From Chloroflexota bacterium (lineage in GTDB: Bacteria > Chloroflexota > Dehalococcoidia > GIF9 > UBA5629): a DNA stretch of 64,000 nucleotides. Positions within the stretch are counted from its first letter, which is position 1; each line of letters opens with the position of its first letter. The translations under genes and the position numbers were made by a program. The stretch covers positions 1 to 64,000 of the forward strand of contig VGOP01000004.1 in the NCBI GenBank assembly GCA_016875875.1, written 5' to 3'. The notes beneath the pieces were generated by a model. That model was not told the DNA's origin. It saw only the letters and a list, made by a program, of their open reading frames with translations, and did no database searches. Shown here in pieces: positions 1-64,000 of the stretch.

Positions 1-107
1 GTTTAACCGGGTAAGACCGCAAGTAGATAACTTGCTTGATAGGCGGCATGTGTAAGCAGGGTAACCTGTTGAGCTGAGCCGTACTAATGGTCGAGGTCTT
101 TGACCTA
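1..107 (+). rRNA. 23S ribosomal RNA, 3' end (partial)
   Basis: The first ~107 bases match the conserved end of domain VI of 23S rRNA: GATAGGCGGC, TGTAAGC, TTGAGCTGAGC and GTACTAATGG appear in the expected order and spacing, closing with the usual TTGACC tail. The 5' part lies outside the window. The exact 3' end is estimated from the E. coli gene end and could differ by a few bases. Only about 65 bases separate it from the next tRNA, too short for a 5S gene. Confidence 0.93.
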
Positions 108-138
108 CATCAGGCTGAGCACAAAACTATTCACTACC

Positions 139-165
139 CCCACAAGAATCTACGATTTTTGTGGG
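139..165 (+). other. Hairpin between 23S rRNA and tRNA
   Basis: CCCACAAGAAT (139-149) pairs with ATTTTTGTGGG (155-165) around a CTACG loop, with one G-U pair. No T-tract follows, so it looks more like an RNA-processing stem or transcript-end stabiliser than a classical intrinsic terminator. It lies in the spacer of what is probably one 23S-tRNA transcript. Its function is inferred from position only. Confidence 0.6.
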
Positions 166-172
166 TATGCGA

Positions 173-247
<75 letters not shown>

Positions 248-283
248 ACTCTTTGCAAAAGTTTGCAAATCGTAGCTAATTTT

Positions 284-2578
284 TCACCTGTTTTGTTCAG
301 CCAGAACTTTCTCAAGTATACCTGTTATATCCTTGGAATCGAAGGGTTTGATTAGATACGGTCTCCCTGTTGAAGCAAGGAAATCATGGGTATCTGCTGT
401 CATGACATCACCCGTGATGAACACGACCCTTTTTACCGAATTGGGATGTTTCTTTTTAATTGCCTCGTACAATTCCCTGCCACTCATCCCGGGCATTTTA
501 AGGTCAAACAATAGCAGGTCGTAGACATTATTTGCCAGCTTATCCAAGGCATCCTTGCCATTGGATACGGCCTGCACCTGATAACCACTGGCTGAAAGAT
601 TTCGTGTCAGGACAGCGCGAATTGATGACTCATCTTCTGCAATCAGTATCTTACCCGTCATCTTACGCCGTGGGCGGCGACTCTTTTTCTTTGCAGGTTT
701 CTCCTCTCTTATTACCGCTTGTTCTCCAGTTGCTATCGGCAACTCGATGATAAAGGTAGTTCCTTTACCCGGAGTGCTTTCGGCGTATATATTGCCACCG
801 TGCTCAGTTATGATACCATGACAGACGCTTAAGCCCAGTCCGGAGCCACTACCCTCCGGCTTGGTGGTGAAAAACGGGTCAAATATTTTGATAATACTCT
901 CCGGAGAAATCCCTGGGCCATTGTCAGTGATGGATATGCTTACACAGTCCTCGACAACATCTGTGGTCACCGTAATCTTGCCTCTACGTTTGGTCTCAGC
1001 TATAGCTTGCTGGGCATTAGCTATGATGTTCAATATGACCTGCTGGAGCTGATTATAATCAGCTAATATCAATGGTATGTCGGCTGCTAACTTAGCAGAA
1101 AGCCCGATATTGCTTGTCCTCAGCTTGTAGGCTTCCAATTCCAGAGTCCGCTCTATAAGTTCGTTTATGTCCACAAGGCTCTTTTCCGGCTTATACTGGC
1201 GGGCGAAGCGCAGCAGGTTCTGGACTATCCTGACCGTCCTCTGGCTTTCTTCGTAAATCTTCTGCAGGTCTTCCTTAATATTCTGGGGAACATCCTGCCT
1301 ATCTGCCAGGAGTTGAGCATAACCTATTATGCCGGTGAGTGGATTATTTACCTCATGAGCCACACCGGCCACCAATTCGCCGACTGAAGCCAGCTTTGCG
1401 TTCACAAGTGCTTGTTGCTCCGCCTTTTTGCGCTCGGTGATGTCAGTCAGAAAGTTCAATGTAGCTGGTTTCCCCTCCCAGATTATGGAGACGGCGTTGA
1501 TTTCCGCCCACTTGGTATTGCCTTCTTTATCGATAATCCTGAAGGGATAGATTTGAGGAAATACCTCACCTTGCAGCCTTCTCAGATATCGGTCAACCAC
1601 CATATCCCGGTCATCGGGGTGTATAATATCGGCAAAAGGTACAGAGGCCAGTTCCTTTATTGAATAGCCGCTCAGTTCAGCAGTCTTGGGATTGGCGAAC
1701 TTAAGTATACCGTCTTGAGCCACAATAATCGCCTCGTTCGCGTTTTCTACCAAAATGCGATATCTCTCTTCTGATTCCTGCAGCGTTGCCTCCGCTAATT
1801 TGCGCTCGGTGATGTCTTTAACTATTGCAAAGTAACCTATTACATTCCCTTCCTTATCTTTTACCCAAGAGGGGCTCACAATCACCGGAAAGCGCTGGCC
1901 GTTTTTTCTCATGAAAGTCAATTCGACATCTGCGAAGTCGCCTGCAAGAGTATTCTGGAAAGCCCTATCTATTTCTTCGTGTTTTTCTGGTGGCCAATAG
2001 GGGTGGGGTGGTCCAACTCCAACAAGCTCATCTTTTGGAAAGCCAGTCATCTCACACATGGCGTAGTTAACATTAATGTGAACGCCGTTGCTATCCAATA
2101 CAGAGACACCATCTCTCGCCGAAGTGATGAGGCTCTCTGCGAACTCCTTTGCCTCCCTTAGCTCATCCTCCATCTGCTTGCGCTCGATGGCATAGCTTAT
2201 AGCACGCCATAGTGCCAGACCACTTAGCAGCCTTTTGACTAAATAGTCCTGAGCGCCATGGCGCACTGCCTCAATGCCGACTCCCTCGTCATCAAGACCG
2301 GTAAGCACCACAATGGGTATACCTTTTATCCGAGTGAATGTTTTGTGGAGCGTGTCCAGCCCTTGGCTGTCTGGAAGACCAAGGTCCAGCAAGATAACAT
2401 TGGGCTGCTGTTTAGCCACACACTCCAAACCTGTTGATAGCTGACCTACAGACTGGAGTTCCCAGGAGGCATCGGGCACCCCAGCTAGCATCTCCCGTAT
2501 AAGGCGGATATCTCCAGGATTGTCTTCAATCAATAGTATCTTGATGGGCTGCGTACTCTTTTTAGTCGCTGCTATCAT
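284..2578 (-). CDS. Hybrid sensor histidine kinase (REC-PAS-PAS-HisKA-HATPase-REC)
   Basis: A 764-residue cytoplasmic hybrid kinase with no membrane segment. The N-terminal receiver spans 1-130 (acidic pocket E18/D19, phospho-acceptor D65, K115). Two PAS domains follow (about 145-260 and 265-385). The kinase core has phospho-accepting H408 in VAHEVNNPLTG, N-box N521, DNGPG 552-556 and the glycine-rich GSGSGLGL 576-583. A C-terminal receiver begins at M640, with acceptor D692. Its start overlaps the stop of the upstream kinase by ATGA (2575-2578), indicating translational coupling. A receiver at each end suggests it relays phosphate from partner kinases. The stop is 36 bases from the convergent tRNA. 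Confidence 0.93.
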   Translation of the reverse strand: MIAATKKSTQPIKILLIEDNPGDIRLIREMLAGVPDASWELQSVGQLSTGLECVAKQQPNVILLDLGLPDSQGLDTLHKTFTRIKGIPIVVLTGLDDEGVGIEAVRHGAQDYLVKRLLSGLALWRAISYAIERKQMEDELREAKEFAESLITSARDGVSVLDSNGVHINVNYAMCEMTGFPKDELVGVGPPHPYWPPEKHEEIDRAFQNTLAGDFADVELTFMRKNGQRFPVIVSPSWVKDKEGNVIGYFAIVKDITERKLAEATLQESEERYRILVENANEAIIVAQDGILKFANPKTAELSGYSIKELASVPFADIIHPDDRDMVVDRYLRRLQGEVFPQIYPFRIIDKEGNTKWAEINAVSIIWEGKPATLNFLTDITERKKAEQQALVNAKLASVGELVAGVAHEVNNPLTGIIGYAQLLADRQDVPQNIKEDLQKIYEESQRTVRIVQNLLRFARQYKPEKSLVDINELIERTLELEAYKLRTSNIGLSAKLAADIPLILADYNQLQQVILNIIANAQQAIAETKRRGKITVTTDVVEDCVSISITDNGPGISPESIIKIFDPFFTTKPEGSGSGLGLSVCHGIITEHGGNIYAESTPGKGTTFIIELPIATGEQAVIREEKPAKKKSRRPRRKMTGKILIAEDESSIRAVLTRNLSASGYQVQAVSNGKDALDKLANNVYDLLLFDLKMPGMSGRELYEAIKKKHPNSVKRVVFITGDVMTADTHDFLASTGRPYLIKPFDSKDITGILEKVLAEQNR

Positions 2579-3717
2579 TTTTTCACCCCTCCTGACCGCC
2601 TATGCCGACTGTAGGCTATTACTGGTAGCTCAATAATTAGATTGGCTCCTTTACCCGGCTCGCTTTCAGCCCATATCTTGCCTTTGTGCTCGGTTATTAT
2701 ACCGTAACAGGCACTCAAGCCGAGTCCTGTTCCTTGACCCACCTCTCTGGTGGTAAAGAAGGGGTCGAATACGCGCTCCAGGTTTTTCTTAGGTATGCCC
2801 GGACCATTGTCTTTGAAGGATATACGGATGACATTATCTGCGTGCCCTGTTTTAATTAACAGTTTTCCACTATCACGGGCTGATTGCATTGCTGACTGGG
2901 CATTCATAATTAAGTTGAGAAATACCTGCTGGAGTTGACCTGGGTCGGCGATGGTCATGGGTAAGTCACCAGCAAGCTGTAGGCTAACTTTTATATTGTT
3001 GGCTGCCAGGGCATAGGCTTGTAGGTCGAGTGAGTTACGTATAAGTTCGTTAATATTGACGTATCTTTGCTCCGGTCTGGTCTGACGGGCGAAGGCGAGC
3101 AGTTTTTTTACAATGCCGGCTACCCGTTGAGCGCCTTCATTGATAATCTCTATATCGTGCCTAATATCCTCAGGTATATCTTCTCTGGCTAAAAGCAACT
3201 GCGCATAGCCGATAACGCCGGTCAGTGGGTTATTTATCTCATGGGCAACGCCAGAAGCCAGCTCGCCGATAGAAGCCAGGCGACTGGCAAGCTGAGCCTT
3301 CTGCTCGATTTTCCCTTTTTCCACTTCCATGCGTTTGCGCTCAATGGCGTAGCGCATAACGCGCCGCAGCAGCCTGACGTTTATATCGTCTTTTAATAGA
3401 TAATCCTGAGCGCCCTTATGTACTGCCTCGCTGGCAATCGCCTCATCATCGAGTCCGGTAAGCACCACAATCGGCACTGTAGTTGTCTTGGAGCATATCT
3501 TGTCGAGTGTTTCCAGCCCCTGACTGTCAGGAAGGCCAAGGTCTAGCAAGATGATGTCAGGCTGTTGTTTAGCCACACACTCTAAACCTGTTGATAACTG
3601 ACCTACAGACTCAAGCTCCCAGGAGGCATCGGGCATCTCGGCCAGCATCTCACGTATCAGGCGGACATCCCCCGTGTTGTCTTCTATTAGCAGTATTTTT
3701 CTTGGCTTATGGCTCAT
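2575..3717 (-). CDS. Response-regulator/histidine kinase fusion (REC-HisKA-HATPase)
   Basis: This 380-residue soluble protein has a receiver (acceptor D59, K109) joined by a short helical linker to HisKA (H159 in [12 protein letters not shown]) and a HATPase_c domain ending with [13 protein letters not shown]. It has no sensor domain of its own, so the N-terminal receiver is presumably its input. It overlaps both neighbours by four bases (ATGA at 3714-3717 and 2575-2578), so three genes are translationally coupled. Its receiver and kinase are close relatives of those in the downstream hybrid kinase, and the DNA is visibly alike over the receiver, which implies tandem duplication. Confidence 0.92.
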
Positions 3718-4172
3718 TTTCCCTTTGACTCTTTGGGTGGCAGTTTGACGATGGCCAGCCAGAAGTCTTCTATGGCTCTCACCACCTCGATGAAGCGGTC
3801 GAGGTCGAGTGGCTTGGTGATGTAGCAGTTGGCGTGTAGGTCATAGGTCTTGATGATGTCCTCCTCTGTTTTCGACACGGTCAGTATGACCACAGGGATG
3901 CGCCTCAGGGCATGGTCCTCTTTGATTTCAGCCAGCACCTCCCGGCCGTCTTTCTTGGGCAAGTTCAAATCAAGCAGGATGAGGTCAGGTCGGGCGGCAT
4001 CGACGTACTTGCCTTCTCGCCGCAGAAAAGCCATTGCCTCCACACCATCGTTGACTACGTGGAGGCTGTTTAGCACCTTGCCGTCCTTTAGGGCTTCCTG
4101 TGTCAGGCGCACATCACCGGGGTTGTCCTCCACCAGTAGAATCTCGATAGGTTTGCCGCTTTTTCCTGTCAT
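3714..4172 (-). CDS. CheY-like single-domain response regulator (Rcp1 type)
   Basis: A 152-residue stand-alone receiver. VEDNPGD gives the acidic pocket, D68 in LILLDLNLP is the phospho-acceptor, and T98 and K120 complete the switch. The long insertion around '[13 protein letters not shown]' and the [19 protein letters not shown] end match regulators that partner phytochrome-like kinases of the kind encoded at 4727-8335. It has no output domain and so acts by protein contact or phosphotransfer. Its stop overlaps the next kinase start. The gene is separated from the large kinase by the inserted GIY-YIG cassette. Confidence 0.92.
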
Positions 4173-4198
4173 TACTGTTTATCTCCTTTCATTTCATT

Positions 4199-4247
4199 CG
4201 TCGCTCGTTGTCAGTCGCTCGTCGCTCGTTGCTCGTCGCTGGTCGAA
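4199..4247. repeat. Tandem CGTCGCTCGT-type short repeats (left flank)
   Basis: About 49 bases made of imperfect GTCGCTCGT/TTGCTCGTCGCT units. The complementary unit (ACGAGCGACGAG) occurs on the other side of the GIY-YIG gene at 4733-4766, so the two blocks face each other as inverted repeats. Confidence 0.7.
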
Positions 4248-4260
4248 GTTTATTGATGAG

Positions 4261-4287
4261 CGAAGCATGCGAGCCTCGCATCCTTCG
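4261..4287. repeat. Hairpin abutting the REP-like element
   Basis: CGAAG-c-ATGCGA / TCGCAT-c-CTTCG forms an 11-bp stem with one C/C mismatch and a three-base loop. It directly precedes the REP-like copy at 4287-4314. It could be part of the same mobile cassette or a transcription-end structure. Confidence 0.5.
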
Positions 4288-4314
4288 TCATTGCGAGCGA
4301 AGCGTGGCAATCTC
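4287..4314. repeat. REP-like palindrome, family A, copy 1
   Basis: A 28-base copy of the GTCATTGCGAGCGAAGCG...GCAATCTC palindrome whose ends ATTGC/GCAAT pair. Nearly identical copies occur at 38916-38942 and 44044-44070, and an inverted variant at 4616-4652. This copy overlaps the 3' end of the GIY-YIG gene: bases 4313-4315 supply its TGA stop codon. Confidence 0.85.
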
Positions 4315-4600
4315 ACAACTCCGGCCATAGGTCTTTCCACTCGCTGCTCATACTGTTGATCAGGTCCATTTTCTTCTGCCTCGACCCTGCCTTTATCTGC
4401 TTCTCTCTCAAAATAGCACCTTCAATAGCGTCAAATACTTCGTAGTATACCAACTTGGTTACGTTGTACCGCTTGGTGAAACCATCAATTAATTTCTCCC
4501 TATGCTCGTGAACCCGTTTCCTCAAGTCGCTGGTGATGCCCGTGTACAGTACTCTGTCGTCTATGTTTGTCATTATGTATACGTAGTAATTTTTACTCAT
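4313..4600 (-). CDS. Small GIY-YIG endonuclease, REP-flanked
   Basis: A 95-residue single-domain GIY-YIG protein with YVYIMTN (GIY strand), LYTGIT at 18-23 (YIG strand), R27/R29 in LRKRVHEH, the catalytic glutamate E66 in ILREKQIK and N82. The family cuts DNA with one metal ion; short members like this resemble the YhbQ/UPF0213 group, whose role is unclear. It sits between two halves of a signalling operon, between REP-like palindromes at 4287-4314 and 4616-4652. The stop codon lies inside the left palindrome. This arrangement suggests a mobile or REP-maintained cassette, but that is inference. Confidence 0.88.
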   Translation of the reverse strand: MSKNYYVYIMTNIDDRVLYTGITSDLRKRVHEHREKLIDGFTKRYNVTKLVYYEVFDAIEGAILREKQIKAGSRQKKMDLINSMSSEWKDLWPEL

Positions 4601-4615
4601 GCCACCAAACGATAA

Positions 4616-4652
4616 GAGATTGCCACGTCGCCTGTGGCTCCTCGCAATGACA
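4616..4652. repeat. REP-like palindrome, inverted variant with changed loop
   Basis: The ends GAGATTGCCACG and TCGCAATGAC are the exact reverse complement of the ends of the copy at 4287-4314, while the central loop differs and is longer. It lies just upstream of the GIY-YIG start codon, so the gene is bracketed by an inverted pair. Confidence 0.75.
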
Positions 4653-4726
4653 GGGCGAAGGCTGCCTGATTCCTTTTTGCCACACCTTCAAACCCCTATA
4701 GTCTTTTACTTTCATATCACGTCCTC

Positions 4727-7700
4727 TCACGAGCTACGAGCGACGAGTCCCGAATCCCGAGCGACACTTCTTTCGCCTTTCGCCTGAAGCGTAAAATAAA
4801 ACGTGCTCCCTTTGTCCGGCTCTGACTCTATCCAGATGCGCCCGCCATGACGTTCCACAATCCTCTTGGCGATGGCAAGACCAGTGCCAGTACCGGTATA
4901 CCCTTCACCATGCAGACGCTGAAAGATAATGAAAATACGGTCGAAATACTGTGGGTCGATGCCTATGCCATTGTCCTTTATCGAGAAGACCCATTTGTCT
5001 ACATTTGTCTTGGCGGAGACGTGCACACGCGGCAGTCTCTTACCATGAAACTTGATGGCATTGCCGATGAGATTTTGGAATAGTTGCACCAGTTGTCCTT
5101 CATCTGCTATCACCGTGGGCAACGGGTCATGGCTCACTTTGGCTTTGTTCTCTTTGATAACCACGCTCAGATTAGCAATCGCAGCATCGAATACTGCCTC
5201 GCAGTCTGTGGGCTCAAGTGGCTTGCCGCGGGTGCCTACGCGAGAATAGGCTAGCAGGTCATTTATCAGGTTTTGCATCCGTTTGGCTCCGTCCACGGCA
5301 TATCCGATAAATTCGTGGGCATCATCATCCAGCTTGTCCTTGTAGCGCTTTTCCAGCAGCTGAGTGTAGCTTGACACCATGCGCAGCGGCTCCTGAAGGT
5401 CGTGAGAGGCGACATAGGCAAACCGCTCCAGCTCGGTATTGGAGCGCTCAAGTTCTGTCATTGCTTTCCTCAAGTCTTCCTCTTTGCGCATGATCTCTGT
5501 AATATCCTTAAACGTCGCTATTATAGTGGCGGGGTTGCCCTCGGCATTTTTGACAAACGACATAGCGGAAGCTACAGGGACATTAGAGCCGTCCTTTTTG
5601 ATGATACTGAAGGTGCTTGGGGGTGTGGTTTTTCCCTCCATGGCAGTAGCAAACACTGCCGCCATCTCTTCCAGGTCTTCAGGTTTAATCATCTTCAGCA
5701 GCAAGTCAGCGGCGTTTCCTCTCACAAGCTCACTCTCGCTATAGCCCGTCATCGCTTGGAATGGCGGATTAACTGCTGTTATTCCACCTGTCATGTCCAA
5801 TGCAATAAGGCCATCGCCCATGGCGTCGACAATTGCCGCCCTTTCAGCTAGTACACTGGTTCGTTCCTCCTCGGCCTTCTTGCGGGCTCTCTCCTGCCTA
5901 TCTCTCTCCAATCTGGCACCCAGAATAGGCCCTATTTGGTTACCCAAGGTTTCCAAAAACTGGACGTCCTCCTCGCTATAGTCGGTCGTCTTGTTTGCAA
6001 TCTGGATAAGCCCAATGGCCTCTCCTTGATATATTACGGGCATGGAAATATACCTGGTAATAGGAATGTGGCCTTCTGGCGTACGTGTAGAGCGCTCATT
6101 TGTATAGTTTGTCTTTTTCTCTCTAATAGCCCGCGGCCATGAGCTATCCCCCCATGTCTCGCGGGGAAATACGAAGTCCTTCTGGGGTACCTGACACTGA
6201 TCCCAGATGCCTCTGGTCATAGAGGGGGCGACAAGGGCTCCATCCTCTCTGATATACCCGAAAACCCCGTACTTGCTCTCCATAACTTGGAGAACGATCT
6301 GTAATACCTCCCCGTACATTTCATCGTCTGGGACGGCGAGGAAGACATTGGCAATCTGATGCCTTATGGCTAACTCCCGCTGCGACTGAATTAGCGCCTC
6401 CTCCATTCGCTTGCGCTCGGTGACATCACTGAACACGCCGTGCACCCCGATCACGCGGTCTTCAACGAAGATGGGTTTGTTGGAATTGCGCAGCCAGCGC
6501 ATTTCGCCGGACTTGGTAAAAAAGCGAAGCTCATCAACCATAGCCTGACCAGAAAGGGTGCGCTGAAAAGTGTCAAAGGCGTGTGCCAGATCTTCCGGGT
6601 GTAGAAACTCGGCAAAGGTACGTCCCATGAGCTCTGAGGCGCTGTACCCCGTCATAGACTCTACGGCCGGGCTGAGATAGGTCAGCGCTCCGTTCTGGTC
6701 AACAGCGAAGACGACATCGGGTAAGTCCTCTACTAAGTCACGATATTTCTCCTCGCTTTCAAGCAATGCCTCTTCTGTCCACTTGCGCTCGGTGATGTCG
6801 CTGCAGGCGCCGATCATCTTGTAGGGTTGACCATTATCATCTCGCAGCGCCATACCCTGGTCTGTCCAGTAAAGGTAGGCGCCGTCCTTGCGCATGATAC
6901 GATATTCTTCGTTGTAGGGCGTGCCTTTCTTCAGGTGGCCGTCCAGCGTGGCATTGACGCGGTCGACGTCGTCGGGGTGGATGGCCTTCTCCCAGGCATC
7001 TAGGATGCGGGGGAATTCACCTGTCTCATAGCCCAGTATCTCATCGATTCTGCCGTACCACTCCAGCCTTCCGCTGGGTATATCCCAGTCCCAGATGAGG
7101 TCACTGGCGCTGGCAGCAGCAACACGGAACCTCTCCTCGGATTCACGCAGTTCCTGTGTCCGCTCCTCGACCTTCTGCTCCAGTTCTGTGGCGTACTGGC
7201 GCAGTTGTGCTTCTTTGTCAGCCAGGGAAGCCGCCATTCGGTTGAACTCGGCGGCAAGTTGCCCGATTTCATCACCCGTCTTCATCTTAATGCGCTGAGT
7301 AAGGTCTCCGGCACCGAATGCCTCGACTGCTCTGGTGAGCCGGTCAAGTGGCACCGTAGTCTGTCGCGCCAGCACGACACCGACTATTCCAAGGAGAAAG
7401 ATCGCGACTACGATTGTCAGCGCCATGTTTTGTGCCATCTGGTTAATCGGCGCAAAGGCCGTCTTGGTGGGTGTAACATAAACCACCGCCCATCCGGTGT
7501 CAGGCAACTGCATATAGGCTCCCAGTCTCTCATCCCGTTCTATTGAGTTGAAGTACTCTAGTGCGCCCTCTTTCCCTGCTAAGGCCAGGCTTACCGGTGG
7601 CAACGAGCTGAAGTCGGTCTGCTCTTTCACATACAAGGGGTGGGCTGTATCGGCGATAATCAGCCCTCGGCCGTCCGTGATGTAGCCCCACGACAACGGC

Positions 7701-8335
7701 GTCTCATCTTTCCAGGCACTTACGCCAACCTGGGAAATTTGTTCCAGTGCCAGGTGACCAGCGAGTACACCTGCAATTCGTCCGTCAGTTCCACGTACGG
7801 GTACTGCGATAACCACTGTTGGTTCCTGGTCGGCAGGGCAGATGACCAGGTCACTGATAACCGTTTTACCGGTGCTCATCAGCTCTTGATACCAGGCGTT
7901 GTAGGCGAGGTTGGTGTGTGACAGCTTGAGCTGTTCTTCATAGGGCTCCATCAGGTATACATCTCCATTGGCACGAAGCAATGAGATATGGCGGACAATC
8001 GCGGAATGCCGTAACAAATCGGCGGCGATTTCACGTTTGGTCACAACTGCATCAGCGGGCACACCGTGGAGCGATGGGTCGATAAGCGTATCTGAGAGGG
8101 GCACCGACATCTGAGGCATGTCAGCTATCATCTCCAGTTGTGAACGAGCACCCTCAAGATATAATCTTACGGCGCTGGCGTAGGTCTGGACATTGTTGAT
8201 GTTAGCCGCAATCGTCTGGTCACGCAGCATATTACGGCCTATGAAATAGCCAGTCAGCCCTCCGACCAAGCCGGTAAGGATTATGGCCATAACAATCACC
8301 AGGGGCAACTTTAGTGCTAGGCTCATGCCACGCAT
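4727..8335 (-). CDS. Membrane sensor histidine kinase (Cache-HAMP-PAS-PAS-GAF-PAS-HisKA-HATPase)
   Basis: A 1202-residue kinase. TM1 is near 10-32 and an extracytoplasmic Cache-type sensor spans about 35-295. TM2 is about 303-323, followed by HAMP (324-376) and a coiled coil. PAS domains lie at about 400-515, 525-645 and 830-950, with a GAF domain at about 650-810. The phytochrome-type HisKA has H978 in ASHDLQEP, and HATPase_c has DNGIGI 1121-1126 and GTGTGLAI 1148-1155. The last dozen residues are encoded by a short-repeat tract (4733-4766), so the natural end was probably overwritten by repeat DNA. Its likely partner is the regulator at 3714-4172. Confidence 0.93.
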   Translation of the reverse strand: MRGMSLALKLPLVIVMAIILTGLVGGLTGYFIGRNMLRDQTIAANINNVQTYASAVRLYLEGARSQLEMIADMPQMSVPLSDTLIDPSLHGVPADAVVTKREIAADLLRHSAIVRHISLLRANGDVYLMEPYEEQLKLSHTNLAYNAWYQELMSTGKTVISDLVICPADQEPTVVIAVPVRGTDGRIAGVLAGHLALEQISQVGVSAWKDETPLSWGYITDGRGLIIADTAHPLYVKEQTDFSSLPPVSLALAGKEGALEYFNSIERDERLGAYMQLPDTGWAVVYVTPTKTAFAPINQMAQNMALTIVVAIFLLGIVGVVLARQTTVPLDRLTRAVEAFGAGDLTQRIKMKTGDEIGQLAAEFNRMAASLADKEAQLRQYATELEQKVEERTQELRESEERFRVAAASASDLIWDWDIPSGRLEWYGRIDEILGYETGEFPRILDAWEKAIHPDDVDRVNATLDGHLKKGTPYNEEYRIMRKDGAYLYWTDQGMALRDDNGQPYKMIGACSDITERKWTEEALLESEEKYRDLVEDLPDVVFAVDQNGALTYLSPAVESMTGYSASELMGRTFAEFLHPEDLAHAFDTFQRTLSGQAMVDELRFFTKSGEMRWLRNSNKPIFVEDRVIGVHGVFSDVTERKRMEEALIQSQRELAIRHQIANVFLAVPDDEMYGEVLQIVLQVMESKYGVFGYIREDGALVAPSMTRGIWDQCQVPQKDFVFPRETWGDSSWPRAIREKKTNYTNERSTRTPEGHIPITRYISMPVIYQGEAIGLIQIANKTTDYSEEDVQFLETLGNQIGPILGARLERDRQERARKKAEEERTSVLAERAAIVDAMGDGLIALDMTGGITAVNPPFQAMTGYSESELVRGNAADLLLKMIKPEDLEEMAAVFATAMEGKTTPPSTFSIIKKDGSNVPVASAMSFVKNAEGNPATIIATFKDITEIMRKEEDLRKAMTELERSNTELERFAYVASHDLQEPLRMVSSYTQLLEKRYKDKLDDDAHEFIGYAVDGAKRMQNLINDLLAYSRVGTRGKPLEPTDCEAVFDAAIANLSVVIKENKAKVSHDPLPTVIADEGQLVQLFQNLIGNAIKFHGKRLPRVHVSAKTNVDKWVFSIKDNGIGIDPQYFDRIFIIFQRLHGEGYTGTGTGLAIAKRIVERHGGRIWIESEPDKGSTFYFTLQAKGERSVARDSGLVARSS
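4733..4766. repeat. ACGAGCGACGAG-type short repeats (right flank)
   Basis: CTACGAGCGACGAGTCCCG followed by AATCCCGAGCGAC is the reverse complement type of the tract at 4199-4247. It encodes the extreme C terminus of the large kinase. Confidence 0.6.
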
Positions 8336-8363
8336 TATCGCCTTCCCTTCTTTTTCCTCTCTA

Positions 8364-8420
8364 ACTGCCGACTGTTGACTGAAGACTGTCGGCAGTCGCT
8401 AGTCGATAGTCAGCAGTCAT
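8364..8420. repeat. GACTGYYGACTG heptamer-like repeats, block 1
   Basis: Imperfect iterations of ACTGCCG/ACTGTTG/AGTCGCT. They include a 9-bp inverted repeat, ACTGCCGAC (8364-8372) with GTCGGCAGT (8388-8396). Related blocks lie at 8481-8518 and 8884-8934, on both sides of the four-helix-bundle gene. Confidence 0.75.
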
Positions 8421-8443
8421 TCAAGACCACTACTGTTATAATC

Positions 8444-8872
8444 CTAATTATCGCTCTCACTTTTATCTTTTCCCTCCTTATTGACTGTTGACTTTTGACT
8501 GTTAACTGCTGACTGTCGCAGATATTTGATAAAGCCATTTATGAGTTTGGCTGTTTCGCTGCTCAGTTCGTGTATCTGCTTGAATTGCCCGTTTGAAATA
8601 TAGTCTAGGTCTTTGGCTATGTATAGCTGGCTTTGAACTTCAGCCACAGACCCGAGAGCCACGTGCAAAAACTGGATAAACTCCTTATCGGTCTGTCTGG
8701 CATAACCTTCAGCGATATTGCTCATTATTGACACAGAAGCTCGCCTTATCTGGTCTTTCAAGCTGTAGTCCTTGGCGAAATTTTCTCGGCATGTCATATT
8801 GTAAATCTGCTTTGCCACATCTCTTGCCTTTTGCCACGCCTTTATATCTTCAAACCTCTCAATCGCCGTCAT
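8444..8872 (-). CDS. Four-helix-bundle protein (S23 / Avd-like family)
   Basis: A 142-residue helical protein with the signature of the 23S-rRNA-intervening-sequence protein family: FEDIKAWQKAR at the N terminus, KDQIRRASVSIMSNIAEG at about 43-60, FIQFLHVALGSVAEVQSQL at 65-83, then a helix to about 117. Homologues form pentameric four-helix bundles, and the fold is shared with the Avd accessory protein of diversity-generating retroelements. Their function outside that setting is unknown, and no reverse transcriptase is seen here. The tail after about residue 118 is encoded by the GACTGTTGACT repeat tract (8481-8518) and is probably not part of the ancestral protein. Confidence 0.85.
   Translation of the reverse strand: MTAIERFEDIKAWQKARDVAKQIYNMTCRENFAKDYSLKDQIRRASVSIMSNIAEGYARQTDKEFIQFLHVALGSVAEVQSQLYIAKDLDYISNGQFKQIHELSSETAKLINGFIKYLRQSAVNSQKSTVNKEGKDKSESDN
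8481..8518. repeat. GACTGTTGACT repeats, block 2 (within 3' end of gene)
   Basis: TTGACTGTTGACTTTTGACT and following GTTAACTGCTGACTGTCG units overlap the 3' coding end of the four-helix-bundle gene and encode its atypical polar tail. Confidence 0.75.
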
Positions 8873-8883
8873 CGTCCTCTACT

Positions 8884-8934
8884 CCGACTGCCGACTGCTG
8901 ACTGCCGACTGCCGACTGTCGACTGTTGACGTCA
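8884..8934. repeat. CCGACTG tandem repeats, block 3
   Basis: At least six near-perfect CCGACTG/CTGACTG/TCGACTG heptamers in a row, in the 66-base gap between the four-helix-bundle gene start and the binding-protein stop. A short trace (TTGACTGCTGACT) also appears at 9958-9970 just upstream of the binding protein. Confidence 0.85.
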
Positions 8935-8938
8935 CGCA

Positions 8939-9934
8939 TTATCGCTTTTCCTTCAGGACTTCGTTGAGCAGCGTCTCATCGTAAAGCTGGCTTGCCGGGA
9001 TGGGTGACTTGAGCATGCTGGCGTTTATCATCACGGTCTGCATACTTTCCAGAAGAACCGGGTCGTTGCGTCCATCGGCCGAGAAACGCGGCATATTCAT
9101 TTTCTTGGCTACCTCCGGACTGAGATTTAACCGTTTCGCCAGTATATCCCGGGCTTTTTCCGGGTTCTGGTCTATCCACTTGACGGCCTGTAACTGGGCG
9201 CGCAGGTAGGCTTTGACTACCTCAGGGTTGCTGCGGCAGAAATCAGCGCTGAAGGTGACCATGCTGTTTTCAATACGCTCAAAGGGTGGCCCGCCGATGA
9301 CCCAGCCCAGTAGTTTGCCATCTTTTCGAAGAAGTGACTGTGTCAGCCACGGTTCTGGCATAAGGGCGGCAGCCACATTACCTCCAGCTACTGCCAGCCC
9401 CTGATTGGCGTAGGGGATTTCCACAAACTTGTGACCGGCAACGCCCTCAACTTGCAGACGCCCATTAACGGCTACGCTGGCTGGGCTCTTTATCAGTGGG
9501 ACAGCGATGTATTGTCCTTTCAAATCTTGCCAGCTATTGATAGAGGAGGCTGCTAAGACACCAGCCAGTGGATGCTCAGGGTCGGCGAAAGCGTTAGCAG
9601 CCACAGGCACAATCTTCCCAGGAACCAAACCCTTTTCCGCTGCTGGAAGTACCGACATACTTCCCATGAGGTTGCCGCAGTTTACGGAGCCAGCTACTAT
9701 TGCGTCGATGAGGGCACCTCCACCTGGGAATGCTTCCTCCTCGAACTGGAGGCCATTCTTAATGGCAAAGCCCTGTTCCTGCATGACAAAATAGGGCAGG
9801 GACTCGATTAAGGGAAAGAAGCCGATGCGGAGCTTGAACTGCTGCGCCGGTGACTTAGGCGTGCAGGCAACTAAAACAGCAATCGCCAACACTAGCACCA
9901 CTGATATCACCGATATACTAGCTATTCTCTTCAT
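8939..9934 (-). CDS. NMT1/THI5/SsuA-like substrate-binding lipoprotein (orphan)
   Basis: A 331-residue periplasmic-type binding protein. The signal peptide ends in the lipobox VLVAC, making C24 the lipidated residue. The mature part has the two-lobed NMT1/SsuA pattern: LRIGFFPLIESLPYFV, a GGGALIDAI hinge segment, and the QGLAVAGGNVAAALMPEPWL stretch. This family feeds ABC importers for nitrate, taurine, riboflavin or thiamine precursors. No permease or ATPase gene is adjacent. Instead it leads a signalling run, so it may present a ligand to the Cache domain of the kinase at 4727-8335; that is inference. The substrate cannot be told from sequence. Confidence 0.88.
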   Translation of the reverse strand: MKRIASISVISVVLVLAIAVLVACTPKSPAQQFKLRIGFFPLIESLPYFVMQEQGFAIKNGLQFEEEAFPGGGALIDAIVAGSVNCGNLMGSMSVLPAAEKGLVPGKIVPVAANAFADPEHPLAGVLAASSINSWQDLKGQYIAVPLIKSPASVAVNGRLQVEGVAGHKFVEIPYANQGLAVAGGNVAAALMPEPWLTQSLLRKDGKLLGWVIGGPPFERIENSMVTFSADFCRSNPEVVKAYLRAQLQAVKWIDQNPEKARDILAKRLNLSPEVAKKMNMPRFSADGRNDPVLLESMQTVMINASMLKSPIPASQLYDETLLNEVLKEKR

Positions 9935-10086
9935 CTTTCCCGCTCCTTTCTATCTTTTGACTGCTGACTACTTGAAGCACCTTGTCTTTCATAGCTGAAG
10001 GCAAGAAAACGAAGCCCGCAATAAACAACAAGGGGCACGAGACCTCTGCCCAAAATCGGCTCCACAGCTTTCTCGATGCCCCTCAT
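9931..10086 (-). CDS. Possible 51-residue leader peptide
   Basis: A short frame starts at an ATG (10084-10086) preceded by a plausible GGAGAG ribosome site, and overlaps the binding-protein start by ATGA. The peptide is basic with a hydrophobic centre (LVPLVVYCGLRFLAF) and a polar tail partly encoded by a GACTGCTGAC repeat trace. I recognise no family. It may be a coupled leader or simply a chance frame. Confidence 0.3.
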   Translation of the reverse strand: MRGIEKAVEPILGRGLVPLVVYCGLRFLAFSYERQGASSSQQSKDRKERER

Positions 10087-10161
10087 TCTCAAATCTCTCC
10101 TCAGCCCTTTATTCCAAAATGTGTGAGATAACCTAGACAAATATCATATTCGTATAATTAC

Positions 10162-10187
10162 ATAATATACCCCCCCCAGGCTGTCAA
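10162..10187 (-). promoter_or_regulatory. Possible promoter upstream of the binding-protein/kinase run
   Basis: On the minus strand, TTGACA (10182-10187) is followed by AT-rich sequence with TATTAT (10162-10167) at a short 14-base spacing, or TATGTA (10159-10164) at 17. A run of eight C/G bases (10170-10177) lies in the spacer. The -35 is perfect but the -10 choice is uncertain. Confidence 0.35.
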
Positions 10188-10327
10188 CAAATATCGAATA
10201 TTACTCTCTAATACCTGCATTCAGCACATTCAAAATGTTATCTTAGCGAGTGGCAATTTATGTAGCAAAATCAGCAAGCAGCCAACCCGTCTAGATTTTA
10301 GAGTATGAGATGAGTAGCTGCTGCAAA

Positions 10328-10378
10328 ATTGGAGTCAGTTGCCTCTTAGCAAACACGAGTTCGTAAACTGACCCCAAT
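10328..10378. repeat. 13-bp inverted repeat around a 25-base loop
   Basis: ATTGGAGTCAGTT (10328-10340) is matched by AACTGACCCCAAT (10366-10378) with a single mismatch. A GGGGTCAGTT hairpin of this kind resembles the ends of small palindromic mobile elements, but no transposase is near. Confidence 0.6.
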
Positions 10379-10470
10379 GGCCCACCCTAGGATATTCGAA
10401 CCAAATCAGGCAAAGGTAAAGGTAGCTCTAAAAGTTCTATATATTAAACAACTTGGGCTACCAAGAAGTA

Positions 10471-10494
10471 AAGGGAAGCATGAATGCTTCCCTT
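10471..10494 (-). terminator. Intrinsic-type terminator hairpin
   Basis: AAGGGAAGCAT and ATGCTTCCCTT form a perfect 11-bp stem with a two-base GA loop. It lies 27 bases beyond the stop of the 10522-10944 gene and is followed on the minus strand by the moderately T-rich TTACTTCTT. It probably ends that transcript. Confidence 0.7.
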
Positions 10495-10521
10495 CTTGTT
10501 TATGTATAGCTTGTTGACAAC

Positions 10522-10944
10522 TCATGCTTTCCGTACAGGCCATCTCCAGGCATACCAGACGATGAGGGCAGTAACTACGACTGTTGAGAGATTAAGCAGC
10601 AATTGATGAACAGATGGCTGCGCCATGTGAATAGATGGCTGTGCCAACTGCTCAAATAACAGGTGAAAGATGTTGCCAACTGTAAATATTATGCCCAGAA
10701 TGATATTTGCCCGGCGATTTGCCAAATCCTTCAAAGTCACAGAAAGGAAAGCCATAGTCAAGGGAATCAACCAGGCGAAGAATGCTGAGAATATAAACTC
10801 TCCTTCACTTATTTGTATCTTCCCGTCAGCTATTTGCTGAATAACGCCCGGTTCAAATATAGACAGCGCCATGTGCGCCGAATAAGCGACCGCCATAAAA
10901 AGCCACAGCACCGCAATCTTTATCTTCAAAGTCAGATATTCCAT
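10522..10944 (-). CDS. Four-TM membrane protein of unknown function
   Basis: A 140-residue protein with four predicted membrane helices (about 8-28, 46-66, 79-98 and 115-133). The short loop between helices 3 and 4 contains a local repeat (AQPSIHMAQPSVH). GGGGGC upstream of the ATG can serve as ribosome site. I do not recognise the family. It is monocistronic, with its own terminator downstream, and lies inside the interval bounded by the tRNA-derived direct repeats. Confidence 0.65.
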   Translation of the reverse strand: MEYLTLKIKIAVLWLFMAVAYSAHMALSIFEPGVIQQIADGKIQISEGEFIFSAFFAWLIPLTMAFLSVTLKDLANRRANIILGIIFTVGNIFHLLFEQLAQPSIHMAQPSVHQLLLNLSTVVVTALIVWYAWRWPVRKA

Positions 10945-11024
10945 GGTCTATCGCCCCCTTTCTATTCGTGACTCGAGTCTATCCTTTTCCCTAGTTCGTG
11001 TCAACCCTCCCAGCCTTCGTGCTT

Positions 11025-11043
11025 TTCAAATCCAACCCCCGCT
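11025..11043 (+). repeat. attR-like copy of the initiator tRNA 3' end
   Basis: An exact 19-base copy of 225-243 (TTCAAATCCAACCCCCGCT) in the same orientation, without the rest of the tRNA or the CCA. It bounds a 10.8-kb interval and lies 95 bases from the stop of a sensor gene that lacks its kinase half. Confidence 0.55.
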
Positions 11044-11137
11044 CTTACATAACACTGGAAGTTTTCAGACAACCTGGCTAAGGGACATCGGGCCTTGAAA
11101 CATGGGCTAGGTATGGCTGGCATGATGAGACTAAGGG

Positions 11138-12070
11138 CTAGAACTCCAGCTTTTTCCTGGCAAAGAAACGTTCGATGGCACGGTCTAGCCTCTGCCTGAC
11201 AGGCATGAGGATACCAACGACTACTCCTATTGAGACAAGATGAATATATATCGGTTGCTCACCTAGTAAGTCCCCGAGATACTTGGACAGAAGGTGCTCG
11301 GAACAGCTAAATATAAAGATGATAAGCGCCACCAATATTGAGTATATAGTTCCCTTTTTTATGATGACTGTTATATCAAGGAGCCGATGCATTATTATGG
11401 CTATGCCAATTAAGGCTGCAGCAATGTCGTTGAGAAGCATACAGGTGGGCATCAACCAAGGAATGTCGATGCCATAAAGTATGACCATTTTTGTCATAGC
11501 TAGATGGACTATTAAAAGGCTGATGAAGATATACAGTATATGGCGCTTTTTCAACGGCAATGTTTCCCGCCTGTAAGCGCGGAACAGGTACCAGAGTGCA
11601 GATATGCTAAAATAATAGAACATGGGGCCCAATATGAGGTTACCAATAAGGAGACTAGAGTCGGGCCGGTAGATGTTCCCCCAGCTATAGTTGTAAACGC
11701 CTATAATCTTGCCGCCCAGGCCAGAGACGCCAAGAATAAAGAGAATGGCAGAAACAACCCAGATAAAAATGGTACGCTTCCTTCTCGGCTGGTTGAGATA
11801 GCTACACGTAAAGTGGTAGATGACGGCAAACATAAAATTGAACGGTTGCCAGATTATATTGCCATAGATAACCAGCTCGTTAACATGGCTATTTCTTATC
11901 ATGGACAGAGCTACGCCGAGGTCCCACAGAGCACACATGAAAAGAAAACCGCTAAAAAGGTAGTGATATTTTTGCCTTCCCCGTGAAAGGACAAGAAACA
12001 GCACGAATGCGTTTAAGAGAAAGCCAATAAATGATGTAATAGCGGTGACTAAAACAGTAGTGGAAGGCAT
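11138..12070 (-). CDS. 7TM-type membrane sensor lacking a kinase domain
   Basis: A 310-residue protein with about eight hydrophobic helices and a C-terminal segment VRQRLDRAIERFFARKK. That segment is the junction usually seen just before the GAF or kinase part of 7TM sensor kinases, where it reads RxQxxIDRxFxRR. Here the frame stops immediately after it. The protein is therefore either a stand-alone membrane sensor or the surviving N-terminal half of a kinase. The nearby tRNA-derived repeat (11025-11043) would fit truncation by recombination. Confidence 0.7.
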   Translation of the reverse strand: MPSTTVLVTAITSFIGFLLNAFVLFLVLSRGRQKYHYLFSGFLFMCALWDLGVALSMIRNSHVNELVIYGNIIWQPFNFMFAVIYHFTCSYLNQPRRKRTIFIWVVSAILFILGVSGLGGKIIGVYNYSWGNIYRPDSSLLIGNLILGPMFYYFSISALWYLFRAYRRETLPLKKRHILYIFISLLIVHLAMTKMVILYGIDIPWLMPTCMLLNDIAAALIGIAIIMHRLLDITVIIKKGTIYSILVALIIFIFSCSEHLLSKYLGDLLGEQPIYIHLVSIGVVVGILMPVRQRLDRAIERFFARKKLEF

Positions 12071-12367
12071 TGGACTCTAATACCCAGATTCTACCTTCAA
12101 AACTATCGATTCCTTGAGCCTGGATCTCCTACATCAACTACCGTCTGCCATCTTAAGCCTCTAGTTGCTGAATGTCAATACTTGAGCAAAGGTTTCGGTC
12201 GGCAAAGCTGGCATTTGCAAAAGGGCGAACTTTAGCGTATAGTAGAAGTGGTGGTTTCAGTTTCGGTTATCACGTACTTAGTTAAATTAACTTAGATTTG
12301 TGCAATTTATCCAAGCTCCGGATGACCACAACTCTAGCCAACTATTTATAAGAGAGGAGGCCATCCA
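12071..12367. other. Intergenic region with a 13-base palindrome
   Basis: No gene is visible in these 297 bases between divergent genes. AGTTAAATTAACT (12281-12293) is a perfect odd-length palindrome and could be an operator for the zinc-ribbon/RRM pair. No convincing -35/-10 pair was found. Confidence 0.4.
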
Positions 12368-12580
12368 ATGAGTTTCACAGACAAGTCAATCCTCTGTCCC
12401 GATTGCGGGACTACCTTCGCCTTCACTGCTGGGGAACAAGAGTTCTATGCGTCTAAAGGCCTTACCAACGACCCTAAGCGTTGTCCTTCATGCCGACAGG
12501 CTAAGAAACAACAGCGCAGCGGTTCACAAGGGGGCTGGGATAGCTACAGCAGCAAGGCCGAACTTAGTAGGGAATACTAG
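12368..12580 (+). CDS. Small zinc-ribbon protein
   Basis: A 70-residue protein built around one treble-type zinc ribbon: C10-P-D-C13 and C39-P-S-C42, separated by 25 residues including FTAGEQEFYASKGL. The pattern is that of the 'probable zinc-ribbon' family (zf-CXXCG class). A polar Gly/Ser-rich tail follows. GAGAGGAGG seven bases before the ATG is a strong ribosome site. It precedes the RRM protein by 82 bases, so both may act on nucleic acid in the same response. Confidence 0.85.
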   Translation: MSFTDKSILCPDCGTTFAFTAGEQEFYASKGLTNDPKRCPSCRQAKKQQRSGSQGGWDSYSSKAELSREY

Positions 12581-12593
12581 TTTGGCCTTGAGG

Positions 12594-12629
12594 ACATACA
12601 TAGGCTGGGAGTACCTGGCCTATGTATGT
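12594..12629 (+). promoter_or_regulatory. Perfect 12-bp hairpin in the leader of the RRM gene
   Basis: ACATACATAGGC (12594-12605) and GCCTATGTATGT (12618-12629) pair perfectly around a 12-base loop. The hairpin sits between the zinc-ribbon stop and the RRM ribosome site (GAAGGAGG, ~12648-12655), with no T-tract. It may be an RNA stem for autoregulation, temperature response or mRNA stability. That role is inferred from its position. Confidence 0.65.
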
Positions 12630-12662
12630 TACACAGCATGTTAATAGAAGGAGGAACAAAAC

Positions 12663-13007
12663 ATGAATATCTACGTGGGTAACTTATCATACAATACAAC
12701 TGAAGAGGAATTGCGAAACGAATTTACAGCTTTTGGAGGAGTCACATCCGTAAGCATCATAAAGGACAAGTATAGCGGTCAATCTAAGGGATTTGCGTTT
12801 GTTGAAATGCCGGTATTGTCTGAAGGCCAGGCCGCAATTAAAGGCCTCCATGGGAAGATGCTAAATGACCGAGCACTCACTGTCAATGGAGCCCGTGAAC
12901 GTTCCGAAAGCAGCGGCAGTAGATCCTATGGCGGCAGCAGGGGCGGAGGGTTTGGCGGCAGCAGGAGCGGAGGGTCTGGCGGAAGAGGCAGACAGAAAAG
13001 ATACTAA
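12663..13007 (+). CDS. Single-RRM RNA-binding protein with Gly-rich tail
   Basis: A 114-residue protein with one RNA-recognition motif. RNP2 is IYVGNL (3-8) and RNP1 is KGFAFVEM (42-49), with the aromatic residues for base stacking present (Y4, F44, F46). Residues 80-114 are Gly/Ser/Arg-rich. The layout matches bacterial glycine-rich Rbp proteins, several of which are cold-induced RNA chaperones in cyanobacteria. A strong AGGAGG site lies upstream. It is probably co-expressed with the zinc-ribbon protein, and a primary-type sigma factor gene follows. Confidence 0.93.
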   Translation: MNIYVGNLSYNTTEEELRNEFTAFGGVTSVSIIKDKYSGQSKGFAFVEMPVLSEGQAAIKGLHGKMLNDRALTVNGARERSESSGSRSYGGSRGGGFGGSRSGGSGGRGRQKRY

Positions 13008-13023
13008 ACCGCCTGATCATCGT

Positions 13024-13044
13024 CTACATGCTTAAGACATGTAG
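13024..13044 (+). terminator. Short hairpin after the RRM gene
   Basis: CTACATG (13024-13030) pairs with CATGTAG (13038-13044) around CTTAAGA. The stem is weak and has no T-run, so it could be a transcript-end or a leader structure for the sigma-factor gene. Confidence 0.35.
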
Positions 13045-13151
13045 TGTTGATACTTAGCATGCAAATGACCAAAGACGCGGGGCATAGTATAGTGTCAATG
13101 GTAGTGGCAAGATAATCGTGCCAAGATGAAGCGCTTTTATTCTTTTTTAAT

Positions 13152-14687
13152 ATGAAAGACAACAGTGACATACACTCTGAAGACATCCTCGGCATGAGGC
13201 CTGAAGTCGAGTCACTTAGACCTCCCGAGAGCACTTGGTATATTTTCCACGACGAGGAGACAGAAACAGAAGAAGATATTACCGAAATTGCCCCTTCTTG
13301 GGAAGGTGAAGAATCTGCTGACCTTGAAGAAGAGTGGGGAGATAAGATAGAAAGAGGAGCCAAGTCTGTGCTTGGGCTTGAAGTAGAGCCTGAGGAGCAT
13401 ATAGTTGATGACCCAGTTCTCATGTATCTCCGCGAGATCGGCAAAGTCTCGCTTCTCACCGCAAACGATGAGAAGGTATTAGCCAGTAAATTAGAAGATG
13501 CCAAGTATCTAGAAAGGATTGAAGGTCTTCGCTTTCAGCGCCATGGTAGATATCCCCTAGCGATTAGTACGACAATCTATTTGCTTCGTCATTTACTTGC
13601 GGCTCGGCCCATAGTTGATATTCTGGTCAAGCGCTTTGAGATTGCTACGACAGATGGCCTCATCCAGACAATTCGCGATCCCAAACTGCGGGCGGCCATC
13701 GACGGAGTAATCGACCCAGAACTAGTGAAAGCTATTACCGAAGCCAATGGCAAAAGCGCCTCAGAAGTCGGGCGGAGTTTGATAGACCTTTCGATAGATA
13801 GCCGGCTTTTGCCTTCGGAATTACTGGAGAGCATAGTAGACGGAACCTCTTGGAGTCAGATGGAATCTTTAGCCGCCGAGCCCGTTAATCTTGAATTACT
13901 TTCCAAGCTTCGTGCCAAGAGCCAGCAGCTTAAAACCCATTTTAGTGAGGTTAAAAGAACGGCAAGTGAAGCAGAGAAACAGCTTATTGAAGCAAATTTG
14001 CGCCTGGTTGTGAGCGTTGCCAAGAAATATGCTGGACACGGAATACCACTTTTGGACCTTATTCAGGAAGGCAACATTGGCCTATTTCGGGCTGTGGACA
14101 AATTCCAATACAGGAAAGGTTATAAATTCAGTACTTACGCTCATTGGTGGATTAGGCAAAGTATTACCCGATCTATCGCTGATCAAGCCCGTACTATTCG
14201 TATCCCAGTGCACATGGTAGAAATCATCAATAAGCTATTCAAGACCATCCGTTGTCTAGCTCAAGAGTATGGGCGTGAACCGAGTTATGAGGAAATTGGC
14301 AGAGCGATGGACATCCCTTCAGAAAAAGTAAGGGAGGTCTTGAAATTATCTAAAATGCCGCTATCTTTAGAGGCTCCTATTGGCGAAGATGGAGATAGCG
14401 ATCTCGGCGATTTCGTTGAAGATCGATCTACCATACCGCCAGCCGAGGCTGCCTCACGAGAGCTACTTAAGGCGCAACTAAGTAAGGTGCTTTCTGAACT
14501 CAGTGACCGGGAGAGAAGGGTTTTACTGCTCAGGTTTGGTTTAGAGGATGATAGACCCCGAACTTTAGAAGAGGTGGGGAAAGAGTTTAACGTGACCCGA
14601 GAGCGAATCCGCCAGATCGAGGCTAAGGCATTACGCAAGTTGCGTCATCCCAGCCGTAGCCGGAAACTCAAAGACTACCTGGAGTAA
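13152..14687 (+). CDS. rpoD: Sigma-70 family RNA polymerase sigma factor (RpoD-like)
   Basis: A 511-residue group 1/2 sigma factor. After an acidic N terminus (about 1-85) come region 1.2 ([18 protein letters not shown]), a non-conserved insert, and region 2 ([50 protein letters not shown]). Region 3 ([14 protein letters not shown]) and region 4 ([18 protein letters not shown], then the helix-turn-helix [18 protein letters not shown]) follow. All core-binding and -10/-35 recognition elements are present. The chosen ATG has no good ribosome site; M15 is an alternative start. Housekeeping or stress-class role cannot be decided here. Confidence 0.92.
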
Positions 14688-14804
14688 GCTCGCAGGACTT
14701 TGCGGTGCACGATTAGTGCGGAGGTAAAGTAGCATACTTTTTGAGGGATAGTTGCCTTCAATTATCTCTAACATAGGCGAGGCTATAACGAACTACAGCA
14801 CCTA

Positions 14805-15413
14805 TTATTCCCAATCTAGCTCAAAGCCACCATTTGAGGACAGCTTCGAGCAAGCATCTGCCACCGTAGGGTCGTAGAGAACGCCTTTATTTCGTACGAT
14901 TTCTCGTATTGCCCTTTCCATACCTAAGGCTGGGCGGTAAGGTCGGTGAGAAATCATGGACTCAACAACATCAGCTACACACAAAATCCTGGCTTCCAAA
15001 ATTATGTCTTCGCCAGAAATACCGTTAGGATAACCGGAGCCATCTAACCTTTCATGGTGCTGAAGTATAGTTTCAGCTACTGGCCAGGGGAAATCCAGAT
15101 TTTTCAGTACCTCGTAAGCCACCTGAGGATGAGTCTTGATGATGTTCAATTCCTCAGCGCTTAACTTGCCCGGCTTGCTGAGAATATCCCCGGGCACAGC
15201 TATTTTCCCGATATCATGGACTACACCTATTATGTGAATGCCATAAACTTGCTTGGCGGGAAGGCCCATCTTTCTGGCAATAGCACAGGCAAGCTGAGCT
15301 ACCCTGCGCTGGTGACCAGCAGTATAAGGGTCCCTCTTCTCATACAAAGTAGCTATAGCCTCGACCGTTCCGTTAAGCACCTTCAGCAGACTTTCAAGGT
15401 TTTGTTCTATCAA
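14805..15413 (-). CDS. HD-GYP domain phosphodiesterase (stand-alone)
   Basis: A 202-residue protein made almost only of an HD-GYP domain: H66-D67 in VVHDIGK, H95, H119-H120, and ERLDGSGYP at 121-129. Members hydrolyse cyclic di-GMP or related nucleotides with a bi- or trinuclear metal site. No receiver or sensor domain is attached, which is unusual. The frame has no ATG at the right place; a TTG (15411-15413) preceded by GAAGAGG eight bases upstream is the best start. Confidence 0.85.
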   Translation of the reverse strand: MIEQNLESLLKVLNGTVEAIATLYEKRDPYTAGHQRRVAQLACAIARKMGLPAKQVYGIHIIGVVHDIGKIAVPGDILSKPGKLSAEELNIIKTHPQVAYEVLKNLDFPWPVAETILQHHERLDGSGYPNGISGEDIILEARILCVADVVESMISHRPYRPALGMERAIREIVRNKGVLYDPTVADACSKLSSNGGFELDWE

Positions 15414-15594
15414 GATTTGTGCCTCTTCGAAGCCACATCTCGAAATGAGGTAAGAAGCGACTTCGAGTCATATCGTCAGAAATGGACGGAATATAGGCTT
15501 GTCGTCGACAGGCTCGGGGCATGCGAAAATTTACACTCCTAATATAATAAACGATAGGAACAGGCAAAAAGTTTATCCGCTTAAGGGTTACGGC

Positions 15595-15930
15595 TCAACT
15601 GTCCAATATTTCGCTAAGCTTTTGCTCTACAGTTGACGGAAGATTGGCTTCAGACACAGCTCGCCCATCTAAAGACTCACCAGCTACTACCAGGCTTTGC
15701 TTCGCCTTGGCTCTAATCTCTTCTTTGTTGCCACAGGCACGTGGACAGCCACACAGAATTACCACTACATCAATATCATCTTCAGATAGAGGCACAAGCT
15801 GAAAATATCTTTGCTCCACGACCACCTTGGCTAGATGACGGGCTATCTTGGTCAAATCCACATGAGGATTACAGGAGCCACAATACTTCAGCGCTACCTT
15901 AACTTTGCGACTATCCTTTGACACTTCCAC
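15595..15930 (-). CDS. Small Cys-rich protein coupled to AbfD
   Basis: A 111-residue soluble protein with two conserved-looking cysteine patches: KYCGSCNPHVDL near the N terminus and ILCGCPRACGNKEE in the middle. CGSCNP and CGCPRAC resemble sites that hold an iron-sulfur cluster or a metal, but I cannot assign a family or function. Its start lies at the stop of the dehydratase gene, so the two are translationally coupled. A role in maturation or electron supply for that enzyme is possible. Confidence 0.65.
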   Translation of the reverse strand: MEVSKDSRKVKVALKYCGSCNPHVDLTKIARHLAKVVVEQRYFQLVPLSEDDIDVVVILCGCPRACGNKEEIRAKAKQSLVVAGESLDGRAVSEANLPSTVEQKLSEILDS

Positions 15931-17390
15931 TAGCAGACGAGGAGAGGCTGTTCACCAATCTTGGCTAACTTCTCCGCCAAACGTTTTTTGCGCTCAAGGT
16001 TAGCCCGCCGCTCAATCATTATTCTCTGTGCTTGGGGTGAACCAGCACCGTGCATGGACTCGACCAGTGCTGTACCGCAAGTCATCGCCTCAAGAAGTCG
16101 AATAAGCCGCATCCTAGTCTCGGTAGGCACATCAGCAACACCCTTCATATACTTGTCCACATATTTACCTACCCGCTTGTCTTTCCAATCCATTTCCGAC
16201 GGTGCCGTTGCCAACATGCCCCCAGTGATATCCTGAGCCAGCCTGGCGATTTCATAAATGTGGCGGGTTACATTCAACTTAGTGACATTTGCCAGGAGAG
16301 GGTCAGCCATGTATGAGCCGGCTGGTAAAGCATAACCCTGACAGGAACAGGCTATAGAGCAGCAGTAGAGCGTCTCCGTGAGGTGAACCATCTCCACCAG
16401 CTTATCTCTGACATGCGAAGCGCGGTCTGTGCCCTGGACTTGCGACAGGGCATACGTGGCACCAATGAGAGCGTCAGCCAGACCAGTTTTACAACCGCCG
16501 TAGTTCTGGCGATGGGCAGTAGCAAACCTCTCCACAAGCTCATAGGCAAACTCGTATTCACCACACATAAAGACGTGCTCCCAGGGAACGAAGGCCTTGT
16601 CAAAGACTATTAGAGCCTCACCACCCACAATGCCATATTCCGCATTACCCTGGTCAAGAAAGCAATTGCACTTCCGCGTATCGTTGGTCTGCCGCCCAAA
16701 GATATGGATTACCCCCGGAGCATCCACAGGCACATAAAAACAGACAGCATAATCAGCATCTTCCGCCTTCATAGCAGCCGTAGGCATGACCAGATGCCCA
16801 TGGGAATTGACTGCACCGGTAATGTGGGCTTTGGCACCGCTGACCACAATACCATCCTTCTTCTTTTCCACCACGTGCACATACAGGTCAGGGTCTTTTT
16901 GCTGGCTCGGCGACAGACGGCGGTCGCCCTTTACATCGGTCATAGCGCCTGAAATCATCAGGTCTTTAGACTGCACTTCCTTGAGCAAGCTGACCAAACG
17001 CTTGTGGTAATCTGTCCCCATCTCCTGGTCTATGTCATAGGTAATAGAATAGACAGAATTAAGCCCATCATGGCCAACACATCTCTGGAAACAGCTACCC
17101 GTCTGCTGGCCGAGAGCACGCAGCATCTTCACCTTTTTCACCAGGTCATCGTGGCTATGATGGATGTGAGTATAGCGATTAATTTTCTCTCCAGTGAGAT
17201 GTGAAGTAGCTGACAACAACTCTTCGAATTCAGGTGCCAATGCCATATCATAGGTCAGTGCTGCCGCATTTACATGCGGCACAAAAGCTGGGTGGTCGGC
17301 CACGCTTTCAATCTTCTCACCCAGGTAATATATCTCCGGCTTAAGCTTCCTAAGGCTTTCCCGATATTCTTTTCCTGTCATCATACTCAT
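15930..17390 (-). CDS. abfD: 4-hydroxybutyryl-CoA dehydratase / vinylacetyl-CoA isomerase
   Basis: A 486-residue FAD and [4Fe-4S] enzyme that dehydrates 4-hydroxybutyryl-CoA to crotonyl-CoA by a ketyl-radical route. The four cluster ligands known from Clostridium AbfD (C99, C103, H292, C299) are all in register: C100 and C104 (GSCFQRC), and H293 and C300 (HRQNYGGC). The fold is the HpaB/acyl-CoA dehydrogenase type. A GAGGTG site precedes the ATG. It leads a two-gene operon under the promoter at 17434-17462. Likely pathways are 4-aminobutyrate/succinate fermentation or 4-hydroxybutyrate assimilation. Confidence 0.9.
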   Translation of the reverse strand: MSMMTGKEYRESLRKLKPEIYYLGEKIESVADHPAFVPHVNAAALTYDMALAPEFEELLSATSHLTGEKINRYTHIHHSHDDLVKKVKMLRALGQQTGSCFQRCVGHDGLNSVYSITYDIDQEMGTDYHKRLVSLLKEVQSKDLMISGAMTDVKGDRRLSPSQQKDPDLYVHVVEKKKDGIVVSGAKAHITGAVNSHGHLVMPTAAMKAEDADYAVCFYVPVDAPGVIHIFGRQTNDTRKCNCFLDQGNAEYGIVGGEALIVFDKAFVPWEHVFMCGEYEFAYELVERFATAHRQNYGGCKTGLADALIGATYALSQVQGTDRASHVRDKLVEMVHLTETLYCCSIACSCQGYALPAGSYMADPLLANVTKLNVTRHIYEIARLAQDITGGMLATAPSEMDWKDKRVGKYVDKYMKGVADVPTETRMRLIRLLEAMTCGTALVESMHGAGSPQAQRIMIERRANLERKKRLAEKLAKIGEQPLLVC

Positions 17391-17433
17391 GTGTCACCTC
17401 CAAGAGTTTCTAAAATGAAGTAAACAACTGCCT

Positions 17434-17462
17434 TATATAGCACCTCGATTTTGAAAAGTCAA
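17434..17462 (-). promoter_or_regulatory. Promoter for abfD
   Basis: On the minus strand TTGACT (17457-17462), a 17-base spacer, then TATATA (17434-17439), about 45 bases before the abfD start. Spacing is ideal and both boxes are near consensus. Confidence 0.55.
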
Positions 17463-17611
17463 CCATGCGCGTTAATATTAAGTCAACAGTCGAATATCAT
17501 ACTATATATGTATGCCAACACGCCAAAAAACAATACTTCAGTTGCCCTTGTAACATCAAGCTGAATACCTATACAATGTGACATTGAATATCCGTAAAGG
17601 GGGGAATATTT

Positions 17612-18670
17612 ATGGACAGGGTTAAAAACAGCGTCGGTATCTGGGCCTTCGGTCCCAATGCAACCCGCTTCATGCCTTCAGGCTACCATCCAGAGTTAGT
17701 ACAGGAAAATATGCCGGCTAAAGTACGAAGGGTCATTGATGGACTAGGTGAACTTGTGGATGGCTATGAATTTCACTACCCCGGTGAGGTCAACGAGGGA
17801 AATTTGGATGAGGTCATGAAAGCACTTGGCCAAGCTGACCTTTATGCCATTGCCTTAGGCCTGTTCTCCAACCCAAAATACGCCCTGGGTTCATTCATCA
17901 ACCCCGATAAGCAAATTCGAAAAGAATCAGTAGAGATAGCCAAGAGAGGGGTTTCGCTGGCCGCGACTGTGGGCGCCAAATTTATAATCTGGCCGGGCGG
18001 TGAGGGCTACAACTATTCTTTCCAAGTTCTCTACAACAAGGTATGGGACCAGTTCATTTCAGCGATCGTGGAGATAGTGGCCTGGGCAAACGAACACGGA
18101 GTCGTGGTGCTGCTGGAACACAAGAATTCCGAACCGGCCATGAGGATACTGATGAGAGATATCGGCATGACCCTGCATGTTATCCACAAGGTCAAGGAGA
18201 GGGGTATACCTACCAATAACGTCAAGATAAATATGGACTGGCAGCACCTGATTATGAACGGAGAACCACTGGCTGAATATGCAGCGCTTCTGGCTAAGGA
18301 AAACCTCCTTGGGCATCAACATGGGAACTCCGGCTGGGGCGCTTTCGACGATGACAACATGGTGGGTGCTTCGTTCTTTATGCAGACTCTAGACCTAGCA
18401 GTGGAACTGCGTCGAGCCGGATACGGTAGAAACGGAGAGCGCATAGGGTTTGACCTTTTCCCCTACACGGAGAACCAGATTGAAGCAGTAAGTCGCAGCA
18501 TCTACCACTGGGAATTTATTGACTCTATTGCGGCGAAAATCGACGACAAGGCCTTAAGACAAGTACAGGCAACACACGACGCCGTTGCCTCATACGAGAT
18601 TGTTTTCAAGGCTTTGGGGCTCGACGACAAGTTCATCCAGGCAGTGTATGCAAGCCGCAAAAGGAAATAG
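17612..18670 (+). CDS. Xylose isomerase-like sugar isomerase
   Basis: A 352-residue TIM-barrel protein of the xylose isomerase/AP-endonuclease-2 fold. Metal-site style motifs appear in order: WPGGEGYNY, LLEHKNSEP (E and K for substrate/metal), NMDWQHL, and LGHQHGNSGWGAFDDDN (H and D ligands). It is not a classical XylA, whose motifs read EPKPNEP and HFDxN, so the substrate could be another pentose or hexose. First gene of an operon, 11 bases before an FGGY kinase, which favours a xylose-to-xylulose step. GGGG lies ahead of the ATG. Confidence 0.8.
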   Translation: MDRVKNSVGIWAFGPNATRFMPSGYHPELVQENMPAKVRRVIDGLGELVDGYEFHYPGEVNEGNLDEVMKALGQADLYAIALGLFSNPKYALGSFINPDKQIRKESVEIAKRGVSLAATVGAKFIIWPGGEGYNYSFQVLYNKVWDQFISAIVEIVAWANEHGVVVLLEHKNSEPAMRILMRDIGMTLHVIHKVKERGIPTNNVKINMDWQHLIMNGEPLAEYAALLAKENLLGHQHGNSGWGAFDDDNMVGASFFMQTLDLAVELRRAGYGRNGERIGFDLFPYTENQIEAVSRSIYHWEFIDSIAAKIDDKALRQVQATHDAVASYEIVFKALGLDDKFIQAVYASRKRK

Positions 18671-18681
18671 AGGCAACAATC

Positions 18682-20232
18682 ATGAAATATGTTCTGGGAA
18701 TAGACATCGGCACCACAGGGGCAAAAGCTCTCCTTGTCTCTGAGACTGGTAATATAACTGCATCTGCCACTGTAAATTATCCCCTGCTTACTCCCAGGCC
18801 GAAATGGACAGAGCAAGCCCCACTAATATGGTGGGAGGCGACCGTTTCCGCAATCCGTACCTGCTTGGAGAAAGGACGCTCGGTCACCAATTCAAAAATC
18901 GAAGTGGTTGCCATCGGGCTTACCGGGCAGATGCACGGTTCGGTGTTCTTAGACAATCACGGCAAAGTGCTCCGCCCAGCAATACTATGGAACGACCAGC
19001 GTACCGAGTCCCAATGCCGCGAAATCACCGAGACCGTCGGTTTCAATAAATTGATTGAATTAACATTTAATAGAGCCTTGACTGGATTCACAGCCCCTAA
19101 GATACTATGGTTACGCCAGAACGAGCCAGAAATCTATGCACGCGTTTCTAATGTGCTGCTGCCAAAAGACTACATAAGATACAGAATGACTGGTGCGTTT
19201 GCCACGGAGGTCTCGGATGCATCGGGAACACTTCTCTTCAATGTAGCCGACCGAAGGTGGTCTGAGGAGATGTTAAAGGCATTGGATATACCCCGAGGAT
19301 GGCTCCCCGACTGTTTCGAGTCACCGGAGATAAACAGCTACATAAGTAAAGAATCATCTAAGACTCTGGGATTAATCAAGGGGACGCCGGTTGTTGGCGG
19401 CGGTGGTGACCAGGCAGCAGGTGCTGTTGGTAATGGAATCGTTCGGGAAGGGCTGGCATCATGCGTAATCGGCACAAGCGGGGTTATATTCTGGCATGTA
19501 GACAAGCCAGCCTTTGACCCATTGGGGCGACTCCATTCGTTCTGCCACGCTGTGCCCGGCAAGTGGCACCTGATGGGCGTCACACTTTCCGCAGGAGGCG
19601 CATTACGCTGGTTCCGCGATGCGCTCTGCCATGACGAAATCAGAGAGGCAAAACTTAAGGGGATGAGTCCTTACGAAATTATCGACCAGAAAGCTGCCAG
19701 CGTGCCGGCCGGCTCAGAAGGTCTTGTCTTTCTGCCATACCTCGCCGGCGAGAGGACTCCTTACGCTGATGCCAACGCTCGGGGTGCGTTCCTCGGTCTC
19801 TCCCTCAGACACACGAAAGCGCACATGGCAAGGGCAGTCCTGGAAGGGGTTACCATGAGCCTAAAAGACTGCCTCGAACTGGGACGAGAACTCGGGGTCA
19901 GTACCACAAAAATCTATCTCTCAGGCGGCGGGGCGAAGAGTGTCTACTGGCAACAGCTAGCAGCAGATATCTTCGAAACTGAAGTGGTTCGAATAGGCGT
20001 TGATGAAGGCCCAGCTTATGGCGCCTCAATCTTGGCTGCTGTTGGGGTCGGTTTATTTAAATCCGTTGAAGAGGCCTGTGCTAACCTCATCCACACCGTT
20101 GATTCAAAGTCCCCTGATTCCACAAAGTCGCAGATATACCGCTACCTCTATGCGCTCTACCAGCCTCTTCCTAGAACTCTGAAAGACTTTTTCGACCGCG
20201 ATGCTGCCTTTGTCGAAGGAACGCTTAAGTAA
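18682..20232 (+). CDS. xylB: FGGY-family carbohydrate kinase, probably xylulokinase
   Basis: A 516-residue kinase with both FGGY halves. The N-terminal nucleotide/phosphate motif is GIDIGTTGAKALL, GLTGQMHGSVF is the xylulokinase-type substrate loop, and LWNDQRT and GGGGDQAAGAVGNGI follow. The C-terminal LSGGGAKSVYWQQLAADIF is the family signature. It would phosphorylate D-xylulose to xylulose-5-phosphate for the pentose phosphate pathway. It is coupled with the isomerase upstream and the GH3 enzyme 17 bases downstream. Confidence 0.9.
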   Translation: MKYVLGIDIGTTGAKALLVSETGNITASATVNYPLLTPRPKWTEQAPLIWWEATVSAIRTCLEKGRSVTNSKIEVVAIGLTGQMHGSVFLDNHGKVLRPAILWNDQRTESQCREITETVGFNKLIELTFNRALTGFTAPKILWLRQNEPEIYARVSNVLLPKDYIRYRMTGAFATEVSDASGTLLFNVADRRWSEEMLKALDIPRGWLPDCFESPEINSYISKESSKTLGLIKGTPVVGGGGDQAAGAVGNGIVREGLASCVIGTSGVIFWHVDKPAFDPLGRLHSFCHAVPGKWHLMGVTLSAGGALRWFRDALCHDEIREAKLKGMSPYEIIDQKAASVPAGSEGLVFLPYLAGERTPYADANARGAFLGLSLRHTKAHMARAVLEGVTMSLKDCLELGRELGVSTTKIYLSGGGAKSVYWQQLAADIFETEVVRIGVDEGPAYGASILAAVGVGLFKSVEEACANLIHTVDSKSPDSTKSQIYRYLYALYQPLPRTLKDFFDRDAAFVEGTLK

Positions 20233-20249
20233 AAGAAAGGGTTGAAACA

Positions 20250-22538
20250 ATGGAACTCTATCGTGATTCCTCCAAAAGCATTGATACCAGAACCAAAGAC
20301 CTTATTTCCAAAATGACGCTCGATGAGAAGATAGCACAACTCGGTGGTATCTGGAGCTTCGAGATATTAGAGGCCGGGGAATTCTCTCCAAAAATGGCAG
20401 TATCACTTATCAAAAATGGCATCGGGCAGATATCCAGACCTGGAGTAGGCACCGCTTTGCCACCCGGGAAAATAGCGGCTTTCACAAATGAAGTTCAAAA
20501 ATTCCTAATCGAGAAAACCAGACTTGGCATACCAGCCCTAATCCACGAGGAATGCCTGAACGGTTTTATGGCAAAAGAGGCAACTATATTTCCTCAGATA
20601 ATTGGCATAGCTAGCACATGGGATCCAGAGTTGGTCGAAAGGATGACGGCCATAATCAAAACTCAAATGAGAGCCGTCGGGGTGCATCAGGGGCTTAGCC
20701 CCGTTTTAGATGTTGCCAGAGATCCGAGATGGGGAAGAGTTGAAGAAACCTTCGGAGAGGACCCTTGCCTTATAGCAAGGATGGGAACAGCATACGTAAA
20801 AGGACTTCAGGGTGATGATTTAACAAAGGGTGTCATCGCCACTTTAAAACATTTCGTCGGCTACGGATTGCCAGAGGGCGGATTGAACTGGGCACCTGCC
20901 CATATACCACCAAGAATGCTCAGGGAGGTCTACTTATATCCATTCAAAGAAGCTATCAAAAAGGGTAAGGCTTTGTCAGTCATGAATGCCTACCATGAGC
21001 TTGACGGTATCCCATGTGGTGCATCCCATGAGCTACTCACAGGCATTTTGCGTGAAGAGTGGGGATTTGAGGGGATTGTAGTTTCCGATTACTTTGCTAT
21101 TGACAATTTGCAGAGCTATCATAAGATAGCTCCTGACAAAGCAAATGCCGCCAGGCTGGCTCTTACAGCCGGTATCGACATCGAGCTTCCTAAGTATAAC
21201 TATTATGCTCAACCTTTGAAAGAACATGTCGAAAAGGGGCTGGTCTCGGAAGAACTGATTGACCAGGCCGTCTCAAGGGTACTGAGTCTTAAGTTCATGA
21301 TGGGCCTTTTTGAAAATCCGTATGTTGATCCGAAAGGCATTACGAGGATTTTCGATACTTCAAACCATCGTGAGCTTGCTCTCGAAGCGGCACGGAAATC
21401 GCTCATTCTCCTGAAGAACGAGGGTAACATCCTCCCACTCAGCAAGGATATCAAAACCATCGCTGTAATAGGGCCTAACGCGGATAGTCAACGGAATCTC
21501 CTCGGGGACTATACTTACGCTGCCCATATTGGCATTATGGCGATGACAGCAAACGTGCTCGGTTCTCCTTTGCCAGAGGCAGACACCAAACCCGACCAGG
21601 TTACCGTTCCTGTAGGCACTATGTTGGAAGGAATTAAGTCAAGAGTCACTGCGAAGACCAAGGTCTTATATGCCAAGGGCTGTGAGGTAAGCGGTACTTC
21701 AAGGGACGGTTTTGAAGAAGCTATAAAAGCAGCACGACAGGCCGATGTGGCGGTGGTGGTAGTCGGAGGAAAATCTGGGCTGACCCCAGATTGTACCTGC
21801 GGCGAAATGAGAGACAGTGCTGAGCTGCGCCTTCCAGGTGTGCAAGATGACCTCGTGAGAACCATCTATGAGACGGGTACTCCTATCGTGCTCATTCTCG
21901 CAGACGGCAGACCGCTTGCCCTTGGATGGATTATAGAAAAGATACCAGCTATTATCGAAGCCTGGCTGCCTGGGGAAGAGGGCGGCAATGCGATTGCCGA
22001 TGTCCTTTTTGGCGATTACAATCCAAGCGGCAAACTGCCGATATCGTTCCCCGAAAAAGTGGGGCAGGTTCCAGCCTATTATGGCCACAAGCCATCCGGC
22101 GCCAGGTCTCAACTCTGGGGAAATTATATTGACGCAAGCACCAGCCCCATTTTTGAATTTGGCTATGGCATGAGCTACACTACCTTCGAGTTCAGCAACC
22201 TCAGAATAGAGCCAAAGCAAGTATCACCAACTGGCGAAATCTCAATAAAGGTTGATGTCAAGAATACCGGAACCAGGGTCGGCGAAGAGGTAGTCCAACT
22301 CTACACCAACGACGTGGTCGCCAGCATTACCAGACCTGTCAAAGAACTGAAAGGTTTCAAACGAATCGCCCTTGAACCTAATGAGAGCAAGACGGTGGAA
22401 TTTGAGCTGCCTGTAGAAAGTCTTAGTTTCTATAACAAAGATATGCAGTTCATTGTCGAGCTGGGCGTTTTCACAGTGGGGGTAGGACGTTCCTCCAAGG
22501 ATATTCTGCTATTGGGAGAATTTGAAGTGGTGGCATGA
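20250..22538 (+). CDS. Glycoside hydrolase family 3 (beta-glucosidase/beta-xylosidase)
   Basis: A 762-residue GH3 enzyme with the full three-part layout: an N-terminal barrel (about 15-340), an alpha/beta sandwich (about 385-600) and a C-terminal fibronectin-like domain (about 660-755). The nucleophile is D280 in GIVVSDYFAID, and KHF at 200-202 and the HEECLNG segment bind substrate. There is no signal peptide, so it acts in the cytoplasm on imported oligosaccharides. With the isomerase and kinase upstream, xylosides are the likely substrate. Its stop overlaps the next start by ATGA. Confidence 0.92.
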   Translation: MELYRDSSKSIDTRTKDLISKMTLDEKIAQLGGIWSFEILEAGEFSPKMAVSLIKNGIGQISRPGVGTALPPGKIAAFTNEVQKFLIEKTRLGIPALIHEECLNGFMAKEATIFPQIIGIASTWDPELVERMTAIIKTQMRAVGVHQGLSPVLDVARDPRWGRVEETFGEDPCLIARMGTAYVKGLQGDDLTKGVIATLKHFVGYGLPEGGLNWAPAHIPPRMLREVYLYPFKEAIKKGKALSVMNAYHELDGIPCGASHELLTGILREEWGFEGIVVSDYFAIDNLQSYHKIAPDKANAARLALTAGIDIELPKYNYYAQPLKEHVEKGLVSEELIDQAVSRVLSLKFMMGLFENPYVDPKGITRIFDTSNHRELALEAARKSLILLKNEGNILPLSKDIKTIAVIGPNADSQRNLLGDYTYAAHIGIMAMTANVLGSPLPEADTKPDQVTVPVGTMLEGIKSRVTAKTKVLYAKGCEVSGTSRDGFEEAIKAARQADVAVVVVGGKSGLTPDCTCGEMRDSAELRLPGVQDDLVRTIYETGTPIVLILADGRPLALGWIIEKIPAIIEAWLPGEEGGNAIADVLFGDYNPSGKLPISFPEKVGQVPAYYGHKPSGARSQLWGNYIDASTSPIFEFGYGMSYTTFEFSNLRIEPKQVSPTGEISIKVDVKNTGTRVGEEVVQLYTNDVVASITRPVKELKGFKRIALEPNESKTVEFELPVESLSFYNKDMQFIVELGVFTVGVGRSSKDILLLGEFEVVA

Positions 22539-24769
22539 GCGGGCCAATCTTTTACTACCTGGTAGTTCTGGGCATAGCACTACTCCTGTCCTCGGGACTG
22601 GTTCTATATCTGCGTTGGCAGGAAAACAGGTGGTGGGTCTTAGCCCTGGGAATCGGTGCCGCCCTGGTTCTCTATATCTTAGCCGGGGGCAGCCTAAGGG
22701 TAGCTCAAAGTTTCTACTGGGTTAATAAAAACCCCGATGTTTACGCTGAAGGCAGAATTGTTGACGGAATAGTCGACGGGGAAACCAGAATCAACCCGGA
22801 GGTAGTGGAACGAAGCAGCTACCAGACGCTTACCCTCACCTTCCGTGTCGGAGAATACGGCATTAAAGAAATGGGCGGCATCATCCTCCGCCTGGGCAAA
22901 ATTATCCCTGTAGGTGGTAAGCCGCAGTTCTATGATTGTTTCTATCAGGATATGTGGGAGCAGACCCTCCAGATAAGCAAGCCTTCTCAGCAAGGATATG
23001 CGACTGTCAGAGCACCCGATGGGGCTAAGATATCTCTAAGTAAGCCTTCAGCCCCACCTTACAATAACTTTTTGCTCAACACCTTCGCCATAGATGCTGC
23101 CAGGCACAGGAAAGACCCTTCTGCCCCGATATACTACCCTCTCAATGTGGCGCGACGCCACGAGATACATCTGAAGTTGGTGAAGGGGTCTCTAAAATCA
23201 GGAGACCGAATAGAGCTGGTGCTGGGCGATACTTCCAATGGTGGCTCGGGTTGGAAAATGCCGGATGGCGAGGCGGATGTGGACTTTGTCTTCTACGTTG
23301 ACCAAGACGGAGACGGCTTCTATCGTATGGTTTCTTCCTATGCCACACTCGAGGTTGGTGGACGACAGATGGCCTCACTGGAGGTTCTGGCTCCCAGCAC
23401 TCCTTCGCTGCAAAATGACTTTCCCATCGTGGTCAAAGCCCTAGACAAAGATGGTTTCCTCTCCATGTTATACGGTGGCACCATAACTTTCTCGCCCCAA
23501 CAAGGACTGGAATTTGCCACAGAGAGCTACACCTTTTCCCCATCAGACCGAGGAGTAGCCAAAATACAGGCTCGGGTCACATCTCCAGACACTTACCGCA
23601 TCAAAGTCCGAGACGACGCCACTGGCCAAATATACGCCAGCAACCCGATATTAGTAGACCCGGCTGCAGAAAAACATATCTATTGGGGTGACCTACATCA
23701 GCATACCACCCTGGGAAAAGATGCCAACCGCACCCCACAATATGTCTATGAACGAAACCGCCGAATAGACCGCTTTGATTTCGCCTCAATAAGTATCCAC
23801 GACCTCTTCGACTACTGGGGGCTTTCCCCCAGCCCAGAGGAGTGGCAACACTTATTAGACTTAAATGAGAAATACAACGTACCGGGAGAGTTCGTCACTT
23901 TTGATGGCTTCGAGTGGACTGACTATTATCAAGGCCACCGCAATATTTACTACGCCGAGGGAGAAGACCCCATTTTGGTTTCTCGCCGAGATGCCGCTAC
24001 CCCTGAGAACCTGCGGCAAGCACTAGAAAGCCGGCGTTACCTAGTTATACCTCACCACACTGCCTGGCGCCTTCTCTATGCCAGCGTCCCTTACAACTGG
24101 GGCCCCGCTGACTGGGAACAGCTACGGCTGGTAGAGATATTCTCCAAACACGGGAGCAGCGATTACTTCGACAGTCCTTATCCTATCCACCACGATATCA
24201 CTCCATTATTCACCTACCTATATGGGGAAAGGAGTCACAGAGCTTACGAGGGCACCGGCTCATATGTCAGGGAGGCTCTGGCTAAGGGATACCGGCTTGG
24301 CTTCACTGCCGGCGGTGACAACCACTGGGCAAGGGGAGGTAAGTCCTTCGGCACGCGCATCACCAAAGATTACCAGCCCGGCCTGCAGGCTATTTTTGCC
24401 ACCAACCTCACCCGAGAAAGCCTCTTTGATGCCATGTGGCAACGCCATACCTATGCCACAACAGGATCCCGCATAGTCGTTGACTTCCAGGTCAATGGTT
24501 ACCCAATGGGTTCGGAAATATTCAGCGATGACACCACTGTCACCATATATTGCTCGGTAAAGGCTACAGCACCGTTGAAGTGCGTGGAGATGTGGAAATA
24601 TTCCAGCTCCAAGGGATATGAGCTGTTCTCTCTAGATGGAAAAGGGCAATCCGATTTGGAGACCGAGTTCAAAGACGAAGCATTCGACGAAAGCTCATTC
24701 TATTTTGCCCGTATAGTCCAAACAGATGGCCACTTAGCCTGGGCCAGCCCGGTATGGGTTGATAAATAA
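22535..24769 (+). CDS. Membrane-anchored DUF3604 protein (PHP-like)
   Basis: A 744-residue protein. Two N-terminal helices (about 5-25 and 33-50) anchor a large extracytoplasmic region. A beta-rich part (60-375) is followed by a DUF3604 domain that begins IYWGDLHQHTTLGKD and continues with SIHDLFDYWG, DGFEWTDYY, IPHHTAW and FTAGGDNHW. The many His/Asp clusters resemble metal sites of PHP-type phosphoesterases. Function is unproven; placement behind a GH3 gene by an ATGA overlap suggests a role in handling a glycoside or its aglycone. Confidence 0.82.
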   Translation: MSGPIFYYLVVLGIALLLSSGLVLYLRWQENRWWVLALGIGAALVLYILAGGSLRVAQSFYWVNKNPDVYAEGRIVDGIVDGETRINPEVVERSSYQTLTLTFRVGEYGIKEMGGIILRLGKIIPVGGKPQFYDCFYQDMWEQTLQISKPSQQGYATVRAPDGAKISLSKPSAPPYNNFLLNTFAIDAARHRKDPSAPIYYPLNVARRHEIHLKLVKGSLKSGDRIELVLGDTSNGGSGWKMPDGEADVDFVFYVDQDGDGFYRMVSSYATLEVGGRQMASLEVLAPSTPSLQNDFPIVVKALDKDGFLSMLYGGTITFSPQQGLEFATESYTFSPSDRGVAKIQARVTSPDTYRIKVRDDATGQIYASNPILVDPAAEKHIYWGDLHQHTTLGKDANRTPQYVYERNRRIDRFDFASISIHDLFDYWGLSPSPEEWQHLLDLNEKYNVPGEFVTFDGFEWTDYYQGHRNIYYAEGEDPILVSRRDAATPENLRQALESRRYLVIPHHTAWRLLYASVPYNWGPADWEQLRLVEIFSKHGSSDYFDSPYPIHHDITPLFTYLYGERSHRAYEGTGSYVREALAKGYRLGFTAGGDNHWARGGKSFGTRITKDYQPGLQAIFATNLTRESLFDAMWQRHTYATTGSRIVVDFQVNGYPMGSEIFSDDTTVTIYCSVKATAPLKCVEMWKYSSSKGYELFSLDGKGQSDLETEFKDEAFDESSFYFARIVQTDGHLAWASPVWVDK

Positions 24770-24829
24770 AAGTATCTAAACAGCACCACACCTGCGATTA
24801 ACTTCAGGCCTCTGCCTCACCGACAAATA

Positions 24830-25543
24830 TCAGACTTTCCGCCGCGGCAATCTAGTCAATAAAGACCATTCTTTTTCAAACACGTATTTCCAGATTACAG
24901 CTGCTATAATACCGCCTACTATGGGAGCTACCCAGAAGAGCCAGAGTTGGGAAAGTGCCGCGCCGCCAACGAAAACCGCCGGGCCTAAACTTCTTGCTGG
25001 ATTGACCGATGTTCCGGTTATCGGAATTCCTACCAAGTGTATCAGCACCAGGGACAAGCCAATTGACAGACCGGCAAAGCCCTTAGGTGACTCCTTGCTC
25101 GTGGAGCCGAAAATCACAAACAGGAACAATGCGGTTAGAACAATTTCTGTCAAACAACATGCAGCCAAAGAATAGCCACCAGGGGAATTAGCTCCAAAGC
25201 CATTCTGCCCTAGCCCATTTACCGCCAACGAGTAGCTAGGTATGCCTTTTGCGATTGCCAAGAGAATACCGGCGGCGATTATGGCACCAATGCATTGAGC
25301 AATGATGTAAAACACTGTGTCTTTCCAATTCATCTTGCGGGCAGTGAGCATGGCAATGCTTATAGCTGGATTGATGTGGCACCCAGATATACTCCCAATC
25401 GCGTAGACCATGGCCAGCACCGTCAAGCCGAATGCAAATGATATCCCAAGGAACCCAATATGCTGACCTGCAATCACGGCACTCCCACACCCTACGAGAA
25501 CCAAAGCAAACGTCCCTATTAGCTCAGCTACATACTTCTTCAT
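24830..25543 (-). CDS. Aquaporin (MIP family, AqpZ-like)
   Basis: A 237-residue channel with six membrane helices and both half-helix signatures, NPA at 58-60 (GCHINPAISIAM) and NPA at 181-183 (GTSVNPARSLGPAV). The length and the H-I-NPA and R after the second NPA point to a water-selective channel, not a glycerol facilitator. It is monocistronic, with the ATPase gene upstream 27 bases away in the same direction, so the two may share a transcript. Confidence 0.93.
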   Translation of the reverse strand: MKKYVAELIGTFALVLVGCGSAVIAGQHIGFLGISFAFGLTVLAMVYAIGSISGCHINPAISIAMLTARKMNWKDTVFYIIAQCIGAIIAAGILLAIAKGIPSYSLAVNGLGQNGFGANSPGGYSLAACCLTEIVLTALFLFVIFGSTSKESPKGFAGLSIGLSLVLIHLVGIPITGTSVNPARSLGPAVFVGGAALSQLWLFWVAPIVGGIIAAVIWKYVFEKEWSLLTRLPRRKV

Positions 25544-25570
25544 GCGTACCTCCTTATTTTTAGTGCTTAC

Positions 25571-28054
25571 CTAGTTCCATGCCGGCGTCAACTTGCCCTC
25601 AGGGCTCTGCCAGTTGGGCATCCAGACCAGCGTAGTCAGGCGCACAGAAATATCTTTCTTTGCCGGTCTAACAATAACTTTCTCCAGCTCCTCGGTTAGT
25701 GGGTCACTTTTAGCTGCCAGCGCCTCCGTCTCAGCTTTCAAAGACGACTCGAGCTCCTGCAGCCTCTGTTGATAAGTGGCCACTGTTTCTTGGGCTTGTT
25801 TTATGTCCTGGGACTCCTTCATGATACGGCTGGCGCCACGCACTGCCGTTGTGGCACGTCCCAAAGACGAATAGCTAACTGCCTTGCGACCCACAAACGC
25901 GCTCAGCAGTGTTGCCCCTACCGATACAGCGGTCTGCATTTTTTGCTGCTTGGCTTGCTCTGCCTCACGCTCAACCGCCTGCTGGGCTCTGCGAACCTGC
26001 TCCTCAAGTGTAGCCATCTTCGACGCATATTTCTGCCGAAGTTTTTCTGTTGCCTCATCTCGCTGCTCACGGGCATCTTGCTGTAACCTTATCCGAAAAT
26101 CGCGTTCCGACTCACCTAAATTCGAGAACTGCTTGAGAGTCGGGCTTCTGAGTAGTTCCAGCTTCTGGTTCCTGTAAAGCCAGTCGGCAAAATCCTTATT
26201 CCAGCCACCGTAGTTTCTAGCGTTGCCCGTTGCTGCGGGTAGCTGAGAATACTGGGCTGGTTCATTGGGCGATTTGTCCAAATCGGATATGTTAAAGCTG
26301 GCTACTGCCGAGTTATCCCAGTTCACCGCTATAGGATCTTCCGTTATTTGGGTGACAAACGTAGATTCCTGGGCGACATCCACCCCGGTCTTGATATCGG
26401 CAAAATGAACCTGCGCTAATCCGAGCAGCATGGGATTGTAGATCAGGGTCTGTCCTGTCGGCTGGCTGCCGCGGATAGGAATAAAATATTGGGAAATATC
26501 CGGCGGTAGCAACGGACGTTCAGCCTTTTTGGCAGTAGCACTTACGGCTGCGGCTGGGGCCTGATAGGCAGAAACACCGGGCGAAGATGGAACTTGTGCT
26601 GCAGCACCTACAACGGGTTTACCAATTATAGTAGATCTCTTCGGATCCATAAGCAATTTAATCTGATTTCGGGTAACAGGCCCCCTGAGGTACGACATAG
26701 CCCACCGGGTTTCGAAAATTTCTGGGGCATCCTCATGGACATCGTTCATCAAGAAAATACGGCTACCGAGCCCGGCTAATGTCTCTTCCATGCTTTGCCG
26801 GTCAAATTTTATACCAGTACTGGCAGCAGCACCTTCCAAACCCTCCAGAACCCGCATCTTATCACGCTCTGTCTGCAGTCTTCCTATTAACCACGTGCCC
26901 GCATTGGACAGGCCTTTATAGTCCAGGTCTACCGGGTTTTGTGTGGCCAGCAAAATACCAACACCAAAGGCACGCGCCTGTTTCAGCAAAGTAAGAAGAG
27001 GTGTTTTTGAAGGAGGATTAGCCACCGGCGGGAAAAAGCCAAAAATCTCATCCATATAGACTATGGCCCTCAAGCTCGTGGTACCGGACTGCATGCGTGT
27101 CCAACCCAGTATTTGATTAAGCAGTAATGATACAAAGAACATACGCTCGGCATCATTAAGATGGGCTATAGAGAATATTGATATTCGTGGCTTGCCATCT
27201 GGGGCATGCAATATTCGGTCGATATCGAGCGGCTCCCCTTCTAACCAGGCGTTAAAGCCTGGTGCCGCCAGCAAATTATTAAGCGAAAGAGCCAGTTCAA
27301 AACGCTCCTTAGACGGATAAAATGATTCGATGTCCATAACACCTATCTTGGCTACGGGAGGTGTTTGTATATGTTGAATGAGAGCTGCCAAATCCAAATC
27401 CCGGCCTTGTTTCCAGGATGAATCCAATATTGTCGAGATTAAAATATGCTCCCGGCTCCGGATCGGGTCAGCCTCTATGCCCATAAGTCCAAGCAAACTG
27501 GTAGCTGTGGAGCTGATTCGGTCTCCAAGAAGCTCACTATCGTCAATAATGGCAGCTGGCGGAGCAGCAAATGATTTCAATATGGAAACTGGTATACCGG
27601 CACTGCTTCCCGGCGTATATATGACGAAATCGGCCGCCTGGCGCAGGCGACCAATCCGTTCACCGCTTTGCCCCCATCCCGCGAGACCCTTCTTCCACAT
27701 CTCCGCCTGCTGTTTAGAATATTCCTCTGCGGAAAGCCCCTTCTTGCGAGCATCATCCTCATTTATCCAAGGGGCAAAATCTTCCGGTCGTAGCTCCGGG
27801 AATGTTAGTAGCAGATTAGGCAGGTCTCCTTTGGGGTCAATAACGATTGCCGGGACGCCATCAAGAGCAGCTTCCTCCAGAAGCGCGATGCAGAGCCCAG
27901 TCTTGCCGCTACCGGTCATGCCAACGCAGACGCCGTGTGTTACCAGGTCTTTAGAATCATAGAGAATAAGCCCATCTTTTGGACTTTTTGTTGCCAGGTC
28001 ATAAGGCCGGCCCAGATAAAAGACTCCCAACTTCTCATAATCTTCCATCGCCAA
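25571..28054 (-). CDS. HerA/DUF853-like ATP-binding protein
   Basis: An 827-residue P-loop ATPase. Walker A is GMTGSGKT (45-52), followed by VIDPKGDLPN. Walker B is AIVYMDEIFGF, and LLATQNPVDLDYKGLSNAGTW is the sensor segment typical of HerA/VirB4-like motors. Residues about 650-720 and 775-810 form coiled coils (repeated QQAVEREAEQAKQQ, ATYQQRLQELESSLK). Relatives are DNA-translocating or conjugation-linked pumps, but no NurA or conjugation gene is adjacent. AAGGAGA precedes the ATG. Confidence 0.85.
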   Translation of the reverse strand: MAMEDYEKLGVFYLGRPYDLATKSPKDGLILYDSKDLVTHGVCVGMTGSGKTGLCIALLEEAALDGVPAIVIDPKGDLPNLLLTFPELRPEDFAPWINEDDARKKGLSAEEYSKQQAEMWKKGLAGWGQSGERIGRLRQAADFVIYTPGSSAGIPVSILKSFAAPPAAIIDDSELLGDRISSTATSLLGLMGIEADPIRSREHILISTILDSSWKQGRDLDLAALIQHIQTPPVAKIGVMDIESFYPSKERFELALSLNNLLAAPGFNAWLEGEPLDIDRILHAPDGKPRISIFSIAHLNDAERMFFVSLLLNQILGWTRMQSGTTSLRAIVYMDEIFGFFPPVANPPSKTPLLTLLKQARAFGVGILLATQNPVDLDYKGLSNAGTWLIGRLQTERDKMRVLEGLEGAAASTGIKFDRQSMEETLAGLGSRIFLMNDVHEDAPEIFETRWAMSYLRGPVTRNQIKLLMDPKRSTIIGKPVVGAAAQVPSSPGVSAYQAPAAAVSATAKKAERPLLPPDISQYFIPIRGSQPTGQTLIYNPMLLGLAQVHFADIKTGVDVAQESTFVTQITEDPIAVNWDNSAVASFNISDLDKSPNEPAQYSQLPAATGNARNYGGWNKDFADWLYRNQKLELLRSPTLKQFSNLGESERDFRIRLQQDAREQRDEATEKLRQKYASKMATLEEQVRRAQQAVEREAEQAKQQKMQTAVSVGATLLSAFVGRKAVSYSSLGRATTAVRGASRIMKESQDIKQAQETVATYQQRLQELESSLKAETEALAAKSDPLTEELEKVIVRPAKKDISVRLTTLVWMPNWQSPEGKLTPAWN

Positions 28055-28174
28055 AGTCTCCTTAAATTATTTTACCGCATCCATTCATTCCCCAGGTTTC
28101 CAGAAGCGGCGTCTTTAATTTAAGCCTAATATGCAGACGTTGTCAATAGCGCACAACTTGATTTGTAAAGCCTG

Positions 28175-28204
28175 TTGTCGTAGACTACTTCTAGTGTGCA
28201 TAAT
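28175..28204 (+). promoter_or_regulatory. Weak candidate promoter for cysteine synthase
   Basis: TTGTCG (28175-28180), an 18-base spacer, and CATAAT (28199-28204), 34 bases ahead of the start codon. The -10 is good and the -35 partial. Confidence 0.35.
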
Positions 28205-28237
28205 CCTTTTAAGATTGGAGGCTGACTGATAAAAGGG

Positions 28238-29203
28238 ATGCAGCCTAAGACAAAGAACTTAGAGAAACTTTCAGTAGCTATGAAAGACGAGAATTTCAGT
28301 CTATTTGACGCTATCGGTAATACCCCGCTGGTTGAACTAAAGAATCTAAATGGAAATCCGAGGGTAAAAATCCTGGGAAAACTCGAGGGCAGTAACCCCG
28401 GAGGTTCAGTTAAAGACCGACCTGCCTACTACATGATAATCAAGGCCGAGGAATCCGGCAGACTAACTAAGGATAAGACAATAGTTGAGCCGACATCAGG
28501 AAACATGGGAATTGCCCTAGCTATGATAGGAGCGGCCAAAGGATACAACGTCAAGTTATTTATGCCAGAATGTGTCAGTGTAGAGAGGCAACGTACTCTG
28601 GCTGCGCTAGGTGCCGAGGTTATGCTCACCCCAGCCACAGAAGGCACTGATGGCGCTATAAGACGGGCACACCAACTTGCCAGCGAAGAACCTGACAAAT
28701 GCTACATGCCCAATCAATTCGACAACGAAAGCAACGTCCTGGCTCATTATGAGACAACCGGACCTGAGATATTCGCTCAGACTAAAGGGGAAATTGACGT
28801 GTTCATTGCCGGCATGGGGACGACAGGAACGTTAATGGGCACTGGGAAATACCTCAAAGAAAAAAAACGGGGCGTGAAAATAGTTGCGGTAGAGCCTACC
28901 GAGGGACATACGATACAGGGACTGAAGAACATGAAAGAATCCATAGTCCCCAAAATCTACCGCCCAGATACATTTGATGAAAAGGTTATCATTGAGGACG
29001 ATGACGCATTTGAAACAACGAGATTACTGGCTATCAAAGAAGGCCTCTTTGTCGGGATGTCAAGTGGAGCAGCAGTAGCCGGAGCTCTACACATAGCTAA
29101 AAATCTGAATTCCGGCACTATTGTGGTTGTACTGCCTGACCGCGGAGACCGCTACTTGAGCACAACGCTGTTCCGGTCGTTTTGCGCCAAATGTCCTCCA
29201 TAA
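28238..29203 (+). CDS. Cysteine synthase (O-acetylserine sulfhydrylase)
   Basis: A 321-residue PLP fold-type II enzyme. K59 in NPGGSVKDRP is the Schiff-base lysine, PTSGNMG (85-91) is the substrate loop, GMGTTGTLMG holds the PLP phosphate, and GMSSGAAVAG lies near the C terminus. It makes cysteine from O-acetylserine (or phosphoserine) and sulfide. Homologues begin near M15; I keep the first ATG because only it has purine-rich sequence (GGAGG, AAAGGG) upstream. The end SFCAKCPP adds two cysteines. It converges with the deacetylase gene, 8 bases away. Confidence 0.92.
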   Translation: MQPKTKNLEKLSVAMKDENFSLFDAIGNTPLVELKNLNGNPRVKILGKLEGSNPGGSVKDRPAYYMIIKAEESGRLTKDKTIVEPTSGNMGIALAMIGAAKGYNVKLFMPECVSVERQRTLAALGAEVMLTPATEGTDGAIRRAHQLASEEPDKCYMPNQFDNESNVLAHYETTGPEIFAQTKGEIDVFIAGMGTTGTLMGTGKYLKEKKRGVKIVAVEPTEGHTIQGLKNMKESIVPKIYRPDTFDEKVIIEDDDAFETTRLLAIKEGLFVGMSSGAAVAGALHIAKNLNSGTIVVVLPDRGDRYLSTTLFRSFCAKCPP

Positions 29204-29211
29204 ACTTCCTT

Positions 29212-29961
29212 TCAACCCAATCCTTCCACAAAGGCCTTAACATTCTTGCCCAAGACATTATGGTTATAACCACCTTCTAGAACAGCAAATCTTCTGCCTT
29301 TGCAGTTCCTTTCTGCAGCTTCCTTAACCAACTTTCCAATAGTCCGGTAATCGTCGGTAGCGAGTAGTCCACCCCAATCCTCAATATGGCGATCAAAGCC
29401 AGCCGAAACCGCCAGTATAGAGTAGTCTTCCTCTTCCTGGAATCTTCTGGCTATTTCTTCAATGAACGTCTCCCGATTTTGGGCCTCTGGATGAAAATAT
29501 TTAATCTTGCTCCCTTCAAAAATATTGTTGGTGCCATCTCCAAAATGCAGATCGAAATCCAGAATCAAAGCCTGTTCAATCAGGTTTTCGTTCTGAAGCT
29601 TAGCTAAAGCTACGGCGATGTTATTGAAATAGCAGAATCCCCAGCAATGGTCAGGACTGGCATGATGTCCTGGTGGCCTGATAAAACCAAAACTGGCTTC
29701 GCCTTCCATAGCTATTTCGGCAGCTTCAATGGCTCCACCGACTGCCAGAGAGGCAATCTCATAAAGATGTTTATCTCTTTTGATTGATTCGACATGATAC
29801 TGAGTATGGACTCGCCTCAAATCGTCCTCAGAAGCCGTTCGAGGTTCAACAAAGTCGCACTTTCCTTGGAGTTCCTTAAAAATCGCCTCCATTCTCCCTG
29901 GACTGGCAGCCGGGTCGGAAGCATAAACCTCAATATATCGGGGGTGGTAAACTATCTTCAT
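29212..29961 (-). CDS. Histone deacetylase/AcuC-like amidohydrolase
   Basis: A 249-residue arginase-fold deacetylase. The charge-relay pair is H99-H100 in RPPGHHASP, and Zn ligands lie in LDFDLHFGDGT (D137, H139). A second aspartate lies in the SAGFDRH segment and the GGYNHNVLG loop is near the end. The protein is short for AcuC (about 370) and fits the compact bacterial group that deacetylates polyamines or small acyl-amides. The substrate is unknown. Confidence 0.9.
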   Translation of the reverse strand: MKIVYHPRYIEVYASDPAASPGRMEAIFKELQGKCDFVEPRTASEDDLRRVHTQYHVESIKRDKHLYEIASLAVGGAIEAAEIAMEGEASFGFIRPPGHHASPDHCWGFCYFNNIAVALAKLQNENLIEQALILDFDLHFGDGTNNIFEGSKIKYFHPEAQNRETFIEEIARRFQEEEDYSILAVSAGFDRHIEDWGGLLATDDYRTIGKLVKEAAERNCKGRRFAVLEGGYNHNVLGKNVKAFVEGLG

Positions 29962-29982
29962 AACATCTGAGGACTACCCGAA

Positions 29983-30615
29983 CTAAATCCACTTCAAGAT
30001 GCCCATGAACACTACCAGGCAGACGATATCGAAGGCGAGTATTGCTCCAACCGTTATTGCCTTCTTCTTAACGCTCTCCATGTCTAACACCCAGAAGGAA
30101 ACCAGGAAAAAGTAAAGATATCCCACCAGAAAGATCAACCACGGCGCACCTGTGTTCCACCAAGGGTATTCCCAAGTAAGCGCACCAACGGCATTCAACA
30201 AATACTCAACAAAGACACAAAAGGCAGCGCCGACGATGGCAAAAAGCACCCGGTTGGGAATGCCCAACACCTTCATTTTCTTGTCCTTGGGCAGCATCTT
30301 GCTGAAGGCAATGCCTGCAATCGCAAACATAAAGCAAATCTCTATATTGAGCCCGATTAAAATGAGATAAGCCGTACCTCCAGGCGCACCCCAAACCGGG
30401 GCGTACTGAGTAAAATGGAAGACTAGCCCATTCCAAATCTCATTGAACCAATCCATGCCCCAGAACGCCAGACCGGCGAACACCAAGCTCCAGTTTCTCT
30501 TTTCGACCTCATTGGCATACACATACACCACAAGGGCAAACAGAGGGATAACATGCCATTGAAACAGGCTTCCATCACGCAAAATACTTAGGGCTTGCTG
30601 AGCTGACTCTGTCAT
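29983..30615 (-). CDS. Six-TM membrane protein of unknown function
   Basis: A 210-residue integral membrane protein with about six helices and many Trp/Phe residues (WGMDWFNEIWNGLVF, EYPWWNTGAPWL). I recognise no family. It lies 21 bases upstream of, and in the same direction as, the deacetylase gene, so the two are likely co-transcribed. Confidence 0.65.
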   Translation of the reverse strand: MTESAQQALSILRDGSLFQWHVIPLFALVVYVYANEVEKRNWSLVFAGLAFWGMDWFNEIWNGLVFHFTQYAPVWGAPGGTAYLILIGLNIEICFMFAIAGIAFSKMLPKDKKMKVLGIPNRVLFAIVGAAFCVFVEYLLNAVGALTWEYPWWNTGAPWLIFLVGYLYFFLVSFWVLDMESVKKKAITVGAILAFDIVCLVVFMGILKWI

Positions 30616-30742
30616 AATGCACCTCCATCTGAATGATTACAGCCGAAAAAATCCGCGACTGTTTCAGCGTGCGGCGAATGTCATTATACACCCAGACTAA
30701 GACAAAACGGAATACCTTTATCTCTGCATGTTCTCAAATTGA

Positions 30743-30771
30743 TTGACGTAATTGCTGACCATTGATAGAAT
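30743..30771 (+). promoter_or_regulatory. Promoter for the YihY-family gene
   Basis: TTGACG (30743-30748), 17-base spacer, TAGAAT (30766-30771). Each box matches five of six consensus positions, and the start codon is 55 bases on. Confidence 0.6.
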
Positions 30772-30825
30772 GGCAATCTGCTGAATATAAATTAGATTAC
30801 AAAACGCGGATATAGGACGCTTCGT

Positions 30826-31671
30826 ATGATAAAATCAATGACATCCTGGAAAATAGTTGTACTGTTAAGAAAAACAATTCAGGAGTTCACCACCGATAAC
30901 TGCCCCCTGCTCGCCGCCGCCATTTCATATAACTTGCTCCTCTCCGTGTTCCCTTTTTTACTAGCAATAATATCTATAGCCACTTTTTGTGTAGATGCGC
31001 CATCGTTACAGGAACGAATGTCTCAGGCCTTCCAATATTTAGTTCCTGTATCACCTGATTTTATATTAAATATCACCAGTAGTGTGATTAAGGAGCGTGG
31101 AGCTGTAGGTATCATATCTATTATACTGATGCTTTTAGGCTGCTTTGGATTTTTCAATTCGCTGAGAATATCACTAAACACAGCTTGGGGAATTCACAAA
31201 TCCAGATCGATCATACGAAGTCAGCTAACCAACTTTGCTATGATTCTCGGAACTGTCTTGCTTCTATTCATTTCTCGCTTGATAACTGTAATTCTGAATG
31301 TCAGCGAAACATTTCTGAGAACAATTACAGATCAACCACTCACAAATTTAGTTCTGTTGCATCTTTTAGTCGTCATCATTGACATCGCTGTTGCTTCTTT
31401 GGTTTTTCTTATCATTTATAAATTCATACCCCAACGCCAACTCAGATGGAAAGATGTCTGGAGCAGTGCTGTGGCAGGCGCATTTTGCTTTGAGATAATA
31501 ACAATTCTATTTATTTTATACTTAGATAAATTTAACCCTTATAATCTAGTATTCGGTTCTATCGGAGCCATCATAGCCTTCCTGGTATGGACATACCTTG
31601 CGGCGCTCGTACTTCTCTTTTTTGCTAAAATCTCAGCGATTAATCTGAGGATTAAAAGCGTGCAGTCATAG
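30826..31671 (+). CDS. YihY/virulence factor BrkB family membrane protein
   Basis: A 281-residue protein with six membrane helices. It has the family's opening pattern, in which an amphipathic helix is followed by CPLLAAAISYNLLLSVFPFLLAI (LAAAISYN motif at about 27-34). NSLRISLNTAWGI and a C-terminal FGSIGAIIAFLVWTYLAALVLLFFA follow. Although once called ribonuclease BN, the family is a membrane protein group of uncertain, possibly transport, function. Confidence 0.9.
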   Translation: MIKSMTSWKIVVLLRKTIQEFTTDNCPLLAAAISYNLLLSVFPFLLAIISIATFCVDAPSLQERMSQAFQYLVPVSPDFILNITSSVIKERGAVGIISIILMLLGCFGFFNSLRISLNTAWGIHKSRSIIRSQLTNFAMILGTVLLLFISRLITVILNVSETFLRTITDQPLTNLVLLHLLVVIIDIAVASLVFLIIYKFIPQRQLRWKDVWSSAVAGAFCFEIITILFILYLDKFNPYNLVFGSIGAIIAFLVWTYLAALVLLFFAKISAINLRIKSVQS

Positions 31672-31799
31672 TAAGTTACTATTCCGGTCAATTAGCGTGG
31701 GATTCTAGTTCATATGCTCAATCAACATAACCAGCAGATGCATTCTGCCTTCTTTCGACAACCTCGATGGCACTCCGATATAGGTCAAAAAGTCCACGT

Positions 31800-32996
31800 C
31801 TATTTAAGTTGCTCCCTGGAATAGTCGAGGACTCGTCGTGCCACTACGAGCATGTTAATCTGGCCGGTACCCTCGAAGATATCGTTTATCTTGGCATCAC
31901 GCATCCATTTTTCCAGCAGGCATTTTCTGGAATAGCCCAGCGGCCCCATGATTTCAACCGCCTTCTGGGTAATCTTGGTAACAGCCAGCCCGGCTTTCGC
32001 CTTAGCCATCGATGCTTCAAGGCTATTTGGCAGCATCTGGCTCATTAGCGAAAACGCACGTAATGTCAGCAGCTTGGCTGCCTTGTAATTGGCTTCCATT
32101 TCCATGACATCCCGTTCTAGAGCACTGAGCTTGTTACGCGGTAAGCCATAACGTATCTCGATACCTTCCTTTTCCAGTGTTTCCTTGACGAAATCCAAGG
32201 CGGCACGGCCAACACCTAAAGCCTGAGCAGCGATCATGGGTCTCGTGGCATCGAAGGTAGCCATGGCTCTTTTGAAGCCGGCAGTCCCGGCCTTGTCTAT
32301 CTTCCTGACTTCAGGACTGCCCAGTATATTTTCATAAGGTATGCGGCAATTATCGAAAACGATGGTTACAGTATCGCTGGCCCTGATTCCCAGCTTTTTC
32401 TCCATCTTCTCCACCCTTGCTCCCGGAGTTCCAGCCTGCACCACAAATGACTTCATGCCAGCACGTCCCGCTGACTTGTCCACAGTAGCCCAGACCACCA
32501 CCAGGCCTTCAGAGTCCTCCATAGCTCTTTTCCCACAGGTTACAAATATCTTCTCACCGTTGAGCACCCACTCATCGCCATCGCGTACTGCAGTAGCAGT
32601 AATGGCAGAGGTGTCCGAGCCGCAACCGGTCTCCGTCATCGCCATAGCACCCCATTTTGGTCCACCCTCGTTATAGTTACCCAGAAAACGCTGCAGTTGC
32701 TCTGGTGTCCCCGTTGCGAAAATAGCCGCACCACCCAATCCCGGGCTCGGAACACACAAATAAAGGCCGGCGTCACCCCAGCAGACCTCCTCAGTCCTTA
32801 ACGCCGCAGTCATGTCCAGCCCGCCAAGCAAGCTGCCTTCCCGCCTTTTCTCCCACAACTTATCGATGAGTTCCTGCGGGCTCTCGTGTTCATGTTCGTC
32901 ATAATATCGACTTATAGGCCGCAATAGCTCTTCCGCAACCTTATGAGCTGCCTCCACTGCTTCTTTTTGTTCCGGTGTGAGTTCGAAATCTATCAT
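31800..32996 (-). CDS. Acyl-CoA dehydrogenase (A)
   Basis: A 398-residue FAD enzyme when started at MIDFELTPEQKEAV. That ATG (32994-32996) has a strong AAGGAGG site, while the longer open frame runs into the upstream gene. MTETGCGSDTSAI is the substrate/FAD segment, IMGPLGYSRKCLLEKWMRDAKI the dimer contact, and IFEGTGQIN carries the catalytic Glu. It oxidises an acyl-CoA to enoyl-CoA, passing electrons to ETF. It is coupled with dehydrogenase B, the stop-to-start gap being 16 bases. Confidence 0.92.
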   Translation of the reverse strand: MIDFELTPEQKEAVEAAHKVAEELLRPISRYYDEHEHESPQELIDKLWEKRREGSLLGGLDMTAALRTEEVCWGDAGLYLCVPSPGLGGAAIFATGTPEQLQRFLGNYNEGGPKWGAMAMTETGCGSDTSAITATAVRDGDEWVLNGEKIFVTCGKRAMEDSEGLVVVWATVDKSAGRAGMKSFVVQAGTPGARVEKMEKKLGIRASDTVTIVFDNCRIPYENILGSPEVRKIDKAGTAGFKRAMATFDATRPMIAAQALGVGRAALDFVKETLEKEGIEIRYGLPRNKLSALERDVMEMEANYKAAKLLTLRAFSLMSQMLPNSLEASMAKAKAGLAVTKITQKAVEIMGPLGYSRKCLLEKWMRDAKINDIFEGTGQINMLVVARRVLDYSREQLK

Positions 32997-33012
32997 TAGC
33001 GGAAACCTCCTT

Positions 33013-34107
33013 CTATACGATAGCCATGCCATCAAAAGTGGCAAATCCCCGACCGTTCCTGAGCCATAGCTCCACCGGGTGCTCACGGATATAACCATGC
33101 CCACCCAATATCTGCACGGCGCGGTCGGTCACCATTAACACCATGTCATCAGCATACGTCTTAGCTAGAGAAGCGTCTTTTGTCGACTCTTCTTTTCTAT
33201 CCAGCTTCCAACCAGCCTCCCAGGTCATTAATCTGGCAGCATCTATTTCAATGGCCATCTCTGCCAGCATGAAAGCGATTGCCTGTCTAGACGCAATCGG
33301 CTCGCCGAAGGCAACACGCTCTTTGGCATAATCTCTCGAGTACTCAAAGGCAGCTCTGGCTACCCCAACAGCCATCGCTGATAGAGCCACCCGTGAGCAG
33401 CTTATAATACGCGAGAAATCACATCCCTTGTCACCCCCAAGCCGATTCTCTTTGGGTACGCTGCAATTCTTCAGACTCAGTTCGTATGTGGCTAAGGCTT
33501 TAATGCCCATGTTCTTTTCGCGCTCGCCAATCTCCAGCCCCTTGGTACCCTTCTCGACGATGAAAGCTTGACTATTGCCTTTCCCTGCGGCATAGACCAG
33601 TAACATGTCGGCATCTGCGGCTAGTGGGACATAGCACTTCTGCCCATTAAGCACATAGCTTCCGTCCTTTAGACTCGCAGTGGTTGAAAGAGAGTAAGGG
33701 TCGAAGCCGAATCGAGGCTCGATTAGAGCAGCAGTGGCTGCTTTGCACTTCTCACTGCAAAAAGTAGATAGATACTTTTTCTTCTGCTCCTCAGTGCCCA
33801 TCTCGAGAATAGGATAAACTGCCAGAGAAGGGCACAGGATATGCATGGCCATAGACAGGTCGCCCCAGGCCAATTCCTCGGCAATCAGTGAACCTGTTAT
33901 AGCCGAGTGCTCTCCACCAAGACCTCCATACTCCTCGGGTATGCTTGTAGAAACCAGCCCTAATTTCCAGGCAGTGTCGATGATACGGGCAGGAATTTCG
34001 CTGTTTTCATCGCACTCCCTGTAGACTTTCCGCATCTCATCGTTGGCAAACTGCTTCACCATGGTCACAATCATTTGCTGTTCTTCACTCGGAGTAAACG
34101 AAATCAT
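33013..34107 (-). CDS. Acyl-CoA dehydrogenase (B), atypical C terminus
   Basis: A 364-residue acyl-CoA dehydrogenase-fold protein. IPEEYGGLGGEHS, the RVALSAMAVGVARAAFEYS helix and QILGGHGYIREHPVELWLRNGRG are typical. At the position of the usual (Y/F)EGT catalytic glutamate it reads TFDGMAIV and then stops. The base is therefore Asp, and the final helix of the family is missing. It may be a specialised or inactive partner of dehydrogenase A in one heteromeric complex. AAAGGAG lies upstream of the ATG. Confidence 0.88.
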   Translation of the reverse strand: MISFTPSEEQQMIVTMVKQFANDEMRKVYRECDENSEIPARIIDTAWKLGLVSTSIPEEYGGLGGEHSAITGSLIAEELAWGDLSMAMHILCPSLAVYPILEMGTEEQKKKYLSTFCSEKCKAATAALIEPRFGFDPYSLSTTASLKDGSYVLNGQKCYVPLAADADMLLVYAAGKGNSQAFIVEKGTKGLEIGEREKNMGIKALATYELSLKNCSVPKENRLGGDKGCDFSRIISCSRVALSAMAVGVARAAFEYSRDYAKERVAFGEPIASRQAIAFMLAEMAIEIDAARLMTWEAGWKLDRKEESTKDASLAKTYADDMVLMVTDRAVQILGGHGYIREHPVELWLRNGRGFATFDGMAIV

Positions 34108-34289
34108 ATCTCAACTCCTTTCAGTACACGCGTAATTTCAACACACCCTCCAAACGGGATAATTTAGCATTACCAGAACCCTTAGTCAAGGATAAATATA
34201 CCTATATTATGCTCAGAATACCGGTATTAAGCCCAATACCTGCAGAGATAATTTATTAGAACCAGTACCATCGGGGAATTGCCTAAGAA

Positions 34290-35303
34290 TTACCGCTCCA
34301 TCAGCTTAAGCGCTGCATCCACGATACGCTTCGTGCCAGGAAGAACCTGGTCTTCAAGCTCCCGACAATAGGGTATGGTCTCTTCAGTGCAGACTCGGCC
34401 ATACCGCACCGGAATTCCCGCCTCCAACACCACTGCGGCAAGCTCTCCTGAGAGACCGAAATCCTTATAGTCCTCATCCACAACCAGCAAACGTCCACTT
34501 CTGGAGACAGCCTGACACAGCGTCTCCTTGTCTAACGGCGAAACAGTTCTTAAGTCCAGCACACCGGCTGAGATACGTCTCCTTTTGAGTATCGCTGATG
34601 CCTCCAGACAACGGTGGACTCCAACGGCAATGCTCACCATCGTAACGTCATTGCCTTCACGCCGCATAGCTGCCTTCCCCAGGGGCAAAGGCATCCATTT
34701 GTCAGGAACAGGACCACATGTACCTTCCGCTGGCACGTCATACTGCACAGTTTTACGCCCACCCGACCCTAAGAAGTCCAGCATATTGCTGGCAAGAAGC
34801 TTGTGCTCCAGATAGACCACCGGCCCTTCATGTTCAATAGCTGATAACATCAATCCACCGGCATCTGCAGGATTCGATGGTACCACCACAGTCAGTCCCG
34901 GAACATGTGCCAGCCAGCCCCACAATGATTGCTCATGTTGTCCCCCATCACCATAGCCCCCACCGCACGGAGCCCTAACAACCATGGGAACCTTCCATTT
35001 ACCCCCAGAAAATGCATCCACCTTGGCAGCATGGTTAAGCAATGCATCCACAGCCACCCCAATGAAGTCCACCATCATCACCTCCACCACCGGCTGCAGA
35101 CCCGCCATGGCAGCTCCCACTGCAGCCCCGACAAATGCAGCCTCACTGATAGGAGCAGGACGAATTCTCTTTTCACCAAAACGCACAAAGAGTCCAGTCC
35201 TCAGCCCATGAACATCCTCCCCAAAGACCACTACTCTGGAATCACTCGCCATAGCTTGGGCTAAGGCATCATCTATGGCATCGGCAAAGCCCATCGTCTT
35301 CAT
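34290..35303 (-). CDS. 2-oxoacid dehydrogenase E1 component, beta subunit
   Basis: A 337-residue transketolase-like subunit. It starts with FADAIDDALAQAMASDSRVVVFGEDV and contains PISEAAFVGAAVGAAMAGLQPVVE, RAPCGGGYGDGGQHEQS and the C-terminal transketolase domain (VDEDYKDFGLSGELAAVV). It pairs with the alpha subunit 21 bases upstream to decarboxylate pyruvate, acetoin or a branched-chain oxoacid with TPP. No E2 or E3 gene is nearby, so the complex must be completed from elsewhere, or the E1 pair has another acceptor. Confidence 0.93.
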   Translation of the reverse strand: MKTMGFADAIDDALAQAMASDSRVVVFGEDVHGLRTGLFVRFGEKRIRPAPISEAAFVGAAVGAAMAGLQPVVEVMMVDFIGVAVDALLNHAAKVDAFSGGKWKVPMVVRAPCGGGYGDGGQHEQSLWGWLAHVPGLTVVVPSNPADAGGLMLSAIEHEGPVVYLEHKLLASNMLDFLGSGGRKTVQYDVPAEGTCGPVPDKWMPLPLGKAAMRREGNDVTMVSIAVGVHRCLEASAILKRRRISAGVLDLRTVSPLDKETLCQAVSRSGRLLVVDEDYKDFGLSGELAAVVLEAGIPVRYGRVCTEETIPYCRELEDQVLPGTKRIVDAALKLMER

Positions 35304-35324
35304 TATCTCTTTCCCCCATTAGAG

Positions 35325-36329
35325 CTATGACAATGCAACATCCACCGCCTGCTTGATTTCCTTCGCTATCTCTTTCTCGATTTCATCTAGGCGAGATTTC
35401 TCTCCTTTCAACCTCTGCCTAGCACGGTAAATAGGGTCACGGTGCTTACTGTACTTCTCAGTCACAGTTTGACCAATCAGAGACGTTATCGTGCCAAGGC
35501 TGGCAATACGCTCACCCGGCGATGCCCCTTGCCTCACCGGTAAGGAGCGCATTAGCGGCTTGACCATTCCCATCATCGACTCTAGAGATTTCCGTAACGG
35601 CGTGTAACCCAGGAAGTGTCCCTCAGGCCTGATGCAGTGAGCCAACAGAAAGGCGGGGCTGTTATTTTTACGTGCCCTGTCAACTCCCTCTCTTGCAGCA
35701 TTCCATACCGCCTCCACATCTGTCCCATCCACCTCAAGCGCTGGCATTCCGAATCCCTTGACACGGTCAAGCAAATTTCCACCTGTGACATACCTAGAAC
35801 GGGTGGTGATCGCCCATTCATTGTCCTTGCAGACAAAGAGCACAGGCAGCTTCCAGGCGACGGCAAGGTTAAAGGATTCCAAAAGCATACCCTGATTCAT
35901 AGCTCCGTCTCCGAAAAAAGCCACAGCTATATTCCCTGGACGGAGATGCTGAGCAGCTAAGGCAAAACCAGCAGCTACTGGGCCGGCTGAACCTACGATA
36001 CCTGAAGATGCCGCAAGGTACTCGAGAGAAAAGAGATGCATGTGTCCACCCATACCACCACAGAGACCGTCACTACTACCCAAAAACTCCTTCAGCAGGA
36101 GTACCAGGTCCACTCCACGTACAACCAGCGGCGGCGTACCACGGTGGTCAAGGGCCATTGCATCCCCATCCTGCAGGTGCGCTACAACACCTGCGGCGAT
36201 AGCTTCTTCTCCAATACCCAGGTGCATCTCACCGGAGATTTTTCCCTTCTCCCACAAATCTGCCACCGCCTCCTCAAACCGTCGGCTCCGCAGCATGTGT
36301 CGGTAAAGTGCCCACAAATCAGGCCCCAT
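35325..36329 (-). CDS. 2-oxoacid dehydrogenase E1 component, alpha subunit
   Basis: A 334-residue TPP-binding subunit. The TPP/Mg motif runs GDGAMNQGMLLESFNLA...CKDNEW, and GGMGGHMHLFSLEY and the CIRPEGHFLGY loop correspond to phosphorylation-loop regions of the family. It forms the alpha2-beta2 E1 with the next gene. Its start codon lies 67 bases beyond a small membrane-protein gene. The acetoin/pyruvate class is more likely than branched-chain, but the substrate is undecided. Confidence 0.93.
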   Translation of the reverse strand: MGPDLWALYRHMLRSRRFEEAVADLWEKGKISGEMHLGIGEEAIAAGVVAHLQDGDAMALDHRGTPPLVVRGVDLVLLLKEFLGSSDGLCGGMGGHMHLFSLEYLAASSGIVGSAGPVAAGFALAAQHLRPGNIAVAFFGDGAMNQGMLLESFNLAVAWKLPVLFVCKDNEWAITTRSRYVTGGNLLDRVKGFGMPALEVDGTDVEAVWNAAREGVDRARKNNSPAFLLAHCIRPEGHFLGYTPLRKSLESMMGMVKPLMRSLPVRQGASPGERIASLGTITSLIGQTVTEKYSKHRDPIYRARQRLKGEKSRLDEIEKEIAKEIKQAVDVALS

Positions 36330-36396
36330 GCTCTCCTCCGATGAGTGATAGACTATAGCCCATAATTATATGCCCTCAATAACTTTTGGTATCTGG

Positions 36397-36588
36397 TTAC
36401 TGAAACCGGACGATAAGGATGGCCGCATATATGACAAAGGCCACGATAGCGATTAGACTAATAACACCCATGACAATAGCCAGACGTGCTCGACCGACTC
36501 TACTACCCAAGATGTCGCCTATGAGTATGACTACAGCAATGCCCACCACTATCCCGACCACGGTAATAGCAGTTTTCAAATCAATCAT
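36397..36588 (-). CDS. Small two-TM membrane protein
   Basis: A 63-residue protein with two hydrophobic helices (about 7-27 and 37-59) joined by a basic loop (GSRVGRARLA). GAGGAG stands before the ATG. It is upstream of the E1 genes in the same direction. No family is recognised; coding potential is supported by the ribosome site and clear membrane topology. Confidence 0.6.
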   Translation of the reverse strand: MIDLKTAITVVGIVVGIAVVILIGDILGSRVGRARLAIVMGVISLIAIVAFVIYAAILIVRFQ

Positions 36589-36677
36589 AAACCACTCCTC
36601 ATAGTTTAATTATAGCAGTAATTCCCGACAAGGCAAGACTTTGCCTAACTCATCTGCTTCTGCTATCATCTCAAAAC

Positions 36678-38084
36678 ATGCAAATTAAGCTAACTTTTCT
36701 GGGCGCGGCTCAGAGCGTCACCGGCTCATGCTACCTCGTTGAGGCCAGCAACGTCAGATTCCTGGTAGATTGCGGGCTTTACCAGGAGAGGGAGTTCAGA
36801 GGACGGAACTGGGAACCGTTTCCTATTCCGCCCGAAACTCTGGATTGCGTCCTTCTAACCCACGCCCACCTCGACCATAGCGGCCTTCTGCCCAAGCTAG
36901 TCCGTGAAGGTTTCCATGGTCCGATTTACTGTCTTGCTGCCACCACTGAAATCGCAGAAATCATGCTCCTCGATTCAGCAAACCTCCAGGAAGAAGATGC
37001 AGAATTTAAGAAAAAGAGACACCAAAAAACAAGGAGACAAGGCCAATATCCGGAGGTTCCACTGTACACGGTAGATGACGCCAAAGCTTCTTTCCCACTT
37101 TTCTCGCCTGTAGAATATAGAAAAACCGTCAGTATAGGCAAAGGTATTGAAGCCACCTTTTATGATGCAGGTCATGTCCTTGGCTCATCCATGATAAGGG
37201 TCAGGATACAGCAAAACGGGGAGGAGAGGACGATTCTCTTCTCTGGAGACATTGGCCGTTGGGGTAAACCGATACTCCGTGACCCCACACTGTTCGAAGA
37301 AGCAGCCTACGTACTCGTGGAGTCCACATATGGTGATAGGTCACTTGAGCCTTCAGAAGACGCCGCCAACAAGCTAGCCGATGTCATAAACGCAACCGTG
37401 AAATCCAGAGGAAACATAGTCATCCCCAGCTTCGCTCTGGAGAGGTCACAGGAGATATTGTACTGTCTCAACAAGTTCCTACTTGAAGACCGCATACCGC
37501 ACCTCATGGTTTTCATCGACAGCCCTATGGCAGTAAGCATTACCGGAGTGTTTGAACATCATCCTGAACTGTTCGATAAGGAAATGGTCAAGCTTATGCG
37601 CCAGAAAAGGTCGCCCTTTGATTTCCGTGGCTTAAATGTGATAAGAACGGCTGAGGAGTCAAAGGCGATAAATCGAATAAAGGGTACCGTTATTATCATC
37701 GCCGGCTCCGGGATGTGTACCGGCGGCAGGATAAAACACCATCTGGTAACCAATATCTCCAGGAAAGAGAGTACAATACTTTTTGTCGGCTATCAGGCAG
37801 TAGGAACTTTAGGCAGGGAGATAGTTGGCGGTGCTGAAAAAGTCAGGATACTGGGGCAGCACTATCCAGTTAAAGCCAGAGTGGTACAGATAAACGGCTT
37901 TTCGGCACATGCCGACAGGGATGAACTTCTCAAATGGCTCTCAAGCCTTCGCAAACCACCCAGGCGCCTCTTTGTAACCCATGGCGAATCGAGCGTATCG
38001 CAGCATTTCGCTAGCCTTATCAAAGATAAAATAGGATGGGAGGTAGCTGTCCCAAAATATCAGGAGGAGTTTCTGCTCGATTAG
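36678..38084 (+). CDS. Metallo-beta-lactamase/beta-CASP RNase (CPSF-like)
   Basis: A 468-residue beta-CASP nuclease: the MBL half carries LTHAHLDHSG (motif 2), YDAGHVLGSS (motif 3) and FSGDIGR (motif 4). The beta-CASP insert follows with ESTYGDR, SFALERSQEIL and SGMCTGGRIKHHL, then the C-terminal INGFSAHADRDEL histidine motif. The family processes RNA ends in a zinc-dependent way. The start ATG lies 90 bases from the divergent small membrane protein. Confidence 0.93.
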   Translation: MQIKLTFLGAAQSVTGSCYLVEASNVRFLVDCGLYQEREFRGRNWEPFPIPPETLDCVLLTHAHLDHSGLLPKLVREGFHGPIYCLAATTEIAEIMLLDSANLQEEDAEFKKKRHQKTRRQGQYPEVPLYTVDDAKASFPLFSPVEYRKTVSIGKGIEATFYDAGHVLGSSMIRVRIQQNGEERTILFSGDIGRWGKPILRDPTLFEEAAYVLVESTYGDRSLEPSEDAANKLADVINATVKSRGNIVIPSFALERSQEILYCLNKFLLEDRIPHLMVFIDSPMAVSITGVFEHHPELFDKEMVKLMRQKRSPFDFRGLNVIRTAEESKAINRIKGTVIIIAGSGMCTGGRIKHHLVTNISRKESTILFVGYQAVGTLGREIVGGAEKVRILGQHYPVKARVVQINGFSAHADRDELLKWLSSLRKPPRRLFVTHGESSVSQHFASLIKDKIGWEVAVPKYQEEFLLD

Positions 38085-38088
38085 AGGC

Positions 38089-38784
38089 TTATTCCAAGCC
38101 CGTCTGAGCTACAGCTCTTCTACCAACGATTTTTTGCTTTACATACCATTGCTGAACTGTGTCAACCACTTCATCAGGCGTGTCGCAAACTCTGAGTAAA
38201 TCAAAGTCCCCTTCAGAGACAAAGCCCTTAGTTAAGGTTTGACGTCGCAGCCAGTCTAGAAACCCCTTCCAGTATTTACTATCAAACAAAATCACGGGGA
38301 AAGGTTTTATCTTGTGGGTCTGCATCAATGTCAGCACCTCGGTTAATTCGTCAAGCGTCCCCAGCCCACCAGGCATCATGATAAAAGCGGTAGCATACTT
38401 CACCAGCATGACCTTGCGAACAAAAAAATGGTGAAACGTTATCGATTTGGTGGTGTAAGGATTACAAGCCTGCTCCTCCGGCAGCTCGATGTTTAGTCCA
38501 ATTGAGGCCACTCCAGCTTCGAGAGCACCCTTGTTGGCTGCTTCCATAACACCGGGTCCACCACCACTTATAATTGAAAAACCCAGCTCACCCAGCCGAC
38601 GGGCTATCTCTTCGGTCTTCGCAAAAAGCTCGTCATCTGACTTCAGTCGAGCCGAACCATATATAGTCACCGCCGGTTCTACGCCTGCAAGCTCATCAAA
38701 CCCTTCCACCAGCTCCCCGATTATCCGAAACATCCGCCAGGAATCTTCTTTAGCTAATTCGTTTATCTCATATTCTTGCGCCAT
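38089..38784 (-). CDS. LOG family protein (nucleoside phosphoribohydrolase-like)
   Basis: A 231-residue Rossmann-like protein with the LOG signatures ISGGGPGVMEAANKGA and MPGGLGTLDELTEVLTLMQT (PGGxGTxxE). Characterised members release bases from nucleoside 5'-monophosphates, including cytokinin activation in plants. Its stop is 4 bases from the convergent nuclease gene. Confidence 0.92.
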   Translation of the reverse strand: MAQEYEINELAKEDSWRMFRIIGELVEGFDELAGVEPAVTIYGSARLKSDDELFAKTEEIARRLGELGFSIISGGGPGVMEAANKGALEAGVASIGLNIELPEEQACNPYTTKSITFHHFFVRKVMLVKYATAFIMMPGGLGTLDELTEVLTLMQTHKIKPFPVILFDSKYWKGFLDWLRRQTLTKGFVSEGDFDLLRVCDTPDEVVDTVQQWYVKQKIVGRRAVAQTGLE

Positions 38785-38855
38785 ATATGCCTCCGCTTCA
38801 ATCAGATATTACCATACTGGGTACAAAAACTGCCACTAAACCAACCAAAGCTGCC

Positions 38856-38884
38856 TTGACACAATTCGGCAAGCAATCTACACT
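38856..38884 (+). promoter_or_regulatory. Promoter candidate upstream of the zf-TFIIB gene
   Basis: TTGACA (38856-38861), 17-base spacer, TACACT (38879-38884). Two palindromic repeats lie in the 140-base leader that would be transcribed before the gene. Confidence 0.45.
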
Positions 38885-38915
38885 ATTGACAACCTTTTGA
38901 GGATAGCGTTTATTT

Positions 38916-38942
38916 GTCATTGCGAGCGAAGCGTGGCAATCT
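38916..38942. repeat. REP-like palindrome, family A, copy 2
   Basis: A 27-base copy of the GTCATTGCGAGCGAAGCG...GCAATCT element, identical in its whole length to the first 27 bases of the copy at 4287-4314. It sits in a 243-base intergenic region. Confidence 0.85.
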
Positions 38943-38960
38943 GGGGGATAAAGATAGGGT

Positions 38961-38988
38961 GAGATTCTTCGTTGCGCTCAGAATGACA
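38961..38988. repeat. REP-like palindrome, family B, copy 1
   Basis: GAGATTCTTCG...CTCAGAATGACA: the ends GATTCT/AGAATGA pair loosely. It is the reverse-complement type of the elements at 43991-44016 and 44075-44100. Confidence 0.7.
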
Positions 38989-39027
38989 GGCAGTGTCGCT
39001 CAATAGGCTTGTGAAGGTGTAGTCGTA

Positions 39028-39459
39028 ATGATTTGTCCGTCCTGTAAGAGCGATATGATAGTTGTTGAGTATAACAACATCGAGCTTGATTATTGTAACG
39101 ACTGCCATGGGGTATGGTTCGATTCCACAGAACTCGAGCTATTGCTGAAGTCAATGAACCTCGATAGCCACAACCTGCTACTCAGCGATATATTGAAATC
39201 GCCGGAAGCCGAGTCATCGGAGAAGAAGCGGAAATGTCCCATCTGCAGGAAGAAAATGAAGAAAACAACCATCGGCGAACATCCCAGAGTACTCGTCGAT
39301 GTCTGCCCGCAAGGACACGGATTGTGGTTCGATGGCGGTGAGATGGCTCAATTGCTAAAACATCTAGCCGGGAAAAAACCAGCAAGAAAGGATTCTCAAC
39401 AACAGGTAATAAGTTTCCTGGGAGAAACATTCAAAGCTGGAACTCAGCTGCAACAATAA
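39028..39459 (+). CDS. Double zf-TFIIB zinc-ribbon protein
   Basis: A 143-residue protein with two zf-TFIIB ribbons. The first is ICPSCKSDM...YCNDCHGVWFDSTELE (about 2-37). The second is KCPICRKKM...VCPQGHGLWFDGGEM (about 70-110), whose last ligand pair is C and H. The C tail contains VISFLGETFK. The role of this family is unknown; it is often found with membrane-quality-control genes, as here with LemA and an HtpX-like protease downstream. Confidence 0.9.
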   Translation: MICPSCKSDMIVVEYNNIELDYCNDCHGVWFDSTELELLLKSMNLDSHNLLLSDILKSPEAESSEKKRKCPICRKKMKKTTIGEHPRVLVDVCPQGHGLWFDGGEMAQLLKHLAGKKPARKDSQQQVISFLGETFKAGTQLQQ

Positions 39460-39503
39460 AAGCATATGATAAACGGATAAACAACCGTTAAGGAGGGTTA
39501 CCC

Positions 39504-40067
39504 ATGATAGCAGTCTGGATTGTCATCGGCATCGTAGTTATCCTTATCATCGCCTTCATCGCCATCTACAATGGCCTGGTCAGGTCGCACAACCAGGTAA
39601 AAAATGCCTGGGCGCAGATTGATGTCCAGCTAAAGAGACGGCATGACCTGATTCCAAACCTTGTAGAAACGGTAAAAGGCTACATGAAACATGAACGACA
39701 GACAATGGAGGCAGTAACTAAAGCCCGCACCCTTGCCCAGCAGGTAGCTTCCGCCGGGCCGGGCGAGCGAGCTAAGGCTGAGGGTGAGCTAAGCTCAGCC
39801 TTGAATCGGCTGCTGGCTGTAGCTGAAAGATACCCCGACCTCAAAGCCAGCCAGAACTTCCTGGCTCTCCAGGAAGAGCTCGCCTCAACCGAAAACAAGA
39901 TAAGCTTCTCCCGTCAGTTCTACAATGATTCGGTGTTAAACTATAACAATCAGACGCAGATGTTCCCGTCTAACATCATAGCCGGCATGGCTGGCTTTAA
40001 GCCAGGCGAGTTCTTCGAGGTCACCGTAGCTGCGGAAAAAGAGGCGCCAAAAGTCAGCTTTACTTAA
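39504..40067 (+). CDS. lemA: LemA family protein
   Basis: A 187-residue protein with one N-terminal membrane helix (about 3-23) followed by the LemA helical bundle. That bundle carries YNGLVRSHNQVKNAWAQIDVQLKRRHDLIPNLV, FLALQEELASTENKISFSRQFYND and the ending FPSNIIAGMAGFKPGEFFEV. LemA commonly neighbours HtpX-type proteases, exactly as here. AAGGAGGG precedes the ATG. Confidence 0.95.
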   Translation: MIAVWIVIGIVVILIIAFIAIYNGLVRSHNQVKNAWAQIDVQLKRRHDLIPNLVETVKGYMKHERQTMEAVTKARTLAQQVASAGPGERAKAEGELSSALNRLLAVAERYPDLKASQNFLALQEELASTENKISFSRQFYNDSVLNYNNQTQMFPSNIIAGMAGFKPGEFFEVTVAAEKEAPKVSFT

Positions 40068-40078
40068 TCAATAGAGGA

Positions 40079-40136
40079 GAAATCCCAAATCCAACTCTCT
40101 AAACAATAACGTTTAGGGTTTGGTGCCTGGGATTTC
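40079..40136 (+). terminator. Long interrupted hairpin between lemA and the M48 gene
   Basis: GAAATCCCA (40079-40087) pairs with TGGGATTTC (40128-40136). Inside it CTCTAAAC and GTTTAGGG form a second stem around an AATAA-type loop. The sequence after the stem is GTGCTTGTTTTT, so it could terminate or attenuate transcription into the protease gene, whose start follows directly. Confidence 0.55.
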
Positions 40137-40148
40137 GTGCTTGTTTTT

Positions 40149-41351
40149 ATGTGGGAACAAATCAGGTCTAACCAGACCAGGTCAGCAATACTTGTAGTTT
40201 GGATGGGAGTATTGCTGCTCCTGCTCGGCTATTTCCTGGGCGTGTACTTCTTCGATAGCGGCACAGGCGGCTTAATCTTCGCCCTGATACTATGGATAAT
40301 CATGAGTCTGGTCGCCTATTTCCAGGGAGACAGCATCCTGCTTGCCATGTCGGGAGCCAAGAAAATCAGCCACGATGACCATCCCCGCCTATTTAACATA
40401 GCTGAGGAAATGAAGATTGCCTCCGGTCTGGAAACAATGCCCGCCATATATATTGTTGACGACCCGGCGCTGAACGCCTTCGCCACCGGGCGAGACCCCA
40501 AAAAGGCATCTGTGACCGTCACCTCCGGACTGCTGCAGAAGCTCAACCGAGATGAGCTACAGGGAGTCGTTGGGCACGAGATGTCTCACATCAAAAACCG
40601 AGATGTGCTATTGATGGCAATGTGCAGCGTGCTTCTCGGCACTATCGTCATCCTGGCCTGGTACGCATCACGATTCATGCTTTTCGGCGGCATGGGCAGA
40701 ACCAGAAGAAGCTTCTCTTCAGGCGGTGGCTCGGGCCAGATTATCATCATCATTGTTGCCATTGCCTTTATGATACTGGCTCCAATCATGGCTCAACTCA
40801 TTTACTTCGCCATCTCCAGAAAAAGAGAATACCTAGCAGACGCCTCCTCAGCTCTATACACCAGATACCCTGAAGGATTGGCCTCGGCTCTAGAGAAGAT
40901 AGCCACCTCCACCGACCAGCTAAAATCAGCCAATCAAGCCACAGCACCAATGTATATTGTCAATCCCTTCCGCAAGCGAGGTATGTCTGCCGAGAATCTC
41001 ACCAGTACCCATCCACCAATATCCGAGCGAATACGCATATTACGTTCCATGGCTGGTGCCTCTTTTGCTGACTATGCTGCTGCTTATAGACAGGTTCGCG
41101 ATACCAGCCAAGTATTAATACCCGCTGCTGCGGTAACAGCCGCCGGAACTGTGGCTCTGCGAGCCGCACGACCGGAGGCACCCAAAAAACTCGAAACTGT
41201 CCAGCGGGCTCGAGAGACCTCGAACTTAATGTGGAACCTCAACAAATACAACACCATAACCTGTGCTTGCGGCACCAAGCTGCGGCTGCCTCCCAACTTC
41301 AAATTACCTGAAATCAGATGCCCACACTGCGGCAGAATCAACCCGGTTTGA
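40149..41351 (+). CDS. M48 family metalloprotease (HtpX-like)
   Basis: About 400 residues, starting at MWEQIRSNQTRS. A GTG four codons earlier is possible but overlaps a hairpin. TM helices lie near 13-33, 37-57, 155-180 and 195-220. The zinc site is GHEMSHIKNRD with the downstream glutamate in REYLADASSALYTRYPEG. The C-terminal part (about 345-400) adds a zinc-ribbon-like TCACGTKL...RCPHCGRI, not standard for HtpX. The enzyme would degrade damaged membrane proteins. Confidence 0.92.
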   Translation: MWEQIRSNQTRSAILVVWMGVLLLLLGYFLGVYFFDSGTGGLIFALILWIIMSLVAYFQGDSILLAMSGAKKISHDDHPRLFNIAEEMKIASGLETMPAIYIVDDPALNAFATGRDPKKASVTVTSGLLQKLNRDELQGVVGHEMSHIKNRDVLLMAMCSVLLGTIVILAWYASRFMLFGGMGRTRRSFSSGGGSGQIIIIIVAIAFMILAPIMAQLIYFAISRKREYLADASSALYTRYPEGLASALEKIATSTDQLKSANQATAPMYIVNPFRKRGMSAENLTSTHPPISERIRILRSMAGASFADYAAAYRQVRDTSQVLIPAAAVTAAGTVALRAARPEAPKKLETVQRARETSNLMWNLNKYNTITCACGTKLRLPPNFKLPEIRCPHCGRINPV

Positions 41352-41364
41352 AAGGAGAAAAACG

Positions 41365-42198
41365 ATGAAATTCAAAGACTTAGTCTACGTTGAAAAAGAT
41401 AAAATTGCCTGGATTACGCTGAACCGTCCCAAATCCTTCAATGCCTTAAGCATGAACCTTTCCGATGAGCTGGTAGCTGCCATAGAAATGATACGCAAAT
41501 CCACTGCGCTTAAATTCCTGGTGATAAAAGGCGCCGGCGACAACTTCTGCGTTGGGGATGACATCACAGAGATGGCCCAGTGGGGCAATGCCAATGACGT
41601 CATGCGCCGTGTCCGATACTACCAGAACATGGCCAATCAGCTTGAAGAACTGGACAAAATAACCATCTCCGCCGTAGATGGCTATGCCGTAGGTGGTGGC
41701 CTGGAAATCACCATGGCCTGCGATTTCGTCATCGCCACGGAACGCGCCAGATGGGGAATGCCTGAGGTGGATGTGGGGATTACACCGGGGTGGGGTGGAA
41801 CAACACGCCTGGCTCGCCTCATCGGTCGGCGCATGGTCAAAGAGATTAACATGCTCGGTGCTCTCCATCATGCCCGCAGGGCCGTGGAGTTAGGGCTTTG
41901 GAACCGGGTTGTACCCAACGACCAGCTCGATGCCGAGGTGGACAAATTGCTTGAATTATTGCGCACCAAGCACCAGCAGGGACTGCGACAGTTGAAGTTC
42001 ATAATCAACCGTGGCGTGGAATGCGACCTTTATACGGCACAGGGCTTCGAAGCGCTTTCTGGCGCGCTAATCGGAGCTATTAGTAGTTGGGGAGAAATAG
42101 AGGATGCGGACAGAGGTGCTGGGGTACAGGCTTTCACCCAAAAAAACGAACTCTGGAATAAACGTCGCAGCCTAGCCACAAACTTCTGGGTGGATTAG
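41365..42198 (+). CDS. Enoyl-CoA hydratase/isomerase (crotonase family)
   Basis: A 277-residue crotonase. AAAGGAG fixes the ATG at 41365. ITLNRPKSFNALS, the oxyanion-hole segment GAGDNFCVGDD, AVDGYAVGGGLEIT and GMPEVDVGITPGWGGTTRL are all present, with a glutamate at the usual catalytic sites. It is likely to hydrate or isomerise an enoyl-CoA in fatty- or aromatic-acid breakdown. The short gap to the GNAT gene (35 bases) suggests co-transcription. Confidence 0.92.
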   Translation: MKFKDLVYVEKDKIAWITLNRPKSFNALSMNLSDELVAAIEMIRKSTALKFLVIKGAGDNFCVGDDITEMAQWGNANDVMRRVRYYQNMANQLEELDKITISAVDGYAVGGGLEITMACDFVIATERARWGMPEVDVGITPGWGGTTRLARLIGRRMVKEINMLGALHHARRAVELGLWNRVVPNDQLDAEVDKLLELLRTKHQQGLRQLKFIINRGVECDLYTAQGFEALSGALIGAISSWGEIEDADRGAGVQAFTQKNELWNKRRSLATNFWVD

Positions 42199-42233
42199 AT
42201 AATGTATACCATGAAATGAACACGGAGGGATAA

Positions 42234-42776
42234 ATGCCATCGGAAAAACCTAAAAGAAAGAAGAGGGTCGAAACGAACATCCGCCAGATGGAGATAGACG
42301 ATATCAGCGCTGTCTATCACCTGGGCGAGCAGCTTTTCACCAGCGAGGAATTTCCTATTCTCTACCGCACCTGGGACCAATATGAGGTAACCGATTATTT
42401 CACCTCCGACCCTGAATATTGCATGGTTGCCGAGACCGAACCGGATGGGAAAATTATCGGCTTCATAATAGGTACCACCATTGAGAAGGAAGGCACTGCC
42501 TGGAAGAAATACGGATACCTAAGCTGGATAGGTGTGGATGAAGCTTTCCACAGGACTAATTTGGGCCTCCGACTTTATAGAAAGCTGGAACAGAGGCTGC
42601 GGAGAAATGGAGTCAGGATGGTTATAGCCGATACCGACGCTGAGAATGAGCCTGCTATCGCCTTCTTCAAGGCGATTGGCTTCTCCCATAGCAGCCAGCA
42701 CGTCTGGCTGGCCAAAACCATTCGCCGACCCAACAAAGACAACAACAAGCCCGAGAACTCTTCAAAAACCACATGA
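42234..42776 (+). CDS. GNAT family N-acetyltransferase (RimI-like)
   Basis: A 180-residue GNAT protein. The acetyl-CoA pyrophosphate loop is in IGVDEAFHRTNLGLRLYRKLE (QxxGxG-like but with N instead of G at one place), and the C-terminal strand pattern NEPAIAFFKAIGF is typical. The N and C termini are lysine/asparagine-rich and probably disordered. GGAGGG precedes the ATG. The substrate is unknown. Confidence 0.88.
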   Translation: MPSEKPKRKKRVETNIRQMEIDDISAVYHLGEQLFTSEEFPILYRTWDQYEVTDYFTSDPEYCMVAETEPDGKIIGFIIGTTIEKEGTAWKKYGYLSWIGVDEAFHRTNLGLRLYRKLEQRLRRNGVRMVIADTDAENEPAIAFFKAIGFSHSSQHVWLAKTIRRPNKDNNKPENSSKTT

Positions 42777-42791
42777 ATCAGAACAAGTACC

Positions 42792-43907
42792 ATGAAACCA
42801 AACACTAGCCAGTCAATGAATATAAAACCAGCAAGGCTGAAAAAGCTTCTCAAAGACCTGGTGGACATCTACAGTCCGTCGGGTAAAGAGGAGGAAATTG
42901 TTGAGTTTGCAGAAGAATATCTCAAGAAACATGGCCTGGTGATAAGCAAGCAGGAAGTCGATGAGAACCGCTTTAACCTGATAGCCTTCCCTAAGGGAAA
43001 AGACGAGGCAGACCTCTGCTTTGTAGGACATCTTGATACCGTTACTGCCCACGACCTCGAGGATTTTGGATTCAGTGAGAAAGACGACACCATCTTTGGC
43101 CTGGGAACCACAGATATGAAAGCCGGCTGCGCTGCCATGATGGAAGCGTTCATCGCTCTGGCTAGCAGAAAAAAGGCTTTCCCGCCAGTAGGGCTAGCCT
43201 TAGTGGTTGGCGAAGAGGAAGACAGCAGCGGTGCCAAGGCATTGATTCAGGAATATAGTTTCCCGTGGGCGGTGATTGGTGAGCCTACCAACATGGTACC
43301 CTGTCTCGGGCATTACGGCTATCTGGAAGCACTACTGCGCACCGAGGGGAAAAAAGCCCACTCTTCTATGCCGGAACTTGGTCAAAATGCCATTGAGGCC
43401 ATGCTAAGACTCTTGCTGCAAATCACAGAATACGCCGCATCAGCACCACAAGGCTTGGTGTACAACATCAGAGAACTTTCAGGCTTCCCCGGTGGATTCG
43501 TCGTGCCGGACACCTGTGAGGCCTGGCTGGACCTTCACCTGCCACCTAACGCCAGAATTGACATGCTCAAAAGGGAACTGGAACAACTAGTAGAGGCAGC
43601 AAGTGCCAACATCCCCGACCTGAATGCCCGTCTGAAATTTGAAGATACACACGCCGGCTACCAGATCTCCCAGGAGAGACCCTTGATAAGTAAGCTGAAG
43701 GAAACATATAGAAAGATGTCTCTCCCCTGGGAACCTCAAGACTTCAGGAGCCATTCCGATGGCAGCGTGCTCTGGGCTGCCGGTGTAGACCCCATCGTAC
43801 TAGGGCCTGGTCGGCTAGAAGCAGCCCATGCACCGGAAGAATCGGTTTCCTTCCAGCAGGTGCTGCAGGCAGCTCAGCTGTATCTGAACCTGGCACTGGC
43901 CATATAA
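42792..43907 (+). CDS. M20 family metallopeptidase (ArgE/DapE/LysK-like)
   Basis: A 371-residue di-zinc deacylase. VGHLDTV gives the first ligand, GLGTTDMKAGCAAM the bridging aspartate, VVGEEEDSSGAK the catalytic Glu pair, and GRLEAAHAPEESV the final histidine. The moderate size and the AHSSMPELGQNAIE dimer domain fit acetylornithine or LysW-type hydrolases. It follows the GNAT gene by 15 bases, so an acetylation/deacetylation pair is conceivable. Confidence 0.9.
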   Translation: MKPNTSQSMNIKPARLKKLLKDLVDIYSPSGKEEEIVEFAEEYLKKHGLVISKQEVDENRFNLIAFPKGKDEADLCFVGHLDTVTAHDLEDFGFSEKDDTIFGLGTTDMKAGCAAMMEAFIALASRKKAFPPVGLALVVGEEEDSSGAKALIQEYSFPWAVIGEPTNMVPCLGHYGYLEALLRTEGKKAHSSMPELGQNAIEAMLRLLLQITEYAASAPQGLVYNIRELSGFPGGFVVPDTCEAWLDLHLPPNARIDMLKRELEQLVEAASANIPDLNARLKFEDTHAGYQISQERPLISKLKETYRKMSLPWEPQDFRSHSDGSVLWAAGVDPIVLGPGRLEAAHAPEESVSFQQVLQAAQLYLNLALAI

Positions 43908-43990
43908 GCCCGGACTATTCGTCACTTTCCACCCTTAGTCGTGCGTCACAAATGTAGCCTTGACCCTTTAGGATCGCCCTTCTTTCCGTT

Positions 43991-44100
43991 CATTCTGAGC
44001 TTGTCGAAGAATCTCAAGCCTCGTGGCTACATGTGCTTTTTCTGTCATTGCGAGCGAAGCGTAGCAATCTTATTCATTCTGAGCCCAGTCAAGAATCTCA
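43991..44100. repeat. Cluster of three REP-like palindromes (B, A, B)
   Basis: CATTCTGAGCTTGTCGAAGA... (43991-44016, family B), GTCATTGCGAGCGAAGCG... (44044-44070, family A with one G-to-A change) and CATTCTGAGCCCAGTCAAGA... (44075-44100, family B). They fill the gap between two convergent M20 peptidase genes. Confidence 0.85.
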
Positions 44101-44154
44101 CAAGGCTCAGGATGAACTTGTCACTCAAAAAATCTCGCTACCGATACGGCTTAT

Positions 44155-45618
44155 TCAGCTGCACGAGTTCCGCATGAGTTGGATATAGAAATTGATGAAT
44201 TCGCCATAATTATCGATGGATATCCTCTCGTTCAGGCCATGAATCCTGGTCAAGTCCTCGCCAGAAAGCCTCTGTGGCAGAAAACGGTAGATGCTCGGCG
44301 AGAGCTCCACGTAGTATTTACAGTCAGTGGTGACAACCACCAGGGAAGGTGCAACAACCACGTCAGGCATTACATCGCGAATGGTCTTGTTCATAATACC
44401 GAAGCTCCATGTCTCAGCGCTGGAGATAGGCGACGGCTCGACACCAGGATGGGCTGAACTCCGCACAACCACGCGCGGGTCGTCAATGATTTTCTGCACC
44501 TGCTCAGTAACGCTCTGGACGGTATCCCCAGGCAGTAGCCTGAAGTTGACCGCCGCCCTGGCCTGTGTGGGGAGCACATTTTCTTTTGTGCTGCCTTGAA
44601 ACATGGTGGGCGCCATGGTGGTCCTGATGGTTGCATTCGTCGCCGGCGATACAGAGAGCTTACCCTTCACTACCGGGCCGAAGAGCCACATATTGGCAAA
44701 GACCATGTTGTTGGGAAATTTCATCTCCGGGCCAAGGTACTCGAAGAGGTCGCCGGTGGGACCTGACATACGAATTGGAAAGGGGTTGTTCTGAAGTTTG
44801 TCTATGGCTGTAGCCAGGATACCGACCATGGTCTGGGGCGGCGGCATGGCTGAGTGACCACCTTCGCCCTCAGCAATAAGCTCAAGCGTGAGATAACCTT
44901 TTTCTGCGGTTCCCACCAAGGCTGCAGGAGCAGACACCCCAGGCACAATACCCTGTGTAACCACAAGTCCTTCGTCCAAAACATATTCAAACTGCAATCC
45001 CTGTGACTTGAGGTACTCAGCTATCTTACCGGCACCGTCGCTGCCTCCTATCTCCTCATCGTGCCCAACAGCCAGATAAATAGAGCGCGCTGGCTTGAAG
45101 CCCTCCTTTATCAGATACTCAATGGCTTCCATCGGCCCGCAGATGGCGCTTTTATCATCCAGAGCACCGCGGCCCCAGATGTAGCCAGCGGCTACCGTCC
45201 CAGAAAACGGCGGGTACTCCCAGCCAATATCTTCAGCCGGCACTACGTCTTGGTGCGCCAGCAACAATATGGGCTTCTTCTGGGTATCTGTGCCCTTCCA
45301 GACGTAGAGAAAGCTGTACTCGCCTATAACTTTTTTATCCAGAGCAGAATGCACCACCGGGAATGCCTTTTCCAGATGTTCCTGGAGCAGCCTGAATTGC
45401 TCGTAGTCTATCTCGGACGGGTCCTGGCTGGAAACAGTCTTGAACTGAATAGCCCCGGAAAGGCGTCCGGCAGCCCTGTCAATATCAACAGGGTAAGTCA
45501 CCTTGCCTGAGACAGGAATCTGCTTCGAGGTGAAGGTAACGGTTCTAACAGCTATGACAGCTACTAAGATGACTATCAACAGCGCGACAGAAAGCACTGC
45601 AATGACCCATTTCTTCAT
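44155..45618 (-). CDS. M20 carboxypeptidase, membrane-anchored (CPS1/PM20D1-like)
   Basis: A 487-residue peptidase from MKKWVIAVLSVALL, where GGAGG sits upstream; the open frame runs 17 codons further but lacks a ribosome site. An N-terminal helix (about 3-25) anchors or exports it. The catalytic parts are LLAHQDVVP, WGRGALDDKSA, LAVGHDEEIGG, EGEGGHSAMPPPQ and the C-terminal RIHGLNERI with ligand His. The size and spacing fit the vacuolar carboxypeptidase-S/PM20D1 branch, which handles N-acyl amino acids. Confidence 0.9.
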   Translation of the reverse strand: MKKWVIAVLSVALLIVILVAVIAVRTVTFTSKQIPVSGKVTYPVDIDRAAGRLSGAIQFKTVSSQDPSEIDYEQFRLLQEHLEKAFPVVHSALDKKVIGEYSFLYVWKGTDTQKKPILLLAHQDVVPAEDIGWEYPPFSGTVAAGYIWGRGALDDKSAICGPMEAIEYLIKEGFKPARSIYLAVGHDEEIGGSDGAGKIAEYLKSQGLQFEYVLDEGLVVTQGIVPGVSAPAALVGTAEKGYLTLELIAEGEGGHSAMPPPQTMVGILATAIDKLQNNPFPIRMSGPTGDLFEYLGPEMKFPNNMVFANMWLFGPVVKGKLSVSPATNATIRTTMAPTMFQGSTKENVLPTQARAAVNFRLLPGDTVQSVTEQVQKIIDDPRVVVRSSAHPGVEPSPISSAETWSFGIMNKTIRDVMPDVVVAPSLVVVTTDCKYYVELSPSIYRFLPQRLSGEDLTRIHGLNERISIDNYGEFINFYIQLMRNSCS

Positions 45619-45673
45619 TTCTAAACCTCCTTGTGTGCATAATCGGGGTAATTTTCGCACAGATACCATTGCC

Positions 45674-45701
45674 TTGACAAATGGCCGAAAACACGTATAA
45701 A
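45674..45701 (+). promoter_or_regulatory. Promoter for the MscS-like gene
   Basis: TTGACA (45674-45679), 16-base spacer, TATAAA (45696-45701). It would produce a leader of roughly 120 bases containing the two hairpins listed next. Confidence 0.6.
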
Positions 45702-45731
45702 ATGATACGCAAAAGACATAGCGCCATTTCG

Positions 45732-45762
45732 AGAGGTGGGAGGGTCACCCCCTCCCACCTCT
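45732..45762. other. Perfect 13-bp G/A-rich hairpin in the MscS leader
   Basis: AGAGGTGGGAGGG (45732-45744) and CCCTCCCACCTCT (45750-45762) around TCACC. It is very stable and lies between promoter and gene, so it could be an attenuator or a mobile palindromic element. Confidence 0.75.
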
Positions 45763-45782
45763 ACTATATCGAGAAACTGTAG

Positions 45783-45804
45783 GGACAGACCTCCAGGTCT
45801 GTCC
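45783..45804. repeat. Perfect 10-bp hairpin with two-base loop
   Basis: GGACAGACCT and AGGTCTGTCC separated by CC. TGTAGGGACAGACCTCCAGG-type palindromes are a common dispersed element in bacterial genomes; that identity is from memory and unchecked. Confidence 0.7.
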
Positions 45805-45830
45805 TCCTTGGACTAGCGTACTGAGCAAAG

Positions 45831-46673
45831 ATGAATAAGAATAAACATTTGACACAAACAGGCTACGAAGACCAAACAATGAAGAGCGATATCAGTCGGC
45901 GCTCTGCAAAGTTCAACGCGCTTAAAGCCGAGGCTAAGCGGCGAAACACAAGTCTAATCACAACTATCGTTACCTGCGCCGGTGTTCTGGCATTTGTAGC
46001 CGCTACCATACTGGCAGCCATATATGTCCCTCAGGTAGCCATATATGTGCCTTTTATTGCCCTGGCACTGGCGTTGGCCCTACAGAAATACACTGCCAGC
46101 TTTTTCTCCTTCTTTGTCATCACCTTCTCCAAAATCTACGACATTGGGGATAGAATTCGCATCGGCAACACAAAAGGCGATGTCAGGCATATAGGGCTGC
46201 TTCACACTACACTCGAAGAGGTCGGAGAGGACGAGAAGCTGGGCGGTGAACTCACCGGCAGGCTGCTATACGTGCCCAACCTCATCATACTTGACCAGCC
46301 AGTACTGAACTACTCCAAGGACTACTCGACAGGCCTTGAGGCTATCTCCTCTGACTACATGTTCGACGAGGTACGCATCCCCATAACCACCGACAGCAAC
46401 GTGGAGAAGGCGAGCCAGCTTCTGGAGAGCATACTTAAGAGCCAGGACGAGGTCTACGTGAAGCAGGCCGGCCAGGTCTTCCAGGACGGTTACCCCAGGT
46501 TCCTCGACGAAGCCATGAGCGGCCCCCGCGTGCTCGTCTTCGTCGAACCGCAGCACATTTGGATTAAAGGCAAGTTCGTCGCCCCGCTGGAGAGCCGCAA
46601 CGACCTGCGCAGCAGCATACTCCTCCAATTCATCAAGGAAGCCAAAACCAGCTCCGATATCAAGCTGGCATAG
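45831..46673 (+). CDS. MscS-like mechanosensitive ion channel
   Basis: A 280-residue protein with two or three membrane helices (about 43-95). The pore/beta junction has the MscS pattern: IALALALALQKYTASFFSFF, then FSKIYDIGDRIRIGNTKGDVRHIGLLHTTL and a C-terminal alpha/beta vestibule. It would open under membrane tension during osmotic downshift. ATG 45879 (M17) is an alternative start. Its last 127 coding bases and following 55 bases are repeated at 47377-47558. Confidence 0.88.
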   Translation: MNKNKHLTQTGYEDQTMKSDISRRSAKFNALKAEAKRRNTSLITTIVTCAGVLAFVAATILAAIYVPQVAIYVPFIALALALALQKYTASFFSFFVITFSKIYDIGDRIRIGNTKGDVRHIGLLHTTLEEVGEDEKLGGELTGRLLYVPNLIILDQPVLNYSKDYSTGLEAISSDYMFDEVRIPITTDSNVEKASQLLESILKSQDEVYVKQAGQVFQDGYPRFLDEAMSGPRVLVFVEPQHIWIKGKFVAPLESRNDLRSSILLQFIKEAKTSSDIKLA

Positions 46674-46728
46674 GCCACCACACCATTCACTATTCACTCA
46701 CCGTCTTTGCCTGGCGTGTCTTTGATTG
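46547..46728 (+). repeat. 182-bp direct repeat, copy 1
   Basis: The 3' end of the MscS gene plus downstream sequence. It matches 47377-47558 with an offset of exactly 830 bases and about 19 mismatches, with no gaps needed. Confidence 0.9.
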
Positions 46729-46761
46729 CCCAAGATTGGTAGGTAAATAAGGTCAGAGCCA

Positions 46762-46790
46762 TTGACATCTAATGTCATATGTGATATAAT
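46762..46790 (+). promoter_or_regulatory. Consensus sigma-70 promoter with built-in inverted repeat
   Basis: TTGACA (46762-46767), exactly 17 bases, TATAAT (46785-46790): a perfect match to the sigma-70 consensus. TGACAT-CTA-ATGTCA (46763-46777) forms a 6-bp-arm inverted repeat that overlaps the -35 box, as an operator would. It drives the secreted repeat protein, whose ATG is 67 bases downstream of the -10 box. Confidence 0.85.
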
Positions 46791-46857
46791 AGTTCGGTCA
46801 GGGGGGTAGCAACTAATCAATAGGCTTAAGGGTTCAAAGCAGAGAGGAGGATTAGAA

Positions 46858-47373
46858 ATGGGCATAAAGTATACGGCAACAGGGAGGTTATCAATCAAAA
46901 TACTGGCTATGCTGGGCATGTGTTTGGTGCTGTTGACGAGCGTTTCAGCTCCTGTATTCGCCGGCGTTGAGCCCACTCCGTGGCAGCCGCAGGTGAATCA
47001 GCTCAACGCAGTGACTAACAACCTGGCAGAGATTAACAGGCACGTTGATAAAGCCATAATCCGGGCAGGCGTTGAGCCCACACCATGGAAAGCGCAGGTG
47101 AACCAGCTCGAGGCCATGGCGCAACAGCTTAGCGTGCTGAACGGTCGGGTGAGTGCAGTTCTAAAGGTTCTAGGTGTCCCACCTGATGACCAGAGAGTAC
47201 TGGATGCCCTGCAAGAAGTCAGCGATGGAGCGCAGGCAATCGTTACTGACATCCGTCTTGGTACTCCGCCGGATGACAATAGGGTACGGGAAGCCCTGCA
47301 AGAAGTCAGCGACGGAGCGCAGGCAATAGTTGACTTGGTAGACACTTTCCTCGATGGCACACCCATAAAATAG
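46858..47373 (+). CDS. Secreted protein with two pairs of internal repeats
   Basis: A 171-residue protein of no recognised family. Residues 1-36 form a signal peptide (basic start, ILAMLGMCLVLLTSVSAPVFA, cleavage after VFA). The mature part holds two repeat pairs: GVEPTPWxxQVNQL at about 37 and 71, and PPDDxRVxxALQEVSDGAQ at about 108 and 138, the second pair nearly identical in DNA too. The rest is helical and Gln/Val-rich. GAGAGGAGG supports the ATG. A consensus promoter implies strong expression. It is probably an exported or surface helical-repeat protein. Confidence 0.75.
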   Translation: MGIKYTATGRLSIKILAMLGMCLVLLTSVSAPVFAGVEPTPWQPQVNQLNAVTNNLAEINRHVDKAIIRAGVEPTPWKAQVNQLEAMAQQLSVLNGRVSAVLKVLGVPPDDQRVLDALQEVSDGAQAIVTDIRLGTPPDDNRVREALQEVSDGAQAIVDLVDTFLDGTPIK

Positions 47374-47376
47374 CTG

Positions 47377-47558
47377 ACCGCAGCACATCTGGATTAAAGG
47401 CAAGTTCGTCGCCCCGCTGGAGAGCCGCAACGACTTGCGCAGCAGCATACTGCTGCAATTCATCAAAGAAGCCAAAGCCAGCTCCGATATCAAGCTGGCA
47501 TAGGCTACTACGTCATTCGCTATTTACCGACCGTCTTTGCTCGGTGTGCCTTTGACTC
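47377..47558 (+). pseudogene. Remnant of a second MscS-like gene (C-terminal 41 codons)
   Basis: About 90% identical to 46547-46728. Translated from 47378 it gives PQHIWIKGKFVAP...SSDIKLA and a TAG stop, matching the end of the intact channel. Of six differences in the coding part five are silent, which means the paralogue was under protein-level selection before its front part was lost. It now lies directly behind the secreted repeat gene, out of frame with it. Confidence 0.85.
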
Positions 47559-47797
47559 CATGATACTACGCCGCACCGGGAATTGAGCAGAACGTTTTGC
47601 GTTGTGTGGCTCAGGCCTTTTCTCTCTATGTGCGTCAGATCTGACAAATTCCTTAAAGCTTTTAAACATTAAACGAACCACCTAAGTCTTGACTTGACAG
47701 CATCGTTTGACACGGTCTATATTAGTTATGTAATGTAATGGTCAAACCGCTGGTGCGGGGGGGCAAAATCCAAGCCAGCATAGACTAGGTACGAAAA
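47559..47797. other. Intergenic stretch before the HD-like gene
   Basis: No gene is seen here. It holds the promoter at 47694-47723 and an uninterrupted G-rich patch (GGTGCGGGGGGGC, around 47753-47765). Confidence 0.5.
47694..47723 (+). promoter_or_regulatory. Promoter for the HD-like gene
   Basis: TTGACA (47694-47699), 18-base spacer, TATATT (47718-47723). A second TTGACA overlaps at 47707-47712. The start codon follows about 78 bases downstream. Confidence 0.6.
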
Positions 47798-47800
47798 GTG

Positions 47801-48907
47801 ATGGAACAACTATCAACAAATAGCCATATAGTCGTAGACCCTATCTATGGCAATATCGAAATCGACGACTTGCTACGTAAGCTTCTGACATACACCGACG
47901 TTCGGAAGGAGCGGGAGAGGCTGGAAGGAATTAGATGTCTTGGCTTGATTTCACTGGTATTCCCATCGGCGACACATATGAAATGGGAACACCACACAGG
48001 TATGTACCATGTTGTACAGGAACTCAGACTCATTTCTGAAGATATGAAGAAGTTCAGAATATATTGCATTCTTGGTGGGATAGGCCATCTCCCATATACA
48101 TATGCAGCAGAAGAAGGAGTGCTACTGGCTACTAAGCTGTCAAAGGAATTTCACGACACACTGCGTAGTGCGTTGGAACCAGTTTGGGAGATGTGTATAA
48201 AACACAAACCGCAATTGGAATCGACTAGCAGACTCGACCAACTATTGGAAAACTATGAATACGAGTCATTACATGCTTGGTTTTGTGGCTTGAAGATAAA
48301 GCTTATGCCAAAGGAAGTGGACCTCGGCGACAGGGAATGGTTGATCTGTCATAGGCTCGATGACAGGAGCGAGTTCAACCGACTATATAGGATAGTATCG
48401 CGCTACGATTATGTGCAGAGAGACCTTCATTACACAGGACTCGCCAGATTCTCTATTCCCGTAAGTGTTGCTTTTCAGGCGATGCGCAGTGGCATTACAG
48501 CGGTTGCTGCGCTAGAAGAATCAGTGGAGGTGGCGCTTCTAAGCCAGTTGCGCCATTATCTAGTAGACACTCTATATCTTGATGCTAGGTCAAGTGTCAT
48601 CGAAAGTCTTGTAGCACGAAAGGTAGCAAGATTGCTTATGGAAGGCATGCTAGACGTGAACAAGTTGTTGGAATTTAAAGATGAAGACCTTAAAAGCTTG
48701 CTCGATAAAAATCTTGGAAAAGATTTCTTGCCTTCCACCAGAGACAGAATACCTAGAGTCATACTTAAGAGCGATGTTAGGTTTTCTTATGCCACTGCTA
48801 TGGATGAGAAAATTCCAAACGTCCTAGAGCAAGAGAAAAAGGTAGTTGGCTTAGGAAGCAGACTCTGCAGAAAGTTGTGTCCTATCCCGATGACGACGGT
48901 TATATAG
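47801..48907 (+). CDS. Degenerate HD-domain (SAMHD1/dGTPase-like) protein, N-terminal part
   Basis: A 368-residue product read from ATG 47801. RLEGIRCLGLISLVFPSATHMKWEHHTGMYH (39-70) matches the start of SAMHD1-like HD phosphohydrolases, with H64 at the first metal ligand. The position of the defining His-Asp pair, normally in LLHDxGHGPFSH, reads ILGGIGHLPYT (90-100), so the pair is replaced by Gly-Gly while H96 is kept. Metal catalysis is therefore unlikely. The frame ends in SRLCRKLCPIPMTTVI, which looks out of register, and the next frame opens in the overlap. The frames may be one gene broken by a frameshift. Confidence 0.65.
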   Translation: MEQLSTNSHIVVDPIYGNIEIDDLLRKLLTYTDVRKERERLEGIRCLGLISLVFPSATHMKWEHHTGMYHVVQELRLISEDMKKFRIYCILGGIGHLPYTYAAEEGVLLATKLSKEFHDTLRSALEPVWEMCIKHKPQLESTSRLDQLLENYEYESLHAWFCGLKIKLMPKEVDLGDREWLICHRLDDRSEFNRLYRIVSRYDYVQRDLHYTGLARFSIPVSVAFQAMRSGITAVAALEESVEVALLSQLRHYLVDTLYLDARSSVIESLVARKVARLLMEGMLDVNKLLEFKDEDLKSLLDKNLGKDFLPSTRDRIPRVILKSDVRFSYATAMDEKIPNVLEQEKKVVGLGSRLCRKLCPIPMTTVI

Positions 48908-49851
48908 TTCTAGTCAGGCCCATGACGAAACCAGGGGACTTTGCCTCCACTCATGTTATCACAATAGCAACGGTCGATACCCCAAAATCATTGGGACTAC
49001 TGGTGCGTCCTATCCGAAACTTAGAGATCCTGCAGAGTAAACTTGCAAGAGGGGGGAGTATGCCTACATCTGCAAGAGATCTCTCAAAGTCGCCTTACGG
49101 AATAGCAATTCTACGCTATATTTTCGATACGTCGAAGGTTGAAATTAACACGAATAAGTTAGAAAAGCATTTGGTAGCAGCAATAAAACAGGCTTCTGAT
49201 CCAAATCTCCAAAACTTGTTTGAAACGCTATATAAATTAGAAAAAGTAGATACAGAGCCTGAAAGAGCAAGACCGAGAGACACCGTTGCTTGGAGGCTTA
49301 TATTTGGCAATAAGAATGAGCCACAACGTCTTAAAGAGGCAATAAATGCGCGCCGCGTTGTAAGACTAATTTTTGACTTGACAACAAAAAGTTCCAGAAT
49401 GGCCCGAACTCTTTGTATTCCTCTTAGAGCAATTCTTATGGAGGCGGAAAAAAGCAAAACGCTGAAGCAAGATGAAGTCACAGAAGTTCTTGCGTATACC
49501 AACGAGCTCATGGCCGATGATAAACAACAAGCGGCTAGGTGGGTCTTGCCTCTTGTAACAATCGCAATGCGACCAGACGATTTAAAAGAAGTGGATGTAA
49601 TAACAATTACGCTTGCGTCTGATGGCGTTTGTATAAGACTACTTGAATGCACCAAAAGCGATGCCTCAAACAAAGCTCTAAATGATTACAGCAAACTGAT
49701 TGATTTGAAAAACTACCTAAATTCGAAACGGTTTGCCGACCTCACTGTTGATACAAAAGTTATCGGGGCCTCTAAGGTGGCCAAAGATTTTCTATCCATT
49801 GATTTACTCTATAAGTCGCTTCCAAGCGACAAAGCTCCGGAAGAAGAGTGA
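48877..49851 (+). CDS. Continuation of the HD-like protein, or overlapping second gene
   Basis: A 324-residue frame whose only early start is GTG 48877, 30 bases inside the previous gene, with no ribosome site. The frame is open back to 48808. Its beginning (SYPDDDGYIVLVRPMTK) reads as a mid-domain strand, not a natural N terminus. Spliced to the upstream frame it would give one protein of about 680 residues. No family is recognised for this half, which is helical (LLRSKL..., EVTEVLAYTNELMADDKQQAARW). The region is AT-richer than its neighbours by eye. Confidence 0.55.
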   Translation: MSYPDDDGYIVLVRPMTKPGDFASTHVITIATVDTPKSLGLLVRPIRNLEILQSKLARGGSMPTSARDLSKSPYGIAILRYIFDTSKVEINTNKLEKHLVAAIKQASDPNLQNLFETLYKLEKVDTEPERARPRDTVAWRLIFGNKNEPQRLKEAINARRVVRLIFDLTTKSSRMARTLCIPLRAILMEAEKSKTLKQDEVTEVLAYTNELMADDKQQAARWVLPLVTIAMRPDDLKEVDVITITLASDGVCIRLLECTKSDASNKALNDYSKLIDLKNYLNSKRFADLTVDTKVIGASKVAKDFLSIDLLYKSLPSDKAPEEE

Positions 49852-49982
49852 CGTCACGCACACAACTGCCCATTGTGTCATCAACCTTGAAGCGTTTCTA
49901 AAAAAATCGTGTTCACTGTCCGTTTGGTTCCATGCGGAGATACTTCAAAAGAAGATCGCAATTTAGCTATACGTCCATAGTT

Positions 49983-51572
49983 TCACATCTCTATTGTGCC
50001 ACTCGCAGACGGCAAGGTGACCTCAATTCCACTTCCACTCAGGTGCTCTATGTAGAAATCGGGGTGTTCACTGTGGACGGGGATGAGAACCTCGGGCTTT
50101 ATGCATCGAGCCACCTCGAGTAAATCGGGACCACAGGCATGGCCGGAGGCATGTAAACCCCTCTCCTCCTCAGGTATCTCCCAATCACCATTCTTTTCTA
50201 CAGGCAGGCCAAAACCTCTAAGCCCAAAATGCTCCAGCCACTGATGCAGGCGACGGAAGTCAATCTCCTGCTCCTCGTCATGAGGCTCGCTGGAGCTGAA
50301 AACATACAGGCTGCCCGGCTTAGGACGAAGGCTGGGCAACTCATTAATGTCAAAGAAGCTGAAACAGAGGATAAACCTGTCCTCTGCCGAACGTACATCT
50401 TCAGCCAGAATCATCTTGCTGCCGTACTCTTTGCACAAGTTCTGCACCCAAAGATTGGGGCTCTTGCTGGCAATGGTGTCCTGATATATGACGATGCTAT
50501 CCTCCTGAGCAATATCAGGAATCTCCGGCTCCAGTAGACGCATGGTCTTTAACAAATAAGCGTCTCTGGGCAGTATAGCCAGCTTCCTGCCTGTATCCCT
50601 GGCAACCTGCAAGAAGGTGAGCAGGCGGTACACATCCCGGGGAGGGAAGTCAGCGATAACTAAGCCGGTAGCACCTTTTATAGCCTTAAACCCATTTTCA
50701 TACACTTCGCGCTCAGCCACATTCGTCTTGCGGGTCACATTCGTGCCTTCCAGGATAAGCGCCCTGGGACGCAATTTGCCAGCCTCTTCAATGAATTTTC
50801 TGGTAAGCTCAGCCCGCTTGCCGTGCAGCCGCAAATCTCCGCTGTAGATAATCCAGCCGGAGCTGGTCTCAATGCCCCAGGCGCAGGCACCGGGTATGGA
50901 GTGGTCAACGGGGAAACAACGTAGCTTCAAGCTGCAGCCACTGTGGCAAGCCAGGGGACAGGAGATAAGAGGTTTTTGTCCCGGAGATTTCAGCCAGAAC
51001 TTGACGGCATCTTCGCTTAAGGCCTGTAGCTCTGCATCGGCAAGGCAAAACTGCCGCTGCTGCTTTTTATCAGTGGTGAGCAGCGCCTCCTGCTTCCAAT
51101 TTGAGGGACGACCTGGTTGTTTATGGTCGAAATAACATACCTGCTGGTCGAAGTCTGCCTTTCCTGAATCCTGAACAGCCTTGGCAATAAAGGCAGTAGT
51201 TACAGTCGAATAGACCGGGATGTCATCCCTGAGAAAAGCGATATGACCTGAGTGGTCGAGATGAGCATGGGACAGCAGCATGCCATCCAACTGCTCAAGT
51301 TTACGATAGGAAGGAGCATTCCGGAACTGCTCCCAGAGCCCCGGCGTAACCAGGTCATCCCGATAAAGCCCCTCCAGCGGAGGCAGCAACCCCATCGCCA
51401 GGGGGTCGAGCAAGCCGGCGGCGCCGCGTGGCTTCAGGTATTCCTCGTAGAACTGCTTGTGTCTTTTATAGGGAAAGCCGAAGTCAAGGAACAGCCGTCG
51501 CTCTCCATCCTCGAGGAGTATCTTGTTGCCGCCGATTTCATTGACGCCGCCGTAGAATGTCAGCTTTACCAC
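49983..51572 (-). CDS. RNase J-like metallo-beta-lactamase/beta-CASP enzyme
   Basis: A 529-residue protein opening with FYGGVNEIGGNKILLE, the RNase J hallmark, followed by MLLSHAHLDHSGHIAFL (zinc motif), DHSIPGACAWGIET and IIYSGDLRLHGKR. Later come ILEGTNVTRKTNVAE and the C-terminal GLHASGHACGPDLL and PVHSEHPDFY beta-CASP histidine segments. It is likely to act as an endo/5'-exonuclease on RNA. Start is GTG (51570-51572), with AGGAG seven bases before it. It lacks the long dimer tail of B. subtilis RNase J, so the exact role is open. Confidence 0.9.
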   Translation of the reverse strand: MVKLTFYGGVNEIGGNKILLEDGERRLFLDFGFPYKRHKQFYEEYLKPRGAAGLLDPLAMGLLPPLEGLYRDDLVTPGLWEQFRNAPSYRKLEQLDGMLLSHAHLDHSGHIAFLRDDIPVYSTVTTAFIAKAVQDSGKADFDQQVCYFDHKQPGRPSNWKQEALLTTDKKQQRQFCLADAELQALSEDAVKFWLKSPGQKPLISCPLACHSGCSLKLRCFPVDHSIPGACAWGIETSSGWIIYSGDLRLHGKRAELTRKFIEEAGKLRPRALILEGTNVTRKTNVAEREVYENGFKAIKGATGLVIADFPPRDVYRLLTFLQVARDTGRKLAILPRDAYLLKTMRLLEPEIPDIAQEDSIVIYQDTIASKSPNLWVQNLCKEYGSKMILAEDVRSAEDRFILCFSFFDINELPSLRPKPGSLYVFSSSEPHDEEQEIDFRRLHQWLEHFGLRGFGLPVEKNGDWEIPEEERGLHASGHACGPDLLEVARCIKPEVLIPVHSEHPDFYIEHLSGSGIEVTLPSASGTIEM

Positions 51573-51685
51573 AGACCGCTCCTGTTATGCTATCAGTCTA
51601 ACGTAAAGGCGACCTGGAGGCAACCCATAAAAAGTTAAAAATCAAAATTGACAGCTTTCTCAAATTGGAGTAGGATAAGCTCTCG

Positions 51686-51868
51686 ATGAAGAAAGAGTTG
51701 ATGGACATACTGGCCTGTCCGGTGTGCAAAAGCTCGCTTAAACTCAAAGCAACTGAGGAGAAAGAGGGCGAGGTAGTTACCGGCTCACTCTTCTGTAAAC
51801 AATGTAACCACAGCTACCCCATCACAGAAAGCATCCCCAACCTCTTGCCGCCAAACATAGAAGGCTAA
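51686..51868 (+). CDS. Trm112-like small zinc protein
   Basis: A 60-residue Trm112/YcaR-type protein: LMDILACPVCKSSLKL at 5-20, a turn, LFCKQCNHSYPITESIPNLLP at 35-55. In the four-cysteine version (C11, C14, C37, C40) it binds zinc. Family members activate methyltransferases. It lies 2 bases from the convergent queD stop. Confidence 0.9.
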   Translation: MKKELMDILACPVCKSSLKLKATEEKEGEVVTGSLFCKQCNHSYPITESIPNLLPPNIEG

Positions 51869-52237
51869 CTATTCAGGGCTATAAGTTACGCAGCTCTGCG
51901 GCGATTCCCACACCTGAACGCTCGACAGCGACACCCCACCAGAGAAACGACCTTTAAGCTGGTCATATATAGTGACAGCGATATTCTCCGAAGAGGCGTT
52001 GATTTTATCGAAGGGCGGCACATCGTTGATGCAGGTGTGGTCGAACCGGGCAAGAACCTCTTTCAGATGACGCTTCAGCTCCACGAAATCATAAGCCAAA
52101 CCGATCTCATCAAGCTTTGTTGCCTTCAGACTGACCACCACCTTGAAGCGATGACCATGCAGATTCTCACACTTGCCGCCATAGTCCCTGAGATAATGGG
52201 CGGCATCAAAGTGTCCTTCAACGGATACTTGATACAT
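51869..52237 (-). CDS. queD: 6-carboxy/6-pyruvoyl-tetrahydropterin synthase family protein
   Basis: A 122-residue enzyme with the zinc histidines H9 and H14 (EGHFDAAH) and H29/H31 (GKCENLHGHRF), catalytic C24, and the ending VQVWESPQS. It makes 6-carboxy-tetrahydropterin for queuosine from 7,8-dihydroneopterin triphosphate, or a folate/biopterin branch product. It follows folK with a 20-base overlap (52218-52237), so it shares the pterin operon. Confidence 0.9.
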   Translation of the reverse strand: MYQVSVEGHFDAAHYLRDYGGKCENLHGHRFKVVVSLKATKLDEIGLAYDFVELKRHLKEVLARFDHTCINDVPPFDKINASSENIAVTIYDQLKGRFSGGVSLSSVQVWESPQSCVTYSPE

Positions 52238-52745
52238 CTTGCCTCCTAATCATAATCTCCTCGGCTCCAGCCCACTTTCGAACACCGGTCACAGTTCCCA
52301 AATCATCAAGCAGCTCTTTGGCAGTTTTTTTATTCCCAGGATGAACCAGGTCTGGAGCGATCTCAGCCAGCGGCACCAGCACAAAAGCTCGCTCAGTTAG
52401 GCGAGGATGGGGTATGGTCAATTCTTTACTGCTGAAAACCTCATTGTCATAGAGAAGTATATCTATATCTATTGGCCTGGGCGCGTTGGCAAGACTAGGT
52501 GCTCTGCCAAGCTTAGTTTCAATTTTCTTGGCCAAACGCAGAAGCTGTCTGGGATTTAGCTCAGTAGAGATACGGCACACGGCATTAAGAAAAAGGGGTT
52601 GCTCCGTGTAGCCTACAGGCTCGGTCTCGTAAATAGGGGAGACTTTTTCAATCACCACATGTTTTGACAGCAACTCAAGGGCTTGAGTCAGATTCTGCTT
52701 TCTGTCTCCCAGATTGGAGCCAAGACCAAGGTAGACTGTTGCCAC
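52218..52745 (-). CDS. folK: 2-amino-4-hydroxy-6-hydroxymethyldihydropteridine diphosphokinase
   Basis: A 175-residue pyrophosphokinase: ATVYLGLGSNLGDRKQNL at the start, YETEPVGYTEQPLFLNAV, and PRPIDIDILLYDNE followed by IPHPRLTERAFVLVPL. The open frame runs further back, but the GTG at 52743-52745 with AGGGGAG upstream, two bases beyond the folP stop, is the right start. It transfers pyrophosphate to the pterin before DHPS joins pABA. Confidence 0.93.
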   Translation of the reverse strand: MATVYLGLGSNLGDRKQNLTQALELLSKHVVIEKVSPIYETEPVGYTEQPLFLNAVCRISTELNPRQLLRLAKKIETKLGRAPSLANAPRPIDIDILLYDNEVFSSKELTIPHPRLTERAFVLVPLAEIAPDLVHPGNKKTAKELLDDLGTVTGVRKWAGAEEIMIRRQDVSSIR

Positions 52746-52747
52746 TG

Positions 52748-53632
52748 CTAGCTCCCCTTGCCTCGAATGATGGCATCGCTCATGCGGCAAACGCGCATCA
52801 TCTCCCTGACATCATGCGCCCGAATTATATCGGCACCTCTGGCGATACCGATGGCAATGCTGGCTGCTGTGCCCTCCAGACGCTGCTCCGGAGGCAAATC
52901 CAACACCAGTCCAATCATCGATTTACGCGAGGTGCCAAGCAATATGGGTCTGCCTAAAGCTTTAAGTTCATCCAATCGCCGTACCAGCTCAAGGTTCTGT
53001 TCCAGTGTCTTACCGAAGCCAACGCCCGGGTCAATGATGATATTCTCCCAGGGCACCCCGGCATCTAACGCCATATCTATGGCCCTCTTAATATCCGCAA
53101 TAACGGCCGACACAATATTGCGCTGAGGCTTATCCCGCTGATTACTCATCAGGATTATAGGCACGGCTCTCTCTGCCGCCAGCTCAGCCAATCGTGGCTC
53201 TTGCTTCAACCCCCAGATATCATTTACCATCTCTGCCCCGGCATCCAGAGCCCGACGAGCCACCTCAAACTTGTAGGTATCGACACTCAAAGGCACCTTA
53301 ACTTTGCCGACCAATCGCTCCAGCACCGGTATCACCCGCCGCAACTCCTCATCGACTGATATCGGAGCCGAATTGGGGCGGGTAGATTCGCCACCAACAT
53401 CGAGTATGTCAACACCTTCGGCGACAAAACGTTGCGCCTGAGCCACCGCAGCATCGACACTATCCAAGCCATCGCCGGAAAAAGAATCGGGTGAGACGTT
53501 GATAATCCCCATCACATAGGTTCGCTCTCCCCAGTAGAAGGTGTTTTTTCCGCAATGGGTGACGCCCAAAGAAGAAGCTCCCCTCGCCTTTCGCCACTCT
53601 AGCAATGAAGCTTTGCTCATCCTGCCAGTCAT
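52748..53632 (-). CDS. folP: Dihydropteroate synthase
   Basis: A 294-residue TIM-barrel enzyme. YVMGIINVSPDSFSGDG binds pyrophosphate, and DVGGESTRPNS, DPGVGFGKTLEQN and LLGTSRKSM match known loops. The usual MHMQG strand is replaced by ILMSNQRDKPQ. It couples pABA to the pterin made by the following folK. The first 40 residues are extra to the family norm; an inner ATG (M5) or V40 region could be the real start. Confidence 0.92.
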   Translation of the reverse strand: MTGRMSKASLLEWRKARGASSLGVTHCGKNTFYWGERTYVMGIINVSPDSFSGDGLDSVDAAVAQAQRFVAEGVDILDVGGESTRPNSAPISVDEELRRVIPVLERLVGKVKVPLSVDTYKFEVARRALDAGAEMVNDIWGLKQEPRLAELAAERAVPIILMSNQRDKPQRNIVSAVIADIKRAIDMALDAGVPWENIIIDPGVGFGKTLEQNLELVRRLDELKALGRPILLGTSRKSMIGLVLDLPPEQRLEGTAASIAIGIARGADIIRAHDVREMMRVCRMSDAIIRGKGS

Positions 53633-53762
53633 CAGGTTTTTATTCTATCATGCTATGTGATTATACGCTATTCAATGCTCGGCGAAATATGTTACAATGC
53701 TATTTGCGGCAATCGCAGCACGTAAAATCCTCACATAGCGGCTTGATGGGAAGGTAAAGCAT

Positions 53763-55313
53763 ATGGGAATTGAACAAAAGATCACCGAGTTAAACAAATT
53801 AAGACAACAGGCCATGGCCAGTGGCGGAGCCCAGCGTATAGAAGCCCAGCATAAACGAGGCAAGCTTACCGCCAGAGAACGAATTCAGCTTCTCTTTGAC
53901 CCAGGTACCTTTGAAGAACTCGACCCGTTCGCTCTTCACCGCTGCACTGACTTCGGACTCGAAGAACAGAAGGTTCTAGGCGATGCTGTAGTCACCGGAT
54001 ATGGCAAAATCAATGGACGAACTGCTTTTGTCTTTTCCCAGGATTTCACCGTTTTCGGTGGTTCGCTGTCAAAAGTGGCTTCAGAAAAAATTTGTAAAGC
54101 CATGGACCTATCAGCCAAAAACGGCACCCCTATCATCGGCTTGCTTGACTCAGGCGGTGCCCGTATACAGGAGGGAGTAGACAGCCTGGCAGCCTACGGT
54201 GACATCTTCATGCGCAATACCATTTATTCAGGCGTCATCCCTCAAATTTCAGTGGTTATGGGACCGTGTGCCGGAGGCGCCGTATACTCACCAGCCATAA
54301 CCGACTTCATCTTCATGGTAAAGAACACAGGCCAAATGTACATCACCGGGCCAGCAGTCATCAAGGCAGTGACCGGCGAAGAGGTTACTTTCGAGGAACT
54401 AGGTGGCGCTATGACGCATGCCACTAAAAGCGGCAACTGTCACTTTGTCGCCGATAACGACCAGCAATGTCTTGAGGCAATACGCCGACTGCTAAGCTTT
54501 CTGCCACAAAACAATATGGATGAGCCACCTTTTATGGATACCGGCGATGACCCGAACCGGATGGATGAAGAACTTCTTAACCTCGTCCCTGATGACCCGA
54601 ACAGAACCTATGATATGAAAAAAGTCATACTCAAAATCGTAGATAACGGCGATTTTCTGGAGGTACACGAGAATTTTGCCAACAACCTCATTGTTGGCTT
54701 TGCCAGGATGGGCGGGCACATCGTCGGGATAGTAGCCCAGCAACCATCAATATATGCCGGAGTAATCGATGTTGATGCTGCAGACAAAGGCGCCAGGTTC
54801 GTCCGTTTTTGTGATTGCTTCAATATCCCTCTGGTTACACTCGTCGACGTACCCGGATACATGCCAGGCACCGAACAGGAGTACAGGGGCATTATCAGGC
54901 ATGGTGCCAAGTTCCTCTATGCCTATGCTGAAGCCACCGTACCCAAGATAAGTGTCATCACCCGCAAAGCTTACGGCGGGGCTTTTGTAGTCATGAGCAG
55001 CAAAAACCTGCGCGGCGACATCAACTATGCCTGGCCAACAGCCGAGATTGCTGTAATGGGGCCAGATGGTGCCGTAAACATCATCTTCAAAGATACCATA
55101 GATAAGTCAGAAAAACCGGAGGAGACAAGACAAAAACTGATTGCTGAGTACAGAGATAAATTCGCCAATCCCTATGTAGCTGCTAGCAAGGGCTACATTG
55201 ACGATGTCATCGACCCCAGAAGCACACGGCCAAAAATAATTAAAGCCCTGGAAATGCTCCGCAACAAAACCGATACCAACCCACCGAAAAAACACGGCAA
55301 TATACCGTTATAG
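53763..55313 (+). CDS. Acyl-CoA carboxyltransferase (methylmalonyl/propionyl type, 12S-like)
   Basis: A 516-residue carboxyltransferase with both crotonase-like halves. [18 protein letters not shown]-type oxyanion segments ([14 protein letters not shown]) and [14 protein letters not shown] in the first half match [22 protein letters not shown] and [14 protein letters not shown] in the second. It transfers CO2 between carboxybiotin and an acyl-CoA, most likely propionyl-CoA. It heads the plus-strand central-carbon operon, 15 bases before a small gene and then the biotin protein. Confidence 0.93.
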
Positions 55314-55325
55314 AAAGTAATCGAA

Positions 55326-55511
55326 ATGAACAAGGCTGTAACAGCCGCAATAGCGGGGGCGATTAACGCCTACATGGAACAGGAAGAGCAGGCCAAAGCA
55401 GTACCTTCTAGAGTCACGCCTTATTCTGAAACTAGCCCGTGGCGGCTTTTTGGACGCCAGGAACTGATGAGAGCCAGAACTCGCTGGCGCGTAAGAAGAG
55501 TCAACCGATAG
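55326..55511 (+). CDS. Small carboxylase-associated protein
   Basis: A 61-residue soluble protein, NKAVTAAIAGAINAYMEQEEQA...SPWRLFGRQELMRARTRWR. Small proteins with an Ala-rich helix and a basic SPW-type tail are common between carboxyltransferase and biotin-protein genes of decarboxylase/carboxylase operons, and the position here fits that. It lacks the membrane helix of OadG. A role as an assembly or linker peptide is inference. Confidence 0.6.
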   Translation: MNKAVTAAIAGAINAYMEQEEQAKAVPSRVTPYSETSPWRLFGRQELMRARTRWRVRRVNR

Positions 55512-55551
55512 CAAGTCCAACTATCCCATTCATTGAGGAGGAGACATAAAT

Positions 55552-57462
55552 ATGAGTCCCACTAAGGAAAGCGGCAAGAATCCAGTAAAAATTACCGATC
55601 TTACCCTGCGTGACGGACATCAATCCCTCTTCGCCACCCGGATGCGAACCGCTGACATGGAGCCTATTGCCCCGGAGATGAACAAAGCAGGATTCTGGTC
55701 CATGGAAGTTTGGGGTGGTGCCACTTTTGATGTCATGACCCGGTTTCTGAATGAAGACCCCTGGGAAAGAATCCGTATCCTGAAAAAGCTGATGCCTGAT
55801 ACCAAATTACAAATGCTACTGCGCGGTCAGAACTTAGTTGGCTACCGCAATTATGCCGACGATGTAGTCACCGCATTTGTCCATCATGCCGCCGACTGCG
55901 GTATTGACGTCTTCCGCGTCTTCGATGCCGTCAATGACGAGCGAAATTTCATAACTGCCTTTAAAGCCATCAAGGATAAAAAGAGGCATATCCAAGGTTC
56001 CCTATGCTACTCATTAACAGAACCTAAGTTGGGTGGCCCAGTATACAATATCGATTATTTTGTGAAGAAAGCTCTTGTCATTCAGGAAATGGGAGCAGAT
56101 AGTCTGTGTATTAAGGACATGGCTGGACTTATCTCCCCGGATGACGCTTACGAGCTAATCAAACCTCTAAAACAAGCCCTGAATATACCCGTCAACTTGC
56201 ACAGCCACTTCACCAGTGGCATGGCCTATATGAGCTACTTAAGAGCCATCGAGGCTGGCGTTGATTTCATCGATACCTGCATCGCCCCATTCGCCTTGCG
56301 CACCGCTCATCCAGCAGTAGAACCAATTGTAGTCGCCCTTAGCGGCAGCCCTAGGGATACGCAGCTTAAATTGGCGCACCTACTTAAATTGGGCGAATAC
56401 TTCGAGTCCATTGCCCCTAAATACAGGGACTTTTTAGACACAACGAAGATATCGGTGATTGACACCGGCGTGCTATGGCATCAAATCCCCGGGGGTATGT
56501 TCAGCAACATGGTTGCCCAACTGAGAGAAGCCAATGCCCTCGACCGTCTGCAAGAGGTCTATGCCGAACTTCCCCGAACTCGAAAGGAGCTTGGCTACCC
56601 GCCACTAGTCACCCCAACCAGCCAGATAGTCGGCGTTCAGGCAGTCCAGAACGTCCTCTTTGGCAGATACAAGATGATATCTAAAGAAGTCAAAGACTAC
56701 GTCTATGGCTTGTACGGCAAGCCACCAGCCCCGATTGACAAGGAGATACAGAAAACAGTCCTCAAAGGCTATGAAAGAGGAGAGAAACCTATTACCTCTC
56801 GGCCGGCCGATATCCTTGAGCCGGAACTGCAAAAAGCCAAAGAGGCGACAAAAGACATCGCTAAAGACATCGGTGATGTGCTTGTCTATGCACTTTATCC
56901 TCAGACAGGCATGCGCTTCCTAAAGTGGAAATATGGCCTTGAGACACCACCTCCGGAAACCAAGCCAAAGACCTTAGAAGATGTCAAAAGAGAAGAACAG
57001 CTTATTGCCAAAGCTAAAGCTGGTAAACTGGTGGAAAAAGTCGAGCTTAAAGCACCGATGAAAGGGCCGGCCTCCAGAACATTTAATGTCTTTGTTGGTG
57101 ACGACTACTACAAGGTCCAGGTTGAGCCTACAGGTGGCCCGGCCACATTTGCTCCACCTCCAGCATATGCCCCACCACAACCTACAACAGCACCACCACC
57201 TAAACCAGAAGCGCCTCCAGCACCTCCCAAGGCAGAAGTTGCTGCCGGGGAGACACCAGTGCCTGCTCCGATACCAGGCACGGTCATCCGTTATCTCGTA
57301 AAAGAGGGTGATGAGGTCAAAGCAGGCATGGGCATAGTTATCCTAGAAGCCATGAAGATGGAAAACGAAATAGTTGCTCCAGCCACTGGTAAGATAAAAG
57401 CCATAAATTTCAAGCCCGGTGATAAAGTAAGCGGGGGCGCTGTACTCGCCATAATCGGTTAG
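55552..57462 (+). CDS. Pyruvate/oxaloacetate carboxyltransferase with biotinyl domain (5S-like)
   Basis: A 636-residue protein. Residues 1-300 form an HMGL-like barrel starting ITDLTLRDGHQSLFATRM, with the conserved LHSHFTSGMA metal site. A PYC/OADA conserved domain (300-470) follows, then a Pro/Ala-rich hinge (about 530-570) and a biotinyl domain with K602 in LEAMKMENEI. It carboxylates pyruvate or decarboxylates oxaloacetate. No biotin carboxylase is present, so with the upstream 12S-like subunit it may form a transcarboxylase. Confidence 0.93.
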   Translation: MSPTKESGKNPVKITDLTLRDGHQSLFATRMRTADMEPIAPEMNKAGFWSMEVWGGATFDVMTRFLNEDPWERIRILKKLMPDTKLQMLLRGQNLVGYRNYADDVVTAFVHHAADCGIDVFRVFDAVNDERNFITAFKAIKDKKRHIQGSLCYSLTEPKLGGPVYNIDYFVKKALVIQEMGADSLCIKDMAGLISPDDAYELIKPLKQALNIPVNLHSHFTSGMAYMSYLRAIEAGVDFIDTCIAPFALRTAHPAVEPIVVALSGSPRDTQLKLAHLLKLGEYFESIAPKYRDFLDTTKISVIDTGVLWHQIPGGMFSNMVAQLREANALDRLQEVYAELPRTRKELGYPPLVTPTSQIVGVQAVQNVLFGRYKMISKEVKDYVYGLYGKPPAPIDKEIQKTVLKGYERGEKPITSRPADILEPELQKAKEATKDIAKDIGDVLVYALYPQTGMRFLKWKYGLETPPPETKPKTLEDVKREEQLIAKAKAGKLVEKVELKAPMKGPASRTFNVFVGDDYYKVQVEPTGGPATFAPPPAYAPPQPTTAPPPKPEAPPAPPKAEVAAGETPVPAPIPGTVIRYLVKEGDEVKAGMGIVILEAMKMENEIVAPATGKIKAINFKPGDKVSGGAVLAIIG

Positions 57463-57468
57463 GCTTTA

Positions 57469-58722
57469 ATGGGGAAAACCCTCAGTGAGAAAATACTAAG
57501 TGAAAAATCAGGGTCTGATGCCAGAGCAGGCGATATAGTCATTGCCCAGGTGGATTTAGCCTTTGTGCAAGACACCACCGGCCCCTTAACTATCCGGCAG
57601 TTCAAAGAAATCAAACACGGCCGCATAGCCAACCCGCAGCAAACCGCCATCTTTCTTGACCACGCCATACCAAGCCCTAACCGGCAACTGTCTAATGACC
57701 ATAAATTCCTACGCCGCTTCGCTGAGGATACCGGCTGTCTGATTTTCGAAGGCGGCAGTGGCATATGCCATCAGCTAGTAGCCGAAATGTTTGCCAACCC
57801 GGGTGATATTATCGTCGGTGCTGACTCACATACTGTGACTGCTGGCGGTCTAGGGGCCTTTGCCACTGGAATGGGGTCCAGTGACATTGCCGTTGTTTTC
57901 GCCCTGGGCAAGACATGGTTTCGAGTACCAGAGACCTTCAAAATTAGCATCAGCGGCAGATTTCGAAAATGGGTTGGTGCCAAAGACCTTGTCCTCCACC
58001 TTATCAGCGTACTAGGAGCTGACGGTGCCACCTACAAAGCATTAGAATTCAACGGTAACACGGTAGCTAACATGACCATCTCACAACGCTTGACTGTAGC
58101 CAATATGGCAGTGGAAGCTGGTGCCAAGGTCGGCATTTTCCCCAGCGATAATGTCACCCTAAGATACTTGGCGGCTCAAAGGAGAGGCAATAAATACAGG
58201 CCTCTTCGACCGGATGATGATGCCAATTATGAACGTGCTATCATCATCGATGCCTCCGAAATTGAACCTATGGTAGCCATGCCTCACACTGTAGATAATG
58301 TCGCTCCAGTAAATATGCTCGCCGGTACTAAAATCGACCAGGTATTCATCGGCACCTGCACCAACGGTCGACTTGAAGATTTAGCCATAGCTGCTACCAT
58401 TCTCAAAAAGAAGAAATGCCACCCAAGCGTCAGGCTAATAATAGCTCCGGCATCACAGCAAGTCCTGACCAAAGCCATGAGGATTGGCTACATCCAGGTG
58501 CTAGCTGCGGCTGGGGCTATGATACTCCCACCAGGATGCGCTGCCTGTCTCGGCCTCCACCAAGGCGTTCTCGGAGATAATGAAGCCTGCCTATCAACAG
58601 CTAATCGTAATTTCAAAGGTCGTATGGGCAACCCAGAGGCCTCAATATATCTGGCTAGTCCAGCTACAGCTGCCGCTTCAGCATTGACCGGCGAAATTAC
58701 AGACCCGAGAAAGGTGTCATGA
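57469..58722 (+). CDS. Aconitase/3-isopropylmalate dehydratase family, large subunit
   Basis: A 417-residue [4Fe-4S] dehydratase. The cluster cysteines are in GTCTNGRLEDLA (near residue 297) and PPGCAACLG (near 357 and 360). GADSHTVTAGGLGAFATGMGSSD is the substrate motif. LeuC-size proteins of this kind act as isopropylmalate, homoaconitate or aconitate enzymes. Because the operon continues with isocitrate and malate dehydrogenases, aconitate hydration is the likely role. Confidence 0.9.
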   Translation: MGKTLSEKILSEKSGSDARAGDIVIAQVDLAFVQDTTGPLTIRQFKEIKHGRIANPQQTAIFLDHAIPSPNRQLSNDHKFLRRFAEDTGCLIFEGGSGICHQLVAEMFANPGDIIVGADSHTVTAGGLGAFATGMGSSDIAVVFALGKTWFRVPETFKISISGRFRKWVGAKDLVLHLISVLGADGATYKALEFNGNTVANMTISQRLTVANMAVEAGAKVGIFPSDNVTLRYLAAQRRGNKYRPLRPDDDANYERAIIIDASEIEPMVAMPHTVDNVAPVNMLAGTKIDQVFIGTCTNGRLEDLAIAATILKKKKCHPSVRLIIAPASQQVLTKAMRIGYIQVLAAAGAMILPPGCAACLGLHQGVLGDNEACLSTANRNFKGRMGNPEASIYLASPATAAASALTGEITDPRKVS

Positions 58723-59228
58723 TGTCTAACACAATTCTTAAAGGCAGGGCTTTTAAGTTCGGTGACAACATTTCTACCGACCATATCATACCGGGTAAAT
58801 ACGCACACTTGAGAAGCGATTTGCCAGAGTTAGCCAAACACGTTATGGAAGATGCTGATCCAACTTTCGCTAACAAAGTGAAACCAGGTGACTTCATCAT
58901 TGCCGGCAAGAACTTTGGGCTTGGTTCCAGCCGGGAACATGCTGCACTAGTTATTAAAATTGCCGGGGTGAGCGCTATCCTGGTAAAATCAGTCGCCCGC
59001 ATCTTTTTCAGAAATGCCATAAATCAGGGATTACCAGTCCTGATTTGTGATACCAACAAAATTGACGCTGGTGATGAAATAGAGGTAAATTTAGCCACGG
59101 GTGTAGTTACCGACTTGACCAACCGTGGCCAGCTTACCTTTGGCAAAATTCCAAAGGTGATGCTGGACATACTTGACGAAGGCGGGCTCGTCCCCTACAT
59201 AACCAAACATGGCAACTTTGAACTCTGA
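58719..59228 (+). CDS. Aconitase/3-isopropylmalate dehydratase family, small subunit
   Basis: A 169-residue swivel subunit with FGDNISTDHIIPGKY and the substrate-binding serine loop NFGLGSSREHAALV, and FRNAINQGLPVL later. Overlaps the large subunit by ATGA, so the two are co-translated as a heterodimer. The small subunit alone does not separate leuD from homoaconitase types; context favours aconitase. Confidence 0.9.
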   Translation: MMSNTILKGRAFKFGDNISTDHIIPGKYAHLRSDLPELAKHVMEDADPTFANKVKPGDFIIAGKNFGLGSSREHAALVIKIAGVSAILVKSVARIFFRNAINQGLPVLICDTNKIDAGDEIEVNLATGVVTDLTNRGQLTFGKIPKVMLDILDEGGLVPYITKHGNFEL

Positions 59229-59250
59229 TATTATAAATAGGGAATATCTT

Positions 59251-60339
59251 ATGCCTCACAAAGTGACCCTTATCCCCGGCGATGGAATTGGCCCTGAGAT
59301 TACTGAAGCGACTAAAAGGGTATTGGAAGCCACCGGTGTTAAATTTGAGTGGGATATTGGAACAGTCGGCCAGGGAGCTCAGGATAAATTTGGCACACCT
59401 TTGCCTGATTATGTTCTCGAATCCATCAGGAAGAATAAGGTAGCTCTAAAAGGCCCGGTAACCACGCCGATAGGCATCGGCTTTAGGAGCGTCAATGTAG
59501 CTTTAAGGCAAAGTTTAGACCTCTACGCTTGCCTCCGCCCGTGTAAGACCTACCCCGGCGCGCCCACGCCCTTTGAAAACGTAGATATCGTAATCGTTCG
59601 CGAGAATACAGAGGACCTTTACAGCGGTATTGAATTTGCCAAAGGGACTAATGGGGGCGATAGACTGGCAAAACTCATTTTCGAGACCACACAGACAAAA
59701 GTGAAGGAAGATTCCGGCTTCAGCATAAAGGTGATTTCTGAAACAGCTTCCAGGCGCATCGTCAAGTTCGCTTTTGAATATGCCCTTGCTAATAAGAGAA
59801 AAAAAATCAGCGCTGCCCATAAAGCTAATATCTTAAAGTTCTCCGATGGCCTATTTCTGGCTACCGCCCGTGAAGTGGCTAAGGAATATCCAACCATAGA
59901 GTTCGAAGATGTAGTTATTGACGCACTGTGCATGCGGCTTGCCAGAAATCCTCAGCAATACGATGTCATCGTCTTACCTAACCTCTATGGAGATATCGTC
60001 TCCGACCTTTGTGCTGGATTGGTCGGCGGGCTAGGTGTTGCACCCGGGGCTAACACGGGTGATAATATAGCAGTTTTCGAACCTACTCATGGTAGCGCAC
60101 CAAGATACACTGGTCAGAATAAAGTTAATCCCATGGCTATGATGCTCTCAGCAGTGATGATGCTCCGCCACCTCAACGAAATTAAAACGGCAGATAGACT
60201 AGAAAAAGCTATAGCTGACGTAATATCTGAAGGCAAAAAGGTCACCTACGACTTAAAGCCAGACCGCAATCAACCTGCAGCAACTACCTCAGAGGTGGCT
60301 GATGCAGTGATTGAAAAACTCAAAAAACAAGGAGGGTAA
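59251..60339 (+). CDS. NAD-type isocitrate/isopropylmalate dehydrogenase family
   Basis: A 362-residue beta-decarboxylating dehydrogenase from [16 protein letters not shown] (an upstream in-frame start would reach into the previous gene). [19 protein letters not shown] binds substrate in the isocitrate rather than isopropylmalate manner. [25 protein letters not shown] and the NAD segment [13 protein letters not shown] follow. Location after an aconitase supports isocitrate dehydrogenase. Confidence 0.9.
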
Positions 60340-60340
60340 A

Positions 60341-61270
60341 ATGCGTAGTAAAGTTAGCGTCATCGGCGCCGGGAATGTAGGTGCTACTCTAGCCCAGCGT
60401 ATCGCCGAAAAAGGATACGCTGATGTGGTAGTGGTGGACATCGTAGATGGCTTACCTCAGGGCAAAGGACTGGACATGCTACAAACAGGTCCAATTACCG
60501 GCTCAGATGCCAAAGTCATCGGCACTAATTCCTACGAAGAAACTGCCAACTCTGACATCGTAGCCATTACTTCAGGGGTGCCGAGAAAACCAGGAATGAG
60601 CCGTGATGACCTGGTACTGACTAATATGAATATCGTGAAATCGGTCACTGAACAGGTGGCGAAATACTCTCCCAACTGCATCCTTATTATGGTGGCCAAT
60701 CCCTTAGACGCCATGACGCAGTTAGCTCTTCACGTCAGCAAATTTCCTCGGCAACGCGTCTTCGGGCAGTCAGGCATTTTGGATACCGCCAGATTCAGAA
60801 CCTTTCTGGCTCAGGAACTCAATGTCTCAGTCGAAGACATTTATGCCTGCGTTCTGGGTGGGCACGGAGATACCATGGTGGCTATCCCAAGGCTAACCAC
60901 CGTGGGCGGCATCCCAATAACCGAGCTTCTGCCGCAGGAAACTGTAAACAAAATCGTTGAGCGGACGGTCAAAGGGGGTGGCGAAATAGTTGCCCTACTG
61001 AAGACGGGAAGCGCCTTTTATGCTCCGGCGGCGGCTACCGCTCAAATGGTCGAATCTATACTCCTGGACAAGAAGAGAATCTTACCCTGCGCTGTCTATC
61101 TTGATGGCGAGTATGGAATAAAGGGTGCAGTAGTTGGTGTTCCAGCAAAGGTAGGTAAAGATGGCATTGAGCAGATAATCGAGCTCAAGCTAACGGCAGA
61201 GGAGAGCACCGCACTCAAGAAATCAGCCGAGGCCGTAAAAGAGCTTGCCAAAATAATGAATTTGGAGTAA
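60341..61270 (+). CDS. mdh: Malate dehydrogenase (LDH-like type)
   Basis: A 309-residue NAD-dependent malate dehydrogenase from [20 protein letters not shown] with AAGGAGGG upstream. [20 protein letters not shown] supplies the arginine that marks malate rather than lactate specificity, VANPLDAMT the NAD contact, and [11 protein letters not shown] the catalytic histidine. It joins malate and oxaloacetate. Confidence 0.93.
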
Positions 61271-61277
61271 TCGGCTA

Positions 61278-62123
61278 ATGCGGGACATCGACTGCAAACA
61301 GATAACAGAAACCATATCCAACCTGTTTCAGGAAGCTTGCCTTTATCTCCCTGAAGATGTGCTCACAGCGCTCAAGCAGGCAAGAGAGAAAGAAGAGTCA
61401 CCCGTGGCTAAAGACGTTTTAGCTCAAATGCTTGAGAATACCGAAATCTCCACCAAGGAGAAAATACCCCTATGTCAGGATACAGGCGCCGCAGTGGTCT
61501 TACTGGAAATGGGGCAAGAAGTTCACATAACCGGTGGAGACCTTTATACCTGCATAAATGAAGGTGTTCGCCAGGGATACGACAAAGGCTATCTGCGCAA
61601 ATCTATGGTGAATCAGCCATTCTCAGCACGGGTGAATACCAAAGATAACACTCCGGCAATCATTCACACCGATATCGTTCCCGGCGATAAACTTAAAATC
61701 AGCGTGATACCTAAAGGGGGCGGCTCGGAAAACTGCTCCCGCCTGACAGTTATGCCCCCAGCAAAAGGGCGGCAGGGAATTATAGATTTCGTGGTAAATC
61801 TTGTCAATGAGTCCGGTAGCAACCCGTGTCCACCTATCATCATCGGGCTAGGCATAGGCGGAACAACAGATAAAACAATGGCAATGGCCAAGAAAGCACT
61901 TCTGCGCAAAGTCGGCGAGCCAAATCGAGACCCAGAGGTTGCTGAGCTGGAGAAGGAAATCCTGCAACGTGTGAATAACCTGGGCATTGGGCCGATGGGC
62001 TATGGTGGCAGGACAACCGCCTTAGCCGTTCATGCTGAAGTCTTCCCAGCACATATAGCCAGCATGCCCGTGGCAGTTAATATTCAATGTTGGTGTGCTC
62101 GTCATAAGGAGGCAATACTGTGA
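61278..62123 (+). CDS. Class I fumarate hydratase, alpha subunit
   Basis: A 281-residue Fe-S fumarase/tartrate dehydratase alpha: IPLCQDTGAAVVLLE gives the first cluster cysteine, PKGGGSENCSRLTVMPPAKG the second, GIGGTTDKTMAMAKKAL the third part, and the end has a further cysteine pair (IQCWCARH). The two-subunit fumarase needs a beta chain of about 180 residues, which normally follows; here the next frame is succinate dehydrogenase. Overlaps it by GTGA. Confidence 0.9.
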   Translation: MRDIDCKQITETISNLFQEACLYLPEDVLTALKQAREKEESPVAKDVLAQMLENTEISTKEKIPLCQDTGAAVVLLEMGQEVHITGGDLYTCINEGVRQGYDKGYLRKSMVNQPFSARVNTKDNTPAIIHTDIVPGDKLKISVIPKGGGSENCSRLTVMPPAKGRQGIIDFVVNLVNESGSNPCPPIIIGLGIGGTTDKTMAMAKKALLRKVGEPNRDPEVAELEKEILQRVNNLGIGPMGYGGRTTALAVHAEVFPAHIASMPVAVNIQCWCARHKEAIL

Positions 62124-63829
62124 CGAGCCAAAAACACGATATTATAGTTCTGGGATCGGGACTTGCCGGACTACGTGCTGCCATAGAAGCTGCCCGAAAT
62201 CCAGACCTCGATGTTGCCATCGTCTCCAAAGTTCAGTTGATGCGTTCTCACTCAGTCTGCGCCGAGGGTGGTACTGCAGCAGTCATGCAGCCGGATGAAG
62301 GAGACAGCTTTGAACTCCACTCCTGGGATACAGTCAGAGGTGCGGACTTCCTTTGCGACCAGGACGTGGTGAAGCACTTCGTCGAAGAGGCACCTAGCGA
62401 AATATTGCTATTAGAGCACTGGGGCATACCCTGGTCACGGCGTCCGGATGGACGCATCGCTCAACGACCATTCGGCGGCCATAGCTATGACCGCGCAGTC
62501 TTCGCTGCCGATAAGACAGGCTTTGCCGAAATGCAGACTCTCTACGACACTTTACAGAAATATGCCAATATACGCAGATACGATGAATGCTACGTTAGCT
62601 CCATCCTAACAAAAGACAATTCATTCTGCGGCGTAACTGCCTGGGATCTAACCAGTGGTGAGTTCTTCCTGATTCAAGGCAAGGCTCTAATCATCGCTAC
62701 CGGTGGTGCTTGCCGCATGTTCGGCTTCACTACTTATTCTCTTACTGCGACAGGCGATGGCCTAGCCATGGCTTATCGGGCCGGATTGCCTATCAAGGAT
62801 CTGGAGTTCGTCCAGTTTCATCCCACCGGACTGGTGCCCTCCGGCATCCTGATTACAGAGGCGGCACGAGGTGAAGGCGGCTATCTGCTCAATAACAAAG
62901 ATGAAAGATTTATGGAAAAATACGCTCCGTCTAAGATGGAGGTAGCCCCTCGAGACATTGTCTCCCGCTCTGAGATGACTGAAATCGAGGTGGGAAGAGG
63001 ATTCCAGGGTCCCGATGGTCTCGATTATGTTCACATCGACCTGCGTCATCTCGGCGCTGCGAAAATCAACGAACGGCTGCCGATGATTCGAGAGGTCGCT
63101 ATGAAGTTCAACTTCATCGACCCCATCTACAAACCAATACCCATTCGTCCCGCCGCTCACTATTTTATGGGCGGCATCCACACCGACATTAACGGAGCTA
63201 CACCAATAGAAGGCATCTGGGCAGCCGGCGAGGCCGCCTGTGTATCGCTCCATGGCGCCAATCGCCTCGGCTCCAATTCAACCACAGAATGCCTTGTCTG
63301 GGGAAAGAAAACCGGAGATGAAGCCGCTAAGTATGTCTCTAAACAGAAGACTCCGCGTCCAGCACCTAAAGAAGCTACATTAAAGGATGAAGAGGCGCGA
63401 GTCTTCAATAGGTTTAGCTCTGACGGCAAAGAAAGCGCCTATGCTCTACGCAGGGAACTGCAGAAAACAATGGATAGTAAGGTAGGTGTATTCCGCACCG
63501 GCTCGGAACTAAAAGCAGCCCTGCATAAGATAATAGAGATAAAGCAGTGCCTGCCTGATGTCAAAGTCAAAGACCGCGGACGCATATATAATACTGACCT
63601 GCTCAGCGCCTTAGAAGCCGATAACCTGCTTGACCTGGCTGAAATCATCGTCGCCGGAGCTCTAGCCCGCACCGAATCCCGAGGAGCTCACTCTCGACGA
63701 GATTTTCCCAATCGTGACGATGTCAACTGGCTCAAACATACCCTGGCTCACTACACACCAAAAGGACCGCGGCTCGATTACATGCCCGTAACCATCACCA
63801 TGTGGCAGCCGGTAGAAAGGAAATATTAG
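62120..63829 (+). CDS. sdhA: Succinate dehydrogenase/fumarate reductase flavoprotein subunit
   Basis: A 569-residue FAD subunit. The FAD motif is VLGSGLAGLRAAIEAARN, SHSVCAEGGTAAV surrounds the FAD-linking histidine, and FHPTGLVPSGILITEAARGEGGYLLN is the catalytic region with its arginine. The NRLGSNSTTECLVWGKKTG segment follows. It starts at GTG 62120 with AAGGAGG before it and overlaps the fumarase stop. Oxidises succinate or reduces fumarate at the membrane with the next subunits. Confidence 0.93.
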   Translation: MTSQKHDIIVLGSGLAGLRAAIEAARNPDLDVAIVSKVQLMRSHSVCAEGGTAAVMQPDEGDSFELHSWDTVRGADFLCDQDVVKHFVEEAPSEILLLEHWGIPWSRRPDGRIAQRPFGGHSYDRAVFAADKTGFAEMQTLYDTLQKYANIRRYDECYVSSILTKDNSFCGVTAWDLTSGEFFLIQGKALIIATGGACRMFGFTTYSLTATGDGLAMAYRAGLPIKDLEFVQFHPTGLVPSGILITEAARGEGGYLLNNKDERFMEKYAPSKMEVAPRDIVSRSEMTEIEVGRGFQGPDGLDYVHIDLRHLGAAKINERLPMIREVAMKFNFIDPIYKPIPIRPAAHYFMGGIHTDINGATPIEGIWAAGEAACVSLHGANRLGSNSTTECLVWGKKTGDEAAKYVSKQKTPRPAPKEATLKDEEARVFNRFSSDGKESAYALRRELQKTMDSKVGVFRTGSELKAALHKIIEIKQCLPDVKVKDRGRIYNTDLLSALEADNLLDLAEIIVAGALARTESRGAHSRRDFPNRDDVNWLKHTLAHYTPKGPRLDYMPVTITMWQPVERKY

Positions 63830-63838
63830 GGACTAAAC

Positions 63839-64000
63839 ATGAGACAGATACAGCCACGACAAAACCATCTAGGCATTGGCGGCTGGGTATGGGCAGGCAA
63901 TTACAAACTAGAGCGTTACCTGTACATACTGCACCGGGTAACTGGACTGGGAATCTTGCTCTTCCTACTGATACATCTGACCATGACAACCATTTTCCGT
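63839..64000 (+). CDS. sdhC: Succinate dehydrogenase cytochrome b subunit (partial, runs off the window)
   Basis: 54 codons of an open frame from ATG 63839. ILHRVTGLGILLFLLIHL has the SdhC pattern, an HRxTG motif for quinone/haem contact and an H in the following helix. The 3' part lies past the window. It begins 10 bases after sdhA. Confidence 0.85.
   Translation, partial: MRQIQPRQNHLGIGGWVWAGNYKLERYLYILHRVTGLGILLFLLIHLTMTTIFR

What the first reader, a model, noticed from the sequence alone, without database searches (positions are those of the whole stretch)
47801..49851. Degenerate HD phosphohydrolase reading frame split in two
The N-terminal part has the SAMHD1/dGTPase-like lead-in (SATHMKWEHHTG), but the His-Asp pair reads Gly-Gly (ILGGIGHLPYT). 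The following frame is shifted, has no ribosome site, and its start reads as the middle of a strand. Flanks look AT-rich. Options are a real frameshift (pseudogene), a programmed shift, or a coupled two-gene toxin/defence-like set with a dead nucleotidase acting as binder.
Basis: partly seen in the sequence, partly recalled or inferred. Interest (0 to 1): 0.58.

Follow-up and report, generated by a model that had tools for sequence, protein, structure and literature searches.

The report
Broken dead-HD, nuclease-like defence gene
This is one gene broken in two by a reading-frame shift, whose rare intact relatives join an enzyme-dead nucleotide-binding domain to a DNA-cutting-enzyme-like domain and sometimes sit next to bacterial DNA restriction genes, hinting at a little-known accessory of anti-virus defence.

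Summary
ORF1 (47801-48907) has a SAMHD1/EF1143-like HD domain whose His-Asp pair reads Gly-Gly. ORF2 (open from 48808 to 49851) continues it in the -1 frame. They are two halves of one gene: three of three relatives found are unsplit (676, 635 and 695 aa). The dead HD is a family trait, not decay: the pair reads RG, GG, HG, AQ in four members against HD in 10 of 10 control HD proteins. The aspartate equivalent to SAMHD1 D311 is also lost in three of four. The C-terminus looks like a PD-(D/E)XK nuclease with Thr/Ser at the lysine position; the fold evidence is moderate (low-confidence model, Z at most 7). One relative ends a type I hsdRMS operon in a prophage, one follows a type IIG-like methylase, and one lies in another mobile element. 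The window copy stands alone, AT-rich, between two convergent housekeeping genes. A same-genus genome carries different cargo at that place. Most likely reading: a horizontally acquired restriction-associated sensor/nuclease-like protein, broken by a frameshift in this genome (true mutation or assembly error). Programmed frameshifting and a two-gene toxin set are disfavoured.

The parts
47694..47723 (+). promoter-like TTGACA-18-TATATT upstream of ORF1
   Evidence: 11 of 12 consensus matches; 4 sites found in the region against 4.4 expected at the looser threshold, so weak
47801..48907 (+). ORF1, N-terminal half of the split gene (368 aa; GTG 47798 is an alternative start): SAMHD1/EF1143-like HD domain plus helical part; the last ~20-35 residues are out of the relatives' frame
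47990..47992 (+). codon of H64, the retained first metal-site histidine (WEHH)
48074..48079 (+). codons of G92-G93 at the His-Asp columns
48398..48400 (+). codon of S200 at the column of the catalytic Asp (SAMHD1 D311 equivalent)
   Evidence: the D311 numbering is recalled
48808..48907 (+). zone in which both frames are open and the shift must lie (matches to the relative leave a gap between 48796 and 48868)
48808..49851 (+). ORF2 reading frame, C-terminal half (GTG start codon at 48877)
49399..49848 (+). C-terminal PD-(D/E)XK-like domain: D263 codon 49594-49596, E280 codon 49645-49647, T282 codon 49651-49653 at the usual lysine position, followed by a lysine-rich helix

Best explanation
One horizontally acquired gene, split by a single frameshift. 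Intact, it encodes a roughly 685-aa two-domain protein: an N-terminal SAMHD1-type HD fold that has lost its metal site but kept the first His, the Gly-His and the Arg/Asp of the (Y/L)D(Y/F/C)xxRD motif, and a C-terminal PD-(D/E)XK-like domain. I infer that the dead HD domain no longer hydrolyses dNTPs but binds a nucleotide or nucleic acid and thereby controls the nuclease-like domain, as an accessory of restriction-modification or of a mobile element's own defence. In the window the gene is alone and broken, so this copy is probably inactive, or on its way out, unless the shift is an assembly error. Shown: the split; unsplit relatives; family-wide loss of the HD pair; linkage of relatives to restriction genes or mobile elements; absence of the gene at the syntenic place in a same-genus genome. 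Inferred: the ligand, control of the C-terminal domain, DNA cleavage, the role in defence.
For: Unsplit relatives: P0003/L058 676 aa, P0004 635 aa and P0005 695 aa. HD columns RG/GG/HG/AQ against HD in 10 of 10 controls, and the D311-equivalent S/S/D/S against D in 10 of 10. A profile of the four members (ORF1 standing for the window gene) finds the HD protein 2hek at E 2.3e-19 and SAMHD1 chains at E 4e-8 to 2e-5, all through the N-terminal ~110 positions. In the VIA second look at the AF2 model of L058, 6 of 50 listed rows are SAMHD1 or E. faecalis HD dNTPase over model residues 34-330 (Z 6.1-6.8) and the other 44 lie in residues 428-676 (Z 5.1-7.0), mostly named nucleases. A C-terminal profile of window plus L058 ranks P0005 and P0004 first and second, above 1000 shuffles. 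Setting: hsdR-hsdM-hsdS-P0005 in a prophage; Eco57I/N6 methylase directly before P0003; P0004 beside an RDF-like and a primase-like gene. Low GC; different cargo in G002.
Against: Only three relatives were found, so the restriction link rests on two loci. The window has no methylase nearby; the matches to the relative's methylase in this genome lie on other contigs. Both AF2 models have low confidence (mean pLDDT 43.7 and 47.2), Foldseek gave no hit at E up to 0.001, and every VIA Z is under 8, a level the tool warns can be a common arrangement. The lysine of (D/E)XK is T/T/S/T and the Glu is Gly in P0005, so the nuclease-like domain may also be inactive. PADLOC, Pfam and NCBIfam gave no passing family for the window protein or for the relatives. 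Nothing here shows expression or activity.
Confidence: 0.55

Rival explanations
1. The gene is intact in the organism and the split is a single-base sequencing or assembly error.
For: Both halves are otherwise open with no further stops in 368 and 347 codons, and still similar to the relative throughout; the shift zone contains a short A-run; the genome is a 20-contig draft.
Against: No other gene in the window is evidently split in the ORF list (read by eye), though no reference was used to test that.
Confidence: 0.3
2. Programmed -1 frameshift that makes a short (HD only) and a long (HD plus nuclease-like) product.
For: The shift has the right direction; in-frame AAA AAG codons lie at 48836-48841; the downstream half has not decayed.
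Against: The heptamer is G AAA AAG, not XXXYYYZ, and no perfect one occurs in 48790-48910; RNA folds downstream are ordinary (z -0.18 and -1.18); three of three relatives need no shift.
Confidence: 0.08
3. Two cooperating genes (toxin/antitoxin-like or defence pair), ORF2 translated from GTG 48877 by coupling.
For: The ORFs overlap by about 30 nt from GTG 48877 to the ORF1 stop, as coupled genes can.
Against: Fused in three of three relatives; the GTG lies within a conserved stretch; no clear ribosome site.
Confidence: 0.03
4. Double pseudoenzyme: neither domain is catalytic, and the protein is a DNA- or nucleotide-binding adaptor for the restriction methylase, for example to protect self DNA or an element's DNA.
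For: The HD pair is lost in four of four; motif III reads ECT/ECT/EVS/GVT, without the usual Lys in four of four and without Glu in P0005.
Against: PMC1913061 (section 7 read) reports a PD-(D/E)XK family, DUF1626, in which motif III Lys is often Thr and Lys/Arg in the next helix may replace it; three of four members here have such lysines.
Confidence: 0.3

Closest known systems
SAMHD1 / E. faecalis EF1143-type HD dNTP triphosphohydrolases (EF1143 name recalled)
   Same: N-terminal fold and motif lead-in; H64, Gly-His and the RD of the last motif retained
   Different: HD pair replaced (GG in the window) and the D311-equivalent replaced by Ser; extra C-terminal nuclease-like domain
PD-(D/E)XK superfamily, variant with motif III Thr (DUF1626, PF07788; PMC1913061 section 7)
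   Same: predicted beta-beta-beta-alpha-beta order, E-x-D in 4 of 4, ExT/S in 3 of 4, Lys-rich following helix in 3 of 4
   Different: no Pfam match to that family; HD domain in place of its coiled coil; Glu missing in P0005
Can2/Card1 (sensor plus PD-(D/E)XK nuclease; function recalled)
   Same: could work like them: ligand-binding front half, nuclease-fold back half; they appear among the VIA rows (Z 5.8-6.9)
   Different: the sensor would be a dead HD domain, not CARF; no CRISPR link seen; ligand unknown
Clover CloA, a dGTPase regulated by nucleotides (PMC12265719; passages seen)
   Same: HD dNTPase-fold defence protein that responds to nucleotide signals
   Different: CloA is catalytically active and partnered with an NTase; here the HD pair is gone
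Type I (EcoAI-like) and type IIG restriction systems
   Same: two of three intact relatives lie directly beside such genes
   Different: an extra gene not part of the standard hsdRMS set; absent around the window gene

Membership tests
SAMHD1-type HD phosphohydrolase | sequence similarity to the HD fold | tested here: met
   phmmer of ORF1 to 2hek E 5.9e-9; family profile E 2.3e-19
SAMHD1-type HD phosphohydrolase | metal-binding His-Asp pair | tested here: not met
   GG in the window; RG, HG, AQ in relatives; HD in 10 of 10 controls
SAMHD1-type HD phosphohydrolase | downstream catalytic Asp (D311 equivalent) | tested here: not met
   Ser in the window, P0003 and P0005; Asp only in P0004
SAMHD1-type HD phosphohydrolase | dNTP hydrolysis | not testable with these tools
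   needs an assay
PD-(D/E)XK nuclease | core fold | tested here: inconclusive
   low-confidence model; 44 of 50 VIA rows in that region, Z 5.1-7.0; no Foldseek E up to 0.001
PD-(D/E)XK nuclease | motif II acidic residue | tested here: met
   E-x-D in 4 of 4
PD-(D/E)XK nuclease | motif III (D/E)XK with Lys in place | tested here: not met
   ECT, ECT, EVS, GVT; Thr variant with migrated Lys reported for DUF1626 (PMC1913061)
Restriction-modification component | linked methylase gene | tested here: not met
   none beside the window gene; two of three relatives have one
Programmed -1 frameshift gene | XXXYYYZ slippery site in frame plus stimulator | tested here: not met
   0 perfect heptamers in 48790-48910; fold z -0.18 and -1.18
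Programmed -1 frameshift gene | shift conserved in relatives | tested here: not met
   three of three relatives single-frame
Known anti-phage system (PADLOC) | match to a PADLOC model | tested here: not met
   0 families for all five proteins tested at E up to 1 or 10

The most novel reading that the evidence does not exclude
A rare family of two-domain proteins in which a metal-less SAMHD1 fold serves as a nucleotide or oligonucleotide sensor that gates a PD-(D/E)X(T/S) nuclease, added as an extra effector gene to type I and type IIG restriction loci and carried by prophages: restriction with a second, nucleotide-gated trigger.
Probability: 0.27. Interest if true: 0.68.

Novelty: new variant of a known kind. 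Interest (0 to 1): 0.42.

Why it matters
Active HD dNTPases are known antiviral effectors in animals and bacteria. A family that kept the fold, lost the metal site and gained a nuclease-like partner domain beside restriction genes would suggest that the SAMHD1 fold can be recruited as a sensor, and that some restriction loci carry an extra effector that annotation libraries miss. The split copy itself is of little interest except as a relic or an assembly check.

Tried and rejected
Close relatives by DNA or protein: P0001 against genome contigs, none; A2 against genome contigs, 6 loci of which only L058 is a family member; viral contigs with A2, P0005, P0004, P0001 and A6, one hit (L064), an ordinary HD protein; plasmids and phages by tblastn with P0003, none, P0004 in phages and P0005 in plasmids, none, P0001 in plasmids 7 records, weak matches, none covering 80% of the query and not read further. 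Of the 22 class genomes with a match, four are family members; of the other 18 I read the HD motif in 11 loci, all intact, and left 7 unread.

Structure: Foldseek of both models gave nothing at E up to 0.001. A comparison of the C-terminal profile with the start of the relative's methylase, tried because that start looked nuclease-like, gave nothing. The C-terminal profile against PDB sequences gave only E of 0.07 or worse. Frame-overlapping ORF pairs are common in the window by stop-to-stop counting (17 pairs), so overlap alone is not evidence of a split; the fused relatives are.

A first script to give residue positions read gapped rows by mistake and printed wrong positions; one search replaces those positions. 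The GC figures do not depend on that and stand.

Literature: searches returned no paper whose title or abstract start describes a dead HD domain fused to a nuclease-like domain beside restriction genes (listings and abstract starts seen only); 106 was for nuclease motif variants. Passages were seen in PMC12265719, PMC1913061 (with section 7 read) and PMC10952713. Subscription papers are not held, so absence from print is not claimed.

Full report
What is there. ORF1 (47801-48907, 368 aa) and ORF2 (open from 48808 to 49851) lie in different frames with a 100-nt overlap. ORF1 is in the SAMHD1 neighbourhood: phmmer finds PDB chain 2hek at E 5.9e-9 and SAMHD1 chains near 1e-3. Pfam (E up to 1 and up to 10), PADLOC and NCBIfam (E up to 1) name no family for either half, apart from one NCBIfam chance hit far below its cut-off. 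The own genome (1.97 Mb, 20 contigs) has no second copy.

One gene, split. A genome of the same order encodes both halves in a single 676-aa frame (P0003). ORF1 matches it at 34% identity, E 8.5e-55, and ORF2 at 28-38%, E 4e-19 to 9e-19. BLASTP aligns ORF2 with residues 357-673. Two more distant members are also unsplit: P0004 (635 aa) and P0005 (695 aa). Three of three relatives therefore need no shift. I do not say which change would restore the window frame.

How rare it is. With P0003, 22 of 393 class genomes matched at E up to 1e-3; four are family members (G052, G000, G183, G186) and the rest, as far as read, are ordinary HD proteins. With the family profile, 2 of 84 genomes of the order have it. 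In 400 genomes of the phylum only G186 and G000 gave long matches; the other listed matches cover the N-terminal HD part or other short stretches. P0005 as query found 2 of 392 class genomes. P0004 found itself plus an ordinary HD protein in 151 genomes (the other genome's HD protein, L009, was read).

The dead HD is a family trait. In an alignment of the four members with ten ordinary HD proteins, the HD columns read R-G, G-G, H-G and A-Q in the family and H-D in 10 of 10 controls. The D311-equivalent reads S, S, D, S against D in 10 of 10. The first histidine, the Gly-His and the final Arg-Asp are kept in 14 of 14. SAMHD1 numbering is recalled. The Gly-Gly is thus not a product of decay after the frame break.

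The C-terminal domain. The AF2 model of the L058 protein with both window halves aligned is poor (mean pLDDT 43.7, pTM 0.34), but its end shows strand-strand-strand-helix-strand-helix. A model of the C-terminal domain alone is no better (47.2). Foldseek has no significant hit. The VIA second look on the full model lists 50 rows: 6 are SAMHD1 or E. faecalis HD proteins over residues 34-330, and 44 lie within residues 428-676, most of them named nucleases such as MspJI, FokI, McrBC, Can2/Card1, Holliday resolvases and arenavirus endonucleases (that these share the PD-(D/E)XK fold is recalled). All Z are 5.1-7.0, so this is support, not proof. Motifs: E-x-D in 4 of 4, then ECT, ECT, EVS, GVT where (D/E)XK is expected. 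PMC1913061 (section 7) describes threonine at that lysine position in DUF1626, with Lys/Arg in the next helix as a possible substitute; three of four members here have lysines there. Whether the domain cuts DNA cannot be told. That P0004 and P0005 share this domain rests on ranks 1 and 2 above 1000 shuffled decoys, E 5.6e-4 and 0.016 for P0005 and P0004, and on local hhalign E-values of 2.1e-3 (P0005) and 3.4e-4 (P0004) with probabilities of only 13 and 38%.

Surroundings. P0005 is the last gene of an EcoAI-type hsdRMS operon (HsdR E 9.8e-304), its start overlapping the hsdS stop, within a prophage with portal, protease and head genes. P0003 directly follows a 1196-aa methylase (Eco57I E 1.1e-19, N6_Mtase E 5.1e-19). 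P0004 lies in another mobile element with an RDF-like gene and a primase-like gene and no methylase noticed among the listed ORFs. The window gene has no such neighbour: it lies between an mscS-like gene and a convergent metallo-beta-lactamase-fold gene (mscS name recalled; MBL by Pfam). Its GC is 43.2% against 52.7% and 53.5% in those genes. Of the three other genus genomes, G002 keeps both neighbours but has a DUF7718 gene between them; G001 keeps the MBL gene with other genes beyond; G003 had no MBL match. Horizontal gain at a variable site is the simplest reading.

How it would work. Inference: the dead HD domain binds a nucleotide or nucleic acid and controls the nuclease-like domain; restriction linkage and mobile-element carriage point to DNA defence. 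Precedents seen: SAMHD1 allosteric sites can hold oligonucleotides (PMC7854603, abstract start), and Clover's CloA responds to nucleotide signals (PMC12265719, passages). The window copy, as sequenced, would give an HD-only product and lose the C-terminal domain.

Frame break: mutation, error or programme. Both halves are otherwise clean, so the break is recent, unreal or tolerated. A programmed shift is disfavoured: G AAA AAG is not a perfect slippery site, there is no unusual RNA fold, and relatives lack it. True mutation versus assembly error cannot be decided without reads.

Verdict. The dead HD plus nuclease-like architecture beside restriction genes is a new variant of known kinds; the split window copy is a broken or mis-assembled member.

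Noticed in passing
window 46600-46725 and 47430-47555: 126-nt direct repeat (87%) of the 3' end of the mscS-like gene on both sides of a small protein gene with internal repeats (46858-47373). The second copy is closer (96% over 127 nt) to the single mscS end of same-genus G002 than the first (92% over 78 nt), suggesting an insertion that brought its own mscS end.
   Followed up: partly
L072 1762-2939 (G002): The place between mscS and the convergent MBL gene holds a DUF7718 gene in G002 and the dead-HD gene in the window: a possible variable-cargo site.
   Followed up: partly
L063 3891-6374: An 827-aa Opitutae ORF with what looks like a Sir2-type front half (recalled motif) fused to an intact HD domain; defence-like architecture.
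   Followed up: no
L015 (G384), 646-aa ORF: An HD protein with an intact HD pair and an N-terminal helix-turn-helix-like region (read by eye).
   Followed up: no
L025 12182-12688: A 168-aa ORF shortly downstream of the methylase/dead-HD pair with a nuclease-looking EAKYR motif; no Pfam match.
   Followed up: partly
L027 2234-17239 (G186): A mobile element in a genome of the same class with RDF-like, DUF3854 primase-like, AAA and subtilisin-like protease genes around P0004; possibly an undescribed phage or plasmid-like element.
   Followed up: partly
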